39,192 bases of DNA from a bacterium (GTDB taxonomy: Bacteria; Electryoneota; RPQS01): assembly GCA_020846695.1 (NCBI GenBank), contig JADLDM010000168.1, positions 1 through 39,192 on the forward strand, given 5' to 3'. Positions 1-39,192 of this stretch are shown here, in pieces. The notes under the pieces are model-generated. The model did no database searches. It worked only from the letters and a program-made list of their open reading frames with translations, and was not told the DNA's origin. Within the stretch, counting starts at the first letter, position 1. Every line of letters starts with the position of its first letter. Position numbers and translations under genes: made by a program.

Positions 1-4
1 TCGC

Positions 5-1060
5 GTGCTGCATGAAACCGGAAGCAAACCGCGCGCACTGATCGTTTCACCAACGCGCGAACTCGCCCTGCAAATCGAAGAATCCCTGAAAGATTACGCG
101 CGCTTCACCGACGTGAGAATTCTCGCTGTTTATGGCGGCGTCGGCTACGGCCCGCAAAATGACGGTCTCAAACGCGGCGTGGACGTGATCGTTGCGACTC
201 CCGGAAGATTACTCGATCATGTTTCGCGCGGCACGCTGAAACTGCACGGCATCCAGATGCTCGTGCTCGATGAAGCCGATCGCATGTTGGACATGGGCTT
301 TCTCCCCGACGTGCGCAGAATCCTCGCGCAGCTTCCGCCAAAGAGACAATCCATGCTGTTCTCCGCGACATTCCCCGATGAAGTCACAAGACTCGCAAAG
401 GAGATGTTGAAAGAACCGAAGCTTGTGCAAATCGGTTCGCGTTCCTCCGCTGCCGGAGGAATTACACACACGGCCTATCCCTGCCCCGCTCACTTGAAAC
501 CCGAATTGCTCGTCGCCATGGTGCGCGATCTGAATTCACCTGCAATTCTCATTTTCACCCGCACCAAGCATCGCGCCGATAAAGTGCAAAAACTTCTTCA
601 GCGCGTCCATATTCACGTCACCACACTGCACAGCGACCGCACACAGCGACAACGAGTCGCAGCGCTGGAAGGTTTCAAGCAGGGCAAGTATCAGGTAATG
701 GTGGCAACCGACATCGCCGCGCGCGGTATTGACATCGAAGGCATCACGCACGTCATCAACTACGACGTGCCCGCCACGCCTGAAGACTACGTCCACCGTA
801 CGGGCCGCACCGCCCGCGCCGAAAAACTCGGCGAAGCTTACACACTTGCTGCTCCCGACGAAGAGATAATTCTCCGCGAAATCGAAAAACACCTCGGCTC
901 TGCGATGTCGCGCGCCGCATTGCCGCATTTCGACTACCTCGTCGCAGCTCCCGAAAAAGCAACCGGACTCCAGAAAACAAGCGGAACTGTCGGCCCGCAA
1001 AAAAAGAGCTTCGCCTCTTCGCATCGCCGTCCCAAAATCCCCCGCAAACTCGGCCGATAA
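5..1060 (+). CDS. DEAD-box ATP-dependent RNA helicase (5' truncated by window edge)
   Basis: Motifs PTRELALQ, TPGRLLD, DEADRMLDMGF, SATFP, ATDIAARGIDIEG, HRTGRTAR; frame continues upstream of the window. Confidence 0.95.
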   Translation: MLHETGSKPRALIVSPTRELALQIEESLKDYARFTDVRILAVYGGVGYGPQNDGLKRGVDVIVATPGRLLDHVSRGTLKLHGIQMLVLDEADRMLDMGFLPDVRRILAQLPPKRQSMLFSATFPDEVTRLAKEMLKEPKLVQIGSRSSAAGGITHTAYPCPAHLKPELLVAMVRDLNSPAILIFTRTKHRADKVQKLLQRVHIHVTTLHSDRTQRQRVAALEGFKQGKYQVMVATDIAARGIDIEGITHVINYDVPATPEDYVHRTGRTARAEKLGEAYTLAAPDEEIILREIEKHLGSAMSRAALPHFDYLVAAPEKATGLQKTSGTVGPQKKSFASSHRRPKIPRKLGR

Positions 1061-1137
1061 TTTCCCCGCCGTTGTTGGTCTCCTGACCGGCAATGACAGC
1101 AACATAACTCTGCCATTCATCACTCATCGTTCGCCCC

Positions 1138-2403
1138 ATGACCTCCGGATCTCTTAAGAATCTGACACGACGCGCCTCGCCCGCTTGGACGAGGTTTTTG
1201 TTGTTCCTGTCAATCATGGGACCGGGAATCATTACCGCCAACGTGGACAATGACGCCGGCGGAATCACAACCTATTCGCAGGCCGGCGCGCACTTCGGAC
1301 TCACTGTTCTCTGGATTTTCATCCCGATGACCGTCGCGCTCATCATGATTCAGGAAATGTCCAATCGCATGGGCGTCGTAACGGGCAAGGGACTTTCCGA
1401 CCTCATTCGCGAAACCTTCGGCGTGCGCTGGACCTTCTACCTGATGCTCGCCCTGCTCGTCACGAACTTCGGGAATGTTGTCGCGGAATTCTCCGGCATC
1501 GCCGCTGCGGGCGAAATGTTCGGAATCCCAAAGTGGATTTCCGTTCCCGTCGCCGCTGCACTCGTCTGGCTGCTGGTGATGAAAGCGAACTATGCAACCA
1601 TCGAGCGCGTCTTTCTGATCGCCGTCCTCTTCTATCTGGCCTATGTCATCGCCGGATTTCAATCCAAACCGGATTGGAAAGAAGTCGGAAATGCTCTCGT
1701 TACTCCGACCTTCTCCGGTAATCGCGACTATCTCCTGATGATCATCGGCGTCATCGGAACCACCATCGCACCGTGGATGCAGTTCTATCAGCAGGCATCC
1801 GTCGTCGAAAAAGAAATTCCGCTCAAACACTACAAGTATTCGCGCATTGACACCTTCGCGGGCGGCGTTGCCGTCAGCATCGTCGCGCTATTCATCGTTG
1901 TTGTCTGCGCTCAAAATCTCTATCCCGCGCACGTCAAAATTGAAGAAGCCGGTCAGGCCGCGCAGGCGCTCGCTCCGCTCGCAGGAGACTTCAGCGCAAT
2001 CCTCTTCGGCCTCGGACTCTTGAATGCAAGTCTGTTCGCCGCTTCCATTCTTCCGCTTTCAACCTCCTACACCATCTGTGAAGCGCTCGGCTGGGAATCC
2101 GGCCTGAACTATCGCTGGGACGAGGCCAAACAATTCTATTCGCTCTACACTGCGTTGATAGTTCTGGGCGCGCTCTTCGTGCTGATTCCCGGACTTCCCT
2201 TGATCCGTGTGATGTTCCTGTCACAAGTCGTTAATGGAATCCTCCTGCCGTTCATTCTGATCCCCATGCTCATCATGGTCAACCGCAAGAAGCTCATGGG
2301 CGACTATGTCAACGGCAAACTCTACAACATCATCTGCTGGGGAATGGTGATCATTCTGAGCAGCCTCTCCGTCGTTTACTTCGGCGGATTGCTCTTCGGT
2401 TGA
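1138..2403 (+). CDS. Nramp-family divalent metal ion transporter
   Basis: MGPGIITANVDNDAGGITTYSQAGA and GTTIAPWMQFYQQ signatures, multiple hydrophobic TM segments. Confidence 0.9.
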   Translation: MTSGSLKNLTRRASPAWTRFLLFLSIMGPGIITANVDNDAGGITTYSQAGAHFGLTVLWIFIPMTVALIMIQEMSNRMGVVTGKGLSDLIRETFGVRWTFYLMLALLVTNFGNVVAEFSGIAAAGEMFGIPKWISVPVAAALVWLLVMKANYATIERVFLIAVLFYLAYVIAGFQSKPDWKEVGNALVTPTFSGNRDYLLMIIGVIGTTIAPWMQFYQQASVVEKEIPLKHYKYSRIDTFAGGVAVSIVALFIVVVCAQNLYPAHVKIEEAGQAAQALAPLAGDFSAILFGLGLLNASLFAASILPLSTSYTICEALGWESGLNYRWDEAKQFYSLYTALIVLGALFVLIPGLPLIRVMFLSQVVNGILLPFILIPMLIMVNRKKLMGDYVNGKLYNIICWGMVIILSSLSVVYFGGLLFG

Positions 2404-2426
2404 CAAGTATCGGCATTGAAACAAAA

Positions 2427-2450
2427 AAGGCGAGCCATTCGGTTCGCCTT
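2427..2450. terminator. Rho-independent terminator between convergent Nramp and bipA
   Basis: AAGGCGAGCC-ATTC-GGTTCGCCTT stem flanked by A-run and T-run (bidirectional). Confidence 0.8.
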
Positions 2451-2478
2451 TTCGATTTTGAGTTTTCGATTTTCCTCA
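2451..2478. repeat. Phased heptamer repeat (AATCGAA family, minus-strand sense)
   Basis: TTCGATT TTGAGTT TTCGATT TTCCTCA; reverse complement TGAGGAA AATCGAA AACTCAA AATCGAA; overlaps bipA stop codon. Confidence 0.7.
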
Positions 2479-4323
2479 GTACGCCCGGCCCTCAGCTATC
2501 GCCGCCTTCTTGACCATCTGTTTGCGCACCTCCTCGTTCAAGTAGTACTTGCGCAAACGCAGCGACTGCGGAGTCACTTCCACCAGCTCGTCCTCATTGA
2601 TAAAGGCAATCGCCTCTTCCAAGGACATCGGCCGCGGTGGAGCAATCTTATAGCTATCATCGCTGCCCGAGGCGCGCATATTCGTGAGCTTCTTCTCGCG
2701 CACAATGTTCACCACAATATCGCTGTTCCGGGAATTCTCGCCCACGATCATTCCTTCGTAAACATGCGTCCCGGGAGCGACCAGCAATTCCCCGCGATCC
2801 TGTAAGCTGTCCAGAGCATACGCCGTCACGCGTCCTTCCCGGTCCGCCACCAAAACCCCCGTCGCGCGCTGCGTCACTTCGCCCTCCACAGGACGATATT
2901 CAAGAAATCTCGAATTCATGATTGCCGTTCCGCGCGTCATCGTCAAGAGTATCGGACGAATTCCAATCAAACCGCGCATCGGAACTTCATAGGTCAAGCG
3001 CACCCAGCCCGTCGCGTGATCCGTCATGTGCGTCATCCGCCCGCGGCGAATCCCCAGAGTGCTCGTGATCACGCCGACATATTCTTCGGGACAATCCATC
3101 AGCACCTGTTCATAGGGCTCCATCTTCACTCTGTCAATATCCTTATAGAGCACGCGCGGCTTGCCGACGTTCATCTCGTAGCCCTCGCGACGCATGGTCT
3201 CGATCAAAATCGCCATCTGCAATTCGCCGCGTCCATAAACCCGCGTGCCCTCGCCCGTCTCAGTGTCTTCCACGCGCAGCGCCGGATTTCCTTGAATCTC
3301 CTTGTAGAGACGGTCGCGAATTTGACGCGACGTGACGTATTGTCCTTCGCGTCCCGCAAACGGTGAGTTGTTGACGCTGAACACCATCTCCAACGTCGGT
3401 TCGTCAATCTTCAACGGAGGAAGCGGACGCGGATCCAAGAGCGACGTCACCGTATCACCGATGTCAATGTTCTCCAATCCCGCTACCGCGACAATCTCAC
3501 CCGGACTTGCGCTCTTTGCCTCCACGCGATTCAATCCCTCATACGTGTAAAGCTGCACGACCTTCGTCTGCTTGCGATCGCCGATCTGCTTGGCAAGCAT
3601 CACCTGCTCGCCCTGCTTAATCATCCCGTTTGTCACGCGACCGATCCCGATGCGCCCGACGTAATCGTTATACTCCAGCGTCGTAATCTGCATCTGAAGC
3701 GGAGCTTCATCATCATACGTCGGCGCCGGTATCTTGTCGAATAACATGCGGAAGAGCGGCATCAAGCTCTCACCCTGCTGATCAAGCTGCAAAGTGGCCG
3801 TGCCCGCTTTCGCGTTCGTATAGACAACCGGAAAGTGACACTGCTCTTCCGATGCATCCAAATCGAGAAACAGTTCGAGCACTTCATCAAGCACCGCGCC
3901 GATTCTTGCATCAGGCCGGTCAATCTTGTTGATCACGACAATCGGCGAAAGTCCCGCCTCCAGCGCATTCGCAAGCACATAGCGCGTCTGCGGAAGCGGC
4001 CCTTCGCTCGCGTCCACCAACAGCAGACAGCCGTCAACCATCTTCAACACGCGCTGCACCTGACCGCCAAAATCAGCGTGCCCCGGCGTGTCCACGATGT
4101 TGATCAGATTGTCCTGCCAATGAATCGTCGTATTCTTCGAGAGAATCGTAATGCCCTTCTCTCTTTCGAGATCGAGCTTATCCATCACGCGCTCTGCGAC
4201 GTGCTGATTGGCGCGAAATACCCCCGCCTGATGAAGCATCGCATCCACCAGCGTCGTCTTCCCGTGGTCAACGTGCGCGATAATCGCCACATTCCGAATG
4301 TTGTCTCTTGTCTTCAGAGCCAC
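2476..4323 (-). CDS. typA: Ribosome-associated GTPase BipA/TypA
   Basis: RNVAIIAHVDHGKTTLVD, DTPGHADFGG, NKIDRPDAR, full 615-aa length. Confidence 0.97.
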   Translation of the reverse strand: MALKTRDNIRNVAIIAHVDHGKTTLVDAMLHQAGVFRANQHVAERVMDKLDLEREKGITILSKNTTIHWQDNLINIVDTPGHADFGGQVQRVLKMVDGCLLLVDASEGPLPQTRYVLANALEAGLSPIVVINKIDRPDARIGAVLDEVLELFLDLDASEEQCHFPVVYTNAKAGTATLQLDQQGESLMPLFRMLFDKIPAPTYDDEAPLQMQITTLEYNDYVGRIGIGRVTNGMIKQGEQVMLAKQIGDRKQTKVVQLYTYEGLNRVEAKSASPGEIVAVAGLENIDIGDTVTSLLDPRPLPPLKIDEPTLEMVFSVNNSPFAGREGQYVTSRQIRDRLYKEIQGNPALRVEDTETGEGTRVYGRGELQMAILIETMRREGYEMNVGKPRVLYKDIDRVKMEPYEQVLMDCPEEYVGVITSTLGIRRGRMTHMTDHATGWVRLTYEVPMRGLIGIRPILLTMTRGTAIMNSRFLEYRPVEGEVTQRATGVLVADREGRVTAYALDSLQDRGELLVAPGTHVYEGMIVGENSRNSDIVVNIVREKKLTNMRASGSDDSYKIAPPRPMSLEEAIAFINEDELVEVTPQSLRLRKYYLNEEVRKQMVKKAAIAEGRAY

Positions 4324-4363
4324 CTGCTTGAAATCCTTAAGTTACTTCAACCGCCTTCACCAC

Positions 4364-5230
4364 TCATCGCATCAATCTGTCCGCAATATCTTCGTAGGCA
4401 CGCGCCGTGAGTTCCACAATCTGCGCGGGCAACTCAGGCCCCGGAGGAGTCTTGTCCCAAGTCAATGTCTCAAGATAATTCCGCACAATCTGCTTGTCCA
4501 AACTGTTCTGCTCTCTTCCCGGCGCATACTGATCCGAGGGCCAGAAGCGCGAACTGTCGGGAGTCAAAACTTCATCGCACAGCGCAATCTCGCCATCAAT
4601 CACTCCAAATTCAAACTTCGTATCAGCAATCAATATCCCCCGCTCCCGTGCGTAGTCCCGACCCGCGCAATAAATCTGCAAAGAGAGATCGCGCAGCTTC
4701 GTCGCCATTTCCATTCCCACGATATCGCATGTCCGCGCAAAATCAATATTCTCGTCGTGCCCGCTGGTGGCTTTTGTCGCCGGTGTGTAGAGCGGCTCCG
4801 GAAACGCGTCAGCATGAAGCATTCCCTCGGGCAGTTTGTGACCGCAAACAGCGCCTGTCCGCTTGTAATCTTTCCAGCCCGAACCGGTGATAAACCCGCG
4901 CACCACACACTCCACCGGAAGCATCTCCGCGCGCTTGACCACTTCAATCTGTCCCGATGTCGTATCCGGCAGACTCTCAGCAAATCCGCGCGCAAAATCC
5001 GAATAGTCGCCCAGAACCAAGTGGTTGCCCACAATCTGAGCAAACTTACGCATCCAAAATCTCGTTACACGATTCAACACCGCGCCCTTGTTCGGAATCG
5101 CCGTCGGCAGCACCACGTCAAAGGCCGACACGCGGTTCGACGTCACGAACACCAAGTGCTGCGCGTCGAGTTCATAAATGTCGCGGACCTTTCCGCGGCC
5201 CAAAAGCGGAAGCGTCAAAGTGGTAGACAT
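4364..5230 (-). CDS. purC: Phosphoribosylaminoimidazole-succinocarboxamide synthase
   Basis: GRGKVRDIYEL, VECVVRGFITGSGWKDY, LIADTKFEFG motifs. Confidence 0.97.
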   Translation of the reverse strand: MSTTLTLPLLGRGKVRDIYELDAQHLVFVTSNRVSAFDVVLPTAIPNKGAVLNRVTRFWMRKFAQIVGNHLVLGDYSDFARGFAESLPDTTSGQIEVVKRAEMLPVECVVRGFITGSGWKDYKRTGAVCGHKLPEGMLHADAFPEPLYTPATKATSGHDENIDFARTCDIVGMEMATKLRDLSLQIYCAGRDYARERGILIADTKFEFGVIDGEIALCDEVLTPDSSRFWPSDQYAPGREQNSLDKQIVRNYLETLTWDKTPPGPELPAQIVELTARAYEDIADRLMR

Positions 5231-5247
5231 GGCAAAAAAGGAAATGA

Positions 5248-5261
5248 GATGAAGGATGAGA
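5248..5261. repeat. Short GATGANN heptamer pair
   Basis: GATGAAG GATGAGA followed by GCAGA; resembles better arrays at 9251 and 21257. Confidence 0.35.
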
Positions 5262-5281
5262 GCAGAAAAATAAGAGGCGAC

Positions 5282-6082
5282 TCAGTCGCGCCACAACATG
5301 CGAATCGCCACAATCAACAGATAAGCCGCAAACAACCAGCGAAACATCTTCACCGAGCCGCGCTGATTCAATTTGCTGCCGATCGGTCCGCCAATCAGAG
5401 TGCCGATCAACACAGGCAGCGCGTAGGCCGGATAAACGTAACCGATCGAGCCCTCGGGAAGCCCCGTCGCATGCCAACCACTCACGATATAGCCGGTCAT
5501 TCCCGCAAGCGACGTCACCACGCCGATCATACTGCTTGTGCCAACTGCGAACTCAGCGGGAGTCTTGATCACAAACAGCATCACCGGAACCATCAGCACG
5601 CCGCCCGCGACGCCGATATACGCCGACAAAAATCCCGTCGCCGCGCCCAAAAGCATGTAGGGCCATACGTGAAAATGATATTCGCCGCCGTCGTGACCCT
5701 TCAATGGCGAAACAAAAATCGCAGCGCTGATCAAAGCAAAGATCGCAAAGGTCGTACGCAACGTCTCCGGCGCCGACTTGACCGCGAGCGACGAGCCTGC
5801 AAAAGAAAAAAGCAGCGCAGACAAAGCCAGGACCTTGAACGCCCCCCAATGCACGCGCTTCGCTCGCGCATAAGTCACGCCCGCAGAGACCGAAGTTCCC
5901 AGTATGGCAAAAAGAGTCGAACTGAAAACGAGAGGATAAAGAACCGATTCAGGAATCTGCTGCGCGTGAGCAACCGCCAATAAAACCGGCGTGATTATCA
6001 GCGCGCCGCCAATCCCGAGATAGCCTCCCAACACTCCCGTCACAATCCCAACCGCCAAGAGCCCGAACAATGCGAGCAACAT
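5282..6082 (-). CDS. TauE/SafE-family sulfite exporter / membrane permease
   Basis: GVLGGYLGIGGALIITPVLL and duplicated GVAGGVLMVPVML motif in a hydrophobic protein. Confidence 0.9.
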   Translation of the reverse strand: MLLALFGLLAVGIVTGVLGGYLGIGGALIITPVLLAVAHAQQIPESVLYPLVFSSTLFAILGTSVSAGVTYARAKRVHWGAFKVLALSALLFSFAGSSLAVKSAPETLRTTFAIFALISAAIFVSPLKGHDGGEYHFHVWPYMLLGAATGFLSAYIGVAGGVLMVPVMLFVIKTPAEFAVGTSSMIGVVTSLAGMTGYIVSGWHATGLPEGSIGYVYPAYALPVLIGTLIGGPIGSKLNQRGSVKMFRWLFAAYLLIVAIRMLWRD

Positions 6083-6088
6083 GCTCCG

Positions 6089-7780
6089 CTATTCCTTCTG
6101 CTCCGGCGACTTCAAGCTCGTGTCGGTTACCGCAAGAACCCGCGAATATTCTCCCGAGTTGTGCAGCACTTCAACCGCGCGCAAAATCTGCGGATCATGG
6201 TCGAAACCCGACTCGACTCGCCCGCGCGAACCATACAACGAATTTGCCATCTCCGTTTCCAAACTCGTCAGTATGAAATCGCGCTCGCTTTCAAAATCCC
6301 GATCACGCACGCGCTCAAGATAGGATTCGATATGGGCAAACTCCGACTCCACGCTGTCCGATAGCTGATATTCCCCAAGAATCTCGCGAATCTTCTGAAG
6401 CTCTTTCCCGCCCGAAACGTCATAAGAGAAATCGCGCTCCACAAGCCAATCGTGAAAGGCCGAGATCATCTCTTCCGACACCACCGCATCCGTCACGTGC
6501 GCGTTCTCGGCAAGATACTCGTTCACAAAATCAAAAAATGTGCCCTGCCGCCACAGTTCCACTCCCAAATCACCGGGTTGTGGAGCATCAATGCGGATGT
6601 CCGGCAAAATCCCACCGCCCCCTTCCACCTCGCGACCGTTCCGTGTGCTGAAGGCGCTGTCCGGAGATTCATCAGGATCATGAACCACCACTTCATCTTC
6701 CTCGCCGAAGTAATCCACCTTCTGGATCAATCTTCCCGACGGCGTAAAATACTTCGCGGTGGTAAGTTTCAGAGCTTCGCCCGTCTCAAATGAAATCACC
6801 GACTGCACAAGTCCCTTCCCGAAAGTCGGCTCGCCAACCAACACGCCGCGATCCAAATCCTGAATCGCGCCCGCGACAATCTCCGATGCAGACGCCGATC
6901 CGCCGTCCACCAAAACAACAAGCGGAATATCTTTCGCAGCAGGATCGCTCGCAAGTTTGAACGTGCGGTTCGCGTCGCCCGTGCGTCCTTTCGTCGAGAC
7001 AACCACTTCGCCCTTATCCAAAAACTTCTGCAACACACCGACTGCGGAACTCATCAGGCCGCCCGGGTTGCCGCGCAAATCAAGCACCAGTGACTCCATC
7101 CCGTTGCTGCGCAAATCCGCGAGCGCTTCATCCATCTCAAGCGGTGCGCGCGTCGAAAAATGAGCAAGCTTTATATAGCCGATACCCGGCTCGATGAAAC
7201 CCCAGTAGTTCACGTCTTTCACGTCAATGATCTGTCGCGAAAGCGTAAACGAAATCGGCTCCGCCGATCCGGATCGCTCAATCTTCAACTCAACCTGACT
7301 GCCCGGATCCCCCCGCAAAACTCGCGATGCGTCCCGCGTCGTCATCCCCACCGTAGACTTCCCGTCCACTTCAACCACGCGATCCCCCGAGCGAATTCCC
7401 ACGCGCTGCGCAGGCGAATCATCCATCGCGGAAATCACCGTCAAAACCTTGTCCGCCCCGCGCACGCCGATCTCAATCCCCACACCGCCGTACTTGCCGT
7501 ACGTGATCACGTCCAGATCGTCCGTGTCCTCTTCTGGAATGAAAACCGTATACGGATCAAGCGTCGAGAGCATTCCGTCAATCCCCGCGCGAATGAACTC
7601 GTCGGGATCAACCGAATCTACATAACGCAGGCTGATCTCGCGATAAATATCGCCGAAAACGCCCATGTTGTGATGAATCTTTTCGTAAAGTTCATCCTGT
7701 GACGGCGGCTCGGTCCCCGCGAAAACAATCACGGGAAACAGAAGCAGAATCAAGACACGGTTCAACATAACGGCTCTCAT
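6089..7780 (-). CDS. S41 family C-terminal processing peptidase with PDZ domain
   Basis: YGGVGIEIG, PDZ region GDRVVEVDGKST, LDLRGNPGG, GSASASEIVAGA, GKGLVQ; signal peptide MLNRVLILLLFPVIVFAG; start moved in from ORF-track start. Confidence 0.93.
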   Translation of the reverse strand: MRAVMLNRVLILLLFPVIVFAGTEPPSQDELYEKIHHNMGVFGDIYREISLRYVDSVDPDEFIRAGIDGMLSTLDPYTVFIPEEDTDDLDVITYGKYGGVGIEIGVRGADKVLTVISAMDDSPAQRVGIRSGDRVVEVDGKSTVGMTTRDASRVLRGDPGSQVELKIERSGSAEPISFTLSRQIIDVKDVNYWGFIEPGIGYIKLAHFSTRAPLEMDEALADLRSNGMESLVLDLRGNPGGLMSSAVGVLQKFLDKGEVVVSTKGRTGDANRTFKLASDPAAKDIPLVVLVDGGSASASEIVAGAIQDLDRGVLVGEPTFGKGLVQSVISFETGEALKLTTAKYFTPSGRLIQKVDYFGEEDEVVVHDPDESPDSAFSTRNGREVEGGGGILPDIRIDAPQPGDLGVELWRQGTFFDFVNEYLAENAHVTDAVVSEEMISAFHDWLVERDFSYDVSGGKELQKIREILGEYQLSDSVESEFAHIESYLERVRDRDFESERDFILTSLETEMANSLYGSRGRVESGFDHDPQILRAVEVLHNSGEYSRVLAVTDTSLKSPEQKE

Positions 7781-7797
7781 GCACTCTTTTGTGAAAT

Positions 7798-8418
7798 CTA
7801 TTTCCCCGCAAGCAACGGAGCAACCTCCGCGCATATTCGCTCAAATACCTGCTCTTCATTTTGCCGCGCATCTATCACCCGCACGCGCTCAGGGTGACGC
7901 TTTGCAAGCGCAAGATATCCTTCGCGCACCCGCTCAAAAAACTCGCGCGGATTTCGCTCCAGACGATCCGGTTTGCTCCCCGCCGAATTTCGACGCGCTT
8001 CGGACGTGGAGTAATCCACGTCCAAATACAGCGTCAAATCGGGCGCAAGATTCCCCGTCGCAAACACATTCACTTTCTCCACTTCCTCGAGGCCCAATTC
8101 CCGTCCCGCTCCCTGATAGGCTGTCGAAGAATCCGCATAGCGATCCGCGATCACGACGGCTCTTGTCCTCTTCAGATGCGGCCTGATTACGTCATCCACA
8201 AGCTGCGCGCGCGAAGCAGAATAGAGCAGAAACTCAGCACGCGCAGAAATGTGACTCTCGGGATTCAACAAGAGCGCCCGCACCGCTTCACCCGTAGCTG
8301 TGCCGCCCGGCTCGCGCGTCGTCAGCACATCATAATCCTTCGCGCGCAGCCAGTCCGCAAGCTTGGCAATCTGCGTGGACTTCCCCGAACCGTCTATTCC
8401 CTCAAAGCTGATCAGCAT
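7798..8418 (-). CDS. tmk: Thymidylate kinase
   Basis: MLISFEGIDGSGKSTQ P-loop, REPGGT, DRYADSSTAYQG; overlaps lgt end by 17 nt. Confidence 0.95.
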   Translation of the reverse strand: MLISFEGIDGSGKSTQIAKLADWLRAKDYDVLTTREPGGTATGEAVRALLLNPESHISARAEFLLYSASRAQLVDDVIRPHLKRTRAVVIADRYADSSTAYQGAGRELGLEEVEKVNVFATGNLAPDLTLYLDVDYSTSEARRNSAGSKPDRLERNPREFFERVREGYLALAKRHPERVRVIDARQNEEQVFERICAEVAPLLAGK

Positions 8419-9220
8419 CGTGCGTCGCTTCCAAAGGTTTCCGCATGAGCAGATAGATTCCCGCAACAATCATCGCAAGGGAGATCACTCGCGAGAAAGT
8501 CAGCAGATGATCTCCGATCCTGCTCAATATCATCCCCTCTTCGTACCAGCGCAGCCCCTCCACGTAGTATCGCCACACGCCGTACAGCACAAGAAACACG
8601 CCTGTCACAACTCCCTCCGCGCGAGGCTTGCGATCAAACCAAAGCAGGAACGCAAACAAACAGAGCATCGCGAGTGTTTCATAGATCTGTGTCGGATGGA
8701 TATGCTGATGCGGATAGACTGATCCGGCCAAACTCGACTCGGGAAACACCACGCCCCACGGCACGCTGCATGCGTGTCCAAAACAACAGCCGTTCAGAAA
8801 GCAGCCCACTCTGCCAAACGCAATTCCCAAAGCGAGCGACGGAATCAGCACGTCCGTCAGCGTGAGAAATCTTGCCTCGCGCTTTCTGGACATCCACCAC
8901 GCGCCGCCAAATCCCGCGACCACGCCGCCCAACAAAACCAATCCCGCAATTCCAATCGTGCCGTCCTTCTGAATCGGCGAAATCACATCCAGCCAGCGGC
9001 CTTGAAATTCGTCCGAGTGCGTAAACACATACGCGATTCTTCCCCCCGCAAGACCGAACAACAGCGCAGCCACCGAAACATCCATCACTGTCTTGCCTTC
9101 AAGTCCGCGATTCGGCGCCCGCCTCGACGCAATCCAAATCCCGAAACCAAACGCAAGCGCCAGCATCAGCCCATAACTATGCAGAGCAAACGGCCCTATC
9201 TTGAAGATGATCGGATGCAA
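8402..9220 (-). CDS. lgt: Prolipoprotein diacylglyceryl transferase
   Basis: GGRIAYVF, GRVGCFLNGCCFG, HPTQIYE motifs. Confidence 0.95.
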   Translation of the reverse strand: MHPIIFKIGPFALHSYGLMLALAFGFGIWIASRRAPNRGLEGKTVMDVSVAALLFGLAGGRIAYVFTHSDEFQGRWLDVISPIQKDGTIGIAGLVLLGGVVAGFGGAWWMSRKREARFLTLTDVLIPSLALGIAFGRVGCFLNGCCFGHACSVPWGVVFPESSLAGSVYPHQHIHPTQIYETLAMLCLFAFLLWFDRKPRAEGVVTGVFLVLYGVWRYYVEGLRWYEEGMILSRIGDHLLTFSRVISLAMIVAGIYLLMRKPLEATHDADQL

Positions 9221-9250
9221 AAACTATTTCCTCTGAGTGTCTAATCTGCC

Positions 9251-9278
9251 AATCATCATTCATCAATCATAAATCATC
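9251..9278. repeat. Phased heptamer repeat (GATGATT family)
   Basis: AATCATC ATTCATC AATCATA AATCATC; contains the stop codon of the 9267 CDS. Confidence 0.7.
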
Positions 9279-9914
9279 AATAAACGCACTTCGCATCCCT
9301 TCCCGAAACTTCCCAATCCCGCCGCGTGAAGGATGACGAATGTACGTAACGTTCACTCCAATTTCTTTCAGCGCCGTCTCCGCAACTCTTCCGATTGCGA
9401 GACATTTCTCAGGCCCCAAAATCTCGATGATTATCTGCAGCCAGTAAAGCGACGCCGAAATCTCCGCGCGCGAAGGCGAGCGAATCGAAAGCGGATCATC
9501 CTTATGAAACGGATGAAAGGGCAGCGTGTTCCAAACAAAGAACTCTCGCGCGTGAAGCGCAAGCTCGCCCCAAAAGACATCCCCCGTGCGCTCACGATAG
9601 GGCTTCGCGCTCCTGCTCGTAGTTACACCTCGAAACGGCAACTCTCCTTGCGACAGCGGCGCCTCGCCTGTAAACGGAATCCCTGAAAATCTCCCGCCCC
9701 ACGGCCCGTATGCTTCTCCCAAAATCAAAATGCGCGGAGCGGAGTCAAAATTCTCAAAATAGCTGCGCAAATTCTCGCGGCGCATCTGTGGCCCGCCTTC
9801 AATTTCAAACCTCGCATCGAAATCGCAATACGGATTGAATAATCCGTCGCCCCCATGCACCGGATATATCTCCGCCTCGAAAAACTCCCAAAGCTCACGG
9901 AGTGTCGGAATCAT
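9267..9914 (-). CDS. Uracil-DNA glycosylase superfamily-like protein
   Basis: ILILGEAYGPWGGRFSGIPFTGE (motif-1 like) and C-terminal HPSRGG; start at MIPTLREL. Confidence 0.7.
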   Translation of the reverse strand: MIPTLRELWEFFEAEIYPVHGGDGLFNPYCDFDARFEIEGGPQMRRENLRSYFENFDSAPRILILGEAYGPWGGRFSGIPFTGEAPLSQGELPFRGVTTSRSAKPYRERTGDVFWGELALHAREFFVWNTLPFHPFHKDDPLSIRSPSRAEISASLYWLQIIIEILGPEKCLAIGRVAETALKEIGVNVTYIRHPSRGGIGKFREGMRSAFIDDL

Positions 9915-10632
9915 CTTCTTCCTGTTCCGTTCGCTCTTCAGTCCCCGCCAGCACAATCACAAATTCCCCGCGCGGCTCTTTCTTCTCAAAATGCGCAACC
10001 AGTTCGCTGAGCTTCCCCCGCGCAATCTCTTCGTAGAGCTTCGTCAATTCTCTGCAAACCGCTGCATGTCTATCGCCGCAATGCTCAAGCAATTCCGCAA
10101 GCGTCTTTCTGATGCGATGCACACTTTCATACATCACCACCGTGCGCGGTTCCTTCGCAATCGCTTCAAGCCTTGTCTTTCTCCCCTTCTTGTGCGGAAG
10201 AAATCCCTCAAACACAAACCGGTCCGTGCGCAATCCCGATAACACCAGAGCGGGAATCAGCGCCGCCGCACCCGGAATCATCGTCACAGGAATCGCTTCC
10301 TGAATTACGCTCCGTATCAAGAGCGAACCCGGATCCGAAATCCCCGGCGTTCCCGCGTCGCACACCAAGGCAACTTTCTTCCCCGCGCGCAACTGCTCAA
10401 GCACCCACGGCACTTTCGCGCGCACGTTGTGGCTCCCATAGCTCGTCGTCGCCGCGCGCGCATCGCAACTGTCCAATAACTTCCGCGAGTGACGCGTGTC
10501 TTCGCACAGAATCAAATCCGCTTCACGAAGATAGTGCGCAGCCCGCCCGGAAAGATCGGCGAGATTTCCGATCGGTGTTGCAACCACCGCCAAACTGCCC
10601 GCCGAAAATTGCTCTTGGTCCGTCAAAATCAT
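9895..10632 (-). CDS. rsmI: 16S rRNA (cytidine-2'-O)-methyltransferase RsmI
   Basis: LAVVATPIGNLADLSGRA, LILCEDTRHSRKLL, ALVCDAGTPGISDPG. Confidence 0.95.
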   Translation of the reverse strand: MILTDQEQFSAGSLAVVATPIGNLADLSGRAAHYLREADLILCEDTRHSRKLLDSCDARAATTSYGSHNVRAKVPWVLEQLRAGKKVALVCDAGTPGISDPGSLLIRSVIQEAIPVTMIPGAAALIPALVLSGLRTDRFVFEGFLPHKKGRKTRLEAIAKEPRTVVMYESVHRIRKTLAELLEHCGDRHAAVCRELTKLYEEIARGKLSELVAHFEKKEPRGEFVIVLAGTEERTEQEEDDSDTP

Positions 10633-10650
10633 CCCTTGCGAAAAGTAGAC

Positions 10651-10678
10651 GGCGGGACTCCCCAAAGGGAGTCCCGCC
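10651..10678. repeat. Perfect 12-bp hairpin upstream of rsmI
   Basis: GGCGGGACTCCC-CAAA-GGGAGTCCCGCC. Confidence 0.75.
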
Positions 10679-10750
10679 CATCTTCAGGCCAAAGTTCCGT
10701 GCCGGATCTGCTCCGACACATGCTGAAATCAAACGCGATTAAATCCTCCA

Positions 10751-12097
10751 TCAAGCCGGTTGAAGATGCACCTGTTCGAGAATCTCGCCCGTGCATTTCC
10801 GTATCGCGTCAATTCCCTCCGTAATCTCAAGCTCCGAAATATTCAGAGCCGGACGGAAGCGAATACTCTGTCGCCCCGAGGGAAGAATGCACACGCCGTT
10901 CTCATAGAGCGCATCCACCAACCGGTTGCGAAGCGACGTCGTCGGCAAATCAAACGCGCACATCAAACCGCGACCGCGCACGTTCATGATCATCGTCGGA
11001 TATTCATTCGCCACTTCGAGAAGCTTCATCTGAGCCGTCTCGCCCACGCGAGCCGCATGATCAACCAGCTTCTCATCGCGCATGATCTCAAGATACATCT
11101 TGAAGCGATACATGTCAATCAGATTGCCGCCCCACGTCGAATTAATGCGCGAAGAAACCGAGAAAACATTATCTTCCACTTCGTCAATCCGCGAATTCGC
11201 GCAGAAACCGCAAACCTGAGTCTTCTTGCCGAAACAGAACATATCCGGCTCGACATAATGCTGGAAGGCCCACATCTTACCCGTCAAACCGACGCCCGTC
11301 TGAACTTCATCGAAGATCAGCATCGCGTCATTCTCAGTGGCAAGCTGACGCAGCGCCTTGAAGAACTCCAGTCGGAAATGATTGTCGCCGCCTTCACCCT
11401 GAATCGGTTCGAGAATGATCGCGCAAATCTCGTCCTTCCGCTCGCGGAAGTGTGTCTTGATCTGCTCGATCGCGAGCTTCTCCAACTTCTCCGTCTCCTC
11501 AAGATGCCCTTCCGTCAACGGAAAACGCAGCTTCGGATTCACCACGCGCGGCCAATCAAAATGCGCGAAGTACTTATACTTGTTCGGATCGGCGGTGTTC
11601 GTCATGGAAACCGTGTAACCCGTGCGACCGTGAAAACACTCCTCAAAATGCAAAACCTGAGTGCCGATTTCGCGACGATAGCCCTTCGCGTAATTCTTCC
11701 GAACCTTCCAATCCATCGCAGCCTTCAGCGCATTCTCGATGCCGAGGCTTCCACCCGCGACATAAAACGAATGCTTGAAGCTCTTGGGAACTGCGACCTC
11801 AAAAAATGTCTCGACAAATTCCGCCATCTCCACCGTGTAGAGATCGGAATTCGTAATATTGTTCACGGCAAGCCGCCCGAGCTTCTCAATCACTTCCGGC
11901 GTGCGCATCTTCGGATGATTGAATCCCACCGGAGCCGACGCGAAAAAGCTGAACAGATCGAGAAACTTGCGGTTGTGACGCGAGTCCACAAAATACGAAC
12001 CTTGCGAACGCTCCAAGTCAAACACAAGATCAAATCCGTCGGCAAGCATATACTTCGACAGCGTCTCGTGAACATTTAGCGGTGTTATCCGGGTCAT
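10751..12097 (-). CDS. lat: L-lysine 6-transaminase (PLP-dependent, class III)
   Basis: ESQ-like N-terminus YFVDSRHNRKFLDLFSFFASAPVGFNHPKM, DEVQTGVGLTGKMWA, PLP-lysine context CFGKKTQVCGFCA. Confidence 0.88.
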   Translation of the reverse strand: MTRITPLNVHETLSKYMLADGFDLVFDLERSQGSYFVDSRHNRKFLDLFSFFASAPVGFNHPKMRTPEVIEKLGRLAVNNITNSDLYTVEMAEFVETFFEVAVPKSFKHSFYVAGGSLGIENALKAAMDWKVRKNYAKGYRREIGTQVLHFEECFHGRTGYTVSMTNTADPNKYKYFAHFDWPRVVNPKLRFPLTEGHLEETEKLEKLAIEQIKTHFRERKDEICAIILEPIQGEGGDNHFRLEFFKALRQLATENDAMLIFDEVQTGVGLTGKMWAFQHYVEPDMFCFGKKTQVCGFCANSRIDEVEDNVFSVSSRINSTWGGNLIDMYRFKMYLEIMRDEKLVDHAARVGETAQMKLLEVANEYPTMIMNVRGRGLMCAFDLPTTSLRNRLVDALYENGVCILPSGRQSIRFRPALNISELEITEGIDAIRKCTGEILEQVHLQPA

Positions 12098-12234
12098 CGG
12101 AGTCTCCTTTCTTGACTAACAGTTGAACGGAATTAGAAAAAACAGAACTCCCGTTCGCCCGGTGGATCCGTCGAGCCCGTGTTCCTCTGGAACATCGCAA
12201 AGTAATCTGGTCTTATTCTGATCATGTAGGTCTC

Positions 12235-12261
12235 GTGTAGCGGCTGCCCCCGTGGCTGCCG
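12235..12261. repeat. 27-nt dispersed hairpin repeat, copy 1
   Basis: GTGTAGCGGCTGCCCCCGTGGCTGCCGA; CGGC-T-GCC/GGC-T-GCCG imperfect hairpin. Confidence 0.7.
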
Positions 12262-12262
12262 A

Positions 12263-13075
12263 CTAATCTCTAAGAAATTCCGTCACTACCGTCCTGTATT
12301 TCTCCGCTTCATCCCACATCGGATAACATGCGGTATCTTCAAATATCACCGCGCGTCTCCGTCCCGCAAATTCGCGCGCAAGCTGCTCATCGTAGCCGCT
12401 ATCGCGCTTGCCCCACATGAAAAGCGCTTCGCCGTCAAACTTCTGCACCGCATCCGAGTATTGAGCCATTTGAAAGTCGTACTCACCCATCGGGAATTCC
12501 GGCGAACGCTTCGGCGAATACGTCGCGCCAAACAGTTCGTCCCAAAGCGGCTTTGAAATCCTGCGCGCGGTCTCACTCATGGTCGCGCTCCCCACCCATC
12601 TTTCAACTCGCCTTGCCGTCCAATCGTTTCCCCACGGCAAACGCAGCTTCCGCGCAGGCTTCAAGAGCGGCAAATTCACAAGACCCAAGCGCCGCACACG
12701 AGCCGAATCCGCAAGCAGCAAATCAAGTGCAAGCCACGCGCCATTTCCATGACCCAGCACGTCAAATTCCGAAATCCCCTGCGCGTCAAGAAGCGAAGTA
12801 AGCCACCGATTCAAAAACTCGCGCGTGAAACTAATCCTCTCAGGTTTCGCGCGATTCACGGACCGGCCCCAACCCGGCAAATCCGGCGCAATCACTCGCG
12901 TATCTCGCCCAACAGCCTGTATCGTCGTGGACCAAACAAACGACGCGCCCGGAACACCGTGCAAAAGCACCAACGGAACTCCGCCTTGTCGTCCCTCAAT
13001 TACCGCAAACGTACGCACTCCCCCTGCGGAGAATTCTTGAAATTCAAATCCTGCCGCATGAAACCAACTCATCAC
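12263..13075 (-). CDS. Alpha/beta hydrolase
   Basis: LVLLHGVPGASFVW, DLPGWGRS, DVLGHGNGAWLALDLL. Confidence 0.85.
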   Translation of the reverse strand: MMSWFHAAGFEFQEFSAGGVRTFAVIEGRQGGVPLVLLHGVPGASFVWSTTIQAVGRDTRVIAPDLPGWGRSVNRAKPERISFTREFLNRWLTSLLDAQGISEFDVLGHGNGAWLALDLLLADSARVRRLGLVNLPLLKPARKLRLPWGNDWTARRVERWVGSATMSETARRISKPLWDELFGATYSPKRSPEFPMGEYDFQMAQYSDAVQKFDGEALFMWGKRDSGYDEQLAREFAGRRRAVIFEDTACYPMWDEAEKYRTVVTEFLRD

Positions 13076-13093
13076 TTCTCGCGCCGAGCGCTA

Positions 13094-13121
13094 GTGTAGC
13101 GGCTGCCCCTGTGGCTGCCGA
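13094..13121. repeat. 27-nt dispersed hairpin repeat, copy 2
   Basis: GTGTAGCGGCTGCCCCTGTGGCTGCCGA. Confidence 0.7.
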
Positions 13122-13132
13122 AGTTGCGCAAA

Positions 13133-13582
13133 CTATCCAAACAACGTCTCAAACGGATTCTCAACCGTCAGTTCTCGCACCGCCTGAAACGGAGCCGAAT
13201 TTGCCGTCACGATCGTCTTCACGCCGTGCGCCAAAGCCGTCGCGGCAAGATGCGCCTCATGAAAACGCTCGCGCAAAACAACGTGCTTGTCACAGAGTTT
13301 CAACGCGCGCTTGTAAATGTACTCATCCCCATACAAAATTACCGGTTCGCGCCTCTTCAACATCGCATCAACCGCAGCATGAACGCTCAAAGCTGCAAGC
13401 GGCTTGCTCGAAAACTGAGGCGATGTGATGATCTTCGCCCACTCCGTCAAACTCTCATAACAAACACAGGTAATCCACGGCTCATGCGCGCACTTCTTCA
13501 AATACTCCGCCGCGCGCCGATGCAAGACCGAATTTGTGTCCGTCGCGTGCAGCAATACTGTTGTGTCTATGCACTTGACCAC
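13133..13582 (-). CDS. PIN-domain protein (VapC-like candidate toxin)
   Basis: MVKCIDTTVLLHATDTNS N-terminus, FHEAHLAATALAHGVKTIVTAN C-terminal pattern. Confidence 0.7.
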   Translation of the reverse strand: MVKCIDTTVLLHATDTNSVLHRRAAEYLKKCAHEPWITCVCYESLTEWAKIITSPQFSSKPLAALSVHAAVDAMLKRREPVILYGDEYIYKRALKLCDKHVVLRERFHEAHLAATALAHGVKTIVTANSAPFQAVRELTVENPFETLFG

Positions 13583-13589
13583 GGCGACC

Positions 13590-13865
13590 TCAGGAAAGGT
13601 TCACTCCGAGCGGCGCGGAAAGCTTCAACAAATCTTCAAACCCTGAGCGCTTGCTCTTCGCGCCCGTCATCTGCGGCGTGCTCTTGCGGCCCGACTGCTT
13701 TTGCTTGTAAAGCCACATCTCAGGACTCTCGTGCGGAATCCGCCACTGCTTCCCCACACGCAGCGCCGCAAGTTGTCCTTCGCGCGCCAACTTGCACACC
13801 GTCCCCCGCGAAACCTTCAACAGCTTCGCCGCCTCATCCGTCGTCAAGTACTCTTCGTTTGGCAT
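13590..13865 (-). CDS. Excisionase/MerR-like helix-turn-helix protein (candidate antitoxin)
   Basis: YLTTDEAAKLLKVSRGTVCKLAREGQLAALRVGKQWRIP. Confidence 0.82.
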   Translation of the reverse strand: MPNEEYLTTDEAAKLLKVSRGTVCKLAREGQLAALRVGKQWRIPHESPEMWLYKQKQSGRKSTPQMTGAKSKRSGFEDLLKLSAPLGVNLS

Positions 13866-13874
13866 GTTATTACT

Positions 13875-13903
13875 CCCTTCCTCCGCGAGGCGCGGGGGAA
13901 GGG
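13875..13903. repeat. 13-bp stem hairpin with 3-nt loop
   Basis: CCCTTCCTCCGCG-AGG-CGCGGGGGAAGGG (one T.G mismatch). Confidence 0.7.
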
Positions 13904-13916
13904 CAGGGGATGGGGG

Positions 13917-14408
13917 TTATTTGAAACGGCTGCCTTGACTCTCGTGTGCCGCCGTCTTCTTCAACAGCGCAATCTGTCCTGCGTGATACAAATCGTGATG
14001 AACGACCCCGTAAAGCAAATCACTCCAAGTCTGTCTGCCCGAAGGCGTCGTTTGCAGCAGGCGCTCGTCCGTGAATTTCGCAGTCGCTGCCAATAGCTCC
14101 GCCTGTGCCACCTTGAGTTCTGTGATCACATGCTGCCATTCGAGGAAATCCCCCTCTTCCGGTTCCGGAAAATTCTCTTCGGGTTTCACTTCATAACTCG
14201 TGTCGCCCTCAAGCCAGCGTGTCACCGCGCGCTTCCATGCAATCGTGTGCAGAGCGATCTCCCAAATCGTATGCACACCCGGCGCAACATGCTTCGCCGC
14301 AAGACGATGATCCACACCTTCGAGAGTTTCAAGCAACGCAGGCCCGTGCCACGCGTCGCTCTCAAAACTCTTCTGCATCTGCCGAAGATGTGAAGCCAAT
14401 TCGCTCAT
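13917..14408 (-). CDS. DinB family protein
   Basis: GPALLETLEGVDHRLAAK...HTIWEIALHTIAWKRAV...VVHHDLYHAGQIALLKK. Confidence 0.85.
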   Translation of the reverse strand: MSELASHLRQMQKSFESDAWHGPALLETLEGVDHRLAAKHVAPGVHTIWEIALHTIAWKRAVTRWLEGDTSYEVKPEENFPEPEEGDFLEWQHVITELKVAQAELLAATAKFTDERLLQTTPSGRQTWSDLLYGVVHHDLYHAGQIALLKKTAAHESQGSRFK

Positions 14409-14409
14409 G

Positions 14410-14829
14410 CTACTTCCCGAAAAGTCCGCCAAGCAAACCCAATCCCTGCTCAAGCATGTTATTGCTCTTGTCGTTCACTTCACCGTCAGGAGTTAGCTTG
14501 TCCACAATCATCGGCAATGCGGATACAAGCAACGGCAGAAACTGCTGAAGATTTACTCCGGCCTGATTCGCCATCGCGCCCAACTTCTGCTCGCCGAAAA
14601 CTTTGGTCAACTGATCGGCCGAAATCGGAAGATTCTGGCCCGTGCTCACCCAAGACTTCGCAATGTCGCCAAGCCCCGCGCCTTGAAATTGCTCAACCAA
14701 GCCGCCGATACCGCCCGACTCCTTCGACATCATCCCCATCACACTTTGCGCAATGTTTCCGAGGTCCGCGCCTCCTCCCGCCTGACCCATCAAACCCTGC
14801 GCGCTCTTCAGCAAATCTGACATATCCAT
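14410..14829 (-). CDS. YidB-like DUF937 family protein
   Basis: GGIGGLVEQFQGAGLGDIAKSWVSTGQNLPISADQLTKVFG signature. Confidence 0.8.
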   Translation of the reverse strand: MDMSDLLKSAQGLMGQAGGGADLGNIAQSVMGMMSKESGGIGGLVEQFQGAGLGDIAKSWVSTGQNLPISADQLTKVFGEQKLGAMANQAGVNLQQFLPLLVSALPMIVDKLTPDGEVNDKSNNMLEQGLGLLGGLFGK

Positions 14830-14870
14830 CTTTCTGCTCCCTTAGATTTCAAAACACGTTGTCCGCTTGT

Positions 14871-14956
14871 CGCCGAGCGGGGATTAAGTGCGGCCAATAC
14901 TCTTTGCTCTCGCGCAGACTTTTGCTACCGCACGGTTCCCCGCCGGAATCTGAATC
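14871..14956 (-). ncRNA. Candidate structured element, copy A
   Basis: Minus strand: CCG GCGGGGA ACC GTGCGG ... CCGCAC TTAA TCCCCGC T CGG; covaries with copy B at 30708; orientation assigned by analogy to gene direction only. Confidence 0.5.
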
Positions 14957-16304
14957 AAAACCTGCAACTCACATTCACCACCATGTTCCGCCGATGCTCC
15001 TGCTCCGCGGGAAACTTCAAATCACCTTGCGCAAACAACGGCAGCGGATTCATTCCGAAATCAAAATCCAACCCGGCCTTCTGATTGCGCGTTCTTGCCG
15101 AGCGGCTTTCCATCGAATAGAACAGCGCAAAGCCCGCCGTCGCGCCCGCCGCCGCCGCAAGCGAATACGGCGCGGTCGTCTCAGGATTTGCCGCCACTAC
15201 AAATGAAGTGAACAATGCCGCCCCGCCGATCTCCCCCATCAAAATCATCAAGCCCTGCGATCTTGAAAACTCGCGATGCTTCAGCATGTGATGTCCGATT
15301 CCCAACGCAACAACAGAACCCGCCGTCGCGCCAACCGCCGCATCGCCGCCGTCCGCCTCCGCTGCATCCGCAAGCGCTGCCGGAATCGCCGCCCCCAAAA
15401 TTCCAATCGAGCGCAAAACAAAAGCGTCTCCGCGCGAATAATCCCCGTGATCCGCGAGCTGCTTGCCTGCAATGATTCCAATCGCGCTTCCCGCCGCGCA
15501 CCACGCGCCCGCTTCGGCGACCGTCTCTTCTTCATCCCAAAGATCATAGCCGCCGGTCAAAGAGGCCGACATCGCAATTCCAAAATCCCCGCCCACACCG
15601 ATCACCGAGGACTCCCCTTCACTCATCCGGCTCTTTTCGGCCCAGTAGTAGCCAAGCACGGATTCCGTGATGCTGAAGACCGAACCCCAACCATACGGCG
15701 CTTCATCGAATTGTTCCGTGCCATGGAACGCATAGTAAACGAATACTCCGTGCGCTATCCCGCGCGAGCCGCCGTAAAAATACATCTGCGCATCCGCGCG
15801 CGTCACATTCGCTCGATCCGTCGCAAGATACGGCACAAGCACGCCCGCTGCGCCAATCAAAAAGTATAACGCTCCCGCGCCGCTCCCCGTAGCCTGCGCC
15901 GCAACAGGTATCGCCCAACCGTGATACCCTAAACTCAAAATCGCGCTGTTCACCAGCATTCCCCCGCGCCCCGATTGATCAAATTCCGAAGCCGGTGAAT
16001 AGATATGAATCGCTTCAGTCACACGCCGCCGCAGGTGCTTCACTTCAGGCGGACGCATCTCAACTCTCGACCGATACGTATTCGTGTCGCCGTAGAGAAT
16101 CTCCAAAACAAAGAGCGTATCACTCTGCTGATAGAGCCGCGCTTCAACAAAACTCGGATAGTCCTGAAACAGCCCGAGCTTGTTTTCCAACTCACGGTCT
16201 ATCACCATCACCTTGCCCGCAGAATCAAGCGGAACCTGCATTTCCTGAGCAAATCCCCGGGCAAAACAGCAAAGCAATCCGAGAACAAAAATGCGCGCGG
16301 TCAT
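14955..16304 (-). CDS. Hypothetical exported/membrane protein
   Basis: Signal peptide-like MTARIFVLGLLCCFARGFAQ, then hydrophobic Gly/Ala-rich segments; family not recognised. Confidence 0.7.
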   Translation of the reverse strand: MTARIFVLGLLCCFARGFAQEMQVPLDSAGKVMVIDRELENKLGLFQDYPSFVEARLYQQSDTLFVLEILYGDTNTYRSRVEMRPPEVKHLRRRVTEAIHIYSPASEFDQSGRGGMLVNSAILSLGYHGWAIPVAAQATGSGAGALYFLIGAAGVLVPYLATDRANVTRADAQMYFYGGSRGIAHGVFVYYAFHGTEQFDEAPYGWGSVFSITESVLGYYWAEKSRMSEGESSVIGVGGDFGIAMSASLTGGYDLWDEEETVAEAGAWCAAGSAIGIIAGKQLADHGDYSRGDAFVLRSIGILGAAIPAALADAAEADGGDAAVGATAGSVVALGIGHHMLKHREFSRSQGLMILMGEIGGAALFTSFVVAANPETTAPYSLAAAAGATAGFALFYSMESRSARTRNQKAGLDFDFGMNPLPLFAQGDLKFPAEQEHRRNMVVNVSCRF

Positions 16305-16331
16305 GAGGTCTCCTCTTTGCCGCTGATGTTC

Positions 16332-16619
16332 CTATCCCAATCTTTGCAGCGCGATCTTCTTGCAAACTTCCAAACGGCTCCGGCTAATCACGCGAATCCG
16401 AACCTGTCCGGACTTGTCCACCTCCGCGCATGACGGAAGTTCGCTCGCAATTGCCGTCGGAAAATCCGGGAAAATCACCATGAAGATACTCGAACGCGGC
16501 GAAATCTCACTCTTGCAGAGCGCCGTCCCGTCCGGCCGCGAAAACGTGTGCGTGGACTTGTTATAAACACTCCGCACGCCCTTCAACTCCGCAACGTAAT
16601 CATCAAACTCTTTGCGCAT
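16332..16619 (-). CDS. Hypothetical protein
   Basis: 95-aa ORF in line with neighbouring minus-strand genes; non-overlapping. Confidence 0.5.
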   Translation of the reverse strand: MRKEFDDYVAELKGVRSVYNKSTHTFSRPDGTALCKSEISPRSSIFMVIFPDFPTAIASELPSCAEVDKSGQVRIRVISRSRLEVCKKIALQRLG

Positions 16620-16695
16620 CAGTCCTCCTTGGTTGTGGCCGTGTGTTGGTCAGACGCGCGGTCAATGAACTATCTTAACTTGCGTTGGAGCGCCG

Positions 16696-16908
16696 CTACT
16701 TCTTCGTCTTCGTGTGCTCGTGAACCAACTTGGTGAAGGTGCTCCACGTCAACGTCGTCGCATGCGTCGAGTGCCCCTCATACCATCTCAACCCGCCGCG
16801 CCCGATCTTCAGCTTCCCAATCAGGCTCTTCCCCTTGTAAACATGAAAATCAGCCGGCGTCGTCCCCAAATCATGTTCCGGAATGTCAAACGTTACTTTG
16901 TGTGGCAT
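16696..16908 (-). CDS. Hypothetical small protein
   Basis: 70-aa ORF MPHKVTFDIPEHDLG..., codirectional with neighbours. Confidence 0.6.
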   Translation of the reverse strand: MPHKVTFDIPEHDLGTTPADFHVYKGKSLIGKLKIGRGGLRWYEGHSTHATTLTWSTFTKLVHEHTKTKK

Positions 16909-16924
16909 GTGTGTGTTATCTTAT

Positions 16925-16951
16925 TGTAGCGGCTGCCCCTGTGGCTGCCGA
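16925..16951. repeat. 27-nt dispersed hairpin repeat, copy 3
   Basis: TGTAGCGGCTGCCCCTGTGGCTGCCGA, same as 13094 copy. Confidence 0.7.
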
Positions 16952-16962
16952 TTCTCCGGTTA

Positions 16963-17538
16963 CTAAACCCTCAACAATCCGCGAAACCCTCTCGCAGCAT
17001 AATACGACTGCGCGCCGTTGTGATAGACGAAAACCGTGTTGTATCGGCGATCACAGAAAATCGCGCCGCCGAGCTTTCTGATTTCCGCCGGCGTCTTAAT
17101 CCAGCTCGACGTCTTCAAATCAAACTCCCCGAGCTTCTGCAATTCTCGATACTGCTCTTCCGTCAGCAGTTCAATCCCCATCGCCGCAGCTGCATCAACC
17201 GCATTCCCTTCAGGCTTGGCCTCTTTCCTTGCATCGAGCGCTTCCCGATCATAACATAGACTTCTGCGCCCACTGGGACTTTCCGCCGAACAATCACAGA
17301 AGAGAAACTCGCCCGTCTTCTTGTCCAAGCCGATCACATCCGGCTCGCCGCCCGTCCGTTCCATCTCATTGAGCGACCAAAGTGCTTCAGGACTTGCTTC
17401 AAGCTTCGCCTGAACATCGGCCCACAGAAGCCCCTTATGCCGCTTCGTATTCTTCTCAAACCGTGCCTTCAACCCCGCGAGCAACTGCTCTGCTTGTTTC
17501 GCCGACAACACCTGCTTCTTGCTCTTCACGTCCTTCAC
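16963..17538 (-). CDS. DUF4256 domain-containing protein
   Basis: LWSLNEMERTGGEPDVIG, FCDCSAESPSGRRSLCYDREAL, GIELLTEEQYRELQKLGEFD, YYAARGFRG. Confidence 0.88.
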   Translation of the reverse strand: MKDVKSKKQVLSAKQAEQLLAGLKARFEKNTKRHKGLLWADVQAKLEASPEALWSLNEMERTGGEPDVIGLDKKTGEFLFCDCSAESPSGRRSLCYDREALDARKEAKPEGNAVDAAAAMGIELLTEEQYRELQKLGEFDLKTSSWIKTPAEIRKLGGAIFCDRRYNTVFVYHNGAQSYYAARGFRGLLRV

Positions 17539-17604
17539 TCCTTAATGATTCTGTGAACAGGTGCTTTTGCCCTCAGACAGAATTGTGCTTGGCGCCGCCA
17601 AAGG

Positions 17605-18183
17605 TCATTTTGTTGCGAGCAGAGATTGAGCCCTGCTGGCATGTTCTCTTATCGTTGCCAGATCGCTAACGCTATTCAGAAAGCAAATATTCCCTGCAAT
17701 TAGACCGCTCTTCAAGAATCCTGTTTGCTCGCGTTTCTTTTGAAAGAAGCCTACCTGGAAATCATCTTTCGCTGAGAATACAGCTTCGTTGTAGGAAATG
17801 TCAGTGACCACCCATTGCCCTGCCAACTGGACACAGTAGTCAATTGCCTTGATGAAGCTCTCCAATTCGTCAAGGTCCAAGAAAGAAGAATGACTGTCCG
17901 TTGAATAGCTGCTCGGTTCAGTAATTTCTACCTTGATTCCCCTCAGACGTTCGCTTTCTCTGCCTGGCTGCGTAACTATGACTGCATCCAGCGTGCACTT
18001 GCTTCCATAGCTGCCCTTAATAACTCCCATTTCGTGGAACTCCTTGACAACGAACGTTCCCTTGGAAGTGAGCAGCTTCTCCAGTTTGGTTGCGGGTGCG
18101 TCTGATTCTGGGGGCACGACTTGCGCGATTGCTTTCGCAGCAAGGCCAAGTGCCATGAAAGTGAGTATGACAAACGTTCTCAT
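17605..18183 (-). CDS. Hypothetical secreted protein
   Basis: Signal peptide MRTFVILTFMALGLAAKAIAQ; start set internally in the 17605..18351 ORF. Confidence 0.6.
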   Translation of the reverse strand: MRTFVILTFMALGLAAKAIAQVVPPESDAPATKLEKLLTSKGTFVVKEFHEMGVIKGSYGSKCTLDAVIVTQPGRESERLRGIKVEITEPSSYSTDSHSSFLDLDELESFIKAIDYCVQLAGQWVVTDISYNEAVFSAKDDFQVGFFQKKREQTGFLKSGLIAGNICFLNSVSDLATIREHASRAQSLLATK

Positions 18184-18274
18184 CTCGATTTCTCCAAACC
18201 AATTCAGTTTGATAGTGATTCGGCGATGGTCTAAAGGGTGTTTCTTTCGTCTCGCGGCTCGCACGTACGAAGTG

Positions 18275-19042
18275 TCATGCTGCCAATTCGGTTGCGAATC
18301 TGTCTCGGATGCTCCATTGAACAACTCGTACTTCGTAGTTTTCAAGCGCATCTGTCAAGTCACGCTGTGGTTTCTCGTCTGAATCGTTCAAGAATGCATA
18401 GGCCCGAGAGTCTTCGCGTCGGGTTTCTCTGGTGTCCACCCAAGACAATATCAGAGCCTCTACTGCGGCTCGATTCGGACGATTTATGGCTTTAATAATC
18501 CTCTCTGGCTTACTACGAGAATGAGGCACAACGAAATCAAAGACATGGTCATACCCGCTTTTGCCCGAGAACTTAACCCTTTCAGTATATCGAATTTCTC
18601 GTTGCTCGAACCAACTTGCTACTTCTTCGAGAAACAGGCTTCTCACGAAGGGCCGCGCTGTGTAAAATAGGTCGTTAACAGCGATCATTGCCTGAATTAG
18701 ATTGTGTTTTTTCTGTGCGAAGTTGTTGGAGGTGGCTCGCGTAGTCAATGCGCCGCTATCCAAATTTACTCCAAATCCATTGAGAGTGAGCTTCAGTAGT
18801 TCCTGTCTCTTGTCAGAATCCAATTCACAGCCTGAATTTCGCAGATCCTCCAATATATAGTTGTCGTCAGTTAGCAGAATAACACCATTCCTTGCTTGCG
18901 CGTAAATCTGCAAATAGTCATTATGCCGGTCCAGAAACGGCGTGGTGATTTCAACCCAGTCTTCGTTCACCTCTCGTAGCGTCGTGCGACCACGAAGCCA
19001 ACTGTAGTATCCGTCGAGAAGTTTCTTAATCTCGGAAATCAT
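18275..19042 (-). CDS. DUF1828/DUF1829-type protein
   Basis: Layout EITTPFLDRHNDYLQIYAQARNGVILLTDDNYILEDLRNSGCELDSDKRQELL then FDFVVPHSRSKPERIIKAINRP; family recalled from memory. Confidence 0.7.
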   Translation of the reverse strand: MISEIKKLLDGYYSWLRGRTTLREVNEDWVEITTPFLDRHNDYLQIYAQARNGVILLTDDNYILEDLRNSGCELDSDKRQELLKLTLNGFGVNLDSGALTTRATSNNFAQKKHNLIQAMIAVNDLFYTARPFVRSLFLEEVASWFEQREIRYTERVKFSGKSGYDHVFDFVVPHSRSKPERIIKAINRPNRAAVEALILSWVDTRETRREDSRAYAFLNDSDEKPQRDLTDALENYEVRVVQWSIRDRFATELAA

Positions 19043-19482
19043 AGTGTGAATTGAAGCCTTGGGGCCTTCGTTACATTTATGAACCGCATGAAGTCGCCGA
19101 GCACAGCCTCGTTATCGAGCAAACTCCTAATTCCGTAGTTCGTTCCGTCCAAAGGCTCTGCCCACTTAAGCGCTGCGCCTGCACGATACAAGTGGATATG
19201 AGGGCATGGGACAACAGTTCCATCAGGATTCTCATGAGGTGCTCCCTTTATGTCAATCCTTGCCAAGCCGATTGTCTTACGTACACGATTGTGATATGAG
19301 ACTTTCATAATATCTATTCGTCCGCGATAGATATCGAGCAGAAAATCCTCTCTTCTATCCCGAGACATCAGCGGGATGTGAAGAGAATCGCCCTGAAACG
19401 GGAAGTGATAAGTAATGTCGGTCTCGCATATCTTTTCAGTTGCGATTAGATCATCTGCTTCCTGTTGAGTTAATAGTAGCAT
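19039..19482 (-). CDS. Uncharacterised protein, possibly DUF6978-like
   Basis: 147-aa ORF with 4-nt ATGA overlap with downstream gene; family assignment tentative. Confidence 0.6.
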   Translation of the reverse strand: MLLLTQQEADDLIATEKICETDITYHFPFQGDSLHIPLMSRDRREDFLLDIYRGRIDIMKVSYHNRVRKTIGLARIDIKGAPHENPDGTVVPCPHIHLYRAGAALKWAEPLDGTNYGIRSLLDNEAVLGDFMRFINVTKAPRLQFTL

Positions 19483-19501
19483 CTTGAAGAAAATTGTGTT
19501 C

Positions 19502-19546
19502 CCCTCGCGTCCGCCGCGAGGGCATTGGGTCCAGCGTCAACGCTGG
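19502..19546. repeat. Two consecutive intergenic hairpins
   Basis: CCCTCGCG-TCCGC-CGCGAGGG and CCAGCGT-CA-ACGCTGG, second abuts the ALDH stop codon. Confidence 0.7.
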
Positions 19547-21115
19547 CTACTCATCTATCTGCGCTCTCGGCAACTTCCCTGAGTAGTCAATGTAGCAGGC
19601 CTTGGTCTCAGAATAGAATTCATAGACCTCCCAGCCGCCTTCGCGGTGGCCGTTGCCTGTAGCTTTCATTCCGCCAAACGGCATGTGCGCTTCCGCGCCG
19701 ATCGTCGCCGCGTTGATATAGGTGATACCTGCTTCGATATCGCGGAACGAGCGAAACGCCTGATCCACATTCTTCGTGAACACCGCACTCGACAGACCGT
19801 AGTCAATATTGTTGCTGATCTTCAGAGCCTCGTCGAAATTCTTCGCCTTCAACACCGAAACCACCGGCCCGAAAATCTCTTCCTGCGCAATGCGCATGTT
19901 CGGCTTCACATCCGTGAAAATCGTCGGCTCGTGGAACCAGCCGTCGGCATGTTCACCCTTGGTCAGAGCTTTGCCGCCATAAGCCAGCGTCGCCTTGTCT
20001 TCCTTCTTACCGATCTCCACATATTCCATCACGGACTTGCGCTGACCTTCGGATACGCACGGCCCCATCGTGATGCCTTCATCATTGCCATAGCCGATCT
20101 TCAATTTCTTCGCGGCCTTGATATACTTCTCCACGAATGCGTCATGGATTCCCTCTTCGCAAATCACGCGCGAAGTCGCGGTGCAACGCTGGCCCGTCGT
20201 GCCGAAGCCGCCCCAGATCGCGCAATCCACCGCGTTATCTAAATCGGCGTCGTTCATCACAATCTGCGCATTCTTTCCGCCCAACTCCATCGAAACACGC
20301 TTTAGCAAATAGCTCGCATCGCGTCCGATCACCTTGCCTACTGCCGAGGAACCCGTGAAGGAAATCACCGGAACATCGGGATGATTCACGATGTGCTTGC
20401 CGACCTCTTTGCCAGAGCCATGCACGATATTGATAATTTCCGGCGGGAAGCCCGCATCCAAAATCGCTTCAACCAAGTTGTGAGCCGAGAGCGGAGTCAT
20501 TTCGGCGGGCTTGAAGACTACCGTGTTGCCGCACATTAGCGCGGGAATGATCTTCCATGAGGGAATCGCCATCGGGAAGTTCCACGGCGAAATCAATCCG
20601 CACACGCCGATCGGCATGCGAATCGTCATGTTGAACTTGTTATTCAGTTCCGAAGGAACCGTCTTGCCGAACATGCGATAGCCTTCACCTGACGCATACC
20701 AAGCCGTGTAAATCGCCTCCTGCACGTCGCCGCGCGTCTCAAAAATCGGCTTGCCCATCTCGCGCGTCATGTCGAAAGCATATTGCTCCTTGCGCTCGGT
20801 CAGAATCTCTACCAGTCTGAAAAACAGCTTGGCCTTCTGCGGCGGCGGAACCAATCGCCAACTCTTGTAGGCCTTCTGCGCAGACTTCACCGCGCGATCC
20901 ACGTCTTCCTTCGGACTGTGCGGAAATGTTCCGATCAGGTCCGACCACTGTGCGGGATTGCGGTTCTCGACAATCTTGCCATTCGCCGCATCGCACCACT
21001 TTCCGGCTATGAAATTCTGATAAACCTTGGTTTTGCTCTTGCCACCATTCGGTGTGGCCTTCTTCTTGTCAGTCGCGGTCGCCACGTTGTACTCCTTGTA
21101 TTCGATCCGGGCCAT
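19547..21115 (-). CDS. NAD(P)-dependent aldehyde dehydrogenase
   Basis: [52 protein letters not shown] motifs. Confidence 0.95.
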
Positions 21116-21256
21116 TATCAGCCCCTAAATGAGAAACCAGTATAGCCTTAGAACATACGAAAATCGCCGCCGAGAGTCAACCCGCGAAAACAGCGATAAA
21201 GGAGTAAAATCAGGCACTTAGAAGGGCAAAAGGGGGAGGCAGGGCGGAGCGATGTG

Positions 21257-21291
21257 AATTGATGATTGCGGATTGATGATGGATGATTGGG
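21257..21291. repeat. Phased heptamer repeat (GATGATT family)
   Basis: GATGATT GCGGATT GATGATG GATGATT GG in 7-nt phase. Confidence 0.65.
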
Positions 21292-21424
21292 AGATAGGAC
21301 GGGCGCTGTCAGGATGTAATTCTAGCGGCGGCCTCTGGTCGTCCCAACTCAGTCGCCTAGCCGGGTTAGCCCTTGCCGCCGAGCGCGGATTTGTCGATCT
21401 CGGATGAACCCCCTTACTTTCTAG

Positions 21425-21444
21425 CCTCGACCTCCTGGTCGAGG
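21425..21444. repeat. Perfect 8-bp hairpin
   Basis: CCTCGACC-TCCT-GGTCGAGG. Confidence 0.65.
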
Positions 21445-21526
21445 GGGATCAAGGGGTTGCAATGCCCGTGCGTTCATTGCGATTCCCCGATGAGCAAAAG
21501 GCGTTCATATCCCCAGTAAAAACAAC

Positions 21527-21549
21527 AAGAGAGGCACATCGCCTCTCTT
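21527..21549. terminator. Rho-independent (bidirectional) terminator
   Basis: AAGAGAGGC-ACATC-GCCTCTCTT perfect 9-bp stem; T-rich on either strand. Confidence 0.65.
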
Positions 21550-21596
21550 TCTCCATTTATTTTCCCAAACTCCTGTTTTATAAACACACCTACCTC

Positions 21597-21625
21597 TTGA
21601 CTTCCGACCCTTTCATGCGTATATT
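21597..21625 (+). promoter_or_regulatory. Sigma70-like promoter with no annotated + strand gene downstream
   Basis: TTGACT-17 nt-TATATT. Confidence 0.4.
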
Positions 21626-21641
21626 GTAATTGCTCTTCCGC

Positions 21642-21655
21642 CTTCATCCCCCATC
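21642..21655. repeat. Short GATGANN heptamer pair
   Basis: CTTCATC CCCCATC, flanked by CCGC as at 21741. Confidence 0.3.
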
Positions 21656-21744
21656 CCACCGCCACATCCCCTCTTGAAAAACAACCCCTTCCGTTTGGTC
21701 AATTATTTGTAAACCCGTACTATCGAGTCCAGATTTCCGACCGC

Positions 21745-21765
21745 CTTCATCCTTCATCCTTCATC
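21745..21765. repeat. Three exact heptamer repeats CTTCATC
   Basis: CTTCATC x3; overlaps end of the symporter CDS. Confidence 0.75.
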
Positions 21766-23072
21766 CTTAGCGTCAGTTCCGCCCCCTCCGCTTTCGCAAC
21801 ATAAGCCGCCGCAGTAATATCACCGGAGACATTGATCACCGTGCGCGACATGTCGAGAATCCGATCCACGCCAAGAATAATTCCAATCCCCTCGCCCGGC
21901 ACACCAACCGATTGAAGCAATAAGACAATCACCGGAAGCGAACCGCCCGGCACTCCCGCCGTTCCAATCCCCGCCAAAATCGCCGCAAAAACCACCGTCA
22001 TCTGCTGTCCGAAACTCAACTCCACGCCGAAAAACTGCGCCAGGAAGAGCACCGTAATTCCCTCATAAAGCGCCGTGCCGTTCTGATTGGCCGTCGCCCC
22101 AAGCGTCAAGACAAATCGCGAAATTTTCGAGGGAACTCCCAACTCATGCTCCGTCACACGCAGAGCAGTCGGCAGCGTCACATTCGAGGAGCTGGTCGAA
22201 AATGCCGTGACAATCACCTCCTTGATGGCCTTGAAAAAATGCCATGGATTCACGCGCACAAAGAGCCTCAGAATCAGACCATACACCCCGAAAAATTGCA
22301 GCGCCAGCACACCCATCACCACCGCCACGTACTTCCCCAGCGTAAACACCACGTCAATCCCCAACTTCGCCACCACACTGAAAACCAGAGCCGCCACACC
22401 GTAAGGCGCGAGCTTCATCGCAATGTGAATCATCTTCATCACCACTTCATACATCCCCTGAAGCCACTGCTCGAACACCAGAGTCCTCTCTGACCTCGCG
22501 AGCGCTAAAGCGACACCCAAGAACAGCGCGAAGAACATCACCGCCAATATCCCGCCGCCGTTATATCCACTCTCGAATGCCAGCGCCGCATCCGCTAACG
22601 GATTGCGAGGAATCACATCCAACAGAGTCTGCACCCAGTCCTTCGCCTTGCCCGCATTCTCCACCGCCGTCGTCACGGTCTTCCCCGTCATCGTCTGCAT
22701 CAAAGCCTGCCTGCCGCTCTCCGAAATTCCGTCGCCGGGCCGAATCCAATTCGCCGCCGTAATCCCAATCAAAACCGAAATTGAAGTGGCCACCACCGTA
22801 AAACCGAAAGTCCGCAATCCGATTCTGCCCAAACTGCGCGCATCCCCCAATTCCGCAACACCCAGAGCCAGCGCGCAAAAAATCAGCGGAATCACCGTCA
22901 TGAAAATCAGCCGGAGAAAAATCTGACCAAACGGCGAGAAGAAATAGCGAATCGAATTCTCGAGGAACTTGCTCTCGGCAAAGAAAAAATTGGCCAGCAA
23001 ACCAAGCACAACTCCGGCCAGCAATCCGATGAAAATCTTGCGATGCAATGAATGTTTGGGTCGGTCAGGCAT
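21747..23072 (-). CDS. Dicarboxylate/amino acid:cation symporter (DAACS/GltP family)
   Basis: FSTSSSNVTLPTALRV, TLGATANQNGTALYEG, GTAGVPGGSLPVIV, GVDRILDMSRTVINVSGD; start MPDRPKHSLH downstream of the predicted -10. Confidence 0.93.
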   Translation of the reverse strand: MPDRPKHSLHRKIFIGLLAGVVLGLLANFFFAESKFLENSIRYFFSPFGQIFLRLIFMTVIPLIFCALALGVAELGDARSLGRIGLRTFGFTVVATSISVLIGITAANWIRPGDGISESGRQALMQTMTGKTVTTAVENAGKAKDWVQTLLDVIPRNPLADAALAFESGYNGGGILAVMFFALFLGVALALARSERTLVFEQWLQGMYEVVMKMIHIAMKLAPYGVAALVFSVVAKLGIDVVFTLGKYVAVVMGVLALQFFGVYGLILRLFVRVNPWHFFKAIKEVIVTAFSTSSSNVTLPTALRVTEHELGVPSKISRFVLTLGATANQNGTALYEGITVLFLAQFFGVELSFGQQMTVVFAAILAGIGTAGVPGGSLPVIVLLLQSVGVPGEGIGIILGVDRILDMSRTVINVSGDITAAAYVAKAEGAELTLRMKDEG

Positions 23073-23102
23073 GTGAAGAGAAGTGGCAGTTGGGTTTGTC
23101 AC

Positions 23103-23131
23103 AATATAACGGCTCGAAAATCAAGTAACAA
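23103..23131 (-). promoter_or_regulatory. Sigma70-like promoter for symporter gene
   Basis: TTGTTA-17 nt-TATATT on minus strand. Confidence 0.45.
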
Positions 23132-23137
23132 GCAAAA

Positions 23138-23161
23138 GGGCGGACCCTTGCGAGCCCGCCC
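23138..23161 (-). terminator. Rho-independent terminator of the 23184..25883 gene
   Basis: GGGCGG...CCGCCC stem, T-rich tail TTTTGCTTG on minus strand. Confidence 0.7.
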
Positions 23162-23183
23162 TCATCAAATTCAGCCCGAAAAG

Positions 23184-25883
23184 CTAACAACCCGGACCGA
23201 ATAACTTGCACTCCTTCCTGCAGAACGCCTTCATCGCCGGGCCGGAAAACGGTACATTTATCCACGTATCGGGCGGCGCCCCTGGGAAAGGCCCCGGACA
23301 GATCGGAACTTCACAGCCGCAGATATTGAAGATGTCTGGACATGGACAGTAGGACTTGCATTTCACATAGATCATAAACATACAGAAGGGCAAAACCGGC
23401 GGAGTAGTATCGGAGGGACATTGACAGTAACGCACGAACCAACCGGCAACAGGACTTACGCGGAACGTGCAGCCGTCACAGCCAAAGGGATGAGTGGCAG
23501 GTGCCGGCGGAAGCGAAGGGCCGCAGCAATTCGCTGGGTCAGGCGGAGGCGGATCAGGCGGACAAGGACAGCCTAACCAGCAACTCGGATTGCACGGACA
23601 AGGCATAAGCGGGAAGGGAGTGAAGCAGCCCGGTGGAGTCGGGAAGCCCGTTGAGGTGCAGAAGGCGATGGTCTTCAACCGACAACATGTGCCTGGGCAG
23701 AAGAAGTCATCCCACCACCACCACCAATTCCAGCCAAACCACGGCTCCGAAACTGGGTTCAGGTTCCCATGAAGATAGACCTGGAGATTGTTCAGGAATA
23801 ATAACGTATCGCCCGTTTCATTCCATCCCCGGCCATCCACAATGCCGACGTCGCCTTGCACGGGATCGCGGACGTACGCGACGTGATCAACCAGCACCTT
23901 GCGCTCATTGACCGAGATGTAATGTCCCTGAAAACTCGAAATGGCCTGCCAACCCTGATCGAACATCATGCGCCGATCCTGATCAATCGCTTCGCCGCCG
24001 ACCACTCCCACTCCTTCCGCGCGCAACCGCGATTGCACACAGATGTTGTTCTGGTCAACAGCCCACTCGATATTGGTAATCGTGTAGTCTCCGATTTCGT
24101 TATACTCACCATCCGGGCCGGTTTCCTCTCCCAAACCAAGCAGCGACCCAATCCACGGAGTCCGAAACTCAGCATCACAACCACCAAGCACTCTGACTGC
24201 ATATCCCGCAAACGGCTCGCTGCCCGGATCAAAAAAGCTCGGTGGAAATGCAGGAACAACCGCGTACGGAGTCAACGCGCCGTTGGGATCCAACTGCTTA
24301 TACACTTGAATCTGATCCGTCGGAAGAGTTGCTCCGTACCAACGCAGATTCACTCCTCCCCCTTCCGCATGAAGTGTAACCGTCAATGGCTCACATGAGA
24401 CCAGTGATAGCTGAATCAGTTCGATCTCAATCTCATACGGCCCGGTTGTGTGGTTGGCGCCGCCCACGCCGAAATAGTAGCGATAAGGTCCGAGCTTGAA
24501 ATCCGTTTCAAAAGTTGTGGACAGGTTGGTTTGATCGCCAGCGAGAATAATCGGATCACCGATTTCATTCACAATCTCGCAGTAGGGATGCAGACCTTGA
24601 CCCTCAGGGCAGAAGCCCGTCGCTGCGTCGCCTCGCAGGTGTATGCGGATAGCCGAGGCATATGGCATCTGGAAAGAGAAGTAGTCGCCATCCATCGGGC
24701 AGGAGATATCACCGCCCATGGTGACCATGGGTCCGGGAATCGCGTTTGCGTGGGCGATGTCGTCGTTCGGTTCAATCTCTTGATTTGGCAGGGAACAAGG
24801 CGAGGGTCGCGTCGGATAGACGATTTGGAGCAAATACTCCTTGGGAGTCTCGACGGCTGAGAAGCCCGAAGGCGCGATGAATGCGGCGTAGGTTCCGGGG
24901 TCTAATGAAGGAATGCTGAGCGCCGCAGGAGTGCAGGGCGGTGTGGTCGTGAAGTCAACAAAAGAGGGACTGACGCAGTTATTCAGATTGACGATACCAA
25001 CCGAAGCGTCGAACTCAGTCTGAGCGGTCAGATTCACCGGCCCGGTCGTCTCCATCTTGAAGAGAAACCAATCGGTATCCCTCAAGTTGAAGCCTTCTTC
25101 GTCAAGATACGTGAAACACTCTCCTGCGACCACGCTGCCGGAGCAGATTCCGTCATAGCGGTCGAGGTCGTAGAGTCCATCAACCGTCTCGTTGTTACAT
25201 CCGCCGTTGCAGTCTTTCTTTGCGTGGCTCGGATTGATCTCCTCGAATGCGCATTCGTGCAGCGCGTCCGGCGGAATCACCACGTCGCATGGCGAGTCTT
25301 CGTGCACGACTAGCACATAAGGTCCAAAGGAGTTCACGTCAAAGCCGTCCACGACGATGTAGTAAATATTGGGCGGAGACATTGCAACGGATACACGCGA
25401 ACTCAAATCACAGGCATCGTCATTACAGGCAACAGGGGTCGCTGAGTTGTTCTCATACACCATCAGCTTAGTGTCGTAGCTTGAACCGCAGAGTTCAACG
25501 GCTACCTGTTGATTCACGAGCGGTGTGTAGCGATACACCACATCTTTTGCTGTGGAGACTGGACATCCGCCGAAATTGGTGTCGTAGTTGTGAACGGCAA
25601 TTGCAGTCGTGCCGTTGTCGTTGTAGGGAAGCGCGGGAATTATCGTGGCTGAGGCAAACGTCTCACCCCCCTGATCGAGCGGATTGCCCTCGTAACGCGT
25701 TTGATCGCCGAAATACTCCACGTAGAGAGCGGGGTCCACTTCTCCTTGTGCCTTTTGCGCGAGAATCTGCGCGAGAATTTCGCCGCGCGGGTCGGAGGTG
25801 TGAGTCGAGGGCGCTGCGACGGACAGCAGCGGCAGTAAGGCAATCCAACCCAATCCGAGCCAACACAAAATACGCAGTCGCAT
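23184..25883 (-). CDS. Large secreted protein with PPC-like domains and Cys/Pro-rich C-terminus
   Basis: Signal peptide MRLRILCWLGLGWIALLPLLSVAA; CGSSYDTKLMVYENN...CNDDACDLSS...YYIVVDGF PPC-like pattern; poly-Trp and about 26 Cys in the tail. Confidence 0.85.
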   Translation of the reverse strand: MRLRILCWLGLGWIALLPLLSVAAPSTHTSDPRGEILAQILAQKAQGEVDPALYVEYFGDQTRYEGNPLDQGGETFASATIIPALPYNDNGTTAIAVHNYDTNFGGCPVSTAKDVVYRYTPLVNQQVAVELCGSSYDTKLMVYENNSATPVACNDDACDLSSRVSVAMSPPNIYYIVVDGFDVNSFGPYVLVVHEDSPCDVVIPPDALHECAFEEINPSHAKKDCNGGCNNETVDGLYDLDRYDGICSGSVVAGECFTYLDEEGFNLRDTDWFLFKMETTGPVNLTAQTEFDASVGIVNLNNCVSPSFVDFTTTPPCTPAALSIPSLDPGTYAAFIAPSGFSAVETPKEYLLQIVYPTRPSPCSLPNQEIEPNDDIAHANAIPGPMVTMGGDISCPMDGDYFSFQMPYASAIRIHLRGDAATGFCPEGQGLHPYCEIVNEIGDPIILAGDQTNLSTTFETDFKLGPYRYYFGVGGANHTTGPYEIEIELIQLSLVSCEPLTVTLHAEGGGVNLRWYGATLPTDQIQVYKQLDPNGALTPYAVVPAFPPSFFDPGSEPFAGYAVRVLGGCDAEFRTPWIGSLLGLGEETGPDGEYNEIGDYTITNIEWAVDQNNICVQSRLRAEGVGVVGGEAIDQDRRMMFDQGWQAISSFQGHYISVNERKVLVDHVAYVRDPVQGDVGIVDGRGWNETGDTLLFLNNLQVYLHGNLNPVSEPWFGWNWWWWWDDFFCPGTCCRLKTIAFCTSTGFPTPPGCFTPFPLMPCPCNPSCWLGCPCPPDPPPPDPANCCGPSLPPAPATHPFGCDGCTFRVSPVAGWFVRYCQCPSDTTPPVLPFCMFMIYVKCKSYCPCPDIFNICGCEVPICPGPFPGAPPDTWINVPFSGPAMKAFCRKECKLFGPGC

Positions 25884-25925
25884 GGTCGTGCTCCTTATCT
25901 AATGAGTTCCTCACCGAATGCTCAT

Positions 25926-25954
25926 AATATGCACCGCTTGTGAAAAGCTGTCAA
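25926..25954 (-). promoter_or_regulatory. Sigma70-like promoter
   Basis: TTGACA-17 nt-CATATT on minus strand upstream of 25883. Confidence 0.55.
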
Positions 25955-26063
25955 GATAGAGGACAAACATCTCCAAAATACTACGATTTGCTAAGCTATT
26001 ATGAAATAGAACAATTGTGGATTATCAAGTAGTTAGAATTTGCTATAGTAAATAATGGCTTAC

Positions 26064-26104
26064 AAAAGAGAAGGCGGATCGTCGCCGACCCGCCTCTCTT
26101 TGTG
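26064..26104 (-). terminator. Rho-independent terminator of the 26120..29428 gene
   Basis: AAAGAGAGGCGGGTCGGCGACGATCCGCCTTCTCTTTT on minus strand. Confidence 0.75.
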
Positions 26105-26119
26105 AAAAAGGTGCGAACT

Positions 26120-29100
26120 CTACGGACCGACCGGAGAGATGCTGTAGAACAGCTTCTCGTCGCCCGAACCGACTTCATTGATATGCAGGAAGCTTGTGCC
26201 CGCAGTTGAACCAAGCTGTGTCCACGGCCCAGACGGAGTCGGCGCCGCATAGACATCGTATTCCATAGCAACGGGGACCGCAGTCCAATTCAGGCGGATG
26301 TGATTTCCGTCCCGGATGACGACGAGGTCGGAAACCGCGGGAGGAATGCCGGTCGAGTTTGCGGTCTCGAAGCCCCAACAATCCAGTTCAACCGGAAATG
26401 TGGAAGAGAGCATGAAGCCATGCTGCCCCAAACCTCCGGCATTACCGACCTGCAGGAGCACCTCTTCGTTACCACCGGAGAGAGTCGCAGAGACCAACGG
26501 AAATTCGCAATCGGGACAAGACACCGAGATGGTGCTTCCTGGTGTTCCATTCAACACCTGCAGATAGACTCTCATGTTGTCCCACCAGTAGGTATCGGCG
26601 AGCACGTCATAGAAGGCTTCGAGATACTCCGCGCCGCCCGTGCCCAAGACCGTGGGCGCGTCACTCAGGTTAAAGCCGTCGTCATCGGCATCAGGAAGCA
26701 GTAGATAAGGAGTTGAGTACGCGGTGAATTCAGATGAGGCTCCGTTCGTCCAGCCGACTGCAAAACCTGAAAACATCTCAGGATTGGAGACCTCGGTGAA
26801 GCGACTGGGAATCGGCGGATTGGTGGATGTAGCTTTTACATAGAACGTATCACTCCGAGAGTGAATCACGTAGATGCCGTTGCTCCCGCCGACGGATTCG
26901 ATACGGCGATTCTCCGAATCAGGAAAGTGTTGAGCCGAGCCGGGCACGGTCCAATTCCATTGACGAATGCGAATCCACTTTCCGGTTGTGTCCTGACAGA
27001 GCACTTCGCAATTGCCGCAACTCTTCGTGGGGCCGGAGAATTTCAAGTCAATGAGGCCGCCTTTGGTAACTTGAATAGTATCCGACTTACAGCGCTTGGG
27101 CAGACAGAAAGAGCGGAAGTAGCTGCCGCCGCCGATTCCGTCTGCATACTCGGTTGAGTCGGCGCGAGCTTGGGCCGCCGCTTGCGCGGCAAGGGCTCGA
27201 AGAATCGCATCAAGAAACGGGTTACCAGAGATTGCATCAAAATGAACGGCGCGCAATCCTTCCTGAGCGGCCCAATCGCGCAACACCTGATCATAGGTCT
27301 TGTTGGCGATGTTGACGGCCTGTTGAAGTGAATAGCCCTCTTGCAGCGCACAGACTTTGGGATTCAGCCAATAGTTGTAACCACCGTCACCGGGATTGGA
27401 ATAGGAAGAGGTCTCATCATCCACGGCTGAAGAAGCAGTCACGTTGCAGCCCTTTGTAACGAGACTGTCGCGGATTTCGTTGACCATGATTCCGCTGAAA
27501 CACTGCCCGAATTCCGCATCGAGCGTGCAGAGTCCTGAATCCACCAGCTGCTGCATCATCTGACGAAACTCTTTTCCGGTGATTAGCGTGTCGCCACCTG
27601 CGGCAGAATGCACCATTGTGATTCCGCCCTGATTGCCCCCGGTATTGGGATCGCCGTGATTGGTGACCATCACTTCGACCATCGGGCATTTCCCTGCGCG
27701 TTTGCAGGCCGCGATCTTGGCGGAGAGTGCTTGAAAGTGCGCGGCGATTTTGGCCTGAGTACAGGAGTCCACCTGCGATGCGGGAACGTCATTCTGCCGA
27801 GTGTGCCCGTCGGGTCGCGCACCCTTGTAGTAGAAGGCTTTGGTGTTGGCTTCGCAATAGTTGTGCGAACGCTTGTAACAGTAGTAATCCGCTATGTCAT
27901 CCCAGTAGTCCGCGCGATTGGCTCCGCCGGTCGAACCGCGAACTGTTGGATCCGTGCCTTGCCAACCGCCGGAAATCAGGACGCCAAACATGCAGGTATC
28001 ACAGGTTGCGCTCGGTGGCCACGCGGCTGGACGCCAGTTGCCCAAGTGTACGGGCAAGGCGGGAACCATCGTGGTGATCTCGATCGGCGTGAAAAGCAGA
28101 TCGGCGCCGGAAATTGGATAAGTAAGGTCTTGGTCCACGACACCGCGCAATACGAGCCACGCTCCCTCGAAGTCCGCAGGGCTGATCGGCACTCCGCCTG
28201 CCAACTGCATCATGAAGTAGGGCGGGAATTTGGTGGTGGTAATATACTGTGTCCAATCGGCGACCAGTGACCCCTCTGGAGTTGCAAAGGCCGCCAGACG
28301 AATTTCAGTTCCGATCAAAGAAGGAGTTGCGTAGACTTCAGGAATTGTGTAAAGGGGCGGCTCGCTTGCGCAGGGCACGCCGTCATCGCCGAGTAAGAGT
28401 ATGAAGCTGCCGGTTTCACTACCGTAGCCGTGGACGAGGATGAAGTAAGGTTGTCCGGCGACACTGCACCACGTAACGATGCTCTGCTGAGTGCAAGCGT
28501 CATCATTGCCGTCCACGCACTCAAGGAGCGAGCAGTCCCCGGTATAGACGCTAATTTTGGTATCATATCCACCCAAGCAGGTGGATACATCCATCGTGTT
28601 GCCCGTGCCGAAGCAGTAGTACCACACCCCCGGAGCAGAGATCGAGGTTCCGCAGGCTGCCACTTCGTCCAAAGTTGCAAACGATGTGTTTCCTGTTACG
28701 GGCGAGAATGGCTCGATGTACTGCGCCGTGAAGCAGTCGTCATTCGCGGGGGGAGGATCATCCAGAGAAAGGAGCAGCTCATAGCTTCCGGACTCGAAGT
28801 CATAACCATCCACGACAATCAGAATCTGCTGACCGGCTGTAAGCGGGGGAGTGCGCAATTGAGACTGGTACGCGCAGAAATCGTCGTTGCCGCAGAGCAG
28901 GTCTTCGACGGCGGGGGCATGATTGGGAGGCGGGAAATCGTAGATAAGCAGCCCTGTGTCGAAACCCGAATTGCAGAGCGAGACTGTGTAGGTTCCGGTA
29001 ACGGGAACCACGTAGGTGTAGGTTTCGTCAGAACCGGCGCAGGAAAGTGATTCGTCATAGAAGCCTTCCCAGCAGGGATTGGGAGGATAAAGCCCCATCC

Positions 29101-29428
29101 CGAGACAGGAGAAGTCGTTGAGATTATCGGACGTGCTGCCCATTGCCGAAACGCTTGGATCAGGCAGCAGCAAGACGGGATCCCACCAGCCCTCACCGCC
29201 GTCATCGAGATTGCCGGATGGTTCCCGAGGCGGATTGAGTTGAGAATAGAGTGTGCCGAGTTCGCGCTTGACTTCGACACGTTGAACGGGGTCGTCCGAG
29301 CGTTGCAACTCGGCCTTGAGCATCTCAATTTGAGATTTCAGCGTCGCCACATCCTGCGCGGGCTTGCTGCCGATCAGAAAAGCTGCGCCGAACGCAATTA
29401 GACATATCTTCCACAATCTGGTCTTCAT
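26120..29428 (-). CDS. Large secreted multidomain protein: two PPC-like domains, C13/caspase-like domain, C-terminal FN3-like domain
   Basis: GNDDFCAYQS / GNDDACTQQS PPC-like repeats; VMVTNHGDPN and AEFGQCFSG; C-terminal VSDLVVIRDGNHIRLNWTAVPVAMEYDVYAAP. Confidence 0.85.
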   Translation of the reverse strand: MKTRLWKICLIAFGAAFLIGSKPAQDVATLKSQIEMLKAELQRSDDPVQRVEVKRELGTLYSQLNPPREPSGNLDDGGEGWWDPVLLLPDPSVSAMGSTSDNLNDFSCLGMGLYPPNPCWEGFYDESLSCAGSDETYTYVVPVTGTYTVSLCNSGFDTGLLIYDFPPPNHAPAVEDLLCGNDDFCAYQSQLRTPPLTAGQQILIVVDGYDFESGSYELLLSLDDPPPANDDCFTAQYIEPFSPVTGNTSFATLDEVAACGTSISAPGVWYYCFGTGNTMDVSTCLGGYDTKISVYTGDCSLLECVDGNDDACTQQSIVTWCSVAGQPYFILVHGYGSETGSFILLLGDDGVPCASEPPLYTIPEVYATPSLIGTEIRLAAFATPEGSLVADWTQYITTTKFPPYFMMQLAGGVPISPADFEGAWLVLRGVVDQDLTYPISGADLLFTPIEITTMVPALPVHLGNWRPAAWPPSATCDTCMFGVLISGGWQGTDPTVRGSTGGANRADYWDDIADYYCYKRSHNYCEANTKAFYYKGARPDGHTRQNDVPASQVDSCTQAKIAAHFQALSAKIAACKRAGKCPMVEVMVTNHGDPNTGGNQGGITMVHSAAGGDTLITGKEFRQMMQQLVDSGLCTLDAEFGQCFSGIMVNEIRDSLVTKGCNVTASSAVDDETSSYSNPGDGGYNYWLNPKVCALQEGYSLQQAVNIANKTYDQVLRDWAAQEGLRAVHFDAISGNPFLDAILRALAAQAAAQARADSTEYADGIGGGSYFRSFCLPKRCKSDTIQVTKGGLIDLKFSGPTKSCGNCEVLCQDTTGKWIRIRQWNWTVPGSAQHFPDSENRRIESVGGSNGIYVIHSRSDTFYVKATSTNPPIPSRFTEVSNPEMFSGFAVGWTNGASSEFTAYSTPYLLLPDADDDGFNLSDAPTVLGTGGAEYLEAFYDVLADTYWWDNMRVYLQVLNGTPGSTISVSCPDCEFPLVSATLSGGNEEVLLQVGNAGGLGQHGFMLSSTFPVELDCWGFETANSTGIPPAVSDLVVIRDGNHIRLNWTAVPVAMEYDVYAAPTPSGPWTQLGSTAGTSFLHINEVGSGDEKLFYSISPVGP

Positions 29429-29460
29429 GGCACCCTCTTGCTGTTTAGTTCACAGCTTTA

Positions 29461-29489
29461 ACTTAGGGCAGGATGCGCGAAATGTCAAC
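29461..29489 (-). promoter_or_regulatory. Sigma70-like promoter
   Basis: TTGACA-17 nt-TAAGTT on minus strand upstream of 29428. Confidence 0.5.
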
Positions 29490-29645
29490 AATTGTCACCC
29501 AAACAGCGAAATATGTCAGAATCGCCAGCCCCACGACTAAGAGTTTGAAGCACAAATAGATATGCTGATAAATTTGTCCAACATGCTTCACAAAGGGTGC
29601 AAAGTCTTCCGCTTTGAGCGCCGATGCCTCTTGCACAAAACGCAA

Positions 29646-29669
29646 CGGACTCGCGCAAAGGCGAGTCCG
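29646..29669 (-). terminator. Rho-independent terminator of the 29696..30628 gene
   Basis: CGGACTCGC-GCAAAG-GCGAGTCCG with T-rich tail on minus strand. Confidence 0.7.
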
Positions 29670-29695
29670 CTTGGGAAAATGGACGGGCAGAAGGG

Positions 29696-30628
29696 CTACG
29701 GAGCGTAAACGGGAGTCACGGAGTAGGTGGAGAAGCCGGACAGACTCATGCCGCTGAATTGCACAAAATAGGTGCTGTCGGTCGTGCCAAGCAGCGTGGC
29801 GTCTTCGGGCTCAATCTCAGGCCACTGACTCCACCAAACCTGATATTCAAGGGGCTCACCCGGAGCGGGACTCCATTCAAGCCAGACATCCGGCCCGCTG
29901 CGCGAAATCGTCAAATCGACCACGCGAAACTGAGGATCGAGCAAGATGAAGTTGATGTTGTCAAGCGTGTCACCTGCAATCATAGTGAACGGCTCGGGAA
30001 TCGCACCGCCGTAAGCCCCGCGCGGCTCATTGAAATCAGGATAGAGATCGGCATCCAAATCCATGAAGGCAATCGCATACATCTGGCCAACCGAATCGGT
30101 CGCCGCAACGTAGTTTCCATTGCCGTCGGTGCCGATCAATTCACCGGCAGTGGTATCGCCAATTAGAAATCCGGCGCCGCGCGGTTCCAGGTTGAAGCCC
30201 GCGTCGCGCGTGGCCATAACGATACACGGCCCAGTCGTCGTGCCGCCATAGGTCATCGTGCCGCGAAAAGCAGCTGCGGCCTGCGGATTGTCGAGATTGA
30301 TGTTGATGCTCGTCGCATTCGGCGGAAGCTGCACGAAATCAGGGTAGTTTCCGCCGTAGATTCCATAGGGTTCGCCCGAATCGGGAAAGAGATTCGTGTT
30401 CAAGTCCTGAAAGCCCGCCACAATGTAACGACCCTCAGGCAGATTGGTAATCTGATAGATCGAGAAGATCACGAGGCCCGCATAGGCCGTATCCAGACTG
30501 GAGGGAATGGCAATCGCAAAACGAGGCGAATTCCCCTCACCACCGGTAATAGATCCGGTGATGCTGTAGCCCAGAGCGAGCCACGGAGTTGCAAGCGCAA
30601 GATATACGAATGTTCGGAATGTGTTCAT
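29696..30628 (-). CDS. Secreted protein with two EF-hand-like loop modules and C-terminal FN3-like domain
   Basis: Signal peptide; DLNTNLFPDSGEPYGIYGG and DLDADLYPDFNEPRGAYGG. Confidence 0.8.
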   Translation of the reverse strand: MNTFRTFVYLALATPWLALGYSITGSITGGEGNSPRFAIAIPSSLDTAYAGLVIFSIYQITNLPEGRYIVAGFQDLNTNLFPDSGEPYGIYGGNYPDFVQLPPNATSININLDNPQAAAAFRGTMTYGGTTTGPCIVMATRDAGFNLEPRGAGFLIGDTTAGELIGTDGNGNYVAATDSVGQMYAIAFMDLDADLYPDFNEPRGAYGGAIPEPFTMIAGDTLDNINFILLDPQFRVVDLTISRSGPDVWLEWSPAPGEPLEYQVWWSQWPEIEPEDATLLGTTDSTYFVQFSGMSLSGFSTYSVTPVYAP

Positions 30629-30647
30629 CGGGCCTCCGTGCAGAAAA

Positions 30648-30709
30648 ATCGAAAACTCAAAAACGAAAATCGAAAAGTCAGATTCAGAAGTCAGAAGTCA
30701 GAAGTCAGA
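30648..30709. repeat. Compound heptamer array (AATCGAA family joined to AAGTCAG family)
   Basis: AATCGAA AACTCAA AAACGAA AATCGAA AAGTCAG ATTCAG AAGTCAG AAGTCAG AAGTCAG. Confidence 0.75.
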
Positions 30710-30791
30710 CTCGGATTCCGGCAGGGAACCGCGCGAAGTTTCGTTGTTGAGCGCACTTCATTCGTCGGTCGCGCTTAATCCCTGCTCGGCG
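30708..30791 (+). ncRNA. Candidate structured element, copy B
   Basis: CCG GCAGGGA ACC GCGCGA ... TCGCGC TTAA TCCCTGC T CGG; covaries with copy A at 14871; strand uncertain. Confidence 0.5.
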
Positions 30792-30796
30792 GCTCC

Positions 30797-31765
30797 TTAC
30801 TTCAGCAGGTAGACGGAAGTGTAGGCTGAAAGAGATGCGGAGCGGAGTTCGATCAGATAGAAACCGCTTGCAAGGTTGGCCGCATCAAATGCGACGGAAT
30901 GCGCGCCCTGCGGATAGTCACCTTCCGCGATGCGCACACTCGCGCGGCCCTGAATATTGTAAGCCGTGAGCGTGAGATGCTCAGGATTTGCGAGCGTGAA
31001 GGGAATTGTGGTCTGCGCATTAAACGGATTCGGATAGGCGCGGCCCAGAGTGAAATCGCGCGCGAGCACGGGAGCTTGATCGGAAGCGCTGGTCGGCCAC
31101 AGCGTGAAATTCACATCGTCCGGATAGGACTCGCCCTGCTCAATCTCAATCGGCTCGGGGTCGTCCTGCCCATAGAAGTCGTACCATTCGCCTTGATCAA
31201 ACTGAAGATTGGTGTTGGCATCCAAATAGGCGTACGCGTAATAGGTTCCGAAGCTGTCCACGAAGGCCGTATACGTCCCATTGCCGGTGTTATCGAAAAG
31301 CAGGCCAGCGCCTGTGGGGAGGCCGGAAAAATCCGGGGTGTCATGCGCGACGATATAGGTGGCTCCGGTCACGCCGCCTTCGTAAGTCACTTCACCCGAA
31401 AATCCGCCCGTGTTGGGAGGCGAGAGTTCAATATCAACACCGTTCATGTCGGAAGACACTTCGAGAACCGTGGGGATATCCCCCCCGTAGAACCCGCGCG
31501 GCTCGTCCACACCGGGCACAAGATTCAAGTCCACGTCTTGATAGGCAAAGAAGATGTAGCCTCCCTCATTCAGGCCGCCCAGGGTGTAGTCGCCATTGAA
31601 GGGATTGGCGATCGTCGTGTAAAAGGTGTCCAGCGACGTGGGAAAGGCCAGGACGAAGATCAGGGCAAAACCTGAGCTGCCGGACACGGTGCCGCTTACC
31701 GTGAGCGGATAGGCCGAGGCACTTAGCAAGCTGATAGCAAACAGAATGATCAGAAACCGTTTCAT
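30797..31765 (-). CDS. Secreted protein with two EF-hand-like loop modules and type IX-like C-terminal sorting domain
   Basis: Signal peptide MKRFLIILFAISLLSASAYP with AAGGAG RBS; DVDLNLVPGVDEPRGFYGG, DANTNLQFDQGE; GRAYPNPFNAQTTIPF...GFYLIELRS. Confidence 0.85.
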   Translation of the reverse strand: MKRFLIILFAISLLSASAYPLTVSGTVSGSSGFALIFVLAFPTSLDTFYTTIANPFNGDYTLGGLNEGGYIFFAYQDVDLNLVPGVDEPRGFYGGDIPTVLEVSSDMNGVDIELSPPNTGGFSGEVTYEGGVTGATYIVAHDTPDFSGLPTGAGLLFDNTGNGTYTAFVDSFGTYYAYAYLDANTNLQFDQGEWYDFYGQDDPEPIEIEQGESYPDDVNFTLWPTSASDQAPVLARDFTLGRAYPNPFNAQTTIPFTLANPEHLTLTAYNIQGRASVRIAEGDYPQGAHSVAFDAANLASGFYLIELRSASLSAYTSVYLLK

Positions 31766-31901
31766 GGGACTCCTTGGGCCGAGGGTCAATTGCAGGAAGC
31801 AGTTCCAATATACAACAAACTGTCCAAAAAACAACGAGCTTTTCACATAAGCGAGAGAATACCGGGGGCAGGGGTTGGATGTTGCGCGGGGGCCTGCGGA
31901 C

Positions 31902-31930
31902 TTGAAAGACAAGGGTGTTTAAGGTATATT
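31902..31930 (+). promoter_or_regulatory. Sigma70-like promoter
   Basis: TTGAAA-17 nt-TATATT upstream of the 31998 gene. Confidence 0.55.
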
Positions 31931-31997
31931 AAGTGTCTGCATTGGAGGAAGTTCCGAACCACCCGCCCACCCCAAACCGCACCATCTGAGGTTCATC

Positions 31998-33986
31998 ATG
32001 CTTGCACTGCTTCTGTTGCTGTTCCCGCTTTCCCTGTTTGCCCAACCCGATACCCTCTGGTCCCGCAATTTTCTGCTGGGCGAGAGGTGCTACTTGCAGG
32101 ATGCCGTCCTGATGGATGACGGCACGGCCATCCTCGGAGGTTGGTCGGAAACCGGGTCAGGCTCGACACTCGATCAGGATTATATGCTGGCTGCGTATTC
32201 CGCGACCGGCGAATCGCTTTATGTGCGCTCCCACCTCGAAACCGAGGACGACGAGGCTATCGAGGGCTTAGTCCGGGGAGGGGGAGATACGCTCGCAGCC
32301 ATTGGCTGGTTCTTCAATGGCCGGGGGTGGAGCTTTCTGTTCTTCTCGGCGGATGACGGCGAACTGCTCTGGTCGCGCACCTATCAGCCGATCAATGCCG
32401 GACTGATGCGAGGCCGCGATATCACAAGGCTCACGGACGGAGGCTACGCCGCAACGGGCTACCGGCTTGGTGTGAATGGTATTTCGTCCGATATTTGGGT
32501 CTTCCGCACAGATTTCATGGGAGACACGCTGTGGACGCGGATGTTCGGAGGTGAAGGGACAGACGTCGGCACCTCAATCCGGCAGAAGGACAACGGCAAT
32601 CTCCTGATTACCGGGCAGACGCGCGCTTCCGGAGGGACGGAGTACGATGTGATCGCGCTGGAAGTTGACCTGCAAGGGAATCAGGTCGGAGCGGCCCAGA
32701 CGATCGGCACGCCCGATAACGACATTGTTTACAACCTGCTGCTTGATGCGGAGAATAACTGCCACGTGGTCGGACGCACCGCACTGGAGAGCGCGCTGCA
32801 AAGCTACGTCGTGATTCTGCCGACGACCGGCCAAACCTTCACGCGGCAGTATTTCCAGACGGGAATCGGCGAGCAATTTCGCGGCGGAATTCCGTGGTAT
32901 GGCGGAATGCTCTATGCCGGACGCTCCGGGATTTCCAGCAGTCAGACGCGCTTTTATATGCGGGCGGTGGACGTGGACGGAACGTCGCTCTGGACGTGGA
33001 ATTACGGCAATTTGGGAATTGACTGCGGCTACACGGGAATCCTCGCGCTGGAAGACGGAGGCGGATTGGCCTACGGACAGCGTTCTATTGCGCCTGATGT
33101 GAAGGGCTACATTCTGCGCTTTGCTCCGCCCGGAGGAGCGCAGGGTCACGTGACCGCCGACGTGTCGGGCTTGCCCGTCACCGGGGCGCACGTGCACAAA
33201 TTGGGAGACGCGAATTATGTGGTGACCGGTTCAACCGGTCTCTATCGCATCGAACTTGCGCCCGGCACGCATAGTCTGGTGGTGGAGAGCGACTGCATCG
33301 TGACCGACACTATTCACAACGTAGTGGTTCTGCCGAATGAACTGGCCACGGCGGATTTCGTCGTCGGGCAGGCGCTCTATGATCCGCTTCAATCTTCCGT
33401 CAATGTCATTGCCCGTAATCACGTCAGCTCATTGGGATTTCTGACGCTGGGCAATGCCGGGACCGGCGATCTACATTTTTCTGCTGAAGCCTCGTCCATC
33501 AGCCCGCCGGGCAACTGGATTTCCGTTTCGCCAAGCGAGGGAGTGATTACGGGGGAAAGCACGTTTGATCTGACGGTTTCAGTGCTGGCCGACACCACGG
33601 ACGACGGCATGTACGACTACACTGCGGAAATCACAGTGCATACCAATGCCTGCCCGGACACCTTGCTCACCTTTCCGGTGCTGATTTCCGTCCTGGATGT
33701 TCCTCGAAGCGACGTCCTGCCCGTGGAATTCAGGTTATCTCCGGCCTATCCCAATCCCTTCAACGGGATGACTTCCGTCACGCTGGAGCTGCCTGCGGAA
33801 ACAAGTGTGAAGGTTCGGTTGTTTAACTTGGAGGGGCAGTTGGTTTCGACGGTTTTGGAGGGGAATCTTTCGAGCGGTGAACACCGGCTGACGGTGGATA
33901 TGTCCAACCAAGCGACGGGAATCTACTGGCTTAGGGCGGAGACCCCGAGCAGCAATTCCGTGCAAAAGCTGGTGCTGGTCAGGTAG
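31998..33986 (+). CDS. Secreted propeller-like repeat protein with type IX-like C-terminal sorting domain
   Basis: Signal peptide; repeats GDTLWTRMFGGEGTDVGTSIRQKDNGNLLITG; C-terminal SPAYPNPFNGMTSVTLELP...GIYWLRAE. Confidence 0.88.
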   Translation: MLALLLLLFPLSLFAQPDTLWSRNFLLGERCYLQDAVLMDDGTAILGGWSETGSGSTLDQDYMLAAYSATGESLYVRSHLETEDDEAIEGLVRGGGDTLAAIGWFFNGRGWSFLFFSADDGELLWSRTYQPINAGLMRGRDITRLTDGGYAATGYRLGVNGISSDIWVFRTDFMGDTLWTRMFGGEGTDVGTSIRQKDNGNLLITGQTRASGGTEYDVIALEVDLQGNQVGAAQTIGTPDNDIVYNLLLDAENNCHVVGRTALESALQSYVVILPTTGQTFTRQYFQTGIGEQFRGGIPWYGGMLYAGRSGISSSQTRFYMRAVDVDGTSLWTWNYGNLGIDCGYTGILALEDGGGLAYGQRSIAPDVKGYILRFAPPGGAQGHVTADVSGLPVTGAHVHKLGDANYVVTGSTGLYRIELAPGTHSLVVESDCIVTDTIHNVVVLPNELATADFVVGQALYDPLQSSVNVIARNHVSSLGFLTLGNAGTGDLHFSAEASSISPPGNWISVSPSEGVITGESTFDLTVSVLADTTDDGMYDYTAEITVHTNACPDTLLTFPVLISVLDVPRSDVLPVEFRLSPAYPNPFNGMTSVTLELPAETSVKVRLFNLEGQLVSTVLEGNLSSGEHRLTVDMSNQATGIYWLRAETPSSNSVQKLVLVR

Positions 33987-33989
33987 AGA

Positions 33990-34017
33990 AATCGAAAATC
34001 GAAAACTGAAAATCGAA
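33990..34017. repeat. Phased heptamer repeat (AATCGAA family)
   Basis: AATCGAA AATCGAA AACTGAA AATCGAA, 3 nt after stop codon of the 31998 gene. Confidence 0.75.
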
Positions 34018-34049
34018 AAGACGGAGAAGCACTGGGGAAGGCAAAGCAC

Positions 34050-34081
34050 CCCCCCTTTGTCCCCCCCGCAAAGCAGGGGGG
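34050..34081. repeat. C-run/G-run hairpin
   Basis: CCCCCCTTTG TCCCCCCCG CAAAGCAGGGGGG, bulged stem. Confidence 0.6.
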
Positions 34082-34208
34082 ATAATCAGCGGCTCGGCGA
34101 GATTGCCCGATATCGGAAGCACATAGATCTTGGTTCGTAAGTAAGGCACGGGGCGGGTCCCCCCGGTCAAATGCTCTTCATCATGCATTGCAAACTTGAG
34201 GTCACGTC

Positions 34209-36206
34209 ATGAAGTCATTTGGTTTTCTTCTCCTCGCGCTCTTCGCAGCGCACACGGCCCACGCGGAGCTTGACACACTCTGGAGTCGGCAGATTCCGTT
34301 CGACGGACAAGCCTATGAGATTATGGCCGCAACGGTTCTGTCTGACGGCGGAGTTGCGGCATCCACTGTAACCTATCCCACTCCGACAGATCAACCGGCG
34401 CTGCGCATTTGGCGCTTCGACTTAGGCGGAGATCCGATGTGGGAGCGAGATTACGGCGCAGGGCTGACCTATTTGCAGGTTGTGGGGATCGAGGAATTGC
34501 CGGGCGGGAACCTCATGCAATTTCTCGTGGGCCAGTCGCAAGGCGGCGACACATTGACGTCGTTGGTAGTCGCGCGCGGTTACAATGCGTCCGGGGATAG
34601 TCTGTGGGAGCGCCGCTACCCTTATTCGTTCGTCGAAAGCTTCAGCCGCTCGGCGCTGCTCTCCGATGGAAATGTGATTCTGGCGACGACGGTGTGGGAC
34701 ATAGCAAGCGGATTCTATTGGCCTCTGCTCATGAAGTTCAATGCAACCGGCGACACGCTGTGGACGCGGACCTACAATTTGGAGTCCACGTACTACGCTA
34801 AGGGGATCACGGAATTGCCCAACGGCAATCTGGTCATGGCGCAATACGGCTATGACGTCACAGGTTTGAATCTGATCCGCGCAGTTTGCGTGACGGCGAC
34901 GGGCGACCCTGTGTGGACTCGGGAATACGGCGACGAAGGATTGGGGCTAAACGTCACCGGTATATCCAGTGACGGAGCCGGAAACATTGTGATGTGCGCC
35001 GCTCGTGCAGGATGGGAGTGGTTTGACAGCCCGTGGGGAGTGGGACTTACCGCGACCGGGCAAGACCGCTGGACGCTGAATCCGAGTCCGGAGGATCTGT
35101 TTTCTCCTTCGGGATGTCTGCCCTTATCCGATGGGGGCGCTATTCTTGTGAGCACACGCTGGCCCGACTTCGGTTTCCCGGGTGCGGAAGTGCATAGTGT
35201 AGATACAGACGGGAACCTCACGCAGGAAGCGGACTTCGGAGGGATGCCGAGTTCATTTTCCGGGCTGCATAATTCCGGCGCGCGCGGAGCGATTGCCTAC
35301 GGATTTGTCAGCGACGACACGTGGAACAATATCGGCTTTCTCTTGCGCTTCGGGCCGGGAACCGTGGTCACAGGATTTGTTCGGCACCTCGGATCAAACA
35401 CTCCTCTTGAAGGGGTTCGCGTCGAAGCGATTGAAACGGAAGAGTATGCCTTCACCGATGTGCAGGGAATCTATCTGTTGCCGGTCTCCAATGACACCGT
35501 GACGATTCGCGTTTCCAGTCCCTGCATCGAGCCGGTTGAACAAACGGTTTTTCTCGAAGAGGGCGAACAGAACACACGCAATTTCACCGTCGGGATGCCC
35601 GAGTATGATAGCGATCCGACCAGCTTGAATATGGTCGCAACCTTCAATATGCTTGCGCGCGACACGGTTACGATATTCAATTCGGGCAACGGGGATTTGA
35701 TTTACAGCGTCGAAGCGAGGGAGTTGGATCCCGTCTACGATTGGCTATCGGTTGTCCCCACGTCGGGCGTGCTGGAGCCGGGAACCGGAACCATTATTGA
35801 AGTGATTGCGCTGCCGACGCAGGGACAATGGAGCGATCATTACGGCGAAGTGCGGATTCACCACAATCATTGCCCGGACACCGTGGATGAAATCGGCGTA
35901 TACATGCTGGCGCTCGACACGCCCGACAGACCCGGAGTGATTGATGACTTCGCGGTTCATGCGGCCTATCCCAATCCGTTCAATGCAGAGACCACCGTGC
36001 GCTATGATCTGCCGCGCGACGCGCACGTGAAGGCGATTCTTTATTCCATCACCGGACAGAGCGTTGTCACGCTTGCCGACGACGTGAAGCCGGCGGGTTC
36101 GCACGATCTTCATCTCTCGACCGGTTCGCTTGCGAGCGGTGTGTATCTTCTGCGCGTCGAGGCTGCGGACTTCGTCTCCACTCAGAAACTTGTGCTGCTG
36201 AAATAG
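34209..36206 (+). CDS. Secreted propeller-like repeat protein with type IX-like C-terminal sorting domain (paralog of 31998 gene)
   Basis: Signal peptide; GDTLWTRTYNLESTYYAKGITELPNGNLVMAQ; HAAYPNPFNAETTVRYDLP...GVYLLRVEA. Confidence 0.88.
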   Translation: MKSFGFLLLALFAAHTAHAELDTLWSRQIPFDGQAYEIMAATVLSDGGVAASTVTYPTPTDQPALRIWRFDLGGDPMWERDYGAGLTYLQVVGIEELPGGNLMQFLVGQSQGGDTLTSLVVARGYNASGDSLWERRYPYSFVESFSRSALLSDGNVILATTVWDIASGFYWPLLMKFNATGDTLWTRTYNLESTYYAKGITELPNGNLVMAQYGYDVTGLNLIRAVCVTATGDPVWTREYGDEGLGLNVTGISSDGAGNIVMCAARAGWEWFDSPWGVGLTATGQDRWTLNPSPEDLFSPSGCLPLSDGGAILVSTRWPDFGFPGAEVHSVDTDGNLTQEADFGGMPSSFSGLHNSGARGAIAYGFVSDDTWNNIGFLLRFGPGTVVTGFVRHLGSNTPLEGVRVEAIETEEYAFTDVQGIYLLPVSNDTVTIRVSSPCIEPVEQTVFLEEGEQNTRNFTVGMPEYDSDPTSLNMVATFNMLARDTVTIFNSGNGDLIYSVEARELDPVYDWLSVVPTSGVLEPGTGTIIEVIALPTQGQWSDHYGEVRIHHNHCPDTVDEIGVYMLALDTPDRPGVIDDFAVHAAYPNPFNAETTVRYDLPRDAHVKAILYSITGQSVVTLADDVKPAGSHDLHLSTGSLASGVYLLRVEAADFVSTQKLVLLK

Positions 36207-36207
36207 C

Positions 36208-36942
36208 TTGACTTCAAAAACCACTCTCCTGCTTGCGGGGCTGCTTGCCGCATGGATCGCCTCGTGCAATTCGGGAATCGAACGCACGTCCTATCGCGGC
36301 GGCAACGACTACTTTCCTCTGCTCGAAGGGAGAGTCTTGAGCTATCGGCAGACCATCGAAGGCGAGACGAAAGACTACACGATGTCGCTGCACTATATCG
36401 GCGGACGCGCGTGGAAGGTCTATGAGGCGAAAATCGAGGGACTCGCCTTCGGAGGATTGGAGTTCAACTCGAACGGAGTCGTCGTCGAGGCCACATCGCA
36501 ATTCTCTTACACGTCGCTTGAACCGCGCGATGAAGTCTCCGCGTTTCGTCAAGTCTGGCTGGACACGGGAGCGCGCGAAGATTCCCTCTGGTACGACGCC
36601 GCGCCCGGAACGGAATCCGTCTTCGCAGGCTATCAAAGTGTGACGGTTCCGGCGGGAAGTTTTGAAAACTGCATGATGATTATCGCGACTCCGGTTGCTG
36701 AAATCAAGGACTCCATCGAAGCACGTCATGCGCGCGGGAAATCTTCCGACGTGCTCTATCAGAAAGAACTCGAAGTTTGGAACTGGAGCACGGTGCGCTG
36801 GTTCGCGCAGGGCGTCGGGTTGGTCAAGGAAGAGATCGGCCCGCCCGGTGGAGTGAGCATCCGGCGCGAACTGCTTGCGGTAACATCAGAAGGCCACGGT
36901 TTCGTGGATTCGCTACACCTACCGAATACAGATGAAGAATAG
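36208..36942 (+). CDS. Putative lipoprotein of unknown function
   Basis: TTG start 2 nt after previous stop; LLLAGLLAAWIASC lipobox-like. Confidence 0.75.
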   Translation: MTSKTTLLLAGLLAAWIASCNSGIERTSYRGGNDYFPLLEGRVLSYRQTIEGETKDYTMSLHYIGGRAWKVYEAKIEGLAFGGLEFNSNGVVVEATSQFSYTSLEPRDEVSAFRQVWLDTGAREDSLWYDAAPGTESVFAGYQSVTVPAGSFENCMMIIATPVAEIKDSIEARHARGKSSDVLYQKELEVWNWSTVRWFAQGVGLVKEEIGPPGGVSIRRELLAVTSEGHGFVDSLHLPNTDEE

Positions 36943-38419
36943 ACACTCGATTGCCATTCTGTTCGCACTGTTTGCATGTGCGTCGCTTTCGTCCGCGCAG
37001 ATCAAGTTGGAAGGCTATGCGCAAAGCGCCGCCGAAAAGGAGTTCATCGCTGCGACGGATACCGCGACGACCTACCTATCACAAGTCGGCCTGGCGAAAC
37101 TGTTTCGCGCGAAGTCGCCCGACGATTTCGCCGTGCAGATGCGGGCATCGAGCATTCTGATGATGGACGATCCGCAGGCGACGCAGACTTACTATGTAGA
37201 GCGCTCCGCGCAGAATCCGAAATCGGAAATAGATATCTATTTCGCGGGGAGACTCTCCGAGTCTCTGACCGACAAGCAGACTTTCACCGCGAAACTTTTC
37301 GATGTGAATCCTCAGAGCTACTGGGGGTTTCTGCTTCAGGCGACGTCCTATGACTCCGAAGATGATACGGATTTTCAGAAGGCCGAGTCGTCATTGAAGA
37401 AAGCAATTGAGAAGGATGCGAGTCTGCCCTATGCGCCGACGATGCTTGCGGAACTCTGGGCGCGACAGGGTAAGACTGTGGAAGCAGAGCAAGCGCTGGT
37501 AGAATTGGCCAAGCAATCGCCCGAAGATTTTCAACCGGTGCAGAGAAGGCTGATGCTTTATCCCGGGCAATTTGCCAAGCACATCGAAATCATCAACGCC
37601 TTTCTGAAGCACAACGATAACAGCGCGCTTGCCTATGATCTGCGCGCGCGGGTGTGTCGCGAACTGAAAGACTGGGACGGCTACATTGCTTCGATGCAGA
37701 AAGCTGTTGCGATTCAACCCGATGGCGTGAATCATTACAATCTCGCTTGCGGGTTCTCACTCACGGGCGCGACGGATTCGGCTTATGCGCATCTTTTTGA
37801 AGCGGCGAATAACGGTTTGAACGATCCCGAGCAATACACGGAAGATGAAGACCTGATTCCCGTCAAGAGCGACAAGCGCTGGACGGAGTTGCTTGCGGCA
37901 GTCGAGCAGGGACACGCGGCGCAACTGCGCGCCATGCAGGAGGCTTCTACGCGCTCGCTGATGGAATCACAAAAGCAGCAAGTCACGCAGCGCGAATCCT
38001 CGACCGAAGCGACCGATTTTGATCTGGAGCAGATGAGCGGCGGTACTGTGAAACTGTCCGACCTGAAAGGCAAAGTAGTTGTGCTCGATTTCTGGGCCAC
38101 GTGGTGCGGGCCTTGCAAGATGACGATGCCGCTCTTGAACACTTTCTACACGGACGGGCGCGACAAAGACGTGCTTGTATTCGGCGTGAATGTCTGGGAG
38201 AGAGGCGGCCGCGAACCGGTGCAAAAATTCATCGAGAGTAAGGGCTACAAGTTCCCGATTCTCTACGGCACAAATGAACTGGCCGAGTCCTACGGTGTGC
38301 GTGGCATTCCCACGATGTTTGTGATTGACAAGGAAGGGAAGATTGCGCATCGCCACGTCGGATACAATCCGCAGATTATGCAGATTCTCTCCGCGCAGAC
38401 TGAAGCGCTGTTGAAATGA
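36932..38419 (+). CDS. TPR-containing TlpA-family thioredoxin-like protein
   Basis: VVLDFWATWCGPCKMTMPLLNTF, GVRGIPTMFVIDKEGKI; helical TPR-like N-terminal region. Confidence 0.9.
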   Translation: MKNRHSIAILFALFACASLSSAQIKLEGYAQSAAEKEFIAATDTATTYLSQVGLAKLFRAKSPDDFAVQMRASSILMMDDPQATQTYYVERSAQNPKSEIDIYFAGRLSESLTDKQTFTAKLFDVNPQSYWGFLLQATSYDSEDDTDFQKAESSLKKAIEKDASLPYAPTMLAELWARQGKTVEAEQALVELAKQSPEDFQPVQRRLMLYPGQFAKHIEIINAFLKHNDNSALAYDLRARVCRELKDWDGYIASMQKAVAIQPDGVNHYNLACGFSLTGATDSAYAHLFEAANNGLNDPEQYTEDEDLIPVKSDKRWTELLAAVEQGHAAQLRAMQEASTRSLMESQKQQVTQRESSTEATDFDLEQMSGGTVKLSDLKGKVVVLDFWATWCGPCKMTMPLLNTFYTDGRDKDVLVFGVNVWERGGREPVQKFIESKGYKFPILYGTNELAESYGVRGIPTMFVIDKEGKIAHRHVGYNPQIMQILSAQTEALLK

Positions 38420-38546
38420 GCGCGGACGTTACAGCCTGAACATTACGGAGAGTCGTGATACTCCGTCATCCGTGAAGCAACAACAAAATTGAAAACGGGG
38501 CGCAAGACCGCAAAGGTCTCCGCCTCATAAAAGCGAAGAAGAGACT

Positions 38547-39095
38547 ATGTGGAAAGTTCTTGTTAATTGTTGTATCGTGATGGTGTTCGCGACCGCCGGA
38601 TTTGCGCAGAAGCCCGACTACCCCAATGTATTCGCGGCGGCGGATTCCGGGGACCTCGCTGCGGTGAAGTGGTTCTATGCGAATGGTTCGCACGTGAATG
38701 ACGCAGGGGATTTCGGCTACACGGCGCTGCATCACGCGGCGATGTGGAAGCGAAATGACATCGTGAAGTTCCTGCTTGAGCAAGGCGCGGACGTGAATGC
38801 AGTCAATGACGACGGATTCATCGCGCTGCACAATGCTGCCATGAGCGGCGACAGCGTGACGGTGCGATTGCTCGCGGATCACGGCGCGATTCTTTATGCA
38901 CGCGACAACAATCTGATGACTCCGTTGCATCTTGCCGCGCTGAAGAACAACGTTTCCGCTGCGGCGGGATTGGTGCAGGCCAAGGCCGACGTCAACGACA
39001 TGAATGAAAACCTCTGGACTCCGCTTCGAGTCGCGCAGTGGCAAAAAAATCAGGAGATGATCGAGTTCCTGCAGAAACACGGCGCACAGCAGTAA
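38547..39095 (+). CDS. Secreted ankyrin-repeat protein
   Basis: Signal peptide; repeats GYTALHHAAMWKRNDIVKFLLEQGADVNAVND, GFIALHNAAMSGDSVTVRLLADHGA, LMTPLHLAALKNN. Confidence 0.93.
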   Translation: MWKVLVNCCIVMVFATAGFAQKPDYPNVFAAADSGDLAAVKWFYANGSHVNDAGDFGYTALHHAAMWKRNDIVKFLLEQGADVNAVNDDGFIALHNAAMSGDSVTVRLLADHGAILYARDNNLMTPLHLAALKNNVSAAAGLVQAKADVNDMNENLWTPLRVAQWQKNQEMIEFLQKHGAQQ

Positions 39096-39101
39096 TTTTT
39101 C

Positions 39102-39122
39102 AAGCGGGCCTCGCGCCCGCTT
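39102..39122 (+). terminator. Rho-independent terminator
   Basis: AAGCGGGC-CTCGC-GCCCGCTT followed by TTTT. Confidence 0.8.
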
Positions 39123-39143
39123 TTCAATTCTATCCTCAACTTC

Positions 39144-39192
39144 ATGCCGACCTTCACTTCCGTTGCCGTGCTCGGCGCGGGCACCATGGGAA
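39144..39192 (+). CDS. Start of a Rossmann-fold dehydrogenase, possibly 3-hydroxyacyl-CoA dehydrogenase (truncated)
   Basis: MPTFTSVAVLGAGTMG, GxGxMG nucleotide-binding motif. Confidence 0.55.
   Translation, partial: MPTFTSVAVLGAGTMG

Follow-up and report, generated by a model that had tools for sequence, protein, structure and literature searches.

Covarying hairpins in an Electryoneota draft genome as probable REP-like elements of an atypical RAYT-associated family

Two covarying hairpins, copies A and B, in a 39,192-nucleotide stretch of bacterial DNA (the window) are very probably non-autonomous, REP-like palindromic DNA elements that belong to an atypical family of this order associated with RAYTs (REP-associated tyrosine transposases); we put the probability of this reading at roughly 0.86. 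The hairpins are thus most likely mobile satellites of a RAYT rather than a new RNA. Contig C172, which is the window, comes from a 2.5-Mb draft genome (G000) that comprises 215 contigs and is 81% complete. Both copies belong to the long-loop form of a sequence class that we call class I (defined below), and their parts are as follows.

14869..14950, minus strand: copy A, probable class I long-loop REP-like element (GATTCC...GCTCGGCGAC); covariance-model match of 79.6 bits, E 3.7e-17
14937..14946, minus strand: copy A outer stem, 5' arm CCGGCGGGGA; from the pairing/covariation test and RNAalifold
14873..14883, minus strand: copy A outer stem, 3' arm TCCCCGC(T)CGG, with the bulged T at 14876
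14927..14933, minus strand: copy A inner stem, 5' arm GTGCGGT
14888..14894, minus strand: copy A inner stem, 3' arm GCCGCAC
14884..14887, minus strand: copy A asymmetric internal loop, conserved unpaired TTAA, opposite ACC at 14934-14936
14895..14926, minus strand: copy A apical loop, variable
30714..30793, plus strand: copy B, probable class I long-loop REP-like element; covariance-model match of 76 bits, E 3.1e-16
30718..30727, plus strand: copy B outer stem, 5' arm CCGGCAGGGA; this outer stem is that of the palindromes flanking the RAYT of a relative, G001 (L238)
30779..30789, plus strand: copy B outer stem, 3' arm TCCCTGC(T)CGG, with the bulged T at 30786
30731..30737, plus strand: copy B inner stem, 5' arm GCGCGAA
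30768..30774, plus strand: copy B inner stem, 3' arm GTCGCGC; the loop-proximal pair is unformed in copy B
30775..30778, plus strand: copy B internal loop, conserved unpaired TTAA

Both hairpins are present with the sequence given in the preliminary description, copy A on the minus strand and copy B on the plus strand, and the compensatory changes that it reported between them are real: in the outer stem a G-C pair in copy A (14941:14879) is an A-T pair in copy B (30723:30783), and in stem 2 a T-A pair becomes C-G and a G-C pair near the top becomes A-T. Its claim of a conserved flank holds in part, in that (A)GATTCC is kept outside the stem on that side across copies while GAYTCRGATTCC is not; on the opposite side of the stem a CG is conserved across copies (GCTCGGCG). 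Copy A had also been said to end within the stop codon region of the adjacent gene. We find that its core ends at 14950 and that only the looser flank reaches the TGA stop (14955-14957). Each of the two copies begins a few bases from a gene's stop codon. The pattern GGAACCN{20,50}TTAATCC has 2 matches in the window against 0.05 expected, and none of 100 shuffled sequences contains two. Folding energy was dropped as evidence, since copy B is barely better than its own shuffles (z of -0.4 as RNA and -0.9 as DNA); the case for the hairpins rests on covariation and copy number.

Two further kinds of repeat occur in the window. AT-rich repeats (AAATCGAAAACTCAAAATCGAAAA, AGAAGTCAGAAGTCAGA) lie at gene ends (2445-2474, 30642-30695 and 33985-34025), one of them directly preceding copy B, and such a repeat also adjoins a class I copy at another locus of the genome (L003). 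Another REP-like palindrome, TGTAGCGGCTGCCCCYGTGGCTGCCGA, which has a GTAG-type head, is present in three copies (12232-12262, 13091-13121 and 16921-16951).

The hairpins have many counterparts in the same genome. A BLAST search with copy A returns 23 matches in its own genome, a wider split pattern returns 25 (against 0 in the reversed control), and a covariance model trained on 18 long copies of class I from this genome returns 54. The family falls into two classes, class I reading GGGGAACC and class II reading CGGGTTGC; the latter, a sister class with the stem CCGGGTT/AACCCGG (GATTTCGGCCGGGTTGCGC...GCTTAACCCGGCTCGGCG), accounts for 21 exact long matches in the genome. The two classes have their ends in common (GATTYCGG and, opposite, GCTCGGCG). 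In both, the outer stem measures ~10 bp and has a single bulged T in its 3' arm, and the inner stem has TTAA at its base; the conserved foot is CGCCGAGC and the 3' side is GGAATC. The apical loop comes in two forms, a long one (about 35 nt, variable), seen in copies A and B and in most copies of either class, and a short one (e.g. GGAACCGCAAAGCCTTAATCC), of which both classes also have examples. In class II the apical loop is near-constant (AGATTGGTGCAGTTGAATCAGG) and may have a role of its own, for example as a second protein site. One locus (L056, C44:9-66) is a chimera, class I in its left half and class II in its right, which looks like a fusion of two neighbouring elements.

Across the 18 long copies, RNAalifold independently gives the structure first proposed from the two window copies: an outer stem of 10 bp with one bulged T, an ACC/TTAA internal loop and an inner stem of 7 bp. 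In this alignment 96.4% of cells pair, both-sided changes occur at 4 of the 17 pairs, and the covariation score lies above all 500 shuffles and all slid controls. With copies added from two more genera (G008 and G004), 97.6% of cells pair and 5 pairs are doubly changed; in one of these, the topmost of the outer stem, A-T becomes T-A. A set of 16 mostly short elements from RAYT flanks and from elsewhere across the order shows A-T, C-G and G-C at one position and T-A and A-T at another; this set was chosen by hand and has one misaligned row, which makes it an illustration more than a test. The pairing was said at the outset to be open to refutation by a lack of further copies or by further copies whose arms do not covary; further copies exist, and their arms do covary.

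Where do these copies sit relative to genes? We placed 51 copies of the host genome with a simple codon-usage gene caller, the positions being those of the loci retrieved. None of the 51 lies inside a predicted gene: 35 are between co-directional genes, 4 between convergent and 2 between divergent genes, and 10 are at contig edges. In the 35 co-directional gaps the hairpin is in the sense orientation 15 times and antisense 20 times, and hence we see no strand bias. This bears directly on the possibility that the hairpins are a structured RNA or a cis-acting mRNA element, such as a 3'-end stabiliser or a terminator, with their spread through the genome being secondary. Strong covariation is what such an element would show, both window copies begin near a stop codon, and REPs in general are often transcribed (PMC3733652). 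However, an RNA element would be expected to favour one strand, no U tract is present, a search of the window against Rfam 15 gives 0 matches at the gathering score, and like palindromes flank transposase genes in inverted orientation (see below). We consider this explanation very unlikely. Conservation of structure can be accounted for by RAYT recognition of single-stranded DNA hairpins. The preliminary description had offered both an undescribed structured RNA and a palindromic mobile or REP-like element; dispersal, intergenic position, the lack of strand bias and the inverted RAYT flanks of relatives support the second, whereas the first finds neither an Rfam match nor a strand preference behind it.

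A different kind of mobile element, a MITE of an ordinary DDE transposon with the hairpin as its core, is suggested by at least three class I copies that lie within a unit of ~150 bp whose terminal inverted repeats are imperfect (GAGCCTATCTT.../...GATAGGTTC); two such units are inserted into another repeat and show what appears to be a 3-bp duplication. Yet the terminal repeats are absent from most of the 51 copies, A and B included, and the elements of relatives associate with RAYTs instead. This origin is less probable still than the RNA one, and a REP captured by a MITE is the better reading of the ~150-bp composite. Class I copies inside a MITE of ~150 bp with the inverted repeats GAGCCTATCTTAAAATAAGAG / CTATTTCGAGATAGGTTC are found at L023, L021 and L047 (on contigs C36, C200 and C207), with a half copy at C200:17651.

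Now we consider the relatives, in which palindromes of this family bracket RAYT genes. The clearest case is G010, where elements at C2:314930 and C2:315491 enclose a Y1 transposase gene (C2:314978-315457) whose product of 161 aa is a RAYT by NCBIfam NF047646 (87.4 bits against a cut-off of 80). The gene starts ~9 bases past one class II element and stops 3 bases before the other; the two are inverted, GATTCC pointing to the gene. Farther upstream there is a third copy. The RAYT scores of the flanked genes by this model are 87.4 and 89.4 bits, and an assignment to the IS200 transposases was rejected (17.2 bits against that model's cut-off of 55). Proteins of this type carry the motifs (P)DHLH, Y-[MI]-H-x-NP and SS, with the tyrosine at Y122 and an NPVRRGLV consensus that fits NP(L/V)(R/K)xG, and the best solved relative of their profile is 4er8, TnpArep. 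Inverted RAYT flanks with GCTCGGC / GATTYCGG-like ends also occur in G001, G003, G005, G007, G009 and G011, and the flanks in G010, G009 and G005 are of class II. In G001 the flank reads ATTCCGGCAGGGA-AGGAA-TCCCTGCTCGGCGA, in which the outer stem and bulge are exactly those of copy B. Long loops are seen in the flanks of G003 and G007, which shows that RAYTs can be flanked by long-loop forms as well; among the flanks found, none is the exact class I long form. Several RAYTs of the clade are flanked by palindromes with other stems and feet. At a further locus (L231, G001:C3) a RAYT lies amid arrays of GGGGCACTTGAAGACAAGTGCCGCCAAG, another REP type in tandem arrays.

The RAYTs themselves form a coherent group. 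In a tree of 28 Y1 proteins those of this type are one clade (98/93), within which the two CCGGGTT-flanked RAYTs, L227 and L240, pair (99/93) and L224, flanked by TCGGGTT, joins them (91/78). RAYTs and their REPs coevolve as a rule (PMC2817692), and the agreement that we see here between RAYT clade and REP class is in line with such coevolution. A profile built from nine of these RAYTs has strong matches (E < 1e-37) only in genomes of the order, and outside it none stronger than about 1e-25.

The elements are similarly restricted. By a right-arm pattern, which finds mostly class II, 9 of 11 genomes of the same family (the host included) and both of 2 others of the same order are positive, that is 11 of 13 by pattern, and a twelfth has a variant; outside the order 0 of 48 genomes match, and the reversed controls give 0 throughout. 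The covariance model gives 15-77 matches in most relatives of the same order and 0 in seven genomes from other families of the phylum. A 16-base pattern scan of genome contigs produced many matches in unrelated genomes, which we set aside as chance because no palindrome surrounds them; the full element was confined to MAGs of this group. One relative, G006, has neither RAYT nor elements. Relatives also contain related palindromes whose stem is GGGCRCC/GGYGCC and whose foot is CTCGGC (L168, L287), which suggest a wider superfamily. There are also nested REPs, in which another REP type (CCAACACCC...GGGTGTTGGCTAG, or GGTGACTCTGGAGAGTCACC) lies within the apical loop (L280 and L290 in G009, L079 in G008).

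REP elements usually, though not always, share a genome with their cognate RAYT. No RAYT of this clade is present in the host assembly, whose completeness is 81% and whose contigs break at these repeats, and the same combination of elements without such a RAYT is seen in G002. The host's only two RAYT-like genes carry other repeats, and we ruled out its own Y1 genes as the cognate enzyme because each comes with different palindromes (GTAGGGGCGGGTCCCCGACCCGCC and CTAGCCGCGACC...). These RAYT-like genes, L049 (G000:C197) and L050 (G000:C36), have palindromes of their own (CTAGCCGCGACCTCCCGGTCGCGG and GTAGGGGCGGGTCCCCGACCCGCC), which brings the REP families in the host genome to at least four. 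Either the class I and II copies of the host are orphans, or their RAYT belongs to the fifth of the genome that the assembly lacks; the latter is possible given that some copies lie close to the ends of contigs (C106, C165, C44).

A comparison of G010 with G006, a genome of the same genus, gives one filled and empty site. The gap between dnaK and clpB is ~840 bp in G010 and contains the RAYT with three hairpins, and in G006 it is 122 bp with no RAYT and no hairpins; the dnaK and clpB proteins of the two are 95% and 88% identical over the parts compared. This could be a gain in G010 or a loss in G006. Because movement of RAYT units as a whole is said not to occur (PMC6006769), this single site could also reflect a loss. 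For the window copies we established no direct empty site; the neighbours of copy A (yidB and a gene of 449 aa), which we compared with G006 and G010, are adjacent in both but in reversed order, and the junction is thus not homologous.

How do these elements compare with known systems? In a canonical REP the foot bears GTAG/GTGG and the loop spans 2-20 nt (PMC3733652, PMC6006769). Here the GTAG/GTGG tag is absent from the elements, whose foot is CGCCGAGC, and the apical loop of the long form, at about 35 nt, is beyond that range; for these two reasons we do not class them with the GTAG REPs. In other respects they resemble the GTAG REPs of E. coli, being imperfect palindromes with an internal mismatch (AA/GC in E. 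coli and TTAA/GGT here, in the same orientation) that are dispersed in intergenic copies and inverted around a RAYT gene (PMC6006769, PMC8266576). Class I written in the E. coli orientation is CGCCGAGC-stem-TTAA-stem-loop-stem-GGT-stem-GCCGGAATC, which puts the irregularity where E. coli REPs have AA/GC. The enzymes resemble group 2 (subclass 2.2) RAYT/TnpA_REP proteins of the E. coli type in DHLH, Y[MI]HxNP, SS and a length of ~160 aa, and differ from them next to the conserved W, which is mostly followed by R or Q and not E; judged by motifs in the protein sequence, they appear nearest to this subclass save for that residue.

Palindromes without GTAG are already known at RAYT-like genes. In the surroundings of subclass 2.6 / class 3 TnpA_Y1 genes, non-GTAG palindromes flank RAYT-like genes and have copies elsewhere in the genome (PMC6006769), as here, but the proteins of subclass 2.6 carry NH[LIV]H with a HuH-Y distance whose median is 82, where ours carry DHLH with a distance of about 60. 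TIRtrons/TIRYT (Di Nocera 2013, PMC3733652) likewise combine RAYT-like genes with dispersed families of non-GTAG inverted repeats, some of them self-complementary; GGGGWSAS, common to several though not all TIRYT repeats, is absent here, and the host phyla differ. The extrahelical T recalls the subterminal hairpins of IS200/IS605, where it is recognised by the Y1 HUH transposase, yet the flanked protein is below the IS200 cut-off and above that for RAYTs. We therefore take these elements to be a variant of the known kind of non-GTAG palindrome at RAYT-like genes (subclass 2.6, class 3, TIRtrons), and found no earlier description of these particular repeats in the literature searched.

The hairpin also has a superficial likeness to the folded attC-like sites of an integron-like tyrosine recombinase, with a box of 7-10 bp, an asymmetric spacer, a box of 6-7 bp and a variable loop. 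The RYYYAAC...GTTRRRY arrangement is nevertheless absent, AAC being on the wrong arm and the box order wrong on both strands. The copies are moreover dispersed among chromosomal genes with no cassette arrays, and the elements flank RAYTs. Of all the explanations weighed, this one we regard as extremely improbable.

Returning to the REP-like reading, we picture the following course of events. When the DNA is single-stranded, for example behind the replication fork, the hairpin would fold, and an HUH-tyrosine RAYT would bind it via the foot CGCCGAGC together with the bulged base, the irregularity of the internal loop and the GGAATC side. By analogy with the E. coli case (PMC8266576), the RAYT would then cut nearby and move or copy the hairpin into new intergenic sites. 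The stem must pair for this, while its letters would be free to drift along with the RAYT, and this would be why the arms of copies A and B covary. In the host the cognate RAYT would have been lost or left unassembled, with the copies persisting as satellites; where they lie in transcribed regions they may incidentally form mRNA hairpins downstream of genes. Whether these RAYTs form a distinct REP-RAYT lineage, which reads the CGCCGAGC foot, the extrahelical base and the GGAATC side in place of GTAG and tolerates or uses a long apical loop, is a more tentative proposal, one we hold to be plausible but somewhat short of even odds.

For the family, the outcome is that a covarying hairpin pair is explained as mobile-DNA satellites and should not become a new RNA family. 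If the recognition code truly differs, the order would supply more than 12 naturally occurring pairs of RAYT and REP in which the stem drifts and the foot stays constant, and such pairs would suit the study of how RAYTs read hairpins and of how enzyme and repeat coevolve.
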